Part shown: one piece after another, positions 1-64,000 of the stretch | How positions within the stretch are numbered: the stretch's first letter is position 1 | Layout of the letters: the number at the start of each line of letters is the position of its first letter | Made by a program: the position numbers and the translations under genes | The notes under the pieces: generated by a model | The model's database searches: none | Told to the model about the DNA's origin: nothing | Seen by the model: the letters and a program-made list of their open reading frames with translations, nothing else | Origin: Erigeron canadensis | Lineage: Eukaryota; Streptophyta; Magnoliopsida; Asterales; Asteraceae | Direction: 5' to 3' | DNA: 64,000 nt | Assembly: GCF_010389155.1 (NCBI RefSeq) | Contig: NC_057769.1 | Location: 31,062,735-31,126,734 of the forward strand

Positions 1-940
1 GATTAAGGAACTTATGGATGCGATAAGTTACTTAATTTCCGTTTTCAAAAAGCAATGAATGTCTAACATGTATGTTTTGTTGATTTAATTGTGACTCTAT
101 TTGTGGCTCCAGTGGGTAAGAAATGGGGCCTTGACGGGTGTGTGTACAGGGGCTTTAACTGGTGTGTAAACTGTGGCCTTAACTGGTGGGTCAACTGGGT
201 CTGAATATATAAAAAGTTGAAGGTTTGTCTGGAATATTTAGGATGGACATTGATTAAGTACTCAGTTGGAAAGATGAGATACCATCCATACAAGAGGACG
301 AGCAAAAAGTGGAGCTTGCAGATGTTTCAAGTATAGAAGAGCATGTACAAGGCGAATGACTTGAGGTATTTGAGATAATAAGATGTTATTGAAAGAATCT
401 GATGCACTCTGAAAATTGAGGTACTTTCGGGATTTTAATATTCTTTCTTTTACTGGTAGTTATCAAATATCAACTTTCTGTGTACTGACTTGAAGTTGGG
501 AATCTAAAACACGAGTTTCAGTTCCTTGATATGGATTTTATTCTTTAGGTTTCAACTTTCTGTGTACTGACTTGAAGGTAGGTTCTCATACGTAAGTTTG
601 ACCTATTTACCTGTGAGTGGATCGGTTTGGATGGTCATTTAACCAAGCAAGTAGCATTATTGTGTTTTAATACTTAAAAGTCAAACCTCTTAATCTTATT
701 TAAAAAATCAAATTATTATTTATCGAGTTATTTCTTTTAATGATGTTGAAGATGCTTATGTTTAAGTATAAACAAATTAAAAAGACAAAAAAGTGTTCAC
801 GTTTATCTCAAACTGTCTGTTATGACCCGCACGCACTGTGTCATGTTTTGAGCAGCTACCCAACCCTCCCATTTGGTGCCTTTGTGGTTGATCTTTGCAT
901 TTAAGCTGAAAAGTCACCATTATAAATCTATTGGTTTCAG
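1..940. other. AT-rich sequence, no gene recognised
   Basis: No reading frame here resembles a known protein. The right end abuts the nucleosome-assembly-protein fragment, so earlier exons of that copy might be expected here, but I could not find convincing ones. Confidence 0.4.
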
Positions 941-1174
941 GCCGAAGAACTTCAAAATCAAATGAACCAAGACTATGACATTGGGTGAGTGATGTAATAT
1001 TATTTTTACTGAGCAATTGGTACCCAGATGTTGTTGGTATGTTTTTAAGTCTTTAACCTGCAATGTTATTTGTATAGTTCAACCATACGGGACAAAATTA
1101 TTCCACATACTATTTCGTGGTTCATGGGCGAGGTTGTCCAGGAGGACGAGTTTGAAGGCATAGAAGGCGTTCTC
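941..1174 (+). pseudogene. NAP1 (nucleosome assembly protein 1) gene fragment, two exons
   Basis: Two short exons can be spliced. Exon a (941-984, after a TTTCAG acceptor, before GTGAGT) reads AEELQNQMNQDYDIG. Exon b (1078-1174, after TATAG) reads STIRDKIIPHTISWFMGEV followed by QEDEFEGIEG and a stop at 1172-1174. The phases fit (2 then 1). This matches the end of the NAP domain of plant NAP1 histone chaperones, where IRDKIIPHAVSWFTGEA is a signature and a long acidic tail normally follows. Here the frame stops at once, so the acidic tail is absent, and no upstream exons are visible. I read it as a truncated or duplicated fragment; it could be the end of a real gene lying to the left of the window if an unusual short tail is tolerated. 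Confidence 0.72.
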
Positions 1175-2856
1175 TAAAACCAGATCAGTAACCCGGTAAT
1201 ATATAGTTTTCATTTGAATCTATAATTACTATTGAATTTACTATTCTACATAGTTGTTAATGCCATGAACTTCATTCAATTTAACAGGAGGTTACCAATG
1301 GTGATAAACAAGGATATCAAATCCCTGCCAGAACAAATATCTTCATTTTCGTAAGTACTCAATTGTGTTTTGAATCTTTCAGAAACCACATGTGTTTGGG
1401 TGCTAATTATTTTAGATTGATGTTGTTGCATTAGTGATTCACAAGGTCATAATTTTTCAAATAGATTTATAATTTTTCAAATAGATATTTTCTATAGATG
1501 CATCATGCATGTAGAAAACTTTCGGGTTGCATGTGTTTACCTTCGAATGGTCAAAATTGTTATTTTAAGTTTTAACTCATTTTTTAATTTTTTTTTTTTT
1601 AGCATTGAAGCACTAGCTTATTTCCGCGTATATGTGGTAATTAAAACAAAAAAGTTATACATTAAAATAATGAGATATTTAATATGCAAACACTATAAAT
1701 GTTAATATTATAAATTATTAAATATATGTAATAAATAAAACCTTGCAAATTTGATTTTTTAAGAATGTTATCTTGAAACACTAAAATTATATATTCAATT
1801 TCATCTTTTGAAGTATTTTTTGTAGTCAATTTTTGTTGTAATTTTTTTTCCCTTTTTGTTGCATATTAATACTTTGAGATCTTTTGCAATTTAATTTTAA
1901 AAATTGTAACGTACAATTGTTCGTACATGAAAACTAGATGTTATAGATACAAACCAACAATTGATAGCAATAGGTAATAATAAATTAGAATAAGGGCACT
2001 AGAGTGTAACCAATTATGGCTGCATGATTATGTTATGTAGTGATCTAGATGAGGAACTAAATATTTGTTCAAAACAAGGACCCTTTTTGGTGAAAAGACC
2101 TATGTATTTATTTTTTATAAACAATATAAGGTCCTCACATATTTTACATCATTTAAATAAGATACATAATTTTTTTATAATGATTAAACAATCCCGTAAG
2201 TCGCTACACAACATAATATTCGATCATAGTTGGTTATGTTTAGGTGTCTGACCACTCTGTCTTTTATTTAGCAATCTATTAATTTGCCTAAAAATGAGTA
2301 TAAACTCTCAAGCATAAAATTGAAAACTAAATATATTAATTTGAAGAACAATATTGAAATTTCTAGATAAATAAATGAAAATCAACATTGATTAACAATC
2401 ATCGGTTGATAAAATTAAAGCTAAAAATTGTTAAAATTAAATATAGAAAACTACGTAAATCTTTGACTAACTTTTGTTAATTAGATTGATAATATTTCAA
2501 ATAAATTTTGAGTGGAAAATAATGACTAATATAAGAAAAAGGAAATTAAAAAATATATATTTATTTGCAGACTTATTAATTATCACTTTTAATAATAATT
2601 TAATTAATATCAAGTATGACAGTGTTAAATTTAAAAATATAAAACTATGTAAAATCCCTGACTAACTTTTGTTAATTAGATTAATAATATTTCAAATAAA
2701 TTTTAAGTGCAAAATATTGACTAATATAAAAAAAAGGAAATAAAGAAGTTATATATTTATTTGTAACCTTATTATGACTTTTTAATAATAAATTTAATTA
2801 ATATCAATTATGACATAAGCAAATAATAATTTAAATAAAATTATGGGTATGGATAC
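1175..2856. other. AT-rich intergenic sequence
   Basis: No coding sequence recognised. An exon-like stretch at about 1288-1350 has splice-like borders but no recognisable product. The right part holds a diverged tandem duplication listed separately. Confidence 0.4.
2440..2830. repeat. Diverged tandem duplication, unit about 197 bp
   Basis: The stretch from 2460 (TTTGACTAACTTTTGTTAAT) is repeated from about 2657 (CCTGACTAACTTTTGTTAAT). The similarity continues through the AAATATTTATTTG and TTTAATTAATATCAA blocks. The two copies differ by scattered substitutions and small indels, so the event is not recent. Confidence 0.7.
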
Positions 2857-3030
2857 AACAAAATAATCTTTTATTATTATTAGGCATTTAACTTGAGTGA
2901 AAAATCACTCACATTCTAAATTTTCAATAATTTGAATAAATGCCCCATGCATTTTATGTATTAAAAATTAGAATGTGAAAGATTTTTCATACAAGTTAGA
3001 TGCCTAACAACCTTATATTCTTTTCCCTTT
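2857..3030. mobile_element. Mutator-type MITE, copy 1 of the TGTTAGGCAC family
   Basis: Inverted ends: TTAGGCATTTAACTTGAGTG on the left and, inverted on the right, TTAGGCATCTAACTTGTATG, flanking a short AT-rich centre. Copies at 6361-6547, 10122-10297 and 16222-16400 belong to the same family. The left outer end is unclear here; the right outer end (TTCTTTTCCC) runs into the duplicated block at 2995-3323. Confidence 0.65.
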
Positions 3031-3323
3031 TCAATATATCATATATATTACTCGTATTATTAATCACGTTATTACGAAAATTTGATATGTTCATCCCGCG
3101 TATTACGCGACCCGCGTAATACGCAGAAAAATAACGTGATTAATAATACGAGTAATATATATGATATATTGAAAAGGGAAAAGAATATAAGGTTGTTAGA
3201 TGCCTAACAACCTTATATTCTTTTCCCTTTTCAATATATCATATATATTACTCGTATTATTAATCACGTTATTACGAAAATTTGATATGTTCATCCCGCG
3301 TATTACGCGGGAAAATAATCTAG
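2995..3323 (+). repeat. Direct-inverted-direct triplication ending in a Helitron-like 3' terminus
   Basis: Positions 2995-3109 and 3195-3309 are identical over 115 bp at an offset of exactly 200 bp. Between them, about 3110-3194 is an inverted copy of most of the same block. The last copy ends in the hairpin CCCGCGTATTACGCGGG followed by AAAATAATCTAG at 3323. A GC hairpin followed by CTAG is the standard Helitron 3' end. The duplicated block also contains the outer end of the neighbouring MITE (CCTAACAACCTTATATTC), so both were copied together. Confidence 0.75.
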
Positions 3324-4891
3324 TTTGGTATATAACATCCTCTATATAAATGATAGTTGCATCTAAAATACGGAGTATAAACCTAAAGTTAAATTAAAAG
3401 TAGGACTGAGACATGTTTAAAAGTTGAATAGAAATGAAATAAGTGCAACATATATCAAACATATATATGTATTCAGTTAACAAAATCTGAGTTTTTATTT
3501 ATATAAAAACCGATAAGTTTACAGAGAAAACCTACAAACTTTTAATGATATTTCACTTTATAGGATATACTGGAAAAAAAACTTATTCAACAGACTTGCA
3601 TTTTGCGCGGGATTTAAATCTAGTATCCTCCTAATTTCTATATAACTTGACATGTGTAGTCCATTCATTATCTTTTATCATCTCATTCTTTGATTTTTAC
3701 ATGTGTCTCAATCATATGATCAGAAAGATTATTAGGAAGATGAATTAGAAAATTTATCATCAAACATATACATATTTCATTCATACTCTCTAAACAAGGA
3801 CATACGACTATATATATAGCCTTGCAAACAAAGCTAATGAAATAAGTAACTACTACTACTTGGAAACAAAAAAATGGAGCACGTGCCAAATGTTTTAAAA
3901 ATCGTTATTTTTAAATATTATTTTTTTAGAGACAAAAAAAAACGATATTTTTGTCATATCAGTGTGGTGATTTTTTCAGGTATTATCAGTAGTATCGGAA
4001 ATATCGACCAGTTTCAGTTTTTTTATTAATTAATAAACTTGGAGGAGTTTGTCTCATGACCCCTTTGTTTTATCGCTTAAGTTGTTAATACCGAACGATA
4101 TCTTAATTATTCTTTGTGCTGATTTGTATCACGATATAACTAATAATTAATATAGATATATTGTTCATAAATCATAAAGATGAATGTGGGTTACATGTGG
4201 TATTGACTTTTGAAAGATAAAGCATGCAAACTGTAAACCTCACGATCTGATTTCTGAACAATATATACCGTCGTCCCAGTTTTTTTAGTAAACATGCAGT
4301 ATGCATTTGTATCAATGTATCTAGTTTCTTCCACTAATTTAATTATTTGCCTCTAAAAGTAAAAACAGTTTGAAGAAATAAATGTTTGAAAAGTTAAGTT
4401 TAATGTTAAAAAATCAAATAAAATCTGCTTTATAATATAAAATATAGTAATATGATAAATTTAGATAACTATACTTTATAAAATATAGTAATATGATAAA
4501 TTTAGATAACTATACTTCCTAATTTTCGAATTCCAACTTAAAACATATGAAATTTATTTTATTTATATATATAAAATAAAGGGGTTTGTTAAATACATCC
4601 CTTAAGGTGTATAAATTATTTATATATTTACCATGAAAATCAGGGGTGAGCGTTTAATATAGAATTGTATAAATTTTTTATACACGTGAAATAGGATTGT
4701 ATTTAGCCTTTCCTTAAAATAAAACCAGTGATGGATTAGTGATTAAAAAAAAAAAGGGGGCGCTCAGAGTACTCCAAGGAATCCATATTAAACTACAAAA
4801 AGCAGTTTTCATGCATTTACTCTTTTTTTTATCATGTTCATCCCACCTCTTTGGGGAGGGGAGACTGAAAAGTAGTTTTTATTTAGCCCCA
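3324..4891. other. Intergenic sequence upstream of the HIPP gene
   Basis: AT-rich, no gene seen. A second GCGCGGGATTTAAATCTAG string at about 3604-3622 resembles another Helitron 3' end, but its hairpin is decayed. A 41-bp tandem duplication lies at 4437-4518. The final few hundred bases should contain the HIPP promoter. Confidence 0.5.
4437..4518. repeat. Tandem duplication, two 41-bp units
   Basis: The unit starting ATAAAATATAGTAATATGAT at 4437 is repeated from 4478 with essentially no change. It lies 0.6 kb upstream of the HIPP start codon. Confidence 0.85.
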
Positions 4892-4897
4892 TATAAA
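4892..4897 (+). promoter_or_regulatory. Probable TATA box of the HIPP gene
   Basis: TATAAA within CCCCATATAAACATATAACC, about 215 bp upstream of the ATG at 5107. A pyrimidine- and C-rich leader typical of plant 5' UTRs follows. Confidence 0.5.
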
Positions 4898-5106
4898 CAT
4901 ATAACCGTCACTCCATTTCTCTCATTAATTTCCATCATCATCACCCCCATCTAATCCTAAATCATTCTATCCCACTTTCCCCATTTTAATTAATTCTACA
5001 TGCACATTTTTCTCTACATTCATCATTACACATATATGGAAACACTCCTTCCCTATATCTAACCCCAACACAACACAAATATAACAACTCCCATCAACTC
5101 TACCAA

Positions 5107-8100
5107 ATGGCCAAGGTATTTTCCTTTCCTTTTCCCTTTTTTTGCATTTTTAATTACTTTTTACATACATTATTTAACTTATAATTGTTAGTACTATTAT
5201 TTTGTGTAGAAAAAGAACCGACAACAAAACAACAATCAAAACGACGTCGTCGTTTCCGGTGGTAATAATGATAATGATGATGCAAAGAAGCAATTAAAAG
5301 TAGTTCTTAAAATGGACTTACATTGTGAAGGCTGTGCTGGCAGAGTTGTGAAAGCTGTTCGCAACCTTGAAGGTAATATATACAATATATATATGTATAT
5401 ATACTCCGTATGTATTTAATTAATAGATATATTATTATAGAGAAGATATATGTATTTTTTTTTTCTTTCTATTTAGGTGTGGAGTCAGTGAGGATAGGAG
5501 ACAGCTGTGAGTTAAACAAACTCACGGTGATCGGAAACTTAGATCCGGTCAAACTCCGGCAAAAAGTGGAAGAGAAAACCAAGAAGAAAGTGGAACTTAT
5601 TTCGCCGCCGCCGTCAAAAAAGCAAAATGACGGCGATGAAAATACTAAAAAGAAACAACAACCACCACCTACGGAGAAAACAAAAACCGCCGTTAAAAAA
5701 GATGATGACAAGACGAAACCCAAGGAGGTACACATTAGCATCTCATTACCATATATTGCTAACGTGCGCATCTGACTTTTGACTATTTCATTAGTTTGAA
5801 TAAATTTTTATTTATATTTTTTTGTTTTGTTAACTAGCTACCGGTGACAACGGCAGTTTTTAAGGTTGCATTACACTGTCAGGGGTGTGTTCGGAGGATT
5901 CATAAACTTGTTACCAAAACCAAGGGTAATTTCGCAATTTAGCCTCCTAACATTAATGATGTATATTTCTTTTGGATTAACATTAATGTTAATGAAGGTT
6001 AAACAAATCCTGGCTCCTTAAACTGCATTGAATAGTACTTATTATAAAATTCAGAGGTGAATTTTTATATGAAAAATATAATTTTTTTATTCACATTAAA
6101 TGAAGCTCTAAGAATTACATAACCATTTTCAAATTTTTCATCAATCATATACAATTATACAAAACACACTTGACAATATATAGGATTACCCATTTGATAG
6201 AGGTATTTGCCTCTTGAAAGGCCACATAACATTGATGCTTTTTGGTGTTATTAATCAAAGCAGTATAAGACTAAAAGAATAGATTAAATTTGCCGCTAAT
6301 ATATATTATATTACTCCGTATACTGTATATATGTTAATATATATATATATATATATATATGGAAAAATGAAGGGGGTGATGTCACACACCTAATTTGGGT
6401 GAAATTTCTCTCACATACTAATTTTTTAATCCATAAATTTATAATGAATAAATAATGAGCCCCCATATTTTGTATAGATTAAGAAATTAGAATGTGAAAG
6501 GAATTTCACCCAACTTAGGTGCCTAACAACATCACCTTTCACTTCCCTATATATATATATATACACACTAGTCTTAATACCCGTACAATGTACGGTATTT
6601 ATAAGATTGTATTATAAAAATATTTGATTATGTTACATACATGATTCGTGAGTATGAAATAAATAATGGTTTGCTAAATTATTTTAAATATAATATATGT
6701 TTAGTTAAAGTTTTGGATTTATCTTAAATTATTACATTCCCATCAAAATCAAACTTTTAAGCATAGTGAATGACGACATAGCCTTGTGATTTCGGATGGT
6801 AAGCTTAAATTTTATAAGTCTTCATGTTAATAACTTATTATAAGTAATATAAATAATAGGAATCGAAAAAGGAATAGCCTTGGTAAATATCAATATTTAC
6901 ATATATAACTTGGCATGCATATTTTGAATTATATTAAGATGTAGTTTGATAAGTACTACTCTTAAAACAAATCTAAAACAATACCTCTAGAGAGGTAAAA
7001 ATCATGTTCATATATTTTTGTTTCTTTGATGGATTGGAAAAAGAAAGCTATAATAAATAACATGAATATATAACATGTAAATAGATATCTTGATAAATTA
7101 AATATATGATGATGTTTATATAGTAATCATAAAAAAATAAAAATAAACATAACCACATAAAGATATATATAGTATCACATACCATAATTCCATAAGAAAA
7201 AAAATTATGATCCATTCTATATGAATTAGTTATAAGTATAGGTCCTATAGGATACCAAATTAAAGTGATGGAGAATTTTGTTCACGGGCCAGATTTTATA
7301 TTATATTTCAACAAAGTAGTTTCTTAATAAAATTAGGATTAATTAAAAAATAATATCGATAGGTAAAATCTTTTGTATGGAACTAATTTAGGATTAATAT
7401 GCAAATTAATAAGGACACGTGTCGCTTAAGTATTATGCCACATGCCGTTTTAAGAAAGCCACAATCCTGTTTTAGTTTATTGATAAATATATATACGGAA
7501 AATATATATATATATACAGAAAACACTTTACTTTGAGTAATTAATGGCTTTTGTATTACCTGATACGTACATAAACAAAATCAGGCATATAGAAACAAAA
7601 TGGAGATTGATATTTGTACCACATAACTTGATTAATTTACCAAACAGTATAAGTTTTACAGTACACTGTACAAATAATTAATGCATAATGGTAGTAACTT
7701 AATCAAGTGGTGTGGTACTAATATCACTTCCCATATAAAATTGGTCAAATATATAGAAACAAAATTAGGTATATAAAATTGGTGAAATATATAGTACGTA
7801 ATTAATTGCTGAAGTGTAAGAGGACGGAGGACCTGATGATTTTTGTCCTGTGTCGTATATGAATATATATTATGTAATTATAAAACAAAAGCTGTAAATA
7901 TTTGTTTAGAAAAAGTAAAAGTTTATGTGTAACAAAATTTGTTGCTTACGTTTCACTTTTTTCTTAGGAAAATACATGTTAGCATTTGACTTGGTTTGTG
8001 TTTCCATAGGTTGTGTGGATATATCGTTTGATAAGAGTAAGGATTTGGTGACGGTGAAAGGGGCGATTGATATGAAGTTATTAGGGGAGGCTTTGAATAA

Positions 8101-8422
8101 TAAACTAAAGCGGCAAGTGGAGATTGTTCCGACAAAGAAAGATGGCGGCGATGGTGAGAAGAAAGGGAAGGGAGGCGATGGTGAGAAGGGGAAGGGTGGG
8201 AATGACGGAGAGGGAAAAGGCGGTGGTGAGAAAAAGGGGAAAGTACGTGGCGCAGAGGACGGGGAGGGGAATGGTGTTGGCAATGCGGGTATGCATAAGA
8301 TTGAGAGTTATGGTCCGATGGTGTATCCGTATCCACAATATGTGTATGGGCCGGGTCATGTGGATGTGCTTGCTCCTTCGTTGTTTAGTGATGAGAACCC
8401 GAATGCTTGTGTTGTTATGTGA
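5107..8422 (+). CDS. HIPP: Heavy-metal-associated isoprenylated plant protein (HIPP), two HMA domains
   Basis: Five exons join in frame to 307 codons plus stop: 5107-5115, 5210-5372, 5477-5727, 5838-5925, 8010-8422; all introns are GT-AG. HMA1 (about residues 32-95) has the metal-binding pair C42-x-x-C45 in LHCEGCAGRV. HMA2 (about 147-210) has C155-x-x-C158 in LHCQGCVRRI. The linker is Lys-, Pro- and Glu-rich, and a Lys-Gly-Glu-Asp-rich stretch follows HMA2. The protein ends NACVVM, a CaaX box; the terminal Met favours farnesylation and hence membrane or nuclear association. Plant HIPPs bind transition metals and act in metal handling and stress; no specific metal can be read from the sequence. 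The ATG is chosen because it gives a three-codon first exon (M-A-K) in phase with exon 2, a short first exon that should be checked with transcripts. Intron 4 (2.1 kb) carries a MITE and a Helitron end. Confidence 0.93.
6361..6547. mobile_element. Mutator-type MITE, copy 2 of the TGTTAGGCAC family, in HIPP intron 4
   Basis: Left end GGAAAAATGAAGGGGGTGAT then CACACACCTAATTTGGGTG. Right end, inverted, GGGAAGTGAAAGGTGATGTT then GTTAGGCACCTAAGTTGGG. It is inserted in an AT dinucleotide tract, so the target duplication cannot be told from the repeat. Confidence 0.75.
6568..6600 (-). mobile_element. Helitron 3' terminus (minus strand) in HIPP intron 4
   Basis: On the minus strand the hairpin CCGTACATTGTACGGG is followed by TATTAAGACTAG, ending at 6568, then T. 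That is the hairpin plus CTAG-T arrangement of Helitron 3' ends. The element body would lie to the right inside the intron; I could not place its 5' TC end. Confidence 0.6.
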
Positions 8423-9297
8423 AAGAAGACTAATGGTAGTGATGTGCTAATGTGAAGTAAAATAGAAAGGTAAATAAGGCTAGAAATGCAGTATATACAA
8501 AAGTTTGTTATGTTGAATCTTGTTAGTTGTTGATGGAAAGGGAGAAATGGTTTTTGTTGTAACCAGCCAATGGTTTGGTTTAATGGGCGATTTTGGATGT
8601 AATGGCATGGAAGTTAACTTTTGAAGTACTTCGGTAATTATTGATGGGTTATGGTATTACACTATTACGACTTTTTTGCCTTATACTCTTTTGAAATTGA
8701 TTGTGCTTTTCTTAATTTATAGTAGGTATTACGTCTATATTATTGGATTAATTGATATTAACATGGTTTAAATATCTTTGACTTTACCAATATAAATTAT
8801 GACTGCTACAAAATGATTAGAAAGTACCGAAATGGAAAACAAGAAGCTGATTTAGTTGATCCATGGTCACATAATATTTTTTTAGAAAATGATCAATCAA
8901 CCTAACACATATGCTTAAAATTTAATTTAAAATTTTAAGAATTTGACATGTGAATTTCACTAATTTTTTATCCTAATTTTGTCTCTTGATTTTTTTACAT
9001 GTCATCATCTTATAATTAGGTTGATTATTAGATATACAAACTAGATTGATTTATCATTATCCGAAGCCCTAAAGGCTTCATTTAACATTTTCCTTTTAGT
9101 AAATACATTGATAATTGTAAAGTAAATGTAACTTGTTTTAGATAGTTGATCAAACACTATTAATAAGCTTATAGCAATGTTAAAAAAAAAAGCGCTTATC
9201 GCAACATCTTTTTTAGTTTTGTTTTCTCAAATAGTAAGAGGTAATTCAAATGAGATTTTGCTATTTATTGTTAACAATAAAACGTTAGTATATGTAA
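8423..9297. other. HIPP 3' flank and intergenic sequence
   Basis: The first ~200 bp are the likely 3' UTR. Around 8893-9035 short inverted segments (AATCAACCTAAC and, inverted, AATCAACCTAAT) flank an AT-rich core and may be a small decayed MITE. No gene seen. Confidence 0.4.
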
Positions 9298-9598
9298 GGC
9301 TATCTCCAATGTTAAGGACATCCTTACGCGTCCTTGAGTTGTCACATCATATCCTTACAAATTCTTATAAATTTTTATACATCTTTATAAATCCCTCAAA
9401 TCTTATGATTTTATCTCCAACCATACAAACATTCTTACATATCCTTTTACCTCTACTAAAAACAAAAATATATTAGATAAGTACAAGTAGGGACATGCCC
9501 TTAAGTAAGGGTATCATTCAAAAAATCTTTAATTTTGAACAAGCTTCAAAGATAAAAGATATCAAAGGACACCCAAAGACACCCCATTAGAGATAGCC
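9298..9598. mobile_element. Tourist-like (PIF/Harbinger) MITE, 301 bp
   Basis: Inverted ends GGCTATCTCCAATG and CATTAGAGATAGCC, flanked on both sides by TAA (9295-9297 and 9599-9601). A 3-bp TWA target duplication and this type of end are characteristic of Tourist/Harbinger MITEs. No coding capacity. Confidence 0.85.
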
Positions 9599-9601
9599 TA
9601 A

Positions 9602-10112
9602 ACAAAAGAATGGCATTGTGTTCTATTTCAACGAAAACAGTATCCCAATCGCCATGTATAAGTCGATGTTATTATGAATGTGACCTCAAAAGCTAGAATT
9701 AGAAAGTCTATTTGGGTCATGTATTATGTTATATATATGTAGTGTCATTTTCATATGTGTATTCTCGTATAATTGTATTATAATGTTTCTGTATATAACT
9801 GGCATGTACTTTTTGATGATATTAAATGTCTGCATTAACTTTTAAAAGATGGTAATCAAACTATGTTTAAATATTCGATTATATAAGTTTATCAGACAGA
9901 TTTTTTTTATATAAAATGTTTCTTTAAATTGATCTAAGTAGTTCTATAATTATTGGACTTTTAAACTTGTATATATGTTTAGGTAAAGTGATAAATCTAC
10001 AACAACTATTAGTTATCTATAACAAATATACATGTTTTACTGCACAGTTTATAACTGCGTAAAATATAGATTGTTGTAGATGACAAATAATTTTTGTAGA
10101 TATATCATTTCC
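9602..10112. other. AT-rich spacer
   Basis: Nothing recognisable between two MITEs. Confidence 0.4.
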
Positions 10113-10121
10113 CTATGTTTA

Positions 10122-10297
10122 GGGGAACGGAATATGAAGCTGTTAGGCACTCAAGTTGGGTGAAAAATCTTTCATATACCTTTTTTTAAAAGATAAAAGA
10201 CATGAGGGCCCAAGTATTTATTCAAAATATTAAAAAATTAATATGTAAGAGGTTTTTCTCCAAAATTGAATGCATAACAGCCCATACTCATTTTTTC
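10122..10297. mobile_element. Mutator-type MITE, copy 3 of the TGTTAGGCAC family
   Basis: Left GGGGAACGGAATATGAAGCT then GTTAGGCACTCAAGTTGGG; right end is the inverted counterpart. Flanks CTATGTTTA (10113-10121) and CTATGTTCA (10298-10306) match at 8 of 9 positions, consistent with a 9-bp Mutator-type target duplication. Confidence 0.85.
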
Positions 10298-10931
10298 CTA
10301 TGTTCATGGGTGTTCATGTAAGAGCATCAGGTATGGATGTCATACCCAGAACCATCCAGAATGTCATCTCAACGCCACATCAACTTTTAGCATTTCATCC
10401 ACTTTAAGTTGTTATGGATGCAGAACAACGCAGAATGAAAAAAAAAAAAATTATATAAAACTTTTTATTTACTTTTTATAAGATTACATAAGTTTTTACA
10501 TTTTAAAATTATTTCTATTCAATAAAACTTATTAATAAGAAAATATTAAAATTAACCTCGTAAATATAGTTAAATACAGACATTAATAAATTTATCAAAA
10601 GAAATTGTTATAACCTAGATTTAATTAAAAAACAATACAAATATTATATTAACTTATATCTATACAATACAATAAGATGTATTTCAAAAGTTAGATAGTT
10701 TTGTGGTGGTGAAAGTTCACCTTATCCTCTCATTTATCAACTAGAAAGTCACATACCCATACGGCTACTTCTCTCGGAAATTTTCCACATACACAAAGGT
10801 AAATAACCGGTAGAGGTATGTAGAAAAACAGAGAACAAAAAGGAAGAAGAAGATCTCAAAGGTGAGTTATTTTACACAAGATAGGATATTCTACTCTTCT
10901 TTGTTTCTCTCTCTTCATATATATATATATA

Positions 10932-11416
10932 TAAAAGTTATTTTGAAAAACTTTTTTTTTGCGAGAACCTTTGAGAATTTTTCAAATCAAGCTCAACCGA
11001 TGATTATTCTCTACATGAAAATTATTTTTTGATTGTTTTCTGAATAACTTAGGTGTAGTTTTGAAGTTTATAATTGTGTGGAGGTATGGATTATCATCCG
11101 TTATACAATTATGTGAAGATTTGGATTCTTAATTATATGTGCACGAATATTGTTATGATTACATGTGATCGACTTGCATACATGTGATCATAGCAATATT
11201 CGTGCACATGTGATCAATAATCCAAATCTCCACATAATTGTATTACGGATGATAATCCATGTTCCACACAATTATAAACTTTAAAATTACACATAAGTTA
11301 TTCAGAAAACAATCAAAAAACAATTTTCATGTAAAGAACAATCATCGGTTGGGCTTGATTTGAAAAGTTCTTAAAGGTTCTCGCAAAAAAAGGGTTCTCA
11401 AAATAACTTTACCCTA
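10932..11416. mobile_element. Foldback element, copy 1 (~485 bp)
   Basis: Almost the whole element is an inverted repeat: the left arm (AAAGTTATTTTGAAAAAC ... GATTGTTTTCTGAATAACTT) returns inverted on the right arm, meeting near 11165-11190. It sits in a TA dinucleotide tract. A second copy is at 26457-26945. No coding capacity; superfamily not certain. Confidence 0.85.
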
Positions 11417-11451
11417 TATATGTATATGTATATATATATGTTGATATATAT

Positions 11452-14227
11452 TGTAACACTCGTTATTTAAAAACATTGATTTTAAAAAACTTTGCCAAAC
11501 GACGTTTAAAATGTAGCGGAAAAGATCACTTTAAAAACTGCCCCATCCGTAATGGATGGTACCTTTCATAAATGGTGTTACTAATGTGCATCATCAAAAC
11601 AATAAAAGTAAAATCCAAGTCATGACACCAACATAAATGCCATCATTATTACATGCATCATAAATCATAAATTAAGTAGCCAAACAATGGCTAAAAGGTG
11701 AAGTCTAAGCATTCAATGTCTAATGCTAATCTTCTTTATTACTTCTACCCATCTCACCGAACTAATCTTTTCCTAGATCAAGCTTGCTTATCCTGAATGC
11801 ACAACATTTTCAAAAGAACAAGTGTTAGCTAATAAATTAGCTAAGTAAGATAACATGATTTGAAAACATTTGCCGTTTCATAATATATTAACAAAAACGT
11901 GACATAAGAGTTAATATCACATACATAGCATTGCAAACATTAAACATAACACAATAGGATCATCACATACCTAATGTGTCTAACTTTTCTTTCATGTCTT
12001 TCTTTCTTTACTTTATTTCCTTGCCTAAACATAGGCTAAGTGACTTATGCCACTTACATAGGGATGTGGGGTTGTGTGTAGGCGGTCATAGACCATACAT
12101 GGAGTCCTCACACCCGACATGATGGGTAAACCATAAGGTGGTCCATCGGCGTCGTTAAGGAAAGACAATGTCTATCCAACTGAATAAATCGTTTATGCCT
12201 TTACGCATTGGTGGTTAGTTACTCCACCCGAAACCACGGGAGGTATCATGATTCCCAAACCACGTGACCACGTACGCACTAGCTCCTTGGAACTAGCACG
12301 GGTTAAACTTAACACACGATTGTACATATGCTCGAAACTTATTAATTATATTAGCTTAGGCTAACTTTCACCTAAACTAATCACATAAAATCATCTTTAC
12401 TTTAGGGCCCTTAAACGTGCACGTGACATGGCAATCCTATTCATATGTCTAGTGACTAGGTGTTTAAGCCATGCAAACATTCATATAATCATAGCATTAA
12501 ATCATTTCATATCACATGCATATCATCATACCGTTAAGACATACATAACTTACCATTAATCATCAATGGTAATTATACATATCCCATGAGAACCTCCCAT
12601 ATAATCCCATAATCATAAAAACATGCAATTATATTTATTTGGGGGGTTTAACTTATAAAAACTATGTTTTGTTGTTCCATCAGGTGATAAAAGATGTTAT
12701 CTTACCTCAATCGAGTCCACAACAACTTACAAATATTTTACCGTGCTTGATACGTACTCCTAACAACCTATAATGATTATAGAATTAATAAACGAGGCTT
12801 AATTGACTTATAGTATCTATACGTGTCGCATGGACATTTACGCAACATTTCTAATATATCTCGAAAATATATTAAGTGATTGGCCGAATTCTTATCCTCC
12901 AAAGCAGTAGTTTATTTATTAGACTTTTGCACTACAATATGTTATTTGCCTAAATAATTTGAACAACACAGTAACCACAAGTATATCTAATTAACTTTTA
13001 GTAAAATTAATTAATGATTCATGAGACTAGAAAAATAAAAACTCTTGGCCACGTGATGGTGATGTACAGATGTTCATGCCAAATTCTTATCAAAGTGATT
13101 TTGCAATTAAATAATTAAACATGTCATACCATGTGCCATACTTATACATATATGTCCTTATTAAATCTTGAACAGAATATTAACATATTTACTACATGCA
13201 TGAACTCCATATTAGACTACACTTACAAAACATTCTTTGTCTTCCTCACATATAAGCAAGACGCCATGACCATATTTTTTTTAAACTTCTATTTTTTTTT
13301 TGATATTTAACCACAATACGTAATATTCAACATCTTTTTTATGTATATTTAGACTACGACTACAGATTATCGACCACACAAACATGGTCTATAACCTTTC
13401 GAATAAAACCGACATGATGGTGTCAACTCGATGTAACAGTAGTTGTACAATATCTTTTCCGAAACACAGATTTGCGAACTAGACTTGACACAACAAATAT
13501 TGGTTACTTTCATTACGATATGCATAATAAATTCTGTGATTAATGTTACTTATCGACCTATGAAACCACGTACTACTGAAACCCAAAAACTACTATTAAG
13601 TTTCGTACATACTCAAAACTTATAAATTCGCGTGACTTAAATCCCTTCGAACTGATATGTTAATAGAACCTAACACGCGTTAAGATGAAACTAGAAACCG
13701 ATGTTACCTTAGTGTGATGCGAAAACCTGAGTCGATGATGAGACACAAGAGCAAGACCGCGAACTTCTTTGTTGTCCCTTCTTACGAAAAATTGTAGATT
13801 ACTGTAGGGTTTTATTCTTCTTTTTAAATCGTTCGAGTCCAAAGAATGGTCTTGCAAGAGTATTTATATGTTAATTGGACCAAGAGACAATATGGCAACA
13901 GGAATGTCGGTTTCGATTTGGGCCGAGCTACAGCTATCGAAATTGGCTTTTAAACCGACGTACATTTCCTTTTTTTATTAGTTACTAAATTTTAATATAT
14001 ATACATAGGCTATTTACCTTAATACTTTTATCGGGAATATATATCGACATAACAAGTACATGTTAATATATAACGTCACTTTAATAATTTATTTTAATTT
14101 TTCTTAAATATATTTGTCATGGTCATATTAATCACATTATAACTATTCGCCTAATAAACTTAACGAACCCTAACGTTAACTAACAGAATAATCAAATAGT
14201 CAAACTTAAAAAGTTTGAGATATTACA
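11452..14227 (-). mobile_element. Probable solo LTR, 2.8 kb
   Basis: Begins TGTAACACTCG and ends GAGATATTACA, so the termini are TG...CA with a short inverted TGTAA. Both sides carry TATAT (11447-11451 and 14228-14232), a 5-bp target duplication, though of low complexity. A TATAAATA box on the minus strand (13861-13868) suggests minus orientation. No gag or pol coding is seen inside, nor a second LTR, so it fits an LTR left by recombination. Confidence 0.65.
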
Positions 14228-14571
14228 TATATAAATCCAAAAATTGAATACACAACAAAACAAAAGAAGACAAAACAAAACCCAACGCCGGAAAATGGCA
14301 TACAAATGTCGAATGCCGAACCAAGGACCAAGAGGACGGTATGGTGAGGGGACCGGTGCCGATTGGCAATGTAGGATTCGGGGTCGGCATAAATGTACCA
14401 TACCATATGCTCTAAGTATGCAACATTGCAACTACGTGCCCATATTTGATGTCCCCACATTATATAATTAGTTTTATAATTTCATAGTCAAACAATATAT
14501 GTAATGTGATAATTAGAAGTTTAGAATTTTATTTTTGGTTTTTTGAGATTTAACTTTTCAATGGAACTCAC

Positions 14572-16103
14572 TGATGTGTGAAATTTAGTTATAAAATTTA
14601 TAAGACACGAATCACTGAAAAACTGACTACAATACACTTACGGGCAGTGTGCCCGTTCGTATGCAGTATAGTAACTGGTAAATCCGAGATCGTTCACAAG
14701 GACTTTTGTAAGCAATTGTCTAAATAAAGTGATTCAAGAAAGAGTGGGTTTTGTGGCCGAATTGCCACTTTGTAAAAGTTAGTTGAAAAAGTCAGTAATC
14801 CCGAAAGATTAATCGTAAGAAATTCGGTATGACCGGGGCAGGGATCGTCCGCAAACGATAGTAAAAATGATTGTATGGAAACAATGATAAAAATGACACC
14901 TACTTGGATCAGCTCATATGCCAATCATCGGGTCTAAACATTACTTGCATTTGTTGAACGACTCAAAAGATAGACAAGACGAACTTCCGTTATACTTGAC
15001 ACTTTAATAGCTCTAAATATAATTATCGCTTCCGCGTTTAATTTCTATTCAAAACAATTAAGCATTAAGATCCAGAGTTGATTTTTACGATTTAACATTT
15101 AAAAGCTTTCTTCCGAACTGCTTATTCACCTAATCAGATTCCTCTATCATAAGTGTTTACACATTCAAAGTGAATTTAATTGTTTAAAATCTTTATCGTT
15201 AGTTTCTTCCGAACTCTAACGACTTTAGGTTAATTATAGACTGATCAACTTTTTCATAAACCAATTGACAATGACATAGATTTCTTCCGAACTTCTAATT
15301 ACAATTATCAATCAATAAATATAAAAGACAAAAACAATATTTAAATTCAAATAAATATGGATCTTTGATTAAACATAAAACCTTGTTCAACGATTGCAAG
15401 TAACATTAAATTGACCCTATGACATGTTCACTACCCAAGCGGGTGTAAAGAGATTTAGCCTCTCATGATGAAAAGATAAAAGCAAACAATAGCATATGAA
15501 GACATAATGTACCGAATGTAGAAATCGTTCCAAGAATGACTAAAAATCTAATACGGAATGATGAAAATAATCCAATCGTAATCTTGATCTTCAATGATGA
15601 ATAAACTGATGAAAACCCTCCTTTATAGATGCAAAAATCGACTGGAGAAAAGAAGTTAGGGTTTTGGAATGATTAAGCATGCTATTTATAAGTTTCCAAA
15701 AATTCAAGTGCAGATTCGGCTGTAGCTGCGAGGCAGCTTGGTAGCTGCGGCGCAACTCACCTTGACCGTTGTTGACCTTTTGACTTCTGTTGACTTCGAA
15801 CTAGGAGAGTTGTTGTGCAGCTATACCTTTCTGTTTTTGAGCTGCTGCGCAGCTCTTCTTGATTCCAGCTTTGACTTTTGTTGACTTTTTGCAATCTTCA
15901 TCCAAATGCTTCGGCAATCATCCGTAAGCACTTATTTCACTTCAAGAATGTCGTTTTCTTAAGAAATACGCTTAAATACTTGTCAGTAACCTAAAACACT
16001 AACAAATACCATAAACGCACCAATTGTATACAAAAATGATTCATTAAAACATGCTAAATCAACTACTTTCAACGTGGAAATGGGTATAAAATACGACATA
16101 TCA
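14572..16103 (-). mobile_element. Solo LTR (family S, copy 1), 1532 bp
   Basis: Termini TGATGTG...CATATCA (TG...CA) are flanked by a perfect 5-bp duplication CTCAC (14567-14571 and 16104-16108). The element matches 21853-23322 in the opposite orientation at both ends and inside. On the minus strand a TATAAATA box (15683-15690) lies downstream of several TTGAC W-box cores (about 15764-15890) and GC-rich palindromic strings such as AGCTGCTGCGCAGCT. No internal coding region is adjacent, so this is a solo LTR. Confidence 0.85.
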
Positions 16104-16221
16104 CTCACATACACATTACGAGTAGTAATTAGTTTCATTTTCATTAGCGAAAAAAAAAAGAGTCTGGTATATCACGTACAAATTAGTTGGAACTAACTTT
16201 GAAAGTTGAACTATTGAATAT

Positions 16222-16400
16222 GGGGGAAGGGAATATGAGGCTGTTAGGCACCTAAGTTGGGTGAAAAACCCCTCACATACCTTTTTTTAAAAGGTAAAAA
16301 TCGTGGGGGGCCATGTATTTATTTAAAATATTAAAATATTAGTATGTGAGGGGTTTTTCACCCAAGTTGGGTGCATAACAGCCTTATACTCACTTTTCCC
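16222..16400. mobile_element. Mutator-type MITE, copy 4 of the TGTTAGGCAC family
   Basis: Inverted ends of about 55 bp (left GGGAATATGAGGCTGTTAGG, right inverted GAGTATAAGGCTGTTATGC). A perfect 9-bp target duplication ATTGAATAT lies at 16213-16221 and 16401-16409. This is the best-preserved member of the family. Confidence 0.9.
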
Positions 16401-16874
16401 ATTGAATATTCATCTTTGTGTATCAAGTTTGTTGAACAATGTATTGATTGGTACAGAAAATATGATAAAATCATATTTTTGTCTAAAATGCTTCAAGTAG
16501 AATTAGGGATAGTTAGCTACACCATATATGGGGAGTATAAAAGAAATCTAAGTTGAAAAATATATGCAGTTTAGTTAAAGGTAGTAATTAATTGATAAAA
16601 ATAGTCCCACGATCTTCTTTAGTTAAAAAGAAATTAAGTTGCAGTTAAAGTTACATAATTTTTTTGGAATACCGACTTTCTTCTTTGTCAAAAATTCTAA
16701 CTAATGAGCCGGAATTTCGCCTAGATTTTTGTATGAATTTCACTGGTATTCTTTGTATATGTAAAGAAGATGAGTCTGATACGAATGCTACATGGAATGT
16801 ATCGTTTTTCGTCAATGACTGAGCGGCTGAGCCATAAGACACCTTTTGTTGACTTAAAATTGATAAATGTTTTA

Positions 16875-17040
16875 GGTAAAATAAAACAAGTATTAAAGTA
16901 AAACAAATAAAACAATAGGTTATAGTGCATCACTAAATCATCGTAAATCAATGTTTCTTAAATTTTCGTGCATCAGATTTATCATGATCTAAGGGTCAAG
17001 ATCTTATCTTATTTGTTTTACTTAAATACTTGTTTTACAA
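16875..17040. mobile_element. Short MITE with TAAAACAAGTATTAAAG ends
   Basis: Left GTAAAATAAAACAAGTATTA and right, inverted, GTAAAACAAGTATTTAAG flank about 110 bp. A related copy with the same ends and a shared AGGGTCAAGATCTT segment is at 39227-39402. Confidence 0.7.
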
Positions 17041-17328
17041 TAACTAACCCCGTGATAAATAACTCACTTGTTCACTGTAAAATTAGTGTTAATTACAGTA
17101 TTTACCCAAAATAAAAAAATAGAATTTGTCTCAATTTCTTAACAATTTGTCCTGAAATTAAATCACCATTAGTTTTACTTAAATACTTGTTTTACAATAA
17201 CTAACCCCGTGATAAATAACTCACTTGTTCACTGTAAAATTAGTGTTAATTACAGTATTTACCCAAAATAAAAAAATAGAATTTGTCTCAATTTCTTAAC
17301 AATTTGCCCTGAAATTAAATCACCATTA
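17015..17328. repeat. Tandem duplication, two 157-bp units
   Basis: The block 17015-17171 is repeated at 17172-17328 with about one substitution (TTTGTCCTG versus TTTGCCCTG). The duplicated unit includes the right end of the adjacent MITE plus flank, so the MITE inserted first. Confidence 0.9.
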
Positions 17329-18191
17329 GTAAGGGAGTTCTGTTTTTTTTAGCTACATCTTGTATCTAGTATGTACACTCAATGTATTAAATACCAGCTC
17401 GTATTAACGATAATACTGGTATTGGAAAGTACTCCGGTACAACTATCTTGGTATTTTGTTCGATATTTTCACTATTCAATGCCAGCCGATATTTCTGAGA
17501 TTTAATCTGGCATTACCTTTCCGGTATATTCATTTTTAAAGTTTTTCTTTTTGAATATGTTTAAAAACTATTTTGTGATACCGGCCTTAATGTTATTTTT
17601 GTTATTCGTGAACTTTAAAACTTATATTTTGTTATAAAGTACCTATTCGGTGAGTATTATTTTTGAGTGGATTGTAATTGTATTTTGATAAATTTTGTTA
17701 AATTATAAATAATTATGGAGGATTTTTATAATAAAAAAATTAAATTAAATTAGTCGTACAACTAACCGTACAAGTTATATCGAGAAAAAATTACCACACC
17801 AGTACGATCAAAATACCAGTTTTTAAAACATTGTATACATTTGTACCTAGTTGTCAAGGTTGCTATTGGGCCTCGAGTTTTATCTCATTAAATCGCTTTT
17901 TAGCCATAGTTCCAATTTCAATTCCACGACATAAATCTTGTACTACTATATACGACAAGCGTGATATGGCTAGAAACTATTTGCATCCAGTAAGTTTTCA
18001 ACATTTGAGCACCATGTACAATTGTACAAATGTACAAAAGTTATAAGAGTTGTAAAGATGACCAGATTTATAATTACTAATTAACTCACAAGAGTTGTTT
18101 TTTTAATGTTTGTAAGCATGTTGGCTTTGTTTATTCTCATGTTTTCATTTGGTGTGTAAGGATACAATAATGTGTTTAGCGTAGCATCGTG
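17329..18191. other. AT-rich intergenic sequence
   Basis: No gene or clear element. Strings such as CCGGTATT and CCAGT recur between 17400 and 17820 without a defined structure. Confidence 0.4.
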
Positions 18192-19228
18192 GGGACTATA
18201 CTTATAACAATTCACTTCTAACCCACTTCTAACACTATTTATTACTTCTAGACACACCAAGAATACCCCCTCCTTATAACTCCTACTTTTAACCCACTTC
18301 TAACACTATTCATTTATTATTATATTATTTCATTTTAATTTTTCACAAAACTAAACAAACACATTTTATTATATTTAAAACACATTACATTACTTAAAAA
18401 TAAAAGATACTACAATAATAAAAAAGACAGCACTGGAAAAAGAAATAAGTAGACTGTTTTAATGTTATGACCCTGACTGAGTCCATCACATTTTGTGCAG
18501 TCATGACCCTGACTAAGTCCATCAACATGTCCAGAGCAGTTTATGTCCAAAAGAAATAAGTAAGCTGTTTTAATTTATGTTGTACGTTTTTCTTTATTTC
18601 CGTTTGTAATGTTATTTTAATTATGAATAAACTTATTTTTATTAAAGTAGACTTGTAATAATTAAGAACATTACGATAGTAGTAGAAACAAAACACACAA
18701 TTGAAACTGCAGTTGAGCCTTGCTTCGTGGTCCTCCATTGGTCTCCTCGTTGAACATTTCAGTAACATCAGTCCAAAAGCAGTTGCCGGGATTATTCGTT
18801 TCAATCCTACCCGTAACAGGGTCGGGTCTCCTCGTCACCCAACATCTCGACAAACAAAGATCTTCTTCTTGAGTCCACAGAGTTCTAGACATTCTGAATG
18901 TTTTATGAAAAATGGGATATGAAATGGTTTATTGAAGTTGAAAAGGAGTAGAAAGAAATTAAGTTGTGATATGAAATGGTAGTGTGAAGTTGAGTATAAA
19001 TAAGGTTTTGAAAAAAAAATAATAATAATTATTTGCAAAAGTAGCCGTTGTATTCAAAATGTTAGATTAAAAAATTGTTTTTTTTTACTTCGGGCCCCAC
19101 GCTGCTTCTTCTCCCGCGTCTAAAACCGAACGCAGTAGCACCAGACGCGGCTAGACGCCGCCGGTGCTACTAACGTTCGGCACTTCCTGTGCGTCCGACG
19201 CCATGTCGACGCCTTATAATGAGAGGCC
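18192..19228 (-). mobile_element. PIF/Harbinger-derived element, about 1.04 kb
   Basis: Left end GGGACTATACTTATAAC and right end, inverted, GGCCTCTCATTATAAGGC resemble the ends of the 257-bp MITE at 19250-19506; TTA follows the right end. The right arm shares the CACTTCTAACCC and GACGCC strings with that MITE. Inside is a Myb-like ORF remnant on the minus strand. No transposase frame is visible. Confidence 0.65.
18671..18892 (-). pseudogene. Harbinger ORF1 Myb/SANT-like protein, N-terminal remnant
   Basis: The minus-strand frame starts MSRTLWTQEEDLCLSRCWV and continues RRPDPVTGRIETNNPGNCFW then TDVTEMFNEE. The WTxEED...L...W pattern, the DPxTG loop and NPGNCFW are typical of the Myb/SANT DNA-binding domain of the second protein of plant PIF/Harbinger transposons, which works with the DDE transposase. 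The frame is lost soon after, so only a fragment remains. Confidence 0.65.
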
Positions 19229-19249
19229 TTAGAGCCATGTTGTAGGTTA

Positions 19250-19506
19250 GGCCTATACTTATAAGGTACCGCTTCTAACCCACTTCTAACACTATTCATC
19301 ACTTCTAGACACACTAAGAACACCCCTTCCTTATAACCCTCACTTCTAACCCACTTCTTTTCCTATTCTTCCCCTCTAACACATCAAAGACGCACTTCTA
19401 ATATTAGAAGTAACCCTCTAGACGCGGGCTAGACGCCGCTGGTGCTACTAACGTCCGCTGCTTCTTCTGCGTCCGACGCCGGCTAGACGCCTTATAAGTA
19501 TAGGCC
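19250..19506. mobile_element. Harbinger MITE, 257 bp
   Basis: Perfect inverted ends GGCCTATACTTATAAGG / CCTTATAAGTATAGGCC with TTA on both sides (19247-19249 and 19507-19509). It lies 19 bp from the larger related element and shares its internal segments, so it is probably a deletion derivative of it. A third member is at 51097-51384. Confidence 0.92.
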
Positions 19507-19680
19507 TTAGAGAGTTGCAACTTAATGTGGCATTTTAATTGCTTTTGGTGTGCCCCTTTGATTTGGTTCACTAAGGTAGCCCCCCACTCCATTCCCCTCT
19601 TTGTAGTATAGCCTTTCATCCGAGTTACCTATGGCGCTAGCTAGTTGAGCGAGTTATGTTTCGATAGTTTATGTTGTACA

Positions 19681-19893
19681 CAGTGGGGGAGCCAGGATTT
19701 ACGGTCTGGGGTCGTCAATTTTTTTTCTTTCAAGATAATAATAAAAGTAAAATAAGTTGAGAGTATAATATTTAAGTGTATATTTTGTGGGGTTGTCATT
19801 ACTTTTAAACTAAAAAAATACATAAAAATTACACTAAAAATATAGAGTTCCATAAAAATGTGGGGTTGTCATGGCCAAATAGCTCCGCCACTG
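19681..19893. mobile_element. hAT-type MITE, 213 bp
   Basis: Inverted ends CAGTGGGGGAGC / GCTCCGCCACTG. Flanking octamers GTTGTACA (19673-19680) and GCTGTACG (19894-19901) match at 6 of 8, fitting an old 8-bp hAT duplication. The same ends bound the larger element at 53019-53902. Confidence 0.75.
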
Positions 19894-20238
19894 GCTGTAC
19901 GTCTTGTGCTATATTTTCATATAAGTTATACTTGTACTGCTAATGACTCCTCAAGTATTATCAAACAAAGTCATTTTGTAAATAGCTACAATCATTTATA
20001 CAACTGTTGAAAATGATAATTAATCAAGAGGCTTATTAGTAACTGGGCTTGGTTTGTAAGACTAAAGGGTATGAGGCCAATATGTATCCTTTTTTGAACT
20101 AACTATAATTTTATTAAAATGTTTTGGCAAGGTGCCTAGGTAATAAAAAAAATAGTACACTTACAAAATGGAAGAAGAACTCATCACCTATAACGACCAT
20201 GAAAGATTAAACTTCCTATCACGATTAGAAATCCAACA

Positions 20239-21280
20239 CGATTAAATTCTGGGATGATGTGTGGTTCGAAAGTACCTCATTTGCAATCAAATTCCCACGC
20301 CTGTATAATCTAGAGGTTGATAAAAGCGCTTTTGTTAGTGAAAGATGGAATGGAGCGGTGTTTATGTGGAACTGGAGAAGATATGTCTCGGTGTTTATGT
20401 GGAACTGGAGAAGATATGTCTGGGTGGATTAGAACAATCACAACTTCAGCAAATTTGTGATAGCATCAAGAATGTGACTTTTGTTAATACTTCTTATAGA
20501 TGGGTTTGGGACTAAAATCAAAATAAGGACTTCACGGTTAAAGGTGTTAGAAATCATATTGATAATACTTGGCTGCCTAGACATTACACAGCTACAAGGT
20601 GGAATAAGACTGTTCCTCGTAAGGTAAACATCTTTATTTGGAGAGTGTTGAAGGATAGGATTCCTATCATATTCAATCTCTGGTTCAGGGGGATTCATAA
20701 TAATTCTCTTGTATGCTTTTGTTGCAATAATGGTATTGAGACTCTTCATTTGTTTGCTCACTGTCCTATGGCAACGAAAGTATGGAGCGAAATTACGAGA
20801 TGGTTGGGTTTAAATATCCCCCACAATTTGGATCTAATTGAGTTGTTGGATCATGTAAACTTGCTCAAACATTCCCCAAAAGTTAAAAATGTCATTACTA
20901 CTATCATCTATGCGGTTTCGTGGGAGCTTTGGAGGTTTAGGAATGATATTGTTTTTGGGACTTCCAAGAGATGTGATAAAATTTTAGTCGACACAATTGT
21001 TCACACTGCTTATTTTTGGTACAACAACAGGGACAAAAAATCAAACATTCCTTGAGACGAGTTGCTTAAGTCCGATAAATATTCACTAGTACTAGTGAAT
21101 ATTTGGTTGTGTCTACACTTAGTCCCTTTATCTTGTCGTTGGATTTTCTTGGTAGTGAGTTCTTGGCGTCAGTTGTTGTGTTTCTAGACTTCTTGTAATC
21201 ATGTTTGTACTTTGTGACTGCTAGTGCTTTGCTAGCCTAGTCTTGCGTATATATAACATAGTTTTTTGACGTTCAAAAAA
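20239..21280 (+). pseudogene. LINE retrotransposon 3' fragment (zinc-binding end of reverse transcriptase)
   Basis: Broken frames read IKFWDDVWFESTSFAIKFPR, then DFTVKGVRNHIDNTWLPRHY, then KVNIFIWRVLKDRIPIIFNL, then a CFCCNNGIETLHLFAHCPMA block (C-x2-C ... H-x4-C). This is the order found at the C terminus of plant L1-type polyproteins (zf-RVT domain), and the frame from 20645 ends at 21055. A 3' UTR ending at about 21280 follows. A roughly 36-bp tandem duplication (two copies of FMWNWRRYV) at about 20359-20430 and a stop break the frame. The RT core is absent: a typical 5'-truncated copy. Confidence 0.88.
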
Positions 21281-21852
21281 TAAAATCCAACAATAAGATG
21301 TAGAAACATTAGACTATTCTTGAAAGGTTTGGAATATTTTTACTTTTGTTTTTGTATAAACAAAATATAACAAGATCGAGGTCGGGAAAGTTTGGATTGG
21401 AAATCCTCGAAAACCTTTTAACATTCGGGTTAAATCGGTTTTGGACCGATTTTTTCAGGGGTTTGCCATGCAATACCGTGACTAAAATACGGGAAATCTA
21501 TAAGACCGGGAATTGGACCAGCAGTTTTCATCGTCAAGTTTCAAGTGCAAGTTCATTCCTAGAAGACACGCATATGTAAATCTTTTTCTCGAGTTTGCTC
21601 ACTTTGTTTGATTTACAAGCATTTGCAGAATCATTGTTTTTGATTCATCGCTTCTCACCCTCTAACTTTCAATAGCTAATCGTATTACCCTTGTAAGCCA
21701 TTCATTTTTACTTTGTGTCTTTGACTTTTTGTAACATCCACGCTTACATATAGACATATAGTCCACAAATGCATAAGCTATTCATTTTTACTTCTTAAAA
21801 TTATACCTTAACATTAATCTTAATACTAATGAAAAATATCCAACATAAGATC
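21281..21852. other. Intergenic sequence between LINE and solo LTR
   Basis: No gene recognised; one 77-codon frame at 21346-21579 has no familiar features. Confidence 0.4.
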
Positions 21853-23322
21853 TGATATGACGTATTTTATGCCCATTTCCCATAGCTTAAAGTGTCGTTT
21901 AGTAAGGTTTACGAGTCGTTTTCTTATACATTTGGTGCGTTTACGGTATTTGTTAGTGTTTCAGGTGGAAAACAGGTACCTAAGCGATATTTTGCAGAAA
22001 ACGAAGTTCCTGGAGCAAAACAAGTGTTTACGGATGTTTCACGTGGCTCGTAGGTGAAGAATCGAAGAAAGTCAAGGCTGGTCAAAAGGTCAATGCTGGT
22101 CAACTTAAGAGTGCGACGCACTTTCACATGTGCGTCGCCGTTATTCGTGTCAAGGAAATAAGTGCTTCGCACTCCCTTAAATGTGCGACGCACAAATTCA
22201 ATAGACGACAAGGCCAGTCAACAGAAGTCAAAGTCAAGAAAGTCAACGAGGAATGTGCGACGCACCTGGGCGCCGAATTTGCATAATTTTGTGATTCATA
22301 TAAATAGCTTGAAAACATTTCCAAAAACCTATCTTTCACTTTCCAGACGATTTTAAGAGCTTTTTCTAGGGTTTCTCTTATATTTCATCATTTTGGAGGA
22401 TCTAAGGCTCGTACGGAATCATTTCGTTATTCGATTTCATTTCCTTGTATTCGGTAACAATGAATTCTTTCGTTTCGATTTGTTATTTCATATTTAATAT
22501 GAGTGGCTAATCGCCTTTTCATCCATCTTGATGGAGTGAGACATTATGTAAGGATTGCACAATTTTTATTAATTTAAATGATTTGATTTAACGTTGTGTC
22601 GTGATCTTAATCTATTATTTCTTTATTATTTAATTGTTGATTGCGAATAATTTATATTCATTTCTTGGTGACGACTAGGGTTTGGGTATAAGTTGTTTTG
22701 ATTGCTGTTAGAAGCAATTGGTTCTATGACGGGTACGGTAGAAGGTAATCAATAATTAATAAGAATTAACGGGTTAATGGTCGGGTACAATCAATAGACA
22801 CAATTGTTATCTGAAATGACCAAAACCATTGTTAAACTAGAGAAGTTATAAATAGGCGTCTCGGGGTACCGGTCTTAATAATGAAACTAGTTTATACAAG
22901 AGAATCAAATTAGTTGTTAACTTGACGGGTACGGGGTTGGTGATTAATTTGAGTCTCGGTTGTTAAATCATTAAATTGAATTTGAACTTCATCAAAAGTG
23001 CAATCCTAGCATATGTCGAGCGAAGTCGAGATGGGTGACCTTTAAATTCTTGTTTTAAACTACAATCTCCTTTTCGATTAATCCTTTGGGATTACTAATT
23101 TCTAAACTAACTACTTGCAACGTGGCACATCGGCCACAAAACCCCCATTTTTACTTGAATCATTTAACGTTTTACAAATGCTTGTTTAAGTCCTTGCGAA
23201 CGATCTCGGCTTACCAGTTTTCACTATACTGCATGCGATCAGGTACACTGCCTGTGAGTGTGTAGTAATCAATATTTTCGGTAAATCGTGCTATAAATTT
23301 TAAAGCTAGATTTCGCACATCA
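21853..23322 (+). mobile_element. Solo LTR (family S, copy 2), 1470 bp
   Basis: Termini TGATATG...CGCACATCA. Flanks AGATC (21848-21852) and AAATC (23323-23327) match 4 of 5. It is the reverse-complement relative of 14572-16103. A TATAAATA box is at 22299-22306. Upstream, from about 22069 to 22242, are about eight W-box cores (AGTCAA/GGTCAA) and at least three GTGCGACGCAC palindromes. No coding. Confidence 0.8.
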
Positions 23323-23580
23323 AAATCCAATTGATCTATCGAAATTTATATATACATAAATTAATACGGAGTATATAACTTTGTTCATTTTTAAGCTTTA
23401 ACAAACATAATAGTTCCCCATTAATCATATTGATTACACTTCTTCTGAGATTATTCCTGCATGATGTGTAACAACTAAATATGTTTCAAGTTGTCTTACC
23501 AAATTATGTAGCTGAAGAGTCTCTATTACAACAATAACAATAACAAAAATCGGTTAAGTCGAAACTTGAAAACACTTGTA

Positions 23581-24415
23581 CAGTAAAACCTCTATAAATT
23601 AATAATGTTGGGACCGAGATATTTTATTAAATTATCGAGATATTATTATATCCATAAATTAATAAATTATTACTTTAAAGAGGTTAATGTATCACTTTTA
23701 AAATTTTCATATCCAATGTACATTCACACATTAAATGACACAAGAGTCCAAAGCAAATTGCTTTCAACACGATAAAATTTGTTCCATGAATTTAATCGGC
23801 TCAAGTAATTTCAACGATGTAAACTATGGAGAAGACATTCGTGAGCTTGAGAACTTGATTACGGGTATGCATTATTAGCACAAAATGGATGTGAATGAGT
23901 TACGGGATTATCCTGGTGAAAAATAATGAATGTTATGAGATTCAAAACATTGAAGAATTTGTGATGGATACTGTTCAAAATCTAGTTGATGATGAAGTTG
24001 AGAATGATACAGTAATTTTTGAAATTGATCACTCGGAAAAAAAAATTATAAGCGGCTAACAACTCTTCACAACTTTTGTTGCGACAATGTCTCAACTCTT
24101 ACGTGCAATGTACAAATTTAAATATATATTTCAACATAGTTATAAAGTTTAAAAAAAACAAGTGAATATAGATTTCATTTTTTACTAAACAAAATTAAAA
24201 TTTTGGAATATTTAAGGAATTATTAATTTATAGTTTTGATGAGACCTATATTTTTATCTTGGGGTTTCAAAAAAATTATTATCATATTATTTTATTGATC
24301 GGTGTCCAATTTTGTACTGATTATTAGTTTTATCGAGATTATTAATTTATCAAGTATTAATTTATCGAGGTTATTAATTTATCAAATACTGTATTAATTT
24401 ATAGAGATTCTACTG
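23581..24415 (+). mobile_element. pogo-like (Tc1/mariner) element with decayed transposase end, 835 bp
   Basis: Left end CAGTAAAACCTCTATAAATT and right end, inverted, CAGTAGAATCTCTATAAATT, with TA on both sides (23579-23580 and 24416-24417). A TA duplication and CAGTA ends fit the pogo group. Between 23800 and 24030 broken frames read like the acidic C terminus of the DDE transposase (for example MDVNEL..YPGE, then an acidic DDEVENDT stretch), with stops throughout. Confidence 0.8.
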
Positions 24416-24625
24416 TACTACTTTAACAGAATCTATAATACACACATAAAGAAACCTCCAAGGACCATTTATGATATTTTGGTAATCATTAGGGCCAATA
24501 ACACAAACGCTGCACACATTTACTAATTACTACTCCATTTTTTACTTCCAGGCAAAGTCGCCGGTTTTACGTCACCCAAATTCCTACAGTAAAGCATATA
24601 TTTATTCGAGAATTCCAATCCTAAA

Positions 24626-27600
24626 ATGTCTATATCTATTACCACCAACTTCTTATCTCGATTCTCTATAATCAAACCCTATCATTTCGCATCTACAATA
24701 CCATCGATATTCACTAATTATCATTCAACACAGGTCTTATAAACATTTTATTGTTATTTTTAATAAACTTGATAATAATTTGACATAAATACTTATAATA
24801 TTTTCAGGTTTCTGTAAACCGACGTCGTTTTGTAACGTATGCGATGAATCCGGATCTTGATTCACCGGCGAAAAATCCAGGGCTCCGGAGTGACCCGCCG
24901 GATGAAGCTACTAAAGGATACGTCATGCAACAAACGGTATTATTTTATTAAATTTTATTTCTGTGTATTTTTCTGCCTTTTTGAGCTGTTGCATAGTTGA
25001 GTATTGAATTTGGCTAGAATGGACTTGAATGATTTGTGCAACTGCCATGCTTTTTTTTTTATATGTTGATGTTTTAGTTGTTTCGCTTTTAATGATGGTT
25101 TAGTTGTTTCACACGAGAGAAAGTACCCGCGGTAAGATGGTGGGGTGGTAGTTCATAGAGTGTGACAGGTCATAGGTTGTGATATGTCATAGAGTGTAAT
25201 AGCCAAATGCCTTAGTCGTACGGGCACCGCCCTCGGATTTAAAAATTCGTCAAAAGTATATCGAATGACATTTCCAATGAAAGAGCATTAAAATTTAAGA
25301 GCACCTATATAATTTTTATAATTTATCGATGTACGGTTTTTGAGATATAAGATTTTGAGATAAAAGATTTTGAATAATTTTTGAGAGAGAAAAATGGGTG
25401 GTTGAGATGTAGGGAGAGAAAAAAATGAGTGGTTGAGATATATATAAATGTATTGTACCTTATGCAATAATAGGTGTACATTGTTGATTGTTGAAAAGTT
25501 GAAAAAATTTGGAGGGAACAAATGCTTTATAATGTAGTAGAGATAGAGATATAGACAAAAGTTATATTGACAATATATATATATATATATATATAGAGGA
25601 AGGGTTATTTGAGAACTTACAAATAAAAAAGAACGCGAGAACAATTCTGGACCACTCATTTTCTTATATTTTCTCTCTTTTCCATTAAATAAGAAAATTC
25701 ACCGAAATCATTTAAAATGCTTTGTCTCACAAACCATAAATCGTTAAACGAAATAAAAAGCATGGGTAGTCTTAAAATTTCATCCTCTTTCATTAGAGAT
25801 ACAATTCGATATAATTTTGACGACTTTTTAATTTTCGTTTTTTTTTCCCATCGCGTTCATCCTACACATTTGTAAGATTATTGTTTTCACATGTAAATTA
25901 GTAAATGAGCATATGTACACAACAATGAAGGTCAAGGGCGGAGCCCGTCAATCCATGGCAGAGCCATGGTAGCCAAGGACGGAGCCCGTCAGTCCATGGC
26001 GGAGGAATAGCGGCTAAGGGCGGAGCCCATTAGGTAGATCACCCCCTATGACCTGTCACCCTCTATGACCTATCACCCTATGACCTATCACCCCCACTAG
26101 CTTTGGTTTATAAATATCCTTAAGGGCAAAGCCCGTTCTGAATCATAATTTTGTTCAACCTACACATGTGTAAGTTATGTATAACTACCAAAAAGAAAAC
26201 GAAAATTAAAAATTCGTCAAAAGTATATTGAATTGGATCTCTAATGAAAGAGGACGAAATTTTAAGACTACCCATGCTTTTTGTTTCGTCTAACGATTTA
26301 CGGTTTGTGAGTTAGAACATTTTGAATGATTTGGGTGAATTTTATTATTTAATTGAAGAGAGAGAAATAGGAAAGAATGTGTGGTCTAAAATGGTTCTTG
26401 AGTTCTTTTTTTTAGGAGTTCTCAAAATAATTCACCCTATATATATATATATATATAGGGTAAAGTTATTTTGAGAACCTTTTTTTTGTGAGAACCTTTG
26501 AGAACTTTCCAAATCAAGCCCAACCGATGATTGTTCTTTACATGAAAATTGTTTTTTGATTGTTTTCTGAATAACTTATGTCTAACTTTGAAGTTTATAA
26601 TTGTGTGGAGCATGGATTATCATCCGTAATACAATTATGTGGAGATTTGGATTCTTGATTATATGTGCACGAATATTGCTATGATCACATGTATGCAAGT
26701 TGATCACATGTAATCATAGCAATACTCGTGCACATGTGATCAAGAATCCAAATCTCCACATAATTGTATAACGGATGATAATCCATGCATCCACACAATT
26801 ATAAACTTCAAAATTACACATAAGTTATTCAGAAAACAATCAAAAAAACAATTTTCATATAAAGAATAATCATCGGTTTGAGCTTGATTTGAAGAGTTCT
26901 CAAAGGTTCTCGCAAAAAAAAGGGTTATCAAAATAACTTTTCACTATATATATATATATATATATATTGTATCTTGTAGGCTGGAGAAAAGGCGTATCCG
27001 GTAAACATATATGAAACATATACCAGTTTACTTTAATACTCATGTTACTGCAGCCTGGGACGGAGGCAGCATGGGGGTAGTGTAGGGAGCTGTCGCCCTG
27101 AATTTGGTACAATCTTATTTTTATTTTATATTTTAGGTATATTTGGAATTAGGTAAATATAGTAAATACATACAAAACATAAAACCAACATTCGAAATTC
27201 GTCCCCCAAGATAAATTTCATTGCTCCGACTTTATTTGGAGCTCACTCCATCATTTTGCTATATAATAATCTGGACATGAAGGCTATCAGCAATAATTGT
27301 CGAAAACCAAAAATCCTCTCATTAAACCCACTGGTGCCACAATACAAAGACCATAACAGAAGTCCAATGGTTGTGCCTCTGTTTTGGGTGAAAAAAAGCT
27401 CACGGGTTCCAATCTTGTTGAAAACACTAACTGATCTGTTTCTGCTAGAGGGCGAACTCCTAATGACTGCAATAATTAAAATACTGTCACCAATGGGACT
27501 CCATTCTATCATTAATCAACATTTTTCACTTGGGACACCCAAAGGACCAGTCGTCCTTTTTCAAAAACTCATGATAGTTCTAAAATTAATAATTTGCATT

Positions 27601-30600
27601 AGTCCACAGCAATTAACCAAAACAGATACAACTATTGGGCCAAATTTTTGCATACGACTTTGAGTTCTCCGGTAACAAAAACAAATTATTCGCTGTAAAT
27701 TTTGTGGTTAAATCTTTATTGATGACAGTGTCATGATAACCAAGCCGATTAAGTTTGTATGCTGTCTATAACCGAAAAGGCCTAATTCCTTTACCTATAC
27801 TATTTGTTTGAAGCTGAGTCTAAATTTTCATCTTAAAAACTAGATACACTGCCACAGTGCCACTTATATGCCTGATTATGTGTTAATGTATGCTCTTAAT
27901 ATAAATGCCCAGTCCGTAGCTGCAAACGCGAAGTGGCTAAGTAGTGATGGAAAAGAATTTGGCCCTAACAATCTCAGTCCATCTTCAAAAAAGGCCATTT
28001 AACCACAACCTCTACAGTTTAGCTTGAAACATAATCTGTGTTATATCAGCATATCAAACACCAAGACAACACATGTTTTCAATAGTCAAAACTGCATTGT
28101 AGAATCTAGGTATGTGAGACATGACCTGTTGAGGAGGGCTCCAGTGAGTCCAGTCTTTGGGATGTGTGATTTAGGAATACGAACATGTTGTTTGCTCACT
28201 GTAGTTTTGCTCAACCTGCGTTTAGTAAAAAATTCTTGGTAGAATAGACATGTCACAGACTTAGTCAAATGTTTTAAACTCTTTATAAGTATAGAATATT
28301 ATTGAAGTTGTTAATTTACTCTAACTAATCTAGACTAAACTAAACTAGACTAAAGGGGACACATGTTGTTTAAAGGAAGCGTTGTGTTAGGAAAGCCTTA
28401 ATTATGTTTTTGTTATATATTGGTATGTATATATATAATTTTAAATAGGAAAATTGATAAATATATGGAGTTAGTAATATCAAAAAAAGGTTTAACAAAC
28501 TAATGTTTGATCAAGGAAAGAATAGCATGCCGTTAAAGAATGGTTCAATTTTGTGTTAGTTATATTGGTAGATTGATAAATAGACATTTTAGTACATACT
28601 TAAAACCATTAAAACAAAAAACTGAAATTGTAACAAGATGAAAGTTCGAGTTATAAAAGGAAAAAAGTGAAATAAATAATGTTCACAGACTGTATCGGTC
28701 ACTCAGAGATTTCTATATATGTGGTAAGTATATTGTTTGATTTTAGATTGGCATAAAAGTAATATATATATATATATATATTCGTTCTATTATGTAATTA
28801 TTTTATTTTTTTTAGAACGGCACGTTCTATTATGTAATATATGGTCTGTTATTATACATTATAATCTGTTGTCAAATAGATTGTTTCTACTTTCTAGTGA
28901 GAGACAAATTTATTTTGTTACTTACTAAGTATTTTTTTTTGTTACATGAGACATAACAAAAATAAAAGAACATATTATTTATTAATTAATAAGGACAAGT
29001 GTTGTTTCAAGAATACGCCAAATATTATACAAAGGATGCATCAATTCTGTCTTGGTTGTATTGGTAGATGTGTGTATGTATATGAGCTTGACTTAGGGTT
29101 TGGTTTAGGAGACTAAGTGCAAAAAAATGTATTCAACCTGACACGTTTTGTTGTCGATTGTAATTGGTGATGTGGATCGTTTTTGATGACGTGGCAATCT
29201 ATATGTCATTTTGATTTAGTTATTAGTTATGACTGAAGTGAAGTATGAAGTATTTATGTAAGTATTTATGTTAAATGTATTGTTAAGAAAAAAGTTGAAT
29301 CATTTAAGAGGATGTGCTAACTGTTTACTAACTTTTTTCAGATGTATCGGATTAAGGATCCGAAGGCAAGTCTTGAGTTCTACTCGAAAGTACTTGGAAT
29401 GTCGTAAGTCTTTTTGTTTCATGTTTATATTACTTTATCTATGGCATTTTTGTTAAGGTGCTTTTCCCTAGGTTTCGTTAAAATATTTCTATTGTGGTAG
29501 CTATAGCCTATAGGATCTGAAATCTTGTGCAGATTGCTTAAGAGACTGGATTTTCCAGATATGAAATTTAGCTTGTACTTTATGGGCTATGAGGTGAGAC
29601 AGTAAATGACATAGTTTGATAAAACGTTTTCTTTTCTATGTGATTGGAGTATGTAATTGTGTCAATAAACTCATGTACATATTAATCTTGTCAGGATATC
29701 TCATCAGCTCCCATTGATCCGGTTGAGCGTACCCAATGGACATTTGCAAAGAATGCTACTATTGAGCTTACACAGTATGATATATCTTCATGCATTCTTG
29801 TTCATTGTTATCTCCATCCGTATTTCTGTAATAGCTAACTTACTGTAACATATTTCTAGCAACTGGGGCACTGAGACTGATTCTAAATTCCAAGGGCATC
29901 ACAATGGAAACTCAGAACCTCGAGGATTTGGTATGCCATTATCTAACATATATTTTCCAGAAAAATCTTTGGATATTTTCATGACATAGTATAAGTGTTA
30001 ACGATACAAACATTCTTTTCTTTGCATTCAGGCCATATTGGTGTAGCAGTTGATGATGTACAGAAAGCCTGTAGTAGATTCACAGACCTCATGGTTCCAT
30101 TTGTTAAAAAGCCCGATGAAGGTAAATTTTCTTCTCTAGATTTTATTTTATCTTCCGACCTGATGATGCTTTAGGTGCTAATGATATTCACATTTGTTAT
30201 ACAAATTTCTATAACTTTCCACCAGTGTACATTTGCATTATATGCAAATGTGAAATCAGCAAGAGTTACATTCACAGTAACATGCTGATCGTTTAAATTT
30301 TTAAGGTTATCATACTATCAGTGGTGCAATATTATTTTGTAACAGAAATTTAGCTTATTAAGACACCCAACAACATTTTGGTATTTCTTTCAACTAATTT
30401 TGTTATAAAAATTACCGTTTCCTTTTAAGATCATACTTTTAGGTTGTATGTGATTTATCATTTGTTCCATGCCTTTCTAATTTTTGTACAGTATCAGTAT
30501 ATGGAACCATTAGTTCATTATACTCTTATATTAGTTATTGCGTATTATGTATGGGGGCAGTGACTGCGCTACGTGTAACCCAGGGGAATGTATGTGTGAA

Positions 30601-31588
30601 AAGCTAGAAGTTTTTTGAGTTTCTAATCTCTATTACATGTCTTGCATACGCATACCAAAAATCAAATGGTCCAACGTTTAAAGCCATTGACAAATGAAAC
30701 TACATAAGAAAAGCATTACTAAACTAATACAGAGAAAAATTTGTCACAATGAGAAGTTAGCAGTGTATCTAACCCACGACATCACTGCCTGAAATGGAAG
30801 ACCAAAATAAAGCAAGAACTACTTCAGCTCAACATTCACCACATTCAGCTCAACCCCGCTGCTAGCCCCTGAATTGACCTTTCCTATCTTGCAATATTTA
30901 ATCTTTAACAGCCCTTTCTCGGTTTCTCCTTTGCTGCGTGCTGTCACCTACTTCATGTACCTGTAGTTGATAAATTTATATGATATGAATATTTATTATG
31001 TTAGTATATAGTGATTTTTATAATATTCATGAACCTTTTATCACTGTAAACTTAGAATTTGGAACTCGTAAGTTAGAAGTTTACTTGATTATTAGCGTTG
31101 TCGCACAACATGGTTTTCTACATGTATAACGAAGCCCATATTACTCATAGAGGTAAAGTTACATCTAGCCCAAAGAGTAACCCAAACCTGGAAAATGGTG
31201 TGTACCCCTCTCTAGGTTCCTGGACCAGCCACTGCATGGGGGTCAATCTATGAATTTCATCAAGTGGCTTTATGCTTGACATGAATGAATTGCTTTAAGT
31301 GTCTCTTTTAAAAAAAGCAGTTATGGAAACCACTTTCAGAGTGCACACAAACAAAAAGTATTAGCTTTATCAATGCAATTTTGTAATTGTTACGTGAATA
31401 TATGTTTATTTTTGCTTTACAAACTTTTTTCTGTTGGATTAAATTCCATATTTGACCAAATTAGCAATGTTATTGCAGGCAAACTGAAAGGGATCGCATT
31501 CATTAAAGATCCTGATGGTTACTGGATTGAAATATTTGACTGTAAAGGCATTACTAATGTAGCTATGGCTGCTGGCTCCAAAACCTGA
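24626..31588 (+). CDS. GLX1: Glyoxalase I (lactoylglutathione lyase), canonical copy
   Basis: Eight GT-AG exons join in frame to 236 aa: 24626-24733, 24808-24936, 29342-29403, 29533-29593, 29695-29774, 29860-29930, 30032-30121, 31479-31588. The enzyme isomerises the hemithioacetal of methylglyoxal and glutathione to S-lactoylglutathione, which glyoxalase II then hydrolyses. By alignment with human GLO1, the metal ligands are Q78, E144, H172 and E218, and the glutathione contacts R82, N148 and R168 are all present (TMYRIKDP, ELTHNWG, EPRGFGHIG). The single short domain resembles the eukaryote-type zinc enzyme rather than the plant two-domain nickel enzymes. The first ~55 residues (Ser/Thr/Arg-rich, RRRF) look like an organelle transit peptide. 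Intron 2 is 4.4 kb and full of transposons. A 3'-UTR intron (about 31595-31728) is likely. A tandem paralogue begins 2.6 kb downstream. Confidence 0.96.
25135..25420. mobile_element. Partial copy of the Mutator-like element at 25596, in intron 2
   Basis: It contains an inverted version of the GTGACAGGTCATAG segment and the AAAAATTCGTCAAAAGTATA block found in 25596-26437 and 56311-57166, but only one arm is recognisable and no target duplication is seen. Confidence 0.55.
25596..26437. mobile_element. Mutator-like foldback element with GC-rich core, copy 1 (842 bp)
   Basis: About 300-bp inverted arms (left GGGTTATTTGAGAACTTAC, right inverted GGGTGAATTATTTTGAGAAC) surround a core at about 25930-26130 with repeated GGGCGGAGCCCGTC and CCATGG strings and repeated ACCTATCACCC. 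It is inserted in a TA tract inside intron 2 of GLX1. The copy at 56311-57166 has a clear 10-bp target duplication, which supports a Mutator origin. Confidence 0.8.
26457..26945. mobile_element. Foldback element, copy 2 (489 bp)
   Basis: Same inverted-repeat element as 10932-11416, with arms meeting near 26690-26705 (around CACATGTATGCAAGTTGATC). It abuts the preceding element across a shared TA tract in intron 2 of GLX1. Confidence 0.88.
26946..29341. other. Remainder of GLX1 intron 2
   Basis: About 27050-27240 has GGGACGGAGGC on the left and GCTCCGAC on the right and may be a decayed hAT-type MITE. Open frames on both strands at 27243-27663 show no recognisable domain. The rest is AT-rich, with the splice acceptor TTTTTTCAG at 29333-29341. 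Confidence 0.4.
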
Positions 31589-32426
31589 GTAAAGGTAATT
31601 CCTGACGGCTAGTGGTTTGAGATGTGTTAAAAATGTTGTCTGGAAAAAGCAATTATATCTAAAAACTTGTCTAAAATATAGGATTGGTAATGTGATACTT
31701 TGACATTTTAACCTAACGGTCTTTGCAGGAGGTGTTTCTGTTTCGTGATGAAGATGAGCTTGTAATAGTAGTAAAGTTCAACTCTTGCCAGCTAGTGTTA
31801 TTTTATTTTCTATTTTATTTTCTATTGTTTGTTCTCATAAAGTGCATTCGTATCTGGAATAGCTTTGTTCACCCTCATAAAAAGCATCTGGCCTATGTTC
31901 TTGTGGGAATGAAGAAGAAACATGTTGAAGGTACAAGAAAGGCTTGAATATGATACACCTTAACCTATGCTTGAACTTAATATGATACTTCAGCCAAGTC
32001 TTTTAGCTCAAGCTCATTTCAAGATTGATTTAGACTTGCGAGATCAAATAGCTTAAATATATTGCTAAGAAACTATGCTCAATTAAGAGAAGTACACTTG
32101 AGTTTTCACATAGATAAACTTAAGGAGCTAGCTTGAGTGTACTTCAAGCTTTAATAACAAGATAAAGCTCTGAATTGTTTGGAACCCTCTTCGCATGATC
32201 TCCAAAAACTTAAAAGTGTGAGTCAAGTGCTATGACATCCGGACTCGTCTTGTTTTGAGTAAGATAAAAGTTAATTTAATGAAATGAGCTAATGTCGAGT
32301 TTGATCTAGAGTAACTTCATCAGGGCCGGCCCAAATGAATACTTATATTAAATCTTCATATATACTTCTACCGGCCATCATATACCAACATGACAATATA
32401 ATGCTTCATTAACATATACCAGTCAT
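31589..32426. other. GLX1 3' UTR and downstream flank
   Basis: The stop is followed by GTAAAG|GTAATTCC and, at 31727-31728, TTTGCAG|GAGG, suggesting an intron in the 3' UTR. No further gene seen. Confidence 0.5.
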
Positions 32427-32602
32427 AGTAGCCAATTGGTAAGGTCTTTGATCTTGGAAGGATCTATCTGTGTTTGAGTTCCACTTTTCACATTTGTGAG
32501 GATGGATTATAGGGGGTTTTCGAAAGTCCTGGTTTCTTGACATATGTGTAGTTTAGAAGTAGAAGGAGAATAAAATGCTATTAAAAAAATAAATAAATAA
32601 TA
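32427..32602 (+). mobile_element. tRNA-derived SINE, 176 bp
   Basis: It starts AGTAGCCAATTGGTAAGG, a pol III A-box, followed ~40 bp later by a B-box-like GTTTGAGTTCC, and ends in a TAAAAAAATAAATAAATAAT tail. The perfect 9-bp duplication ACCAGTCAT lies at 32418-32426 and 32603-32611. This is the standard plan of a plant SINE inserted by LINE machinery. Confidence 0.88.
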
Positions 32603-32611
32603 ACCAGTCAT

Positions 32612-34206
32612 GTCAAAAATGAGGTATAAAAGTCAAGAGGTAAGATGTACTTTTACCTAAATTTACAAGATACATAAACAAAAAAGAACCTCGAAAGACC
32701 ATTTATGCTTCTTTAGTAACCACCGATGATACGTACATACATATACAAGAAAAACATATCAAACAATAAGCATACAATAAGCATTTCCATTTATAATCAC
32801 CAAACATTACACAACAATGCTAGCGAGGGAGTATAGACAATAATCACATACATCGATCGACTTCTTACAACAAGCTAACATGAACACCAATCCCATCCAA
32901 TTACCACATGACACTCAAAATACGAGGCAAAAAATGCGGAACAACCAAGTATGTGACTCCGATAAGTGCTTCTCACTATGAGAGTCTCAAGATGGCACAC
33001 AGATGACATAAAAAAGTACAACTTGTCCTATTAAGCAGGGCTCATTAGTATTTAAGGGCCCAATTTTAAGTCGTCAACAATATGTAAGCTATACATACGT
33101 ATATACTAGACTACTAGTTATTTAAGTAACTTTCCTTGAAGATACGTTGGTTATATGATATTTTACTTGTACCGTAAAAAATGGACTCGCTTGCCAACTA
33201 ATTATTTTTTTTCTATTTGCTTTTGACTATTTTGTTGTAGTTTTTTTTTTTCTTTTTTAAATTACGTTTTAATTGGTTAGTGGTTCAAAAACCCTAGCAG
33301 TGACTTAGACTAAGACTTAGTAGTTTTATTACACCGTAAAACCATTATCTTTCCTTTTTTAACAATACAAATTTTGCTTATGGAACTATACTACTTTAAA
33401 TCTTGACCATCAGTTAAAATTTAATGGTCAAGATTTTCTCACTTAACTAGTCAAATTGAAAAACTTGAAGAAATCTTCATCCTTTTATTATTGTGCAACT
33501 GGGCTTCCAAAATCCACAAGACGGCCTTGTTGCTATCACTAGGTGCTTATAAAGATGACATTGGATGACCCTCATTGAGGATAACCTCAATAACCAAAAT
33601 TCCATTTAAATGGTGCTTCTCATTGGTTGCGTCCCAAACTAGCACGCGGGATATCTAAACTCCTAACCCCGCTCTATAGCTCGTCGTCGTCATTCAACAC
33701 CACCCAACATTCCGAGAGAATAAAACCGTCCTTTTGGTCAAAAAATATATATATTTTTTTAAAATTAAAAAAAAAAAAAACTAGTTAGGTTGGGCTGCAC
33801 ATGCACATAGTCACATGACATGACTCACATGCATCTTTAAACATGGGCCGAGAATAAAACGGCCTTTTGGGCTGCTAACACTAATTCTGCGTCACTGACT
33901 CACTGTTGCGCTGGTCAACAAGATTGACTTCATATCAGCTGCCATAATTTGAAAAGTTTATACCGACCATCATTTGCGTCTGTTCTTCCAATCGCCACTA
34001 GTCTTGGTCAAATATGTTTTGCATTAATTTATTGTTTATTGCCGATAGCCGGGCTGACTTTGCTAAACACCATTCCGTATATATATACTGATATACAAAT
34101 ACACACGCACACACACACACACATATATATTTTCAGGCAAAACTAATTAACGCTGGCCACCACAATAAGCTTTCTATTTATTCAATTTCCTAGTAAATTA
34201 ATTAAA
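32612..34206. other. Intergenic region and promoter of the second glyoxalase gene
   Basis: No coding seen. A CA microsatellite with TATATATAT lies at about 34100-34132. TTTCAGGCAAA just upstream of the gene resembles TTCCAGGCAAA in the same position before GLX1, a trace of the shared ancestry of the two promoters. Confidence 0.45.
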
Positions 34207-36758
34207 ATGTCTATATATATAGCTGCAAATTCATTACCTCGATTCTCTATAACCAAACCTTATGATTTTGGATCTAAACTCCCTTCATTTTTCACTAATT
34301 ATCAACCCACGCAGGTATTATATATATACTCGTACTAATTACTACTATTATATTTATTCTTCTTATTATTATATATATATATAAACTTGATAATAATTTT
34401 AATCATCTCAACATTTTCAGCTTTCCATTAACCGACGTCGTTTTGTAACGTATTTGTTGAGCCCGGAGGATGAAACGACAGCGAGAAATCCGGGGCTCCG
34501 AAGTGACCCGCCGGATGAAGAAACAAAAGGATTCGTTTTGCAGCAAACGGTATTATTTCATTATCAATTTCTTTCTACCACTAGTACTAGCTATGGTTAG
34601 ACTGTTAGAGACATAGTTAATGAAGTGTTACAAAATTTTGTATAAAAGAGATAAATACGCAAAAGAAAAATTAAATAATAAAATCAGTGGAGTTATCCGA
34701 GTTTATCGTATTAGTCTATTATTGAAGATTGTGTGTGTATATGATGATGACAAGTGAGAAGCTAGAGGATATATATAGCAGTGTGTTTTGTGAGGATGTA
34801 TTAACTGTTTACTAACTTTTTGTAGATGTTTTTGATTAAAGATCCGACAGCCAGTCTTAGGTTCTACTCCGTAGTTCTTGGAATGTCGTAAGTAGTTTTT
34901 TTGTTTCATGATTATATATTACTCTATCTATGAATTGAAGCTGAATTCCTTCGTTGCGATATTTTTGTCTCATTGTTTAAAATTTAAATGCAGATTGCTT
35001 AAGAAATATGATTATCCAGATATGAAACTTAGCTTGTACTTTATGGGCTATGAGGTACGACAACATGACATTATATAGTTTGATTAAATGTTTTCTTTTC
35101 TTTCTGAGTGGAGTATGTGATTGTGTCATTAAACCATATATATATACAAATTAATCTTGTCAGGATACCTCATCAGCTCCTACTGATCCGGTTGAGCGTA
35201 CTGAATGGTTATTTGGAAAGAGGGCTATTATTGAGCTTACACAGTATGATATATCTTCATACATTCTTGTTTCATTCCTATTTCTGTGTTAATTAGCTAA
35301 CCCATCCTAACATATTTCTAGCTACTGGGGCACGGAGACTGATCCTAATTTTCAAGGTTACCACACTGGGAATTCGGAACCTCTAGGATTTGGTATGCCA
35401 TTAAATCTTAAATACATTCTCAAAAATAATGTCAGAATTTGTGCTCTTTGGATACATTTATAACATATTAGTATAATAGTTAACGATACATACATTCTTT
35501 TCAATGTATTCAGGTCATATTGGTATCACAGTTGATGATATACATAAAGCCTGTAGTAGATTCGAAAAGTTTAATGTTCCATTTGTTAAAAGGATCGATG
35601 AAGGTAACTTTGCTCTTCTTTAAATTTGATATTATTTTCAGACCTGATGATGCTTTATTAGGGGCTAAGCTGTTCAAATTTGTCAGAGCATATAAATTTG
35701 TATAGCTTTCTAACAGTATAGATTTTACATATATTTGAAACCATCAAGAGTTACATTCATAGTATAAGTGTTAACATGTAGGCCATTTAAACTAATCATA
35801 CCATCAATGGTACGTGCGATGTAATTTCGTAACAAAAATATAGCTTATTAAGACACTCAACAACGTTTTGGTACTTCTTCTAGCTAAATCTGTTATTAGG
35901 ATCACCGTACTCTTCTAAGACATACTTTTAGGTTCTATGCGATTTAAGATTTGTTCCATGCCTTTCTAATTTTAGTACAATGCTAGTTAATGGAACTATC
36001 AGGGGCCCTTTGGTTCTCATAATATATGAGATTTTGATGTATCCGAATTTAGACTATTTTACGTTAGCCTAACATGACAAAGAAGAAAATTCAAATTCCA
36101 TTCTACCAAACATCATACATTCGGTGAACCAGACGGCCCCTTAGTTGATTATAATCTTATATAAATTATTGCGCGTGTGTAAAGCTACGCCTTACAAGAA
36201 GTGATGATGCTACGTCTAATCCAGAGTACGTATGCTGAAAAGCTAGAGTTTTTGAGTTTCTAATGCCAATTACATTTCGTTCATACCATGCTACAAATTG
36301 ACCCATATCAAAAAATCAAATGGTCCAATCTACAAAGCCAAAGTGGCAAAAGTCAAAGCTACCTACATAAGAAAAACATTAGTGAAGTAATGAATTATAG
36401 AAGATTTTGTCACAATTAAAAGTTCGCAATGGTCACTGAATTAGCCTTTCCCCTCCGGCAATACTAGATTTTTTACAACCTTTCTGTAATTGTTGTGCGA
36501 GTGTATGTTTATTGTTGTGTGAAAGTAAAACTATATTTATCTATGCAATTCTGTAATTGTTGCGTGAGTATATGTCTATTAATATTGATAACAAACTTTT
36601 TTCGTTGGATCAAATGTCATATTTGAATAATTAGCAATTTTGTTGCAGGTAAATTTAAAGGGATCGCATTCATTAAAGATCCCGATGGTTACTGGATTGA
36701 ATTATTTGACTGTAAAGGCGTTACTGATTTAGCCAGGGCTGATACTCCAAAACCTTAG
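34207..36758 (+). CDS. Glyoxalase I-like paralogue with altered glutathione site
   Basis: Eight exons join in frame to 236 aa: 34207-34314, 34421-34549, 34826-34887, 34994-35054, 35164-35243, 35322-35392, 35514-35603, 36649-36758. Every exon length equals that of GLX1, and introns share patches of sequence, so this is a tandem duplicate. The four metal ligands are kept (Q78, E144, H172, E218). The three residues matching human GLO1 glutathione contacts R37, N103 and R122 are changed: L82 (TMFLIKDP), Y148 (ELTHYWG) and L168 (EPLGFGHIG). Other changes include K197R, P198I and L203F. No stop, frameshift or splice-site damage is seen, so it looks functional. Canonical lactoylglutathione lyase activity is doubtful; it may use another substrate or be a binding protein of the same vicinal-oxygen-chelate fold. 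It has a transit-like N terminus similar to GLX1. Confidence 0.93.
36002..36140. mobile_element. Small MITE in intron 7 of the glyoxalase paralogue, 139 bp
   Basis: Inverted ends GGGGCCCTTTGGTTC and, on the right inverted, GGGGCCGTCTGGTTC; flanks TCA and TTA. It is absent from the matching intron of GLX1, so it arrived after the duplication. Confidence 0.7.
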
Positions 36759-37223
36759 TAAAAGGTAATTCCCAACGGCTATAGGAATGAGATGTATTAC
36801 TAAATTATTGTCTGAAAAAAGCAATTATAGAGTATCTAAAAACTTGTCAAATGTTGTATTGGTTTCGTGATATTAACTTTGACATATTAACTTAATTATC
36901 TAAGAATTTTTTTTTTTCTAACATTGTACATATATATAAATTAATAATTAATATGATTACTCGGGCTATTCGAGTCATCCAAATCTTTGTATGTTTTGAC
37001 GGATATATCAAAACATTTGAGTTCAGATTAAACCGAATAAACTATCAAAACTTAAATAAATTGACCCATATGACCCAAACCTATTTGGATATATATGTAG
37101 ATCTGGTTATTTTTAATAACTCTACCAAAAATATACACATCTTTTTTATACCTTGACTGTCAAAAAAATAAAAAATAAAAAGTTTTATAGTGGTATTTGT
37201 GTAAAGTATAGTATATTACTATG
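36759..37223. other. 3' flank of the glyoxalase paralogue
   Basis: AT-rich 3' UTR and spacer up to the Mutator-like element; about 36955-37040 resembles a decayed piece of the GGTTCGG-type hAT repeat. Confidence 0.4.
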
Positions 37224-37232
37224 TAATTAAAA

Positions 37233-38453
37233 GAACGAAATGCATTTTGGTCCCTATGTTACACACTAATTGCAACTTTGATATAAACATATGTAAAGTG
37301 GTGAAATCTATCCCTATGGTATCACACTTGTTTCATTTCCGTTTATTTTCTACCGTTAGTGAGGGGCAATATTGTCTTTATACACAGAATGGACCATTCC
37401 TGCAACTAGGTGAACTTTATTTCCAAATCTGAATATTTTCTTCTCCATCAATACAAAACATACAAGCCCAATAATTTAATGTATGTTGTTCCCTTTGTTA
37501 ACCTTTTTCCACAAATACCTGTTTCTACATCTATATATATCTATGATCTATATCATAATTCAATCTTGTTTAAGGAAAAAAAAAATGAATCCATGCATAA
37601 CAAATACCCATCTCATCGGAATTTAAGAACACCCATCTCCGGCCACCACCCACACCAAATACTTGGCTAACCAGTAACCACCACCATACACAGCCACCAT
37701 CTCAAACCCAATATTCCGATCTGAAAGTTCAACCACTGTAGCATATCCGTTCTAAAACCCAATTAAGGGCGGTTTGTTTGGATAAGATGGCACATCGCGA
37801 AACATGATTGAAACCATTGATGTATTGGTTTTGCCGGCGGTGGTCCGAGTGATCGGAATATTCCATCGGGCCATATCCTGAATTTTCCATTGATTGTGTG
37901 TGTGGTTTTTGGTTTACTTGCTCGTTAAATCCATCCGCTATTATTTTTCCTGCCACGGGCCACACCAGTGAAAAGTTCACATTTTTCAGGCACCCTTTTC
38001 TAAGAATTGATCAAATCCATATTCGGGTCGAGTCAAGAACCCATTTTCCAGCAAAAAGGATGTAGGGTGTTGGAGGTAAACATGGGGGTTTTAGATTTGG
38101 GAAAAAAAAAAGTACTAGTCATGAGTAGAAGATAGTGAGTGAAATTGTTGAGAATATCAACCATGTTAAGAATGATAAACATAGCTTTGTAAGCATGAAG
38201 ATGTAGATAGTGAAGATGCTATGAAGAGTGATAAACACAATATAAAAAATATTCAAATTTGGAAATAAAGTTGACCTAGTTGCAAGAATGGTCCATTTTC
38301 TGTACAAAGACAATATTGCCCCCTCACTCACTATTGGAAAATAATCGAAACGTTATTGTTAGACCAAAAATGCAACGGATGTGATACCATAGGATAAGTT
38401 TCACCCCTTTTCACATGTTTATATCAGAGTTACAATTGAAATACATTTCGTTC
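37233..38453. mobile_element. Mutator-like element with 9-bp TSD, 1221 bp
   Basis: Inverted arms of about 200 bp: the left begins GAACGAAATGCATTTTGGTC; the right, inverted, begins GAACGAAATGTATTTCAATT, and both include CAATATTG and ATGGACCATTC-like blocks. The 9-bp duplication TAATTAAAA is perfect (37224-37232 and 38454-38462). The ~0.8-kb interior (37440-38260) is unlike the arms and includes a less AT-rich stretch at 37620-37980. No mudrA-type transposase is seen, so it is non-autonomous. Confidence 0.9.
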
Positions 38454-38462
38454 TAATTAAAA

Positions 38463-39970
38463 TATAAAGATATATGTTAATATATTCTATATTTCTATCA
38501 AACAAGTGTCAATTTTGATGCTCTTTCTTCAACGTCCAATTATTAAACTAATGTACGTACGTAGGTGTTATTTGTTTAATTTATATTATACAGTTATCAT
38601 TATAATAATATAATAATATTAATATGGCCAATGATAGTTAGCTTGCTGAGATTTTATATATAAATAAATTGAATCTAATGGTCAATTAACTAATTGTTGT
38701 AGCTACAAAGCATCTTCATGTGCCACACCCAATTCATTTGATTTGTGTCACCATCTTCATATATATGACTCTTTCAAATTTTTATTTACATTTAGTACTT
38801 ATGCATACGTTGAATTAAGTAAATGGTCTTATACTCTTATTAACTATATATAAACTTTAAAAAAACTATAGACCAGCCAATGAGAGGTAAAGATTAATTT
38901 GAACTTATATTGATTAGTCAAGGTTCCAGCTGATTAGTCAAGAAAAGTACGTAGTTGAATCATTAATATAAACGTTGGATCATTTACGTAATTACGTTAA
39001 TTCTTTGGAAACTAGAAGGAAAGAAATTTGCTTTTGGCAAACATAATAATAGCCTAATAGGGACTAGGGATTTTAATCAGCTAACCAGATTCTAAAGATT
39101 ATATAGATATAAACGCACACATAATCACATAAATGATACTAGGGGTGTAAATAAATTCATGCACAACCATACATAATGTGTATATGTATAAAACAATTAT
39201 TGTTATATATGATAATTAGGTTTTATGTAAAATAAAACAAGTATTAAAGTAAAACAAATAAAGCAATAGGTATTTTCTCACTGAAAATCACTGTGCAATA
39301 TGAAAATAATTATGCATCGATTGTTTTGTGAATCTTTGTGCATCATTTTAACAATGATCAAAGGGTCAAGATCTTGTTTTACTTTAATACTTGTTTTACA
39401 ATATTCAACCCCATGATAATAAAAATTGTTAGTGATCACTCAATTGATCGAAAATAACATTAATGGTTATTTTTATTTGGAATTAGGCTGCATCTTGTAG
39501 CTTAATGTTGGAGTACTTCATTTACTCTATCACTTAGAATGTACATTTTTTTTTTTGAACAGCGCTTAGAATGTACATTTGATTACAATAATGCTGTGTG
39601 TTCACTGATATATATTCGTTAACTAGTTTGTAGTTTGCTTGGTTACTTTTCGACTTGGATAAACTGCTTTGTATTTAGAAGTATACTAGTTGAAGCCCTT
39701 AAACGAAATAAGAGTATAAAAATGTTTGAAGTTTGCCATGTAATGTCAAAAATACAAACCAATTAATCAAAAGTTCAAGAATCTCTGTTTTTCATTGTCA
39801 AGTAAAGTTTAGATTGCAGATTCACACACACCCCAAGAAAACTGTGCCAAAGAGATCTTAAATCTTTCCTAATTACAATAGTAACTGTCATTTAGTTACT
39901 CCCACAATCATCACATCAGAAATAATATGTGTTGTCTTGTTTTCATCATGAATAATTAATATTTTTTTCA
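38463..39970. other. 3' flank of the MYB gene and intergenic sequence
   Basis: AT-rich, no coding seen; contains the short MITE at 39227-39402. The MYB 3' UTR would occupy the last part. Confidence 0.4.
39227..39402. mobile_element. Short MITE with TAAAACAAGTATTAAAG ends, second copy
   Basis: Left GTAAAATAAAACAAGTATTA, right inverted GTAAAACAAGTATTAAAG. It shares the AAAGGGTCAAGATCTT segment with the copy at 16875-17040. Confidence 0.7.
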
Positions 39971-41560
39971 TCAATGCAAGTAGCTATTGATGTTGACATT
40001 ATTGCTGCTACTACTACTACTACTCTTGTTTTTGATATCATCAATCACTTGCTTCATTTCTTCAAGATTCTTGAAATTATAATCATTATCATGACCTGTC
40101 ATAATGAAACCATGATGATTTTGATTATCTCCAAAACTCTGTAAATTAGCAAATTGGTCTTCTTCTTGCTTGATCCCATGATGATCTTTGTTATTGTAAC
40201 TACTTATTTCAGAAGTAGAACAATCACTACCAAACATTAGCATCTTTTCTTTGACTTCTGGGAAGTAATAATCTTTGTTCATATTATTTTGATCTTGAAA
40301 CCCTAAATAATAGTTGTTGTTTGAGAGCATATCAACTAGAGAGCTTGATGATAATTGTGGTGGTGAAAAGAGATCACTAACAATAGTGTGGTTGTCAACA
40401 ATACTAGTTGTAGTGGTGGTGAGAGAGTTGACATTATTGTTGTTGTTAACATTAATGAAACTAGTTGGTCCGGAACCTGGCGCCATATATACGAGATTGG
40501 GTATTGTTGTTGTTGCTGTATTCGTGCAACTAAGGTTATAATTGTTGCAAAATAATGAAGAAGCATTATTATTCAAGAAACTATTAGAAAGTGGTGGTGA
40601 TTGAAGTGGCAGAGATGGGTAATTAAAAGATTTTTGAAAAGAAGAAGGAAGCATAGCCAAAAGCTTCTTTCTAAGCTTTGTGTTCCAGTAATTCTTGATA
40701 TCGTTATCCGTCCTTCCTGGTAGTTGACCAGCTATTATTGACCATCTGGACATATATATATATATGCCAAGCATAAATGAAGAAAAAAAAAATCAAGTTT
40801 CAATGTGCATAATCAAGAAAAAAAACTACTACATAAAATATGGACCAACAAAAAGTAGATTATTTGATATATTTGACTTGGCATGCATGCATGGATCCAT
40901 TTATGATCTATATACCCATAATTGTTACAAAATCCAATTTAGCATTTCATGTATGTTTGACCATTCATGGAAAAAATTGTAGTATATTTGTACAGTAAAC
41001 ATAGAAGTCATAGATGCACAACTTGTACAGAAAAGTACATAATCATATATAGCTAGGTACAAAAATGAACCTGACTTTTTGTATGAGATTATATTATAAA
41101 AAATAGCAAAAGGAAAGATCTAAAAAAAAGAGGTAATAAACAAACCTGCTTCCAATGGTAGCATACAAGCTACATATGATTTTATCTTCATCTTCAGTAA
41201 ACTCACCATGTTTAATATTTGGCCTAAGATAGTTTAGCCATCTCAACCTACAACTCTTTCCACATCTTTTTAAACCTATTTAATTACACACCCAAAACAC
41301 ATAACATTAATTAAACACTACTTTTTCTTGCAAAAACTACACTCACACAAATAAACAAACTTAAAAAAAAAAAAATACATATTTATGCATGTATATAGAG
41401 ATATATGCATGTGTGTGTATATACCAGCTTTGTGTGGAAGAGCAATCCAATTACCACCAGTACCATGTTTGTCAATAAAATCTTTGAGCTTTGCATCTTC
41501 TTCAGGAGACCAAGGTCCTTTTTTCACATTTGCTTTGTCACAACAAGGAGCTCTTCCCAT
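39971..41560 (-). CDS. R2R3-MYB transcription factor, RAX/MYB36-like (subgroup 14)
   Basis: Three minus-strand exons join in frame to 346 aa: 41560-41425, 41275-41146, 40745-39971. The intron positions (after HKAG and inside GSR|W) are the usual R2R3-MYB ones. The R2 repeat begins [20 protein letters not shown], and R3 continues through the [20 protein letters not shown] helices to [20 protein letters not shown]. The [26 protein letters not shown] start and the conserved R3 are typical of the REGULATOR OF AXILLARY MERISTEMS / MYB36 / MYB68 / MYB84 / MYB87 group, which acts in meristem initiation and root endodermis differentiation. The C-terminal two thirds are Asn- and Ser-rich with poly-N and poly-S runs, a likely activation region, and end [10 protein letters not shown]. 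Which member it is cannot be decided from one sequence. Confidence 0.94.
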
Positions 41561-42384
41561 TATTATTTTTTTTTTTTTCTCTCTCTCTTTTAATTTGGTT
41601 GTAAGTGAAAATCTCACTTGTTTAGTTGACCTTTGTTCCAAAAATATAGTAAGTCTCTCTCTTATCTGTATGTATGTGTATATATGATCTGGTGTATAAG
41701 TGGACAATTTTGTCTGGTGGGTATGCTGGTTGGCTTTTTCTGGAGTGGGAGACTTTTTTTTAGTTTTTCAATGAAAGCGAGTCTGTGTAAAGACAAAACT
41801 AACAAAACTTGTTCCTTCAATTTAATAAGATGAGGTGAATCAAGATCGGACCTTTTGTCAAATTGTCACGATCTATAATATGGATTCACTATTTATTGAC
41901 TTGCCTTTATTTTACAAACTTCCTACAACCATCACTATAAAAAAAACATTTATTCATATCTATTTTTTACGTTTGCGGATCAAGTATAAACGGATGGTTC
42001 TAGATTATGTGGTTTTATTCTAGTTCACGCTATAAATCTTTTCACCCAATACCTAATAGGAAAAAACTCTCTAATAGGTCGCCCAAAAACATAATAATAT
42101 ATTAGTAAAAAACCTTATCCCTTTAAACTCGAATATGGGTCTCCCAAATCTAAGTCCTGGCAGAAGACTTCTTTACCACTAGACTAATATTTTTCTTCAT
42201 ACTTTTACAATGTATAAATGTTAATAAACTTTTAAAAAATCATAGTAATCTTTAGGTAGATCTGTTTTTAGTAATGGACTAAAGAGTAGCCATATATCTA
42301 GCTTAATTTGTTCATTTTTGTGTTGGTTATCGAGCTCCTTTATGAATCTGTTAAATTTGTGTAAAATTTGTTATGAGTTAACGG
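41561..42384. other. MYB 5' flank and possible SINE remnant
   Basis: The first ~150 bp are the likely leader and core promoter of the MYB gene; on the minus strand CATATATACAC at about 41675-41685 could serve as a TATA element. Within 42120-42190, the minus strand reads TTAGTCTAGTGGTAAAG and ATATTCGAGTTTAA, reminiscent of A and B boxes of a tRNA-derived SINE, without a clear tail or target duplication. Confidence 0.4.
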
Positions 42385-42624
42385 TGGGGATGAGCAAAAG
42401 ACATGTAAATCGAAACCCAACCTGGAATCAACCCTCCTGAAAACCAAGAAAATGTTAAGAACCCGTGATCTGCCTGTAACCAGTCTGAACCCGACCTAAA
42501 CCGAAATGAATCGAACCAAACCTTTACGGGCCGGATCACGATTCCGTTTTTCATCTTCTCGCGGGTCACGGGTTAACCCAGTTCAGACCGGGTCAGGTCA
42601 AGTTTCGATGCGTGTGCATCTCTA
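42385..42624. mobile_element. hAT-type non-autonomous element, 240 bp
   Basis: Starts TGGGGATGAGCA and ends, inverted, TAGAGATGCACACG; the interior is rich in GAACCC and CCGAACC strings. Flanks GTTAACGG (42377-42384) and GTTAACAA (42625-42632) agree at 6 of 8. Confidence 0.65.
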
Positions 42625-42632
42625 GTTAACAA

Positions 42633-43276
42633 ATTTGTTTGAGTTTTCTTATGGTGTAAAATATTTTATAAAAAAAATCCCTTCAAATTATGGGTGTTAC
42701 AACTTGTAACTTACAAGTACACATATCCTAGTCTTAATTTATCTCATAACATGATTTTGAGTTTGATGTATCAATCAGATATAAACGACTTGATCCTACA
42801 TTATCATTTGATTTGTCAACACAGTCTCATAATCATTGCACTGATCTACTTTGCTTTTTTTGATCTCGATGATGGGCGTACCTTAGTAAATAATTGAACA
42901 ACGATATACTAAAACAAAATAAAAACACGTTACTTTTGTTCAATATACCGTTAAAAAAAACTTTAAAAAATATAAGTTGTTTGCAAATATCATCAATTCA
43001 TCATTGAAACATGTTAAAGTTTCCCTATTTCATACTTAATACATACGGACATTATTTATACATTCAGACACTTAATATATTCAGCACTTAATAACTAATA
43101 AAAAAAACGAGCCCTAATGTTTTTCCATTAACTATTAATCTAATATTATACGCGCATAAATAAAACTGTTTATATCTCATATGCTTCATACACTGTCTAT
43201 GACATGATTGGGTAAATTTTACATTGACGATATTTATATATTCTTTCGTCATTATTAATGTGTATAATAAATAACA

Positions 43277-43313
<37 letters not shown>

Positions 43314-43408
43314 TTATGTGATATTATTTAATATAAATTCTAAATTATACAAAAATAGTATAGATAATAACAATGATAATAATGATAATGAATAGCTTGA
43401 AGTACAAT
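42633..43408. other. AT-rich intergenic sequence
   Basis: No gene or element recognised apart from an AT dinucleotide run at about 43280-43310. Confidence 0.4.
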
Positions 43409-43416
43409 GTGGTATT

Positions 43417-44913
43417 TAGGACTGAGCAAAAACCAAACCGGAAAACCAAAAACTGAAAAAACCGAAAACCGAACAAAACCCATTGGTTTGGTTTTCTTTT
43501 TCTAATACCGAACCATATATATTTTAATTTTTTTCATATTTATATCATATTACATTTATATTTATTACTTATAATTTGTAAATATGTTAATATATTTAAA
43601 CTTTTTATCCTTTTGGTGTACAAATCTATATAAATTGTACAATATATTTTAGATGAAAATGTCCAATAAAAAAAATTCGTTTTCTAAAAGTTATACCAAT
43701 TTTAACACCTAAAAAATATAATTAGTCAATAATAAGCATCTTTATATTTTAGTTTCTATACTAGATTTTAGATCCGTGTTAAATACACGGGTTTACATTG
43801 TTATAGATTATATTATTATCAAAGTTTAACTATATGCAAGCTAAATAGTCTTATTAACTCAAAGAAAACGAAGCCAAAAAATAATCCTGGAAGATGTTAA
43901 AACGTAATTAAAAATAAATATAGATGTTTCATCCAAAAAATTGAGCTTACATGCATGTTTAGCTAGCAATCATTGAGTGGGTGAATTTTACTTGAAAATT
44001 TGAGATTAATCGGAACACTCATTATTCAAGTAGATTTCTAAAGTTCGGAATTAATGAATAATGGATTGAGTGGTATATCTTTTTGCTCTATTAATAAATA
44101 AATGTACAGTCAATTTTTAAGGTAAATACATGTTATGAATAGTATATTAATGGAAGTGGACTGATCATCTACTAATACTTCAATAAAAGGAAAATAGTAC
44201 AATTACTTTCAAAATCTTAATATATTTACATTAAATTTTATTTATTTTATAGTAATTAATTTTATATTTATATGATAGAACGTATAAATAAGATTTATAA
44301 TAGCTATTATTCGATTTATTATATATTAACTATTATTGTATTGGATATATATCAATTATTATTCATTATCTAATATATTGGAATTAATGGTTAAAAATTA
44401 TAAATTTGTGATTTGAAAAAACAAAAAATGTAGATTAAATAAATTATAAATTAAGTATTTAGTGAGGGTAAAAAGTGTAAATTATTGATGGAAAACAAAA
44501 AAGTGTAAATTAGTGAGATTTTTTCTACAAACATTAGTATAAATATAATATATTAATATATATGGATAATGATTATTAGGATTTTTAATTTATAATTAAA
44601 TTAATAATGACGTCATCAATTTTCAATTTGATAAACCGAGAGCTATGCTTGGTTAATAAGTTATTAGGTCAATTATCTTTTAGTATATATAAAAATCATA
44701 TTTTTTTCTTAACAGTTGTAAGTTAAACATAATAAACAAAAAACGTAAAAAAAAAATATATTAAAAAAAGTCCAAAATAAAAACCGAAACCGATCCAAAC
44801 CAAACAGAACAAAACCCGAATCCAGTGATTTTGGTTTTTCAAAAACCAAATGGATCGGTTCGGGTTTCGGTTATAAACAAAAACCGACCCAAACCGACTC
44901 ATACTCACCCCTA
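43417..44913. mobile_element. hAT-type GGTTCGG-rich element split by a Helitron
   Basis: Left end TAGGACTGAGC, right end inverted TAGGGGTGAGT. Flanks GTGGTATT (43409-43416) and GTAGTATT (44914-44921) match 7 of 8. Both halves carry the alternating AACCGAAACC and GGTTCGG strings usual in this group. About 935 bp of the length is the Helitron at 43761-44695. Confidence 0.75.
43761..44695 (-). mobile_element. Helitron family H1, copy 1 (minus strand)
   Basis: On the minus strand the 3' end is the hairpin CCCGTGTATTTAACACGG followed by ATCTAAAATCTAG at 43761, then T. The 5' part (TATATACTAAAAGATAAT then ACTTATTAACC) aligns with 57515-58619, but its first two bases are TT instead of TC. Non-autonomous; no Rep/helicase coding. 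Confidence 0.75.
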
Positions 44914-45072
44914 GTAGTATTGACTTGTTAATTTCTTACCAAATTCATCATAAGTTAATAGTTATTAAAACTTGATTGAATGCATTGATGCACGATGATT
45001 TTCATTATTCATTGTGTTTTTTATTGAAAAAAAACCTATTGTTTTGTTTGTTTTAATTTAATATTTGTTTTA

Positions 45073-45471
45073 TCTATACTCTTTTATAAAACTAACTACC
45101 CCTCCCCACTTTTAACTTTCTACTTTTAAAATAACTAAAATACCCTTAACTTTCAACACATTCTTAACTCACACAACACATCTACCCAAAATATCCCTAA
45201 ACTATTTTCCAACCTTATTAATCCAAACTTTTTCTCTTCTTTTTTCACTAATTTAAATATTTTCATCTAATATGTTTAATTAGTTATAATAGTACTCTTC
45301 ATGAGATTATTTACAAAATACATCTTTTAAATCTTAAAATAACGACACTACCCCTTTTTACATTAATTACTTTCACATTAATAACCACACCGTTACCGCC
45401 GCCATCACCACCACCACCACCGATCGCCGTGACCGCTGTTGTATTGCGCGGGTACCCCTCGTTTAAACTAG
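45073..45471 (+). mobile_element. Short Helitron-like element, ~400 bp
   Basis: 5' end TCTATACTCTTTTATAAAAC after an A; the right end has an imperfect GC hairpin (CCGCTGTTGTATTGCGCGGG), then GTACCCCTCGTTTAAACTAG. The base after CTAG is A rather than the usual T, so the exact 3' edge is uncertain. Related to 52575-52843, 59866-60391 and 60882-61110. Confidence 0.6.
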
Positions 45472-45892
45472 AACCTATGTAATTATGTTTAATCAATAAA
45501 ATAATAAAAGAAATGATGGAACCCAAATTTCATCTGGGATAGCTTAATGGCAGGGCCGACAAGTGAATTACAAGTTCCGGGTGCAAGATGAACAAAAGGG
45601 ACCCATATAATGAAAACAATCAAAAAGAGACCCATATAACGAAAAATATATATTACTATAAGCATACAAAAAAGGGTATAACAATTGCTTATATCATTAA
45701 ACAAAAAAAATGTTCTTATTATATAAGTAGTTAGAACTTACCTTCGTTGAATATTATTAAGTTCTTCGACTCGTCTTTAAAACAGAATCATTGATTAAAC
45801 TTTTATAATCAATACGATTTAATAAATCATTTTCAATTGCTATTAATATTAATATACTCCCAAACTTAAAATGTGTGAATATTATTATTATA

Positions 45893-45933
<41 letters not shown>

Positions 45934-46331
45934 ACTATTAATTTATACTGTAGATTTGTAGTGTATATAATTTTAGGACTTTAATATTAGTCTTCATCTT
46001 AAATTGCATTTAAGTTGTAATCTAATATTTATGGATCCCTAAATTAATGGTTTTAAATAAAATGTTTAAATTATATATATATATATATATATATGAACTT
46101 CTAAAAATGAGGGGCCGTTTTAATGTTGAGGCCCTGTGTGCTGGTCTACGAAACACTTGCCAAAATCCTCCACTGCTCAATGGTCAAAGGCTATCACTGT
46201 TGTGTGTCAAACCTCATTATGTGAGTTGCGTTGCAAAACTCAATTGTGCCTAGCTAACAACACTCCAAGCAAGAGAAGTTATTCGAATAACAAATGCTTT
46301 TTGAAAAAATTAGAAAAAAGGGAACAACTAA
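45472..46331. other. Intergenic sequence with an ATT microsatellite and possible hAT remnant
   Basis: An (ATT)n run lies at about 45888-45931. CAGGGCCGAC at 45552 and GAGGCCCTG at 46125-46133 could be ends of a hAT element, but the flanking octamers do not match. No gene seen. Confidence 0.4.
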
Positions 46332-46459
46332 GACTGAGAGGAGTAGCCCATTAAGGGGCATTCCCCTGCCAAAAAATGATTTGGAACGCCCCTCATTGGC
46401 CCCCGAGGGCGTTCCGGGGCGTTCCAAATGTAATTTTGCCCCTTGCCCGTTCATTTTTA

Positions 46460-48688
46460 GACTGAAGGGAGTAGCCCGTTCTTTGTCTTGGAATTCGTTC
46501 GGAACGCCCCGGAACGCCTCTCCTCGGCCCCGGGGGGCGTTCCACTTCGTTTGAAACCGTGCCCATTTTGAAATCGAACGTGTCGGATGGCTTTGGCTCT
46601 ATCTGTTTGACCGCATGGGAAACCGGAAAAGGCATTAAATTGTTTTTTTTTTTTAAATCCTATTTTATTATCTTATATATATATATATATTATACCTATA
46701 TATATCTATCTTCATCTTCTTTCTATCATCTATATTTAATTTTTCTTTCAAAAAAAAACACACCTTTTCCAAACACAACCGAAAATGTTTCCAAATCAAT
46801 GGGGGTTGAACCTTTTTCCGAACCAAAACGCGGGTAACACTCAAAGAACACCCTTCCAACCCGACTTACTTGATGATCCTAATCTTCACCAAAACTCGGA
46901 GTTTATTCAATCACTCGGTACAATGAACATTGGATCACCGATGACTCCGCCAGGAAATAGGACACCGTGGATTCGACAAGATAATTTCGGTTTTAATTCC
47001 TCTCCGTCGGGTTTCGCTCAAACACCCGGCGACATGTTTGGTAAAATTTATATATGCTTTCGGTTTATAAATATATATTATTTTTGGTTTATATATATAT
47101 ATATATATATAGATATGGTTCTATGTTTATTTGTTTGTTTTTAAGATTCACAACGGATGATCAATACACCACCGGCGGGTTCCTCTTTCGATGATTTGGA
47201 GGCGGTTCAAGAAACACAACCCGAAGTTAGTGTTTCGTCTCCTCAAAAAGAGAGACGAAAACATCGAAAGAGAGACACCGACGAGCCGAAGAAAATATCA
47301 TCCCAACTAAATTGAACGGAAGCGGAAAGCTTGGCGTTATGTCGCGCTTGGGTTGATGTTTCCGAAGACCCCAAATGCGGTATATATTTATTTATATATA
47401 TTTATATAATTTACGGTTTATATATATATATATTTATATAACTTACGGTTTATATTTATATATATTTATATAATTTTCGGTTTATATATATATTTATATA
47501 ATTTTCGGTTTATATATATATATTTATATTATTTACGGTTTATATATATATTTATGTTTATTCACGGTTTATATATATATATATATATATATTTATGATT
47601 TTGTAGCAAATTATCAAAATGCTCGGACTTTTTGGTTGAAGGTTCAAGAGGGTTATCATACAATCTTGAATAGGTCGACGTACCGAGGCATTGAATCGTT
47701 ACAGGGGAAGTGGCGAAAAATCTGGACTAGCGTCACCAAGTTCAATGCTATTATAACTCGGCTTAGTGGTTCGGGTTATCAAAGTGGTACAAGCGAACAG
47801 GATTTGATTAGTAATGCGTGTAGCGAGTATAATTCTCTAAACCCGAATTTTAATTTTTTTAAAGGAATGACAGTGTTTGAGGAGGAGTTCAAAGTGGGAG
47901 GTTATTCAAACTATGGAGTCGATGAGTAAGTCAGGGTGAGCCGAGTTCAAAAAGGTCTAAGACGACATCGGACAGTTTGGGACAACAAAGTGTGGGGTCA
48001 TCTGCGAGGGTTGCTTTTGACCTTAATGATACTGATGAGGAGGAACCGCAACCACAACTGTCTAGGTTGAGCCATCCGGTTGGGAGAGATCAGGCTAAAA
48101 AAGCCGGACGTGCGGGGGGATCACGGAAGGGGAAGGCAGCGGCGGCGGATGAGGAGGCGTTTAACTTAGCGGTGGAGATGCGGACTTTGCAATAACAGGG
48201 CAAGCAACGCCAAGAGATCGAACTTAAGAAGCTTCAACTCAAGTCCAAAAAACAACGAAGCAAAGATATGGAGTTATTGGCTAAGGACTTGTCTACCGTC
48301 CATCCGGCTAACCGAGCTGCTTTGCTAGAGGAGCAGGCTAGGATTCGTGCCGAATATGGATATGAGTAGTTTTAGTATGTTTTTATTAAGTATTTTTAAT
48401 TTGAATTTGTATTGTATTTTTAATTTGAATTTTAGTAAGTCGTTTTAATTATTCGAAGTTTTATTTACAATTTTAAGCTTTATTCTATATATAAATAACA
48501 TATATAATCAATAAATAACATATATAATAAATAAATTACATTTAATAATTAAAAAAAAAAATGAATGCCTTGGGGGCATTCCTCCACCCCAAAGGAATGG
48601 GGGGAATGCTGCTTATGATTGGTACAGGACACTTGTCAAGCATGGAGTAGAGGAGGGGCATTCCCATAACCCTCTACTCCTCTTAGTC
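46460..48688 (+). mobile_element. PIF/Harbinger element with ORF1 only, 2.2 kb
   Basis: Inverted ends GACTGAAGGGAGTAG and, on the right inverted, GACTAAGAGGAGTAG; TTA lies on both sides (46457-46459 and 48689-48691). It encodes the Myb-like accessory protein but no DDE transposase, so it could move only with help in trans. Confidence 0.8.
46785..48369 (+). pseudogene. Harbinger ORF1: Myb/SANT protein with NAM-associated C terminus, disabled
   Basis: Spliceable exons 46785-47040, 47146-47379 and 47607 onward encode an N-terminal Pro/Asn-rich part (MFPNQWGLNLFPNQN), a basic RRKHRKR stretch, the Myb-like domain (TEAESLALCRAWVDVSEDPK ... RTFWLKVQEGY ... ESLQGKWRKIWTSVTKFN), and then FDLNDTDEEE, HPVGRDQAKKAGR and a coiled C-terminal segment ending about 48369. 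Defects: TGA at 47313-47315 where the domain's tryptophan (TGG) is expected, a frameshift near 47925-47938, and a TAA near 48193. In plants this protein supplies DNA binding for the Harbinger transposase. Confidence 0.85.
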
Positions 48689-48691
48689 TTA

Positions 48692-48993
48692 GACTATCCG
48701 GAGCAAGGCTTTCTTTCCTGGGGACATCTTGCGACACATGACAGTCCAGTCATCAAGGGACATTTCTTTTTATTTGTTGGAGCAAGGCGTTTGATAGAAA
48801 GCCCCAACATGGACCCACTAAGATTCCTTCTCTCTCATGCATGTGTGTGTGTTTCTTTCTTTCTTTTTGGCTTCCCCTTTCTCACGCCCCTTCAATTTTT
48901 TTGTCAAAGAAAGCCCCTTGGGGCAATGTTCTAGGCTTTCTAGGGCTTTCTAAAGGTGAAAAGTGGGAAAGAAACGCCTTGCTCCTGATAGTC
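48692..48993. mobile_element. Tourist-like MITE, 302 bp
   Basis: Near-perfect ends GACTATCCGGAGCAAGG / CCTTGCTCCTGATAGTC, flanked by TTA at 48689-48691 and 48994-48996. It sits directly against the right end of the 2.2-kb Harbinger element, sharing its TTA. Confidence 0.9.
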
Positions 48994-49309
48994 TTAGAAG
49001 GCTTGCCCCTTATACTATATTTGCAGGCCACGTGGCATTTATTTGTGGATGAGGGGCGTTCCCTCTTTCACTACTCCTCGTAGCCTTAGGTGATACAAAA
49101 AGAGGAACGGAATGAAGCATTATACATTTATAGGCTTATGATTTCAATGACCTAATTTGTGTAAGTAATCATGCTTTTCTAAATGGAATCTTCTGCAAAA
49201 CGCAGCGATATGGCTATTCTACAATTCTTGTCTTTGGCATGTGATGTCCTTGAAACCCTTTAATTAGTTATTATATTATATTATATTATAATATATATTA
49301 AAAATAAAG

Positions 49310-50525
49310 TATCGAAAAACGTATAAAGAATAGTATATTTTTAATTTTCTATATTTTCACCACATAAGTTTCAATCTTTACATTTTTAGCACTAAATTAT
49401 AATACTTTTTAGTAAACTTTTTGCTCTATTTATTTTCACCACAAAAGTTTCAATCTTTACACTTTTAACACTAAACTATAATACTTTTTAGTGTGTAAAG
49501 AATAGTATATTTTTTATTTCTTTTATTTTCACCACATAAGTTTCAATCTTTACATTTTTAACACTAAATTATAATTTTTAGTAAACTTTTTGTTCTATTT
49601 ATTTTCACCACAAAACTTTCAATCTTTACACTTTTAGCACTAAACTATAATATTTTTTATTATTTTTACTTTCACCACAGAAGTTTCAATCTTTACACTT
49701 TTAGCACTAAACTATAATACTTTTTAGTAAACTTTTTATTATTTTTATTTTCAATACAAAACTTTCAATCTTTACACTTTTAACACTAAACTATAATATT
49801 TTTTAGTAAACTTTGTATTCTTTTTATTTTCACTACAATATTTGAACTCTTTACACTTTTAACACTAAACTTTCATAGTTTTTTAATTTTCTTTTATTTT
49901 AAGGTACGGGAAAGCGTTTATAGAATAGTATACTTTTTATTTTATTTTTTATTTTCACTACAATAGTTTCACTCTTTACACTTTTAGAACAAAACTATTA
50001 TAATTCTTAGTAAACTTTTTAATCTTTTTATTTTCACCACAATATCTTAACCCCTTACACTTTTAACACTAAATTTTTCTACTTTTTGATAATCTTTTAT
50101 TTTAACTACAACAATTTAACCTCTTACACTTTAGCAACAAACTTTTTAACACATATATTAAAAAGAAATGTACGGGAAAACTTGTAAAGTATAATAAACT
50201 TTCTTTTCATTTTATTTTCACCACAACATTTTAACCCCTTATACTTTTAGCACCAAATTTTTATACTTTTTGATTTTCTTTTATTTTCACCACAACATTT
50301 AAGTCTATTATACTTTTAACACTAAAATTTTATGCGAACGACTTTCACTTTCACACAAAACTTTTACAGTTCATTTTTTAATTTACAAATGTCAGTTTTT
50401 AATAATTTGAATAATACGTGTTTTCTTCAAAAAATTTATGGCACATTATCTCTTAAATAATATTTTTTTATTAAATCGTTAACAAATGTAATGTCTCCCG
50501 GGGCAACGCCCGGGTGACATATCTC
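49310..50525 (+). mobile_element. Probable Helitron carrying the minisatellite
   Basis: After the repeat array, 50491-50520 reads ATGTCTCCCGGGGCAACGCC then CGGGTGACAT, a strong GC hairpin (CCCGGG-GCAA-CGCCCGGG), followed by ATCTCGTT where CTAGTT would be expected. The hairpin position fits a Helitron 3' end with a mutated CTAG. The left limit is only a guess. Confidence 0.5.
49349..50340. repeat. Minisatellite, about 12 units of 70-110 bp
   Basis: The core TTTTCACCACAAAAGTTTCA followed by ATCTTTACACTTTTAGCACT and AAACTATAATACTTTTTAGT recurs at about 49356, 49433, 49527, 49604, 49671, 49749, 49828, 49953, 50032, 50103, 50216 and 50293. Three spacers also share an AAAGAATAGTATA segment, giving a higher-order pattern. 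Divergence increases toward the right. Confidence 0.9.
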
Positions 50526-50529
50526 GTTA

Positions 50530-51096
50530 TAATATAATAACTTTTGCGATTACTTATTCTCATAATCTCATATTCTCATGTGTTAAACTCTGTTGAATAT
50601 GTAGTGATGATAACATAATTGGATAAAATAGTATGCTCCGCCAACAACTTTTAATTAAAACATGGAAGCAGCCTCTCTACTTAAGTATAAGTAAGGTTTG
50701 CCTACAACTTAATCTCCCCCATACACCGTTAAAGAATTGGGGCTCACAATCCACGAAAGACGACGCTGAGCAGATTCTTTCTTTCTTTTTTCTCCATCAT
50801 ACAACTTTTACCTAGCTCACTCTTACACCCGACTATACTTAATTAGCATATATAAATATATTTTTTATTTTAATGTTCGTTCTCTCTTGTTTAAACTTAT
50901 ATGAAGGTAAACAAACACAAAAAATATAATTCCATTTGTTTAATTGTTCATGTTCATTTTTAGTATATTGAACAACATATTTTTTAATAGAAGCCAAGTG
51001 ATTAAAAAGGATTCAACAGGCCAGAAACCAAAAGTAATTACAAAAAGAGTTTTAATTGCTATCATCAGAAGAGATACTAGACTTCTTAACTCTATA
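50530..51096. other. AT-rich intergenic sequence
   Basis: Short frames only; nothing recognised. Confidence 0.4.
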
Positions 51097-51384
51097 GGCC
51101 CCTCCTTATAATAACTCACTTCTAACCCACGGTCTAACACTATTCATCAGTTTTTCTCTCTTCTAGACGCACCAATAACACCTCCTCCTTATAACCCTCA
51201 CTTTTTCTCCATTTCTTCCACCATCCATCCATTATTTTTCTTCTTCCCCCTTCAATGGTTGCGTCTAAAACCGGAGGAGAGGCAAGAACGCAGTTGCAGA
51301 CGCACCAGCTGCTAGCAACGTCTTCATGGTGGGGGGCGTCGGACGTGAGGCAGACACGAGGCAGAAGTGCTATAAGCATGGGCC
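51097..51384. mobile_element. Harbinger MITE related to 19250-19506, ~290 bp
   Basis: Left GGCCCCTCCTTATAAT, right inverted GGCCCATGCTTATAGC, followed by TTA; the left flank ATA does not match exactly. It shares CACTTCTAACCCA, TTCTAGACGCACCAA and GCGTCGGACG strings with 18192-19506. Confidence 0.75.
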
Positions 51385-52574
51385 TTAGAATACCAAATAG
51401 AGGAATAATTAACAGTAAAAATCGAATAGCAAAACGTTACTAGGTTTCTTTGAAAGAAAAAATTGTTCATGTTGATTTGCAGGGGAGGCCCGAAAGGGAG
51501 GTAAGCAAGACCTCCGGCCTAAACACAATTTTGAAAGGGGCACAAAAATTTCAAAATTTTCTATGTATATTTATATATGTAAAAGTATAATATATTATAT
51601 TATATAGATACAAATATATTTGATTCTAATAACAAGCTAATACTTAAATTGTAAATATATAATATTTTAGGTACTCAATATGTATATAGATACAAAATTA
51701 TGTCCTTAGTAGTAAATTATACCAATTTACTTTAATTAATAATCAAAAATCTAAATAAATTTTATATGATAAAAAGGAAATCCTCCTGACACTTTTTGAA
51801 GGTCTTGAAACAGCTTGGTTATTTTCCGAATGCAACCATTGCATATAGAATATTGTTGGCTATTCTAGTCACGGTTGCATCTGCGATTGAAATCTTATTT
51901 ACGGTCAACATTGTCCTAAGAAAGACTTAGTGGATTAGCGATGATAGCTATTGAGAGTGAAATCTTAGAGAGTATAGACTGCGAAGAGCTAATCAACCAA
52001 TTTGCTATGAAAAATGCTTGACGAGCTTCTTGAATCATTGATTATATGTATTTCTAATACTATCATTTTGTTATTGTTACAACGTCTCAATTATATATAA
52101 AAAAAAATTTGCTTATATATTTAGATTTCTAATAGCTGGGGGCATTTTTTTCCCGACTCAGACTGAGCACTTGAATTTTCAGGCCGCCACTATTCATTTG
52201 TTTCCCTAGATGAATTTATAGGATCAAACATAAAATGCATATTCGTGTCATGAGAACAACACCCGGAATATATGTTGGGGGTGGGGTGAGGTTACGACAA
52301 ACATACTATTTTTTGATGCGAATGATCAAATAATTCCCGTAACTTTATTTTTAGGAGATGGATTGGTTTGTATAAACCCTTGTTATTGGGTGACTGATAT
52401 TCAACTAAGTTAATAAATGAGTTGGGTAATTAATTTGGGTAGATATGGGTTAAAAATATCTTAAGGATATAGGAGTAGATCTAATATGTATTGCAAAAAA
52501 GTTAAAAGTTGAAAGATAAGTTAAATATTTTAAAGATTAAAAAAGTTGAAAGAGGAAAAAAAAATTCATTTTAT
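51385..52574. other. Intergenic sequence, possible hAT remnant
   Basis: CAGGGGAGGCCCGAAAG at 51480 and, inverted at about 52190, AGTGGCGGCCTGAAA may be ends of an old hAT element of 0.7 kb; no convincing target duplication. No gene seen. Confidence 0.35.
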
Positions 52575-52843
52575 AAATAGACGAGAAAAAGGTACCCGCG
52601 TGTTGCGGCAGTGATGTAATGGCGGCGGCGGTGATAGCAGTGACAGGTGGTGGTGGCGTCGGAGATTGGTGGTGGTGGCGGTGCCGCCGGTGAGTAGTGA
52701 AAGTTATTGATGTAATGTGACTATGATGTATGATAAATCATGCATTAGAATATATACAATGTTAAAACTTAAAATCAACAATGAAATTTTAAGTTCAACG
52801 TGGAAAATGAAAAATAAATTTTGTATTTATAATATAGTATAGA
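52575..52843 (-). mobile_element. Short Helitron-like element (minus strand)
   Basis: On the minus strand it starts TCTATACTATATTATAAATA at 52843 and, near the left edge, has the hairpin CCGCAACACGCGG followed by GTACC. The interior has GGTGGTGGCG-type repeats like the other members. The 3' edge is not sharply defined. Confidence 0.6.
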
Positions 52844-53018
52844 TAAAAAGTAGTATCTAAGTCAAGCTTACCTTTTTGATGGTAAACTGAGATGGGAATC
52901 TAGGATTAACTTTGGTAGCCTCTTATGAGTCTTATGCACCCAGGCGGCCTGGCCAAGGATGTAAAACCCACGCATGGACCCATATCTTTAATTATGGGCC
53001 ATTATGCTAGCTGGCCTC

Positions 53019-53902
53019 CAGTGGCGGAGCTAGTAGGGGTTAGGGGTATTTAGCCCTCGCCAACTAGTGAATGATAAAGGAGTTTGTTTTGGGTGATTTA
53101 TTGAAGTTAATATAGAAATTAAAGCTTGGATCTGCATTTTAATTGCGGACTTATGTGAGAATTGATTATTAAGGTCATACATGACAACATAAATATAGTA
53201 AATTAAATGAAAAAAATGACAACTTATTAAAAATTTAATGTGGCAAAAAACAAAAAAACGTTACATAAAAAACCATATCATCTCTTAATTATATAAAAAA
53301 AAATAAAATGAAAAGAAATACAACACAACCAAGGACTGCAGGAAGATAAAAGAGATATCCCTTTGACCCTTTCTCATCATTATTATATTACACCCCCATA
53401 ATTAGTTAGAGTTATAAGTATTGCCCCTAAACTTTATAAAACAAATATTTTGGCTATACTAACTACCTTTATGCCATTCATGAAAAAGGGTTAAATACAT
53501 TATATTTTAAACTTGATATTTAAAACTGAAAGATTTTATCAAAATGTGAAACTTAAATCCAAAAAACACAAACTTCTAAATGAAAATGAATAAAAATAGA
53601 AAGAAAACAGAAATAAAGAATATATAGATAAAATGGATTTTCCTACGTTGCAGCTTTTTTAGTTGGTTAAGCAAGATCAATTTCCAAATTTATGCAATTG
53701 TCCTAGTATCATTTTCCAAATTTATGTAACTGTCTAGCTAATACTGTCATCACTTTTAACAACTCGACAAGAAGAAGAGATAGCTTGAAAATCAATGATT
53801 ATCCGATGAAATTTTGGAACATAGTAAACGAAAGGTCAGAGTTGAAGTCATGGTGGCTTGAACTTAGCCCCCCCCTAATTGATATTCCTGGCTCCGCCAC
53901 TG
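53019..53902. mobile_element. hAT-type non-autonomous element, 884 bp
   Basis: Perfect inverted ends CAGTGGCGGAGC / GCTCCGCCACTG and a perfect 8-bp duplication CTGGCCTC (53011-53018 and 53903-53910). No transposase frame inside. Confidence 0.93.
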
Positions 53903-53910
53903 CTGGCCTC

Positions 53911-54475
53911 AAACTTCATAATTTCATATTGTGGTTTGTTACATTAGGCAAAAGGGGAAACCATGAGTTATTGTCTTAAAACTAGATGAGCAATGCTTGT
54001 GTCTGGTCTTCAAGCCACAGCCCAGAGGATATTAGATTATTAGTTGGTTGACTTGGTTCCATGAAAAGATATATTAGCAAGGTTCGACAAATATATAAAA
54101 TTCATCTGGTCTAAATTCATTGAACAGACACTCTATTATTTGCAAGAGAGTTGTGTTAATAATCTTCGACATGGGTTAGCTTACCTGTAAAATCTACGAC
54201 TTTTGAGGTGTAAATCCAGCGAATATGAAATCAAAATTTACTACGAATCTCATCTTAATTTCGCATTACAACTTGTGCCTAATATACGACATATAGAAGC
54301 AACAACGATATCTAATCATGCTAATTATGAAATAGCCCAAATACACAAACTTATAATTGTGAAATAAAATCAATACACAAACTGATAAATGGGGTTGTGA
54401 AACATATATAGATCTTAACAAACAAAGAATATGGAAATGAAGAATGATTTTGAAATATATACAAGTCTCGGATAC
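53911..54475. other. Intergenic sequence
   Basis: AT-rich; nothing recognised. Confidence 0.4.
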
Positions 54476-54484
54476 TTTTATTTT

Positions 54485-55678
54485 GGGATAATTGCATGTG
54501 AAGTACTTCAACTTTGATACTTTTGTTATTGTGAGGCTCGTACAAAAAAAATTGCTTTTAAAGGGAATGAAACCGGATAAAACGAATTTAGTGGGGCTCC
54601 ATACTGGTAGACAGTAACTTTTTAATTTTAACTTAATTTAAAATTATTTAAATAGATCAAATTACAATGTGTACTACCACGTAAACCGCCAAGTCATTAG
54701 TCACGAGTACACATCACCTAAAACATTAACTCCTTTGACTTTATAAAATTTAAAATAACCATATATCAAAATAAATATAGGTATATACATCCATCCATTA
54801 TGTCGATATATGCAAGACATCCATCTATCTCAAATTGAAGGCAAAAAGAATTGGATTTCATGTTTCAAAATCCATCACTGTTGTGTTCTTGATTTAAGAC
54901 AATAAAACCCAAGTTCCAAAAAGTCCCCAAATTCAATATTTCAATCTATATCTATATATCGAATATATATAACACAATATCTGCCATTCCATTGAATATC
55001 ATTCAACATCATCCAACAAAAAAGAAGTGCCCCGTCAAACTTTATGTTCGCCGGAATCCTTTGCCACCATTGTAACCTTTCTTCATATCATTGGATTTCT
55101 TTGCTGCCGCTACAACGTCCCCGTCAGTTGGACTCAGTTGGCCACCAAAATCTTTACACACTTCAAACCATTTCTTCGATCTACACGGGTGGTTTGGGCG
55201 TGGCCGGAAAAAAGGAAACCAATTTCCGGCAAAGAGGGGCGGTGCTGGTGTGACAAGGAAACCATTAACACGATACCAACATTCACATATCTCAGTGTTT
55301 CCTCGGGGTCTGCCATGTCGACATGTTTGATTTAGGGGATATTAATTTAGGTTTTGGATATAGGTTATGGTATGATTTAGGGTTTAGAATTGGGGAGGAA
55401 ATATTTATGATTTAGGATAGAAAGATGTCGACATATATGTATGTATTTTGTTTATATTTAGTTTATCATTATATTATGTACATTGAAAATGATCTGGCAA
55501 ATTTGTAAATAAAATAATGAAAAAACTGGCTATTTACTGGACACGTAAGCAATATTTGATCGCGGTCCCACAAAAGTAAATACATCCGTTTCAATGCCCT
55601 TTAAAAGTAATTTTTTTTTGTACGAGCCTCACAATAAAAAAAGTATCAAAGTACAGATACTTTCCAAACGATTAGCCC
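54485..55678. mobile_element. Mutator-like element with 9-bp TSD and GC-richer interior, 1194 bp
   Basis: Left end GGGATAATTGCATGTGAAGT; right end inverted GGGCTAATCGTTTGGAAAGT; both then share CTTTGATACTTTT and TTATTGTGAGGCTCGTACAA. The 9-bp duplication TTTTATTTT is perfect (54476-54484 and 55679-55687). The interior at about 55027-55335 is clearly richer in G and C and open for 102 codons on the plus strand; I do not recognise the product. It may be a captured host fragment (Pack-MULE) or ordinary element sequence. Confidence 0.88.
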
Positions 55679-55759
55679 TTTTATTTTCGCAAGTATACTT
55701 TTATACAACCGAGGGGTGAATCAAAGTACAGATGTTTCTTTACACCAAACAGAAATAAC

Positions 55760-56130
55760 GCCACTAGTCTCACCTAATCTTTTCTTTCCTAGCTCTACTC
55801 GATACCATAAGTACCCAAGCATTTTCACATTTCAAATAATTGACCGATCGAACATTTGAGAACCTCGTATCATTTCCCGCCTTCCAAATGTACCAAACAT
55901 GTGATGAATACGATTTCTTTGCTGGCTTCCCCCTCCTTCCTAGTCCAACCTTTTTTACTTATCTCAATTAAATACTTAACCGAGAAGATCTAATCTTACA
56001 CGAAGCATTAACTTGCTGGCTGCTGCCAAAATGGCCGTCGAGATTACACAGGCACTAAACAAATGTGGTCCGCTGTCTCTTCGCCCTCTTCACATAAAAA
56101 CGCAAATCTTATCCCCAAAATTGCAATTTC
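55760..56130 (-). pseudogene. LINE remnant (zinc-binding and C-terminal part of reverse transcriptase)
   Basis: On the minus strand, broken frames read AFLCEEGEETADHICL and, further on, VWYIWKAGNDTRFSN, matching the CxxxEEE...H.C and WxIWKxRND segments at the end of plant LINE polyproteins. Stops and frameshifts are frequent. Confidence 0.65.
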
Positions 56131-56310
56131 GAGGCATCAAAGGACTTTTTGAAAGCCCAATGAGAATCAATCTCTTAAAAGTTAAAATTGAACCTAAGCC
56201 CATACATATGGCTATGGGCTGCTTATTTGTATCCAATATCGATTACATATTCTGGGCTCTGGCAATATTGAATATCGGTGGTATCATGTAATTATAATAT
56301 TGAGATATCT

Positions 56311-57166
56311 AGAGGAAAGGTTATTGAATAACTCACAAATAAAAAAGAACGCAAGAATAATTCTGAGCCATATATTTTCTTTACCTTTCTCTCTTTTCAA
56401 TTAAATAAGAAAATTCATCAAAATCATTCAAAATACTTTATCTCACAAACCGTAAATCATTAAATATATATATATATATATATATATAGGTAGTCTTAAA
56501 ATTTTGTTCTCTTTAATTAGAGATGCAAATCGATATATTTTTGATGACTTTTTAATTTTCGTATTTTTTTCCTTGTACTTGTGTACCTACACATGTGTAG
56601 GATCTTTGTTTTCACATTTAAGTTAGTAAATAACCATATATACACAACAATGAAGGTCAAAGACGGAGCCCGTTAATCCATGGTGGAGCCATGGTGGCCA
56701 AGGGCGGAGCTCGGCAGTCCATGGCTGAGCCATAGTGGCTAAGGGTGAAGCCCGTTAGGTAGATCACCGATCACCGATCACCCCCTATGACCTATCACCC
56801 TCTGTGACCTATCACCCCCACTAGCTACCCTTTATGAATATCCCTGAAGGCGAAGCCCGTTCCGAATCACAATTTTCGTTCAACTTACACATATGTAGGT
56901 TATGTGTAAGTATCAAATAGAAAACGAAAATTAAAAAGTCGTCAAAAGTATATCGAATTACATCTCAAATGAAAAAGGACGAAATTTTAAGACTACTCAT
57001 ACTATTTATTTTATCTAACGAATACTGTTTCTGAGATAAAACATTTTGACTGATTTGGATGAATTTTCTCATTTAATTGAAGAAAGAGAAAGATAGAGGA
57101 AATATATAGCCCATAATTGTTCTCGCGTACTTTTTTATTTGTGAGTTTTTAGAATAACTCACCCCA
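56311..57166. mobile_element. Mutator-like foldback element with GC-rich core, copy 2 (856 bp)
   Basis: Homologous to 25596-26437 along its whole length, including the GCGGAGC/CCATGG core. A perfect 10-bp duplication TGAGATATCT (56301-56310 and 57167-57176) defines its edges. Confidence 0.9.
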
Positions 57167-57514
57167 TGAGATATCTATTGTTTCTTCTATACCTCTGATG
57201 ATGATTAACACAAAGTACTGAACTTACGTTCCATATAAGTCAGCCCTTAAATTACAAAGGTTTCAAAAATCATATTAATCTGTCATTTGAACTTGTTCTG
57301 TTTTCTTCTTCTTCACTTTATGAAAGCCCAATGAAAATTAATCTCTATTGGACCTATGCCCTAAACATATGGCTATGAGCTGCTTATTTGTTTTTCATAT
57401 ATTTAGATCAAGTTAAGTATATGACTATTTGTATCCAATATCGATTATATCTTACTTCTGGGCTCTGGCAATATTGAATATCGATGTATTGTAAATGTGT
57501 AATCTTAATCTTAA

Positions 57515-58619
57515 TCTTAATATATACAATAAGATAGTTGAACTAATGACTTATTAACCAATCACATTGCTCGATTTCATCAAATTGACTTTTGATAATG
57601 TCATTATTTAGATAAACTACAAATAAAAAATCCTAATATTCATTATCCAAATATATTATTATATTATTATTTATGTTAATATGTAAAAGAAAGTCTCATT
57701 AATTTACACATTTTTGTTTTTCATTAATTATTTACATTTTTTAGCCCTGAATGCTTAATTTATATTTATTTTTAACCATCAATTTGAGAGAAATTTTTAA
57801 AATTTACAATCATTTAATTAAATAAAAATTTTTTCAACATATTAAATATTTTCTACAAAAAATTATTTCAAAACCTAATGACTTATTAACAAATATTAGA
57901 TTAGATTTTTATAATCATAAATATTAATATTTAGTTTATTATTTGATATAAATACAATGTGACGTCTAAATACATATCCCAAACACGATTTACAACAGCG
58001 GGCTACTTAAATCCTAAATTCAAATCAATATAAACTCCATTCAAGATTCATTCTATCCTTCAATCAAAAAGGTGCATAATTTTCTCCTTTTTTATATATT
58101 AGTTTTGCATATTAATCTTTAAAGTTACAGTTATCACTCAAATCAAGAGTCCTAATTGTTATCAAATAATATAAAAACAATCCTAATTGTTATCATATTA
58201 TCATAGAATAAGTGATTGAAAATAAACCTATGCGTGTTATAGACACGCAACATGATTAAATACACATACATGAATGTCAAGTACAGGATCACAAATATGT
58301 TTATATCTTTTATTCTTAATTATCTTTCATAATAATATCACATTATGAGTACAACTGGTTTCAAAATATTCTATAATGGAGAAATTATTATACATAGCAT
58401 GTGGCTTGTGGAATGACTACGACAAATAATTCCATGAATATGTCGAGACTAATAATGACAGTGACAAACATATGATTATTGTACTACAACTTGTAAAATA
58501 TAACACTTAAAACCGTATTTTTCAAAATTATAAGTTTTTATGACTTAAATGTATGAACATCTAATATTGATAATATCATAAACCTCGTGTCCAGTGTTGG
58601 ACACGGATCTAAAATCTAG
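57515..58619 (+). mobile_element. Helitron family H1, copy 2, 1105 bp
   Basis: 5' end TCTTAATATATAC after A (57514); 3' end hairpin CGTGTCCAGTGTTGGACACG followed by GATCTAAAATCTAG (58619) and T. It interrupts the tandem duplication, whose other copy shows the region without the Helitron. Homologous to 43761-44695. No Rep/helicase coding. Confidence 0.88.
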
Positions 58620-58760
58620 TATTGAGATATACGTACATTGTTTCTTCTATACCTCTGATGATGATTAACACAAAGTATCGAACTTACGTTCCATATAAGT
58701 CAGCCAATAAATTAAAACGTAATCTGTCATTTTCAGTTCTTCTTTTATAACTTTTTAATC

Positions 58761-59734
58761 AACAACTATATTCAATTAAGTCTGATTTTATAATTAAGAC
58801 AATATAAACTAATGCATTTTGAAATATACTTGACTTTAAATATTGTTTTGCTGGCCATTGAATTTAGTTTTGGATGATGACACTCATAGTTAATAAAATC
58901 AAAATATATCATCTTAATGTATTAATAAGATTATCAATATACGTTAATATAGATTCTAATCATTGCAAGTTGCAATTAATGATTTAGAACAATAATTTTA
59001 TGTATCTATACAAAATGGACAAATAAATTGGGGAAATTATATGACATGATTTAACTTTATGTGCAATATAATCAAGTAAAGACAGCACTTTTCAAGCAAA
59101 TATGAACCATCATAATAAATCCAAAGACATTTGTTTTGTTTCATAAAAGACAAAAGGTAAGAGCTCAAAAGAAAGAATCCAACAATTCAGACATCTTATC
59201 TACCTGATAATACCATTAAGATCTCATAAATTTGCCTTTTCAAAAGAAAAACAAAATCTTATAAACTAATGAGCGTCGTGTCGTAAGAAATCCGCTCAAT
59301 ACATATTTATTTATTTTTCCAATCCTTTGGAGTGGTTTTGGTGTAGAGCTATGGCGAGCTCGGCATGCTTTGCAAGCATAGACAACACCCCCATCGATCC
59401 CTTTGGCACCGAATCTTTTCTGTTTCTTTCGATGTAGCCACGTATACCATAGTCCATAGGAAAACATCATCTCATTTTCTTGCTTCAATCACCCGGTGCT
59501 TTTACACCATATATGCTTCGCTCTTGGTTGAGTACGTAATTAGGGATTTGTGGTAAAAAGTTTTGTCGCTATTATGAAACAAACGTAACGATATTATTTC
59601 AATTCAAAGGTACCCCATAGGAGTAGGTATGTCGGTTGGGCTCGCTAGTAGTACATTTTTGTCAAATCTCAACTTACCAAAAATATAATATGATTGTCAA
59701 ATGCTACTTAAATTCATTTGTGGTCTACCTTGAT
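58761..59734. other. Intergenic sequence
   Basis: AT-rich. A minus-strand frame at 59240-59488 contains VVYACKACRARH and stays open for 82 codons but matches no family I know. No other gene seen. Confidence 0.35.
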
Positions 59735-60391
<657 letters not shown>

Positions 60392-60881
60392 TAATAATAA
60401 TAATGATACATCCGTCACGTTTTGACTAGCCAAGTCTTGTTCTTCTGACTTTGACAGTAAATATTTGAATACATATCTTTTTCTGAATTTTTATCGATAA
60501 TTTGTCACGTATCAACCAAGAACGGAGCTAAAGGGGTAATTCAAAGTAAAATGTAATTCAGCGTAATATTTTTTTGTAAATGTCTATTTATAAAATATGT
60601 TTGATACTTTCGAAAAGTAATCAATTCTCAATTAGACTTTTATGTCAAATCAATTAGGAATTTACAATATAGCACAAATAAAAGAAACAAACAAAATATG
60701 CGGTTGATAGTTACCCGGATATCCTCGATGGCGTGCAGGATTAATTTAAGTTATGGAGACTGGACAATTTATATTTTTAAAGGACTAAAATCTATAGAAT
60801 TAATGTACATATACAAAGACAATAAGCATTTCTTATAATTAATCACTACTGAAACGGACCTTCGCCTTTTTTATTTTATAA

Positions 60882-61110
60882 CTAACATTGTACCCGCGCG
60901 ATGCGGCGGTGGTTTGATCATGACGACGACTGGTGGTGGTGACGAACTATTGTTGGTGGTGGATGTAAGTAATTGATGTAAAGATATAGTGGAGATATTT
61001 AAAAGATAAGGGATTGATAATGTAAATTAATTAATCAAGGGTAAAGTGATAATTTTGCATCTAACACTTTTATGAGAGAGAAAGTGATAATTATTATAAG
61101 ATAGTATAGA
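60882..61110 (-). mobile_element. Short Helitron (minus strand), 229 bp
   Basis: On the minus strand: A|TCTATACTATCTTATAATAA at 61110; hairpin CCGCATCGCGCGG; then GTACAATGTTAG|T at 60882. Same TTAG-ending family as 59866-60391. Confidence 0.75.
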
Positions 61111-61571
61111 TAATTGTAAGAAAACAAAGATACATGTAAAAAAAGACTTAAACTTAATTATGATATATATGTATGCTAGAATGTTACCCACACCTTGCAG
61201 CGATAATAATTTGCGTATGCGAGAATGGTGTGATGACGGTTATTTATGTTGATGAATGACGATGTTGGTGAGTGGTGTGACGAAACTTATAAATTATAAT
61301 ATGAACAAAGATTTTTGGTTAGTTATTTATGTGGGAAATATGTAGCAAAATTGAGAAGATAACTTGTCAACTTGATTCTTCAAATCCAACACCAATATGT
61401 AGGTAATTTGAGGGAAAATTTCCCACAGATGGTTTTCTGGTTTCGAAAAATTCGTGGGTATATACAGATTTTTTATGGTGTAATTTGTTTTACCTTAATA
61501 TTTGTGTTATCTAAAACCATAATGTATTTATTCAGTATGGTTGGTTAGTGATGACATACTCAAAGCCTATT
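61111..61571. other. Intergenic sequence
   Basis: No gene seen; GTTACCCACACCTTGCAGCG at about 61188 may be a further decayed Helitron end. Confidence 0.35.
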
Positions 61572-61579
61572 TCATTTTG

Positions 61580-62375
61580 TAGGGGTGTAAGAAATGAACC
61601 GGAAAACTGAAAAACCGGTCCGAACCGCGTGATTTGAAACCGAAAAAACTGAAACCGGAAAAACTCGAAAAACCGAAAACATAAAAACCAAAGTGTAACG
61701 GTTCAGTTACGGTTATCAATATTCATTAACCGCGGTTAACCGAACCGAATTTGATATATACCGACATATAATCATATATATGTATATTTACAATTTTACA
61801 CATATAAGTATTACATAAATACATCATTTACATATCTCTTTAGCTAATTTTTTATATATGTTGTCTAAAATAGTAACAATTTTACTAACTTTCTTTCACA
61901 ATCTATGATTAATTTGGGATATTCTAAGTAATTTTCTTACATATAAAGTTGTTAACTTTGTTTAAGATATTTATCAAAAATATTAGTAATAGCATATAAA
62001 AAGACATTTTTAAGTAGTAAATCATGATACTCTTAAATGGAAACTTGCATGGCATAAATATAACGTTAGAGAAAAGTAAATCACAATTAGATGTAATGTA
62101 TATTTATTTAAAAAACAAAATATTAATGTAGTTAAATAACAATTATACATAGAAAAATTAATTAATGCAATATAAATTGACTAGTATAATTGAATACTTA
62201 AACTTTATATTAACATAACTTTAATAAATGGCTAACCGAAAATAATACCGAAATTAATCAACTTTTTCGGGTAACCGATTTGCGGGTAACCGAACTTAAC
62301 AGTTCAAAATTTCAAACTAATCGAACCGAACCAAAACCTAAAAACGGTTCAAAATTTCTAGCTAACCGAACCGAA
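61580..62375. mobile_element. hAT-type GGTTCGG-rich element, ~796 bp
   Basis: Left end TAGGGGTGTAAG followed by GAACCGG, CCGAAC and GGTTAACCG strings; the right end stops at AACCGAACCGAA. The octamer TCATTTTG flanks both sides (61572-61579 and 62376-62383). The usual right terminus is missing, so either the end is lost or the duplication is a coincidence. Confidence 0.6.
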
Positions 62376-62383
62376 TCATTTTG

Positions 62384-64000
62384 CTTTGTAGTACTCCGTT
62401 GACGTAAAGCTTTATAAAGCAAGAGTTGCCAAACATATACTTTATCTATTCTATTCTTTTGTTATATACCACTCAGTATAACCAAACATAGGTAATTCAT
62501 CAACCTCCACATAAAGCAATCACGAAGCCTAATTTCCATCATCACGTACGTACCACCTTTGGGATGATACATCTTAGGGATGAAGCCTTGCAATTTGTAT
62601 ATGATAATGTCCTTCATTATGTTCTTTTTTTTTCACGTTATCCTTTACTCGAAATTACCATCATCTTAGCAATGATGACCCTTGAAAGAGCCTTCATCAT
62701 CCACCATTCGATCTATAATCGTATAGTTTTGTTTTTATTTTTTGGTAGAAGTTATCAGAATATGATAACTACTCTCATATAAATTTTAATTACTTACTCA
62801 TATGAATCAATTGGATTTCTCATATTTTTAGTTCTCTTTGTCGGTTTTAACAATCTTATGAAGAAATAACTTGTTTGAATGGATATGTTTTGAAGACAAT
62901 GCGCAAGTAACTTTCTGTTTGGGCAAAAGATGAGACAATGGGTAAACAATAATTAAAGTGTGACTAACAATGCTCAATATAAACTTAAAAGTCACTTAAA
63001 AATGACTAGGGATAACATGTAAACTAATTAACAACATATTTATATCATCTACAATAAATACAACTTCTTTTATTCAATTTAATATAATGACCAAATTAAG
63101 TATTTTTTTTTTTTTTTTGTTAATGGTGATTTGATCATAAGGTGATCGAATAGTGGCCAAATAATAGGCGTCCCTAATTAAAACCAACGATCGATCACTG
63201 AAAATCTGATAACACTCGATCAAAAAACATCTAAAAATCAGATCTGTCAATGATCCCAATGGAACACTTGAATTTGTTTCATCAATGAAGATAGTATGGA
63301 GAACTTTTTAGTACGTAGTAGTATATGTTTATAAACATTTACAAATTATGCAATACAATGGTAACGTACTTGTACATATTTGCTATATTCTTAATTCTGT
63401 CGGCAACCAGATATCTAAATTGAATAACTTCAAGTGTACGTAGGTCCATATTTATAGAAAAATGTAAGTATATTGACATATTGTCGCCTTCCCATTATCA
63501 CCCAAAATTATCAGTCTACTATTCTACAAAAGAGGCTTGTGATCGAACATATGCCAATTAATGATAAGAATTGCTCACCAAATCTATCATTAAAAATATA
63601 TAAAGTACATGTTTCTAGTTTCTATACCCTACCCTGCTTGTAAGAAAGTTATGTATCATGTGTCACAATTTAATTTCCACTACATACGAATCCAAGTAGC
63701 TTGAAAATGTATGTTTTTGGATCCTGTAGCTTTGATATTGAACCTCTTGGTTTTGTATAACATTTACGGGTTTCCGGTTTGCCTTAAAAATAAGCCAAAA
63801 AGTATCTACCGTTAATTAAGCACATTCTTGAAGCGTGCGTTTTGAAATTACTACTTATAGCATCATGACTAGTGTCAAATTAAGGTTGAAGCTTCATGAG
63901 GGGGCCGAAAATCACATGATTCAGGGCCGGGTATTCAATTCAGATTGACGTTCCGGTTCGAATCTGGTAAAAAAAAGCTAATATTGGTATAAGTTTTTTT
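62384..64000. other. AT-rich intergenic sequence to the window end
   Basis: No gene, RNA gene or defined element recognised. CAGGGCCGGG near 63923 may be the start of a hAT-type element running off the edge. Confidence 0.4.

What the first reader, a model, noticed from the sequence alone, without database searches (positions are those of the whole stretch)
34207..36758. Glyoxalase I paralogue that keeps its metal site but has lost three glutathione-binding residues
Spliced translation gives 236 aa with all eight exon lengths identical to the neighbour GLX1. The metal ligands Q78, E144, H172 and E218 are intact. The residues aligned with human GLO1 R37, N103 and R122, which contact glutathione, are L82, Y148 and L168, while GLX1 has R, N and R. 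Losing all three but no metal ligand, with a clean frame and good splice sites, suggests selection for a new use of the fold (another thiol or a glutathione-independent substrate) rather than decay. The new function is inference.
Basis: partly seen in the sequence, partly recalled or inferred. Interest (0 to 1): 0.8.

Follow-up and report, generated by a model that had tools for sequence, protein, structure and literature searches.

The report
Glyoxalase copy without glutathione-holding residues
A horseweed gene for the detoxifying enzyme glyoxalase I has a tandem copy that keeps the metal site but has lost three residues that contact glutathione, partly as a cotton relative did when it became a biosynthetic enzyme, so it is a testable candidate for a repurposed enzyme.

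Summary
Window 34207-36758 encodes an intact eight-exon, 236-aa glyoxalase I paralogue (B) beside a canonical copy (A, 24626-31588) with identical exon lengths. Metal ligands Q78, E144, H172, E218 are kept; human R37, N103, R122 are L82, Y148, L168. Among 167 listed proteins (B included) L82 is unique to B and only B lacks all three. B is a tandem sister of A (dS about 0.40), evolving faster yet constrained (dN/dS about 0.53 if dS is split evenly). B-branch changes hit 5 of 12 published ligand-site residues, A-branch 0 of 12. SPG has F and I where B has Y and L; a B+SPG clade is rejected, so the likeness is convergent. Against a full switch: B keeps the GK(M)K loop that SPG lost, and K150. Positive selection is not shown. 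Best reading: a metal-dependent isomerase released from glutathione, SPG-like in logic, substrate unknown. Expression, orthologues and activity are untested.

The parts
34207..34314 (+). gene B exon 1 (108 nt; presequence-like N-terminus, judged by eye)
34421..34549 (+). gene B exon 2 (129 nt)
34826..34887 (+). gene B exon 3 (62 nt)
34994..35054 (+). gene B exon 4 (61 nt)
35164..35243 (+). gene B exon 5 (80 nt)
35322..35392 (+). gene B exon 6 (71 nt)
35514..35603 (+). gene B exon 7 (90 nt)
36649..36758 (+). gene B exon 8 (110 nt, stop included)
34544..34546 (+). Q78, metal ligand (human Q33), kept
   Evidence: Q in 167 of 167
34832..34834 (+). L82 at the human R37 site; A has R (CGG against TTG)
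   Evidence: R in 166 of 167
35233..35235 (+). E144, metal ligand (human E99), kept
   Evidence: E in 167 of 167
35323..35325 (+). Y148 at the human N103 site; cotton SPG has F
   Evidence: N in 163 of 167
35383..35385 (+). L168 at the human R122 site; cotton SPG has I
   Evidence: R in 157 of 167
35516..35518 (+). H172, metal ligand (human H126), kept
   Evidence: H in 166 of 167
36699..36701 (+). E218, metal ligand (human E172; catalytic base by recall), kept
   Evidence: E in 167 of 167
36651..36659 (+). K202-F203-K204, kept part of the glutathione-loop motif (GKFK; GKMK in most relatives, absent in SPG)
34457..34459 (+). L49 where A has Met: the internal Met that could start a short isoform is missing in B
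   Evidence: 107 of 108 long forms (225-250 aa) have a Met in this stretch, B alone lacks it; 110 of 111
24626..31588 (+). canonical neighbour GLX1 (A): exons 24626-24733, 24808-24936, 29342-29403, 29533-29593, 29695-29774, 29860-29930, 30032-30121, 31479-31588

Best explanation
Gene B is an intact, constrained tandem duplicate of a eukaryotic-type glyoxalase I (shown by sequence). It keeps the fold (predicted) and the metal centre but has lost three glutathione-contact residues, R37, N103 and R122, and has changed three more pocket or tunnel positions (Y105, Y107, L112). Inferred: it still isomerises an alpha-hydroxycarbonyl through a metal-bound enediolate with E218 as base, but on a substrate that does not need the gamma-glutamyl anchor, as cotton SPG does with cyclic alpha-hydroxyketone sesquiterpenoids. 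The kept K196 and GKFK loop suggest that a carboxylate, or a residual thiol adduct, may still be bound at the other end. Loss of the internal Met suggests that only the long, presequence-bearing form is made.
Against: B keeps the loop that SPG lost; deleting it in GLO1 abolished, and adding it to SPG partly restored, GLO1 activity (PMC12362738, citing earlier work that I could not read). SPG keeps R37, so the two pockets differ. PMC12566506 (passages) even writes that SPG preserved its methylglyoxal role. No sign of positive selection. The overlap tests do not correct for ancestry or tolerant positions, and the cut-offs were chosen after seeing the data; the shared changes at 105 and 107 (90% cut) are Malvaceae-wide and stand in canonical cotton GLX1 P0104 too. 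7VQ6 being the best PDB match by sequence says little, since the other close entries named in the outputs are human or mouse, and by VIA-align human GLO1 ranks a little above SPG. TIGR00068 calls B lactoylglutathione lyase (184.3 bits, cut-off 120), as it does SPG (181.1). No orthologue, transcript or substrate evidence. B seems to keep a presequence whereas SPG is recalled to have lost its targeting signal.
Confidence: 0.45

Rival explanations
1. B is still a glutathione-dependent glyoxalase I with weaker glutathione affinity or altered aldehyde preference, kept as a long-form-only isoform by subfunctionalisation.
For: K196 and the GKFK loop kept; adding GKMK to SPG partly restored GLO1 activity; internal Met lost, so only the long form is likely; other GLX1 copies that lost R122 alone exist.
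Against: R37, N103 and R122 are all lost, which no other of 167 listed proteins shows; further pocket changes at 105, 107, 112.
Confidence: 0.25
2. B is a redundant duplicate under relaxed constraint on its way to loss; the ligand-site changes are drift in a protein whose site no longer matters.
For: B's end branch is 2.3 times A's, or 1.7 times with ligand-site columns masked; dN/dS on B above A; in exons 4, 5 and 7 pN exceeds pS; active-site codons no more constrained than the rest of the core.
Against: dN/dS on B below 1 in 99.8% of 2000 bootstraps, given an even dS split; frame, splice sites and all metal ligands intact; P of no stop if unconstrained 0.0064 at dS 0.20, but only 0.08 at 0.10; replacements at 148 and 168 match SPG in kind.
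Confidence: 0.2
3. B acts through heterodimers with A: GLO1 active sites are built from both subunits (recalled), so B would give altered sites in A:B dimers and tune or poison A.
For: A and B share the predicted fold and 70% identity; human GLO1 sites are interfacial (recalled, not tested here).
Against: No interface analysis was done; only monomer models; no co-expression data.
Confidence: 0.07

Closest known systems
Cotton SPG, specialized glyoxalase I (PDB 7VQ6; the 96%-identical cluster P0121 here)
   Same: GLX1 fold and metal ligands; F at the N103 site and I at the R122 site where B has Y and L; change at human F67 (M; B has L); canonical GLX1 copies exist in the same genus (P0104, P0073).
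   Different: SPG keeps R37 and has lost the GKMK loop; B lost R37 and keeps GKFK. SPG lies in Malvaceae, B in Asteraceae. SPG's activity is published; B's is unknown.
Canonical eukaryotic glyoxalase I (human GLO1; plant single-domain GLX1; neighbour A)
   Same: 70% identity to A, exon structure, predicted fold, metal ligands, K150 and the loop.
   Different: R37, N103, R122 and pocket positions 105, 107, 112 replaced; internal Met lost.
Other GLX1 copies lacking R122: Rutidosis P0031 (L), Lycium barbarum P0149 (L), Hibiscus trionum P0124 (L), Durio P0123 (S, plus Y at N103), Bienertia P0167 (Y), Linum perenne P0041 (Q)
   Same: Loss of the same arginine; a copy that keeps it was listed for the same species in Rutidosis (P0003), Lycium (P0044) and Bienertia (P0028), as in Erigeron.
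   Different: All keep R37; of these six only Durio also lost N103. None has a known function here.

Membership tests
Glyoxalase I (lactoylglutathione lyase) by sequence and fold | Profile match above curated cut-off | tested here: met
   TIGR00068 184.3 bits vs 120; PF00903 77.7 vs 20.6
Glyoxalase I (lactoylglutathione lyase) by sequence and fold | Four metal ligands Q, E, H, E | tested here: met
Glyoxalase I (lactoylglutathione lyase) by sequence and fold | GLO1 fold | tested here: met
Glutathione-dependent glyoxalase I by function | Glutathione-contact residues R37, N103, R122 | tested here: not met
   L82, Y148, L168
Glutathione-dependent glyoxalase I by function | K150 and GK(M)K loop | tested here: met
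   K196, G201-K202-F203-K204
Glutathione-dependent glyoxalase I by function | Turnover of the methylglyoxal-glutathione adduct | not testable with these tools
   needs enzyme assay
SPG (specialized glyoxalase I) | Loss of the GKMK loop | tested here: not met
   loop kept as GKFK
SPG (specialized glyoxalase I) | Apolar or aromatic residues at the N103 and R122 sites | tested here: met
   Y148, L168 against F, I in SPG
SPG (specialized glyoxalase I) | Common descent with cotton SPG apart from canonical GLX1 | tested here: not met
   B+SPG clade rejected, p-AU 0.0002
SPG (specialized glyoxalase I) | Isomerisation or aromatisation of cyclic alpha-hydroxyketones | not testable with these tools
   needs enzyme assay

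The most novel reading that the evidence does not exclude
Horseweed B is an independent, convergent origin of a glutathione-free, metal-dependent alpha-hydroxyketone isomerase from glyoxalase I, reached by losing R37, N103 and R122 while keeping the glycine-end loop, and it is one case of a recurrent route: angiosperm GLX1 copies repeatedly lose R122 (6 changes on the tree, 5 forced by well-supported branches), and where I looked a canonical copy is kept.
Probability: 0.25. Interest if true: 0.75.

Novelty: new variant of a known kind. Interest (0 to 1): 0.5.

Why it matters
If true, the cotton SPG story is not a one-off: a near-universal detoxification enzyme would have been turned into a glutathione-free isomerase more than once, by parallel changes at the same tunnel positions. 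That would give a sequence signature (R37, N103 or R122 replaced, metal ligands kept) for finding such enzymes, which the profile TIGR00068 cannot tell from true lactoylglutathione lyases, since B and SPG both pass it.

Tried and rejected
Orthologue test: no listed protein other than P0001 shows L/Y/L, and the P0001 cluster has one member. This has little power: none of the rows that carry a species name is from the tribe Astereae other than P0001 and P0002 (some rows are unnamed or cut short; tribe of the other Asteraceae recalled, except Rutidosis, Inuleae). The third search, with a profile of seven site-losing copies (A2), added eight new proteins to the listing, one with R122 lost (P0167, Y).

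Branch dN/dS proper could not be computed, as I had no nucleotide outgroup; I split amino-acid changes by parsimony with seven Asteraceae proteins and assumed dS split evenly. If only 30% of dS lies on B, its ratio would be 0.88.

B as a broken gene model: rejected. B grouping with SPG: rejected. A third GLX1-type copy: the genome search with B's protein gave 17 places, 16 at exons of A and B and one weak one elsewhere (E 0.616); the tool calls its counts lower bounds. An earlier search with PF00903 gave four other places on C1, C4, C5 and C6 over the cut-off and none of the exons of A or B, so it is insensitive to split genes and those four are more distant glyoxalase-fold genes not examined. 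The low-confidence loop 162-170 of the B model is not due to B's changes: A's model has it too. A search for terpene synthases in the genome did not complete, so clustering with a pathway is untested. Expression: the main text of PMC7307852 has no 'glyoxalase', 'lactoylglutathione' or 'methylglyoxal', that of PMC9703714 has 'glyoxalase' once, in its reference list; neither speaks to this gene, and supplements were not open to me. The original SPG paper is not held, so its content is recalled or taken from PMC12362738. Print searches that could show an Asteraceae or Erigeron case: 4 of 4 papers listed; 15 of 265; 5 of 29,060; 0 found; 6 of 6; none seen in those listings, which is weak evidence.

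Full report
What is there. Gene B (window 34207-36758, + strand) is an eight-exon gene with exon lengths identical to those of its neighbour A (24626-31588); both give 236 aa and all 14 introns begin GT and end AG. Each is identical to a protein named 'lactoylglutathione lyase-like' from Erigeron canadensis (P0001, P0002), a plant of the tribe Astereae, Asteraceae. The window lies on contig C9 of a 426-Mb assembly. A search of that assembly with B's protein gave 17 places, 16 at exons of A and B and one weak one elsewhere (E 0.616); counts are lower bounds.

The substitution pattern. Metal ligands Q78, E144, H172, E218 are kept; human R37, N103, R122 are L82, Y148, L168. Across the 167 proteins listed by the three protein searches, B included, R82 stands in 166, N148 in 163, R168 in 157, and only B lacks all three. 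A published pharmacophore study puts R122, R37, K150 and K156 at the polar mouth of human GLO1 and N103 and T101 near it as hydrogen-bonding residues (PMC6268171, passages). That R37, N103 and R122 hold the gamma-glutamyl end, and K150 with the loop the glycine end, is recalled. B keeps K196 (K150), K202 (K156) and T146 (T101), so part of the glutathione site stays. B also changed positions 105 (L to Y), 107 (F to Y) and 112 (F to L), which are human 60, 62 and 67.

Is it selection or decay? A and B differ at 69 residues and 131 nucleotides; dS is about 0.40 and dN 0.17, ratio 0.42. By parsimony with seven Asteraceae proteins, 37 changes fall on B, 19 on A and 13 are unresolved; with dS split evenly the ratios are 0.53 for B (bootstrap 0.34-0.82) and 0.31 for A. 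B's end branch is 0.42 against 0.18 for A, or 0.29 against 0.17 with 14 ligand-site columns masked and 41 rows. B-branch changes in the core (21 of 160 positions) hit 5 of 12 published ligand-site residues (P 0.010; 0.027 if unresolved changes are counted to B), A-branch changes (12 of 160) hit none, and neither touches a metal ligand. Against adaptive evolution, pN/pS is 0.53 at 24 active-site codons (list partly recalled) and 0.50 elsewhere in the core. So the extra constraint expected at the site is not seen, the protein is still constrained overall, and positive selection is not shown. Without constraint about 5 stops would be expected at dS 0.20 on B (P of none 0.0064), 2.5 at 0.10 (P 0.08).

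The precedent. B's best match among solved structures by sequence is 7VQ6, 'Structure of a specialized glyoxalase from Gossypium hirsutum' (also named SPG in PMC12566506, passages). This rank alone says little, as the other close entries named in the outputs are human or mouse. PMC12362738 (parts 1-3 of 5 read; passages) states that SPG, of the gossypol pathway, appears to have lost the glutathione site and become a nickel-dependent enzyme acting on alpha-hydroxycarbonyl substrates, isomerising cyclic sesquiterpenes. SPG has F at the N103 site and I at the R122 site. The paper's tunnel-lining changes F65M, K101F and R121I correspond to B112 (L), B148 (Y) and B168 (L), by counting along P0121 and by alignment. 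Of 92 positions conserved in at least 94% of 159 proteins, B departs at 9 and SPG at 9, with 4 shared (104, 112, 148, 168; P 0.0045, uncorrected for ancestry). At the 95% cut 3 are shared (P 0.015) and at 90% 6 (P 0.0022; P0123 ties with B there). Two of those six, 105 and 107, are not SPG-specific: canonical cotton GLX1 (P0104) departs there too.

Origin. In a 35-row tree A and B are sisters (99/97) inside Asteraceae, with the two Rutidosis proteins next to them (84/82); SPG lies within Malvaceae (100/97). With 14 ligand-site columns masked and 41 rows, A and B are sisters at 100/98, and holding B with SPG is rejected (p-AU 0.0002). Of the 10 of 167 proteins without R122, two have K and were not counted as lost; of the other 8, 7 were in that tree (P0041, Q, was left out). 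Their loss needs 6 changes, 5 of them forced by well-supported branches. Rows were put in the tree because they lack the arginine, so this counts events and does not estimate a rate. Copies that keep R122 were in the tree for the same species in Erigeron, Rutidosis (P0003), Lycium barbarum (P0044) and Bienertia (P0028), and for the same genus in Gossypium (P0104, P0073); for Durio and Hibiscus trionum I did not check.

What differs from SPG. SPG keeps R37 and has lost the GKMK loop; B lost R37 and keeps GKFK. According to PMC12362738 (citing earlier work), deleting GKMK abolishes GLO1 activity and adding it to SPG partly restores it. So B may retain some glutathione use; this is the strongest point against a clean switch. 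B also lacks the internal Met found in 107 of 108 long forms (110 of 111); sunflower and lettuce have entries of 189 and 191 aa that begin at that Met and are labelled isoform X2. B therefore probably makes only the presequence-bearing form (inference), the opposite of SPG, which is recalled to have lost its targeting signal.

Verdict. A true and well-described oddity with a known functional precedent reached independently. Shown: intact gene, three glutathione-contact residues lost, metal site kept, constraint (given an even dS split), likeness to SPG in residue class at two of the three sites. Inferred: glutathione-independent isomerase on an alpha-hydroxycarbonyl. Untested: expression, orthologues, substrate.

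Noticed in passing
window 24937-29341: Intron 2 of the canonical GLX1 (A) is 4405 bp against 276 bp in B and holds long inverted repeats (for example 25670-25846/26191-26367, 177 nt, 90%; 26610-26692/26706-26788, 83 nt, 94%), like foldback or MITE insertions.
   Followed up: partly
window 34994-35603 versus 29533-30121: Exons 4, 5, 7 and introns 4-6 of A and B are less diverged than most of the rest, which may reflect gene conversion, though exon 6 in between is not less diverged.
   Followed up: partly
window 20516-21055, +: Open frame with a zf-RVT domain (PF13966), probably a remnant of a retroelement reverse transcriptase.
   Followed up: no
window 39971-40792 and 41318-41767, -: Two open frames with partial MYB DNA-binding domains (PF00249), probably exons of one MYB gene downstream of B.
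   Followed up: no
window 5377-5775 and 7919-8422, +: Two open frames, Lys/Pro-rich and Lys/Gly-rich, that resemble heavy-metal-associated plant proteins by eye (recalled); no Pfam hit.
   Followed up: no
P0031, P0041, P0123, P0124, P0149, P0167 (database proteins): Plant GLX1 copies in several families that lost human R122 while keeping R37 and the metal ligands; with Erigeron B and SPG, and without P0041, they need 6 changes on the tree, 5 forced.
   Followed up: partly
L001-L004 (C1, C6, C5, C4 of the same genome): Four other places match the glyoxalase domain PF00903 over its cut-off; not examined.
   Followed up: no
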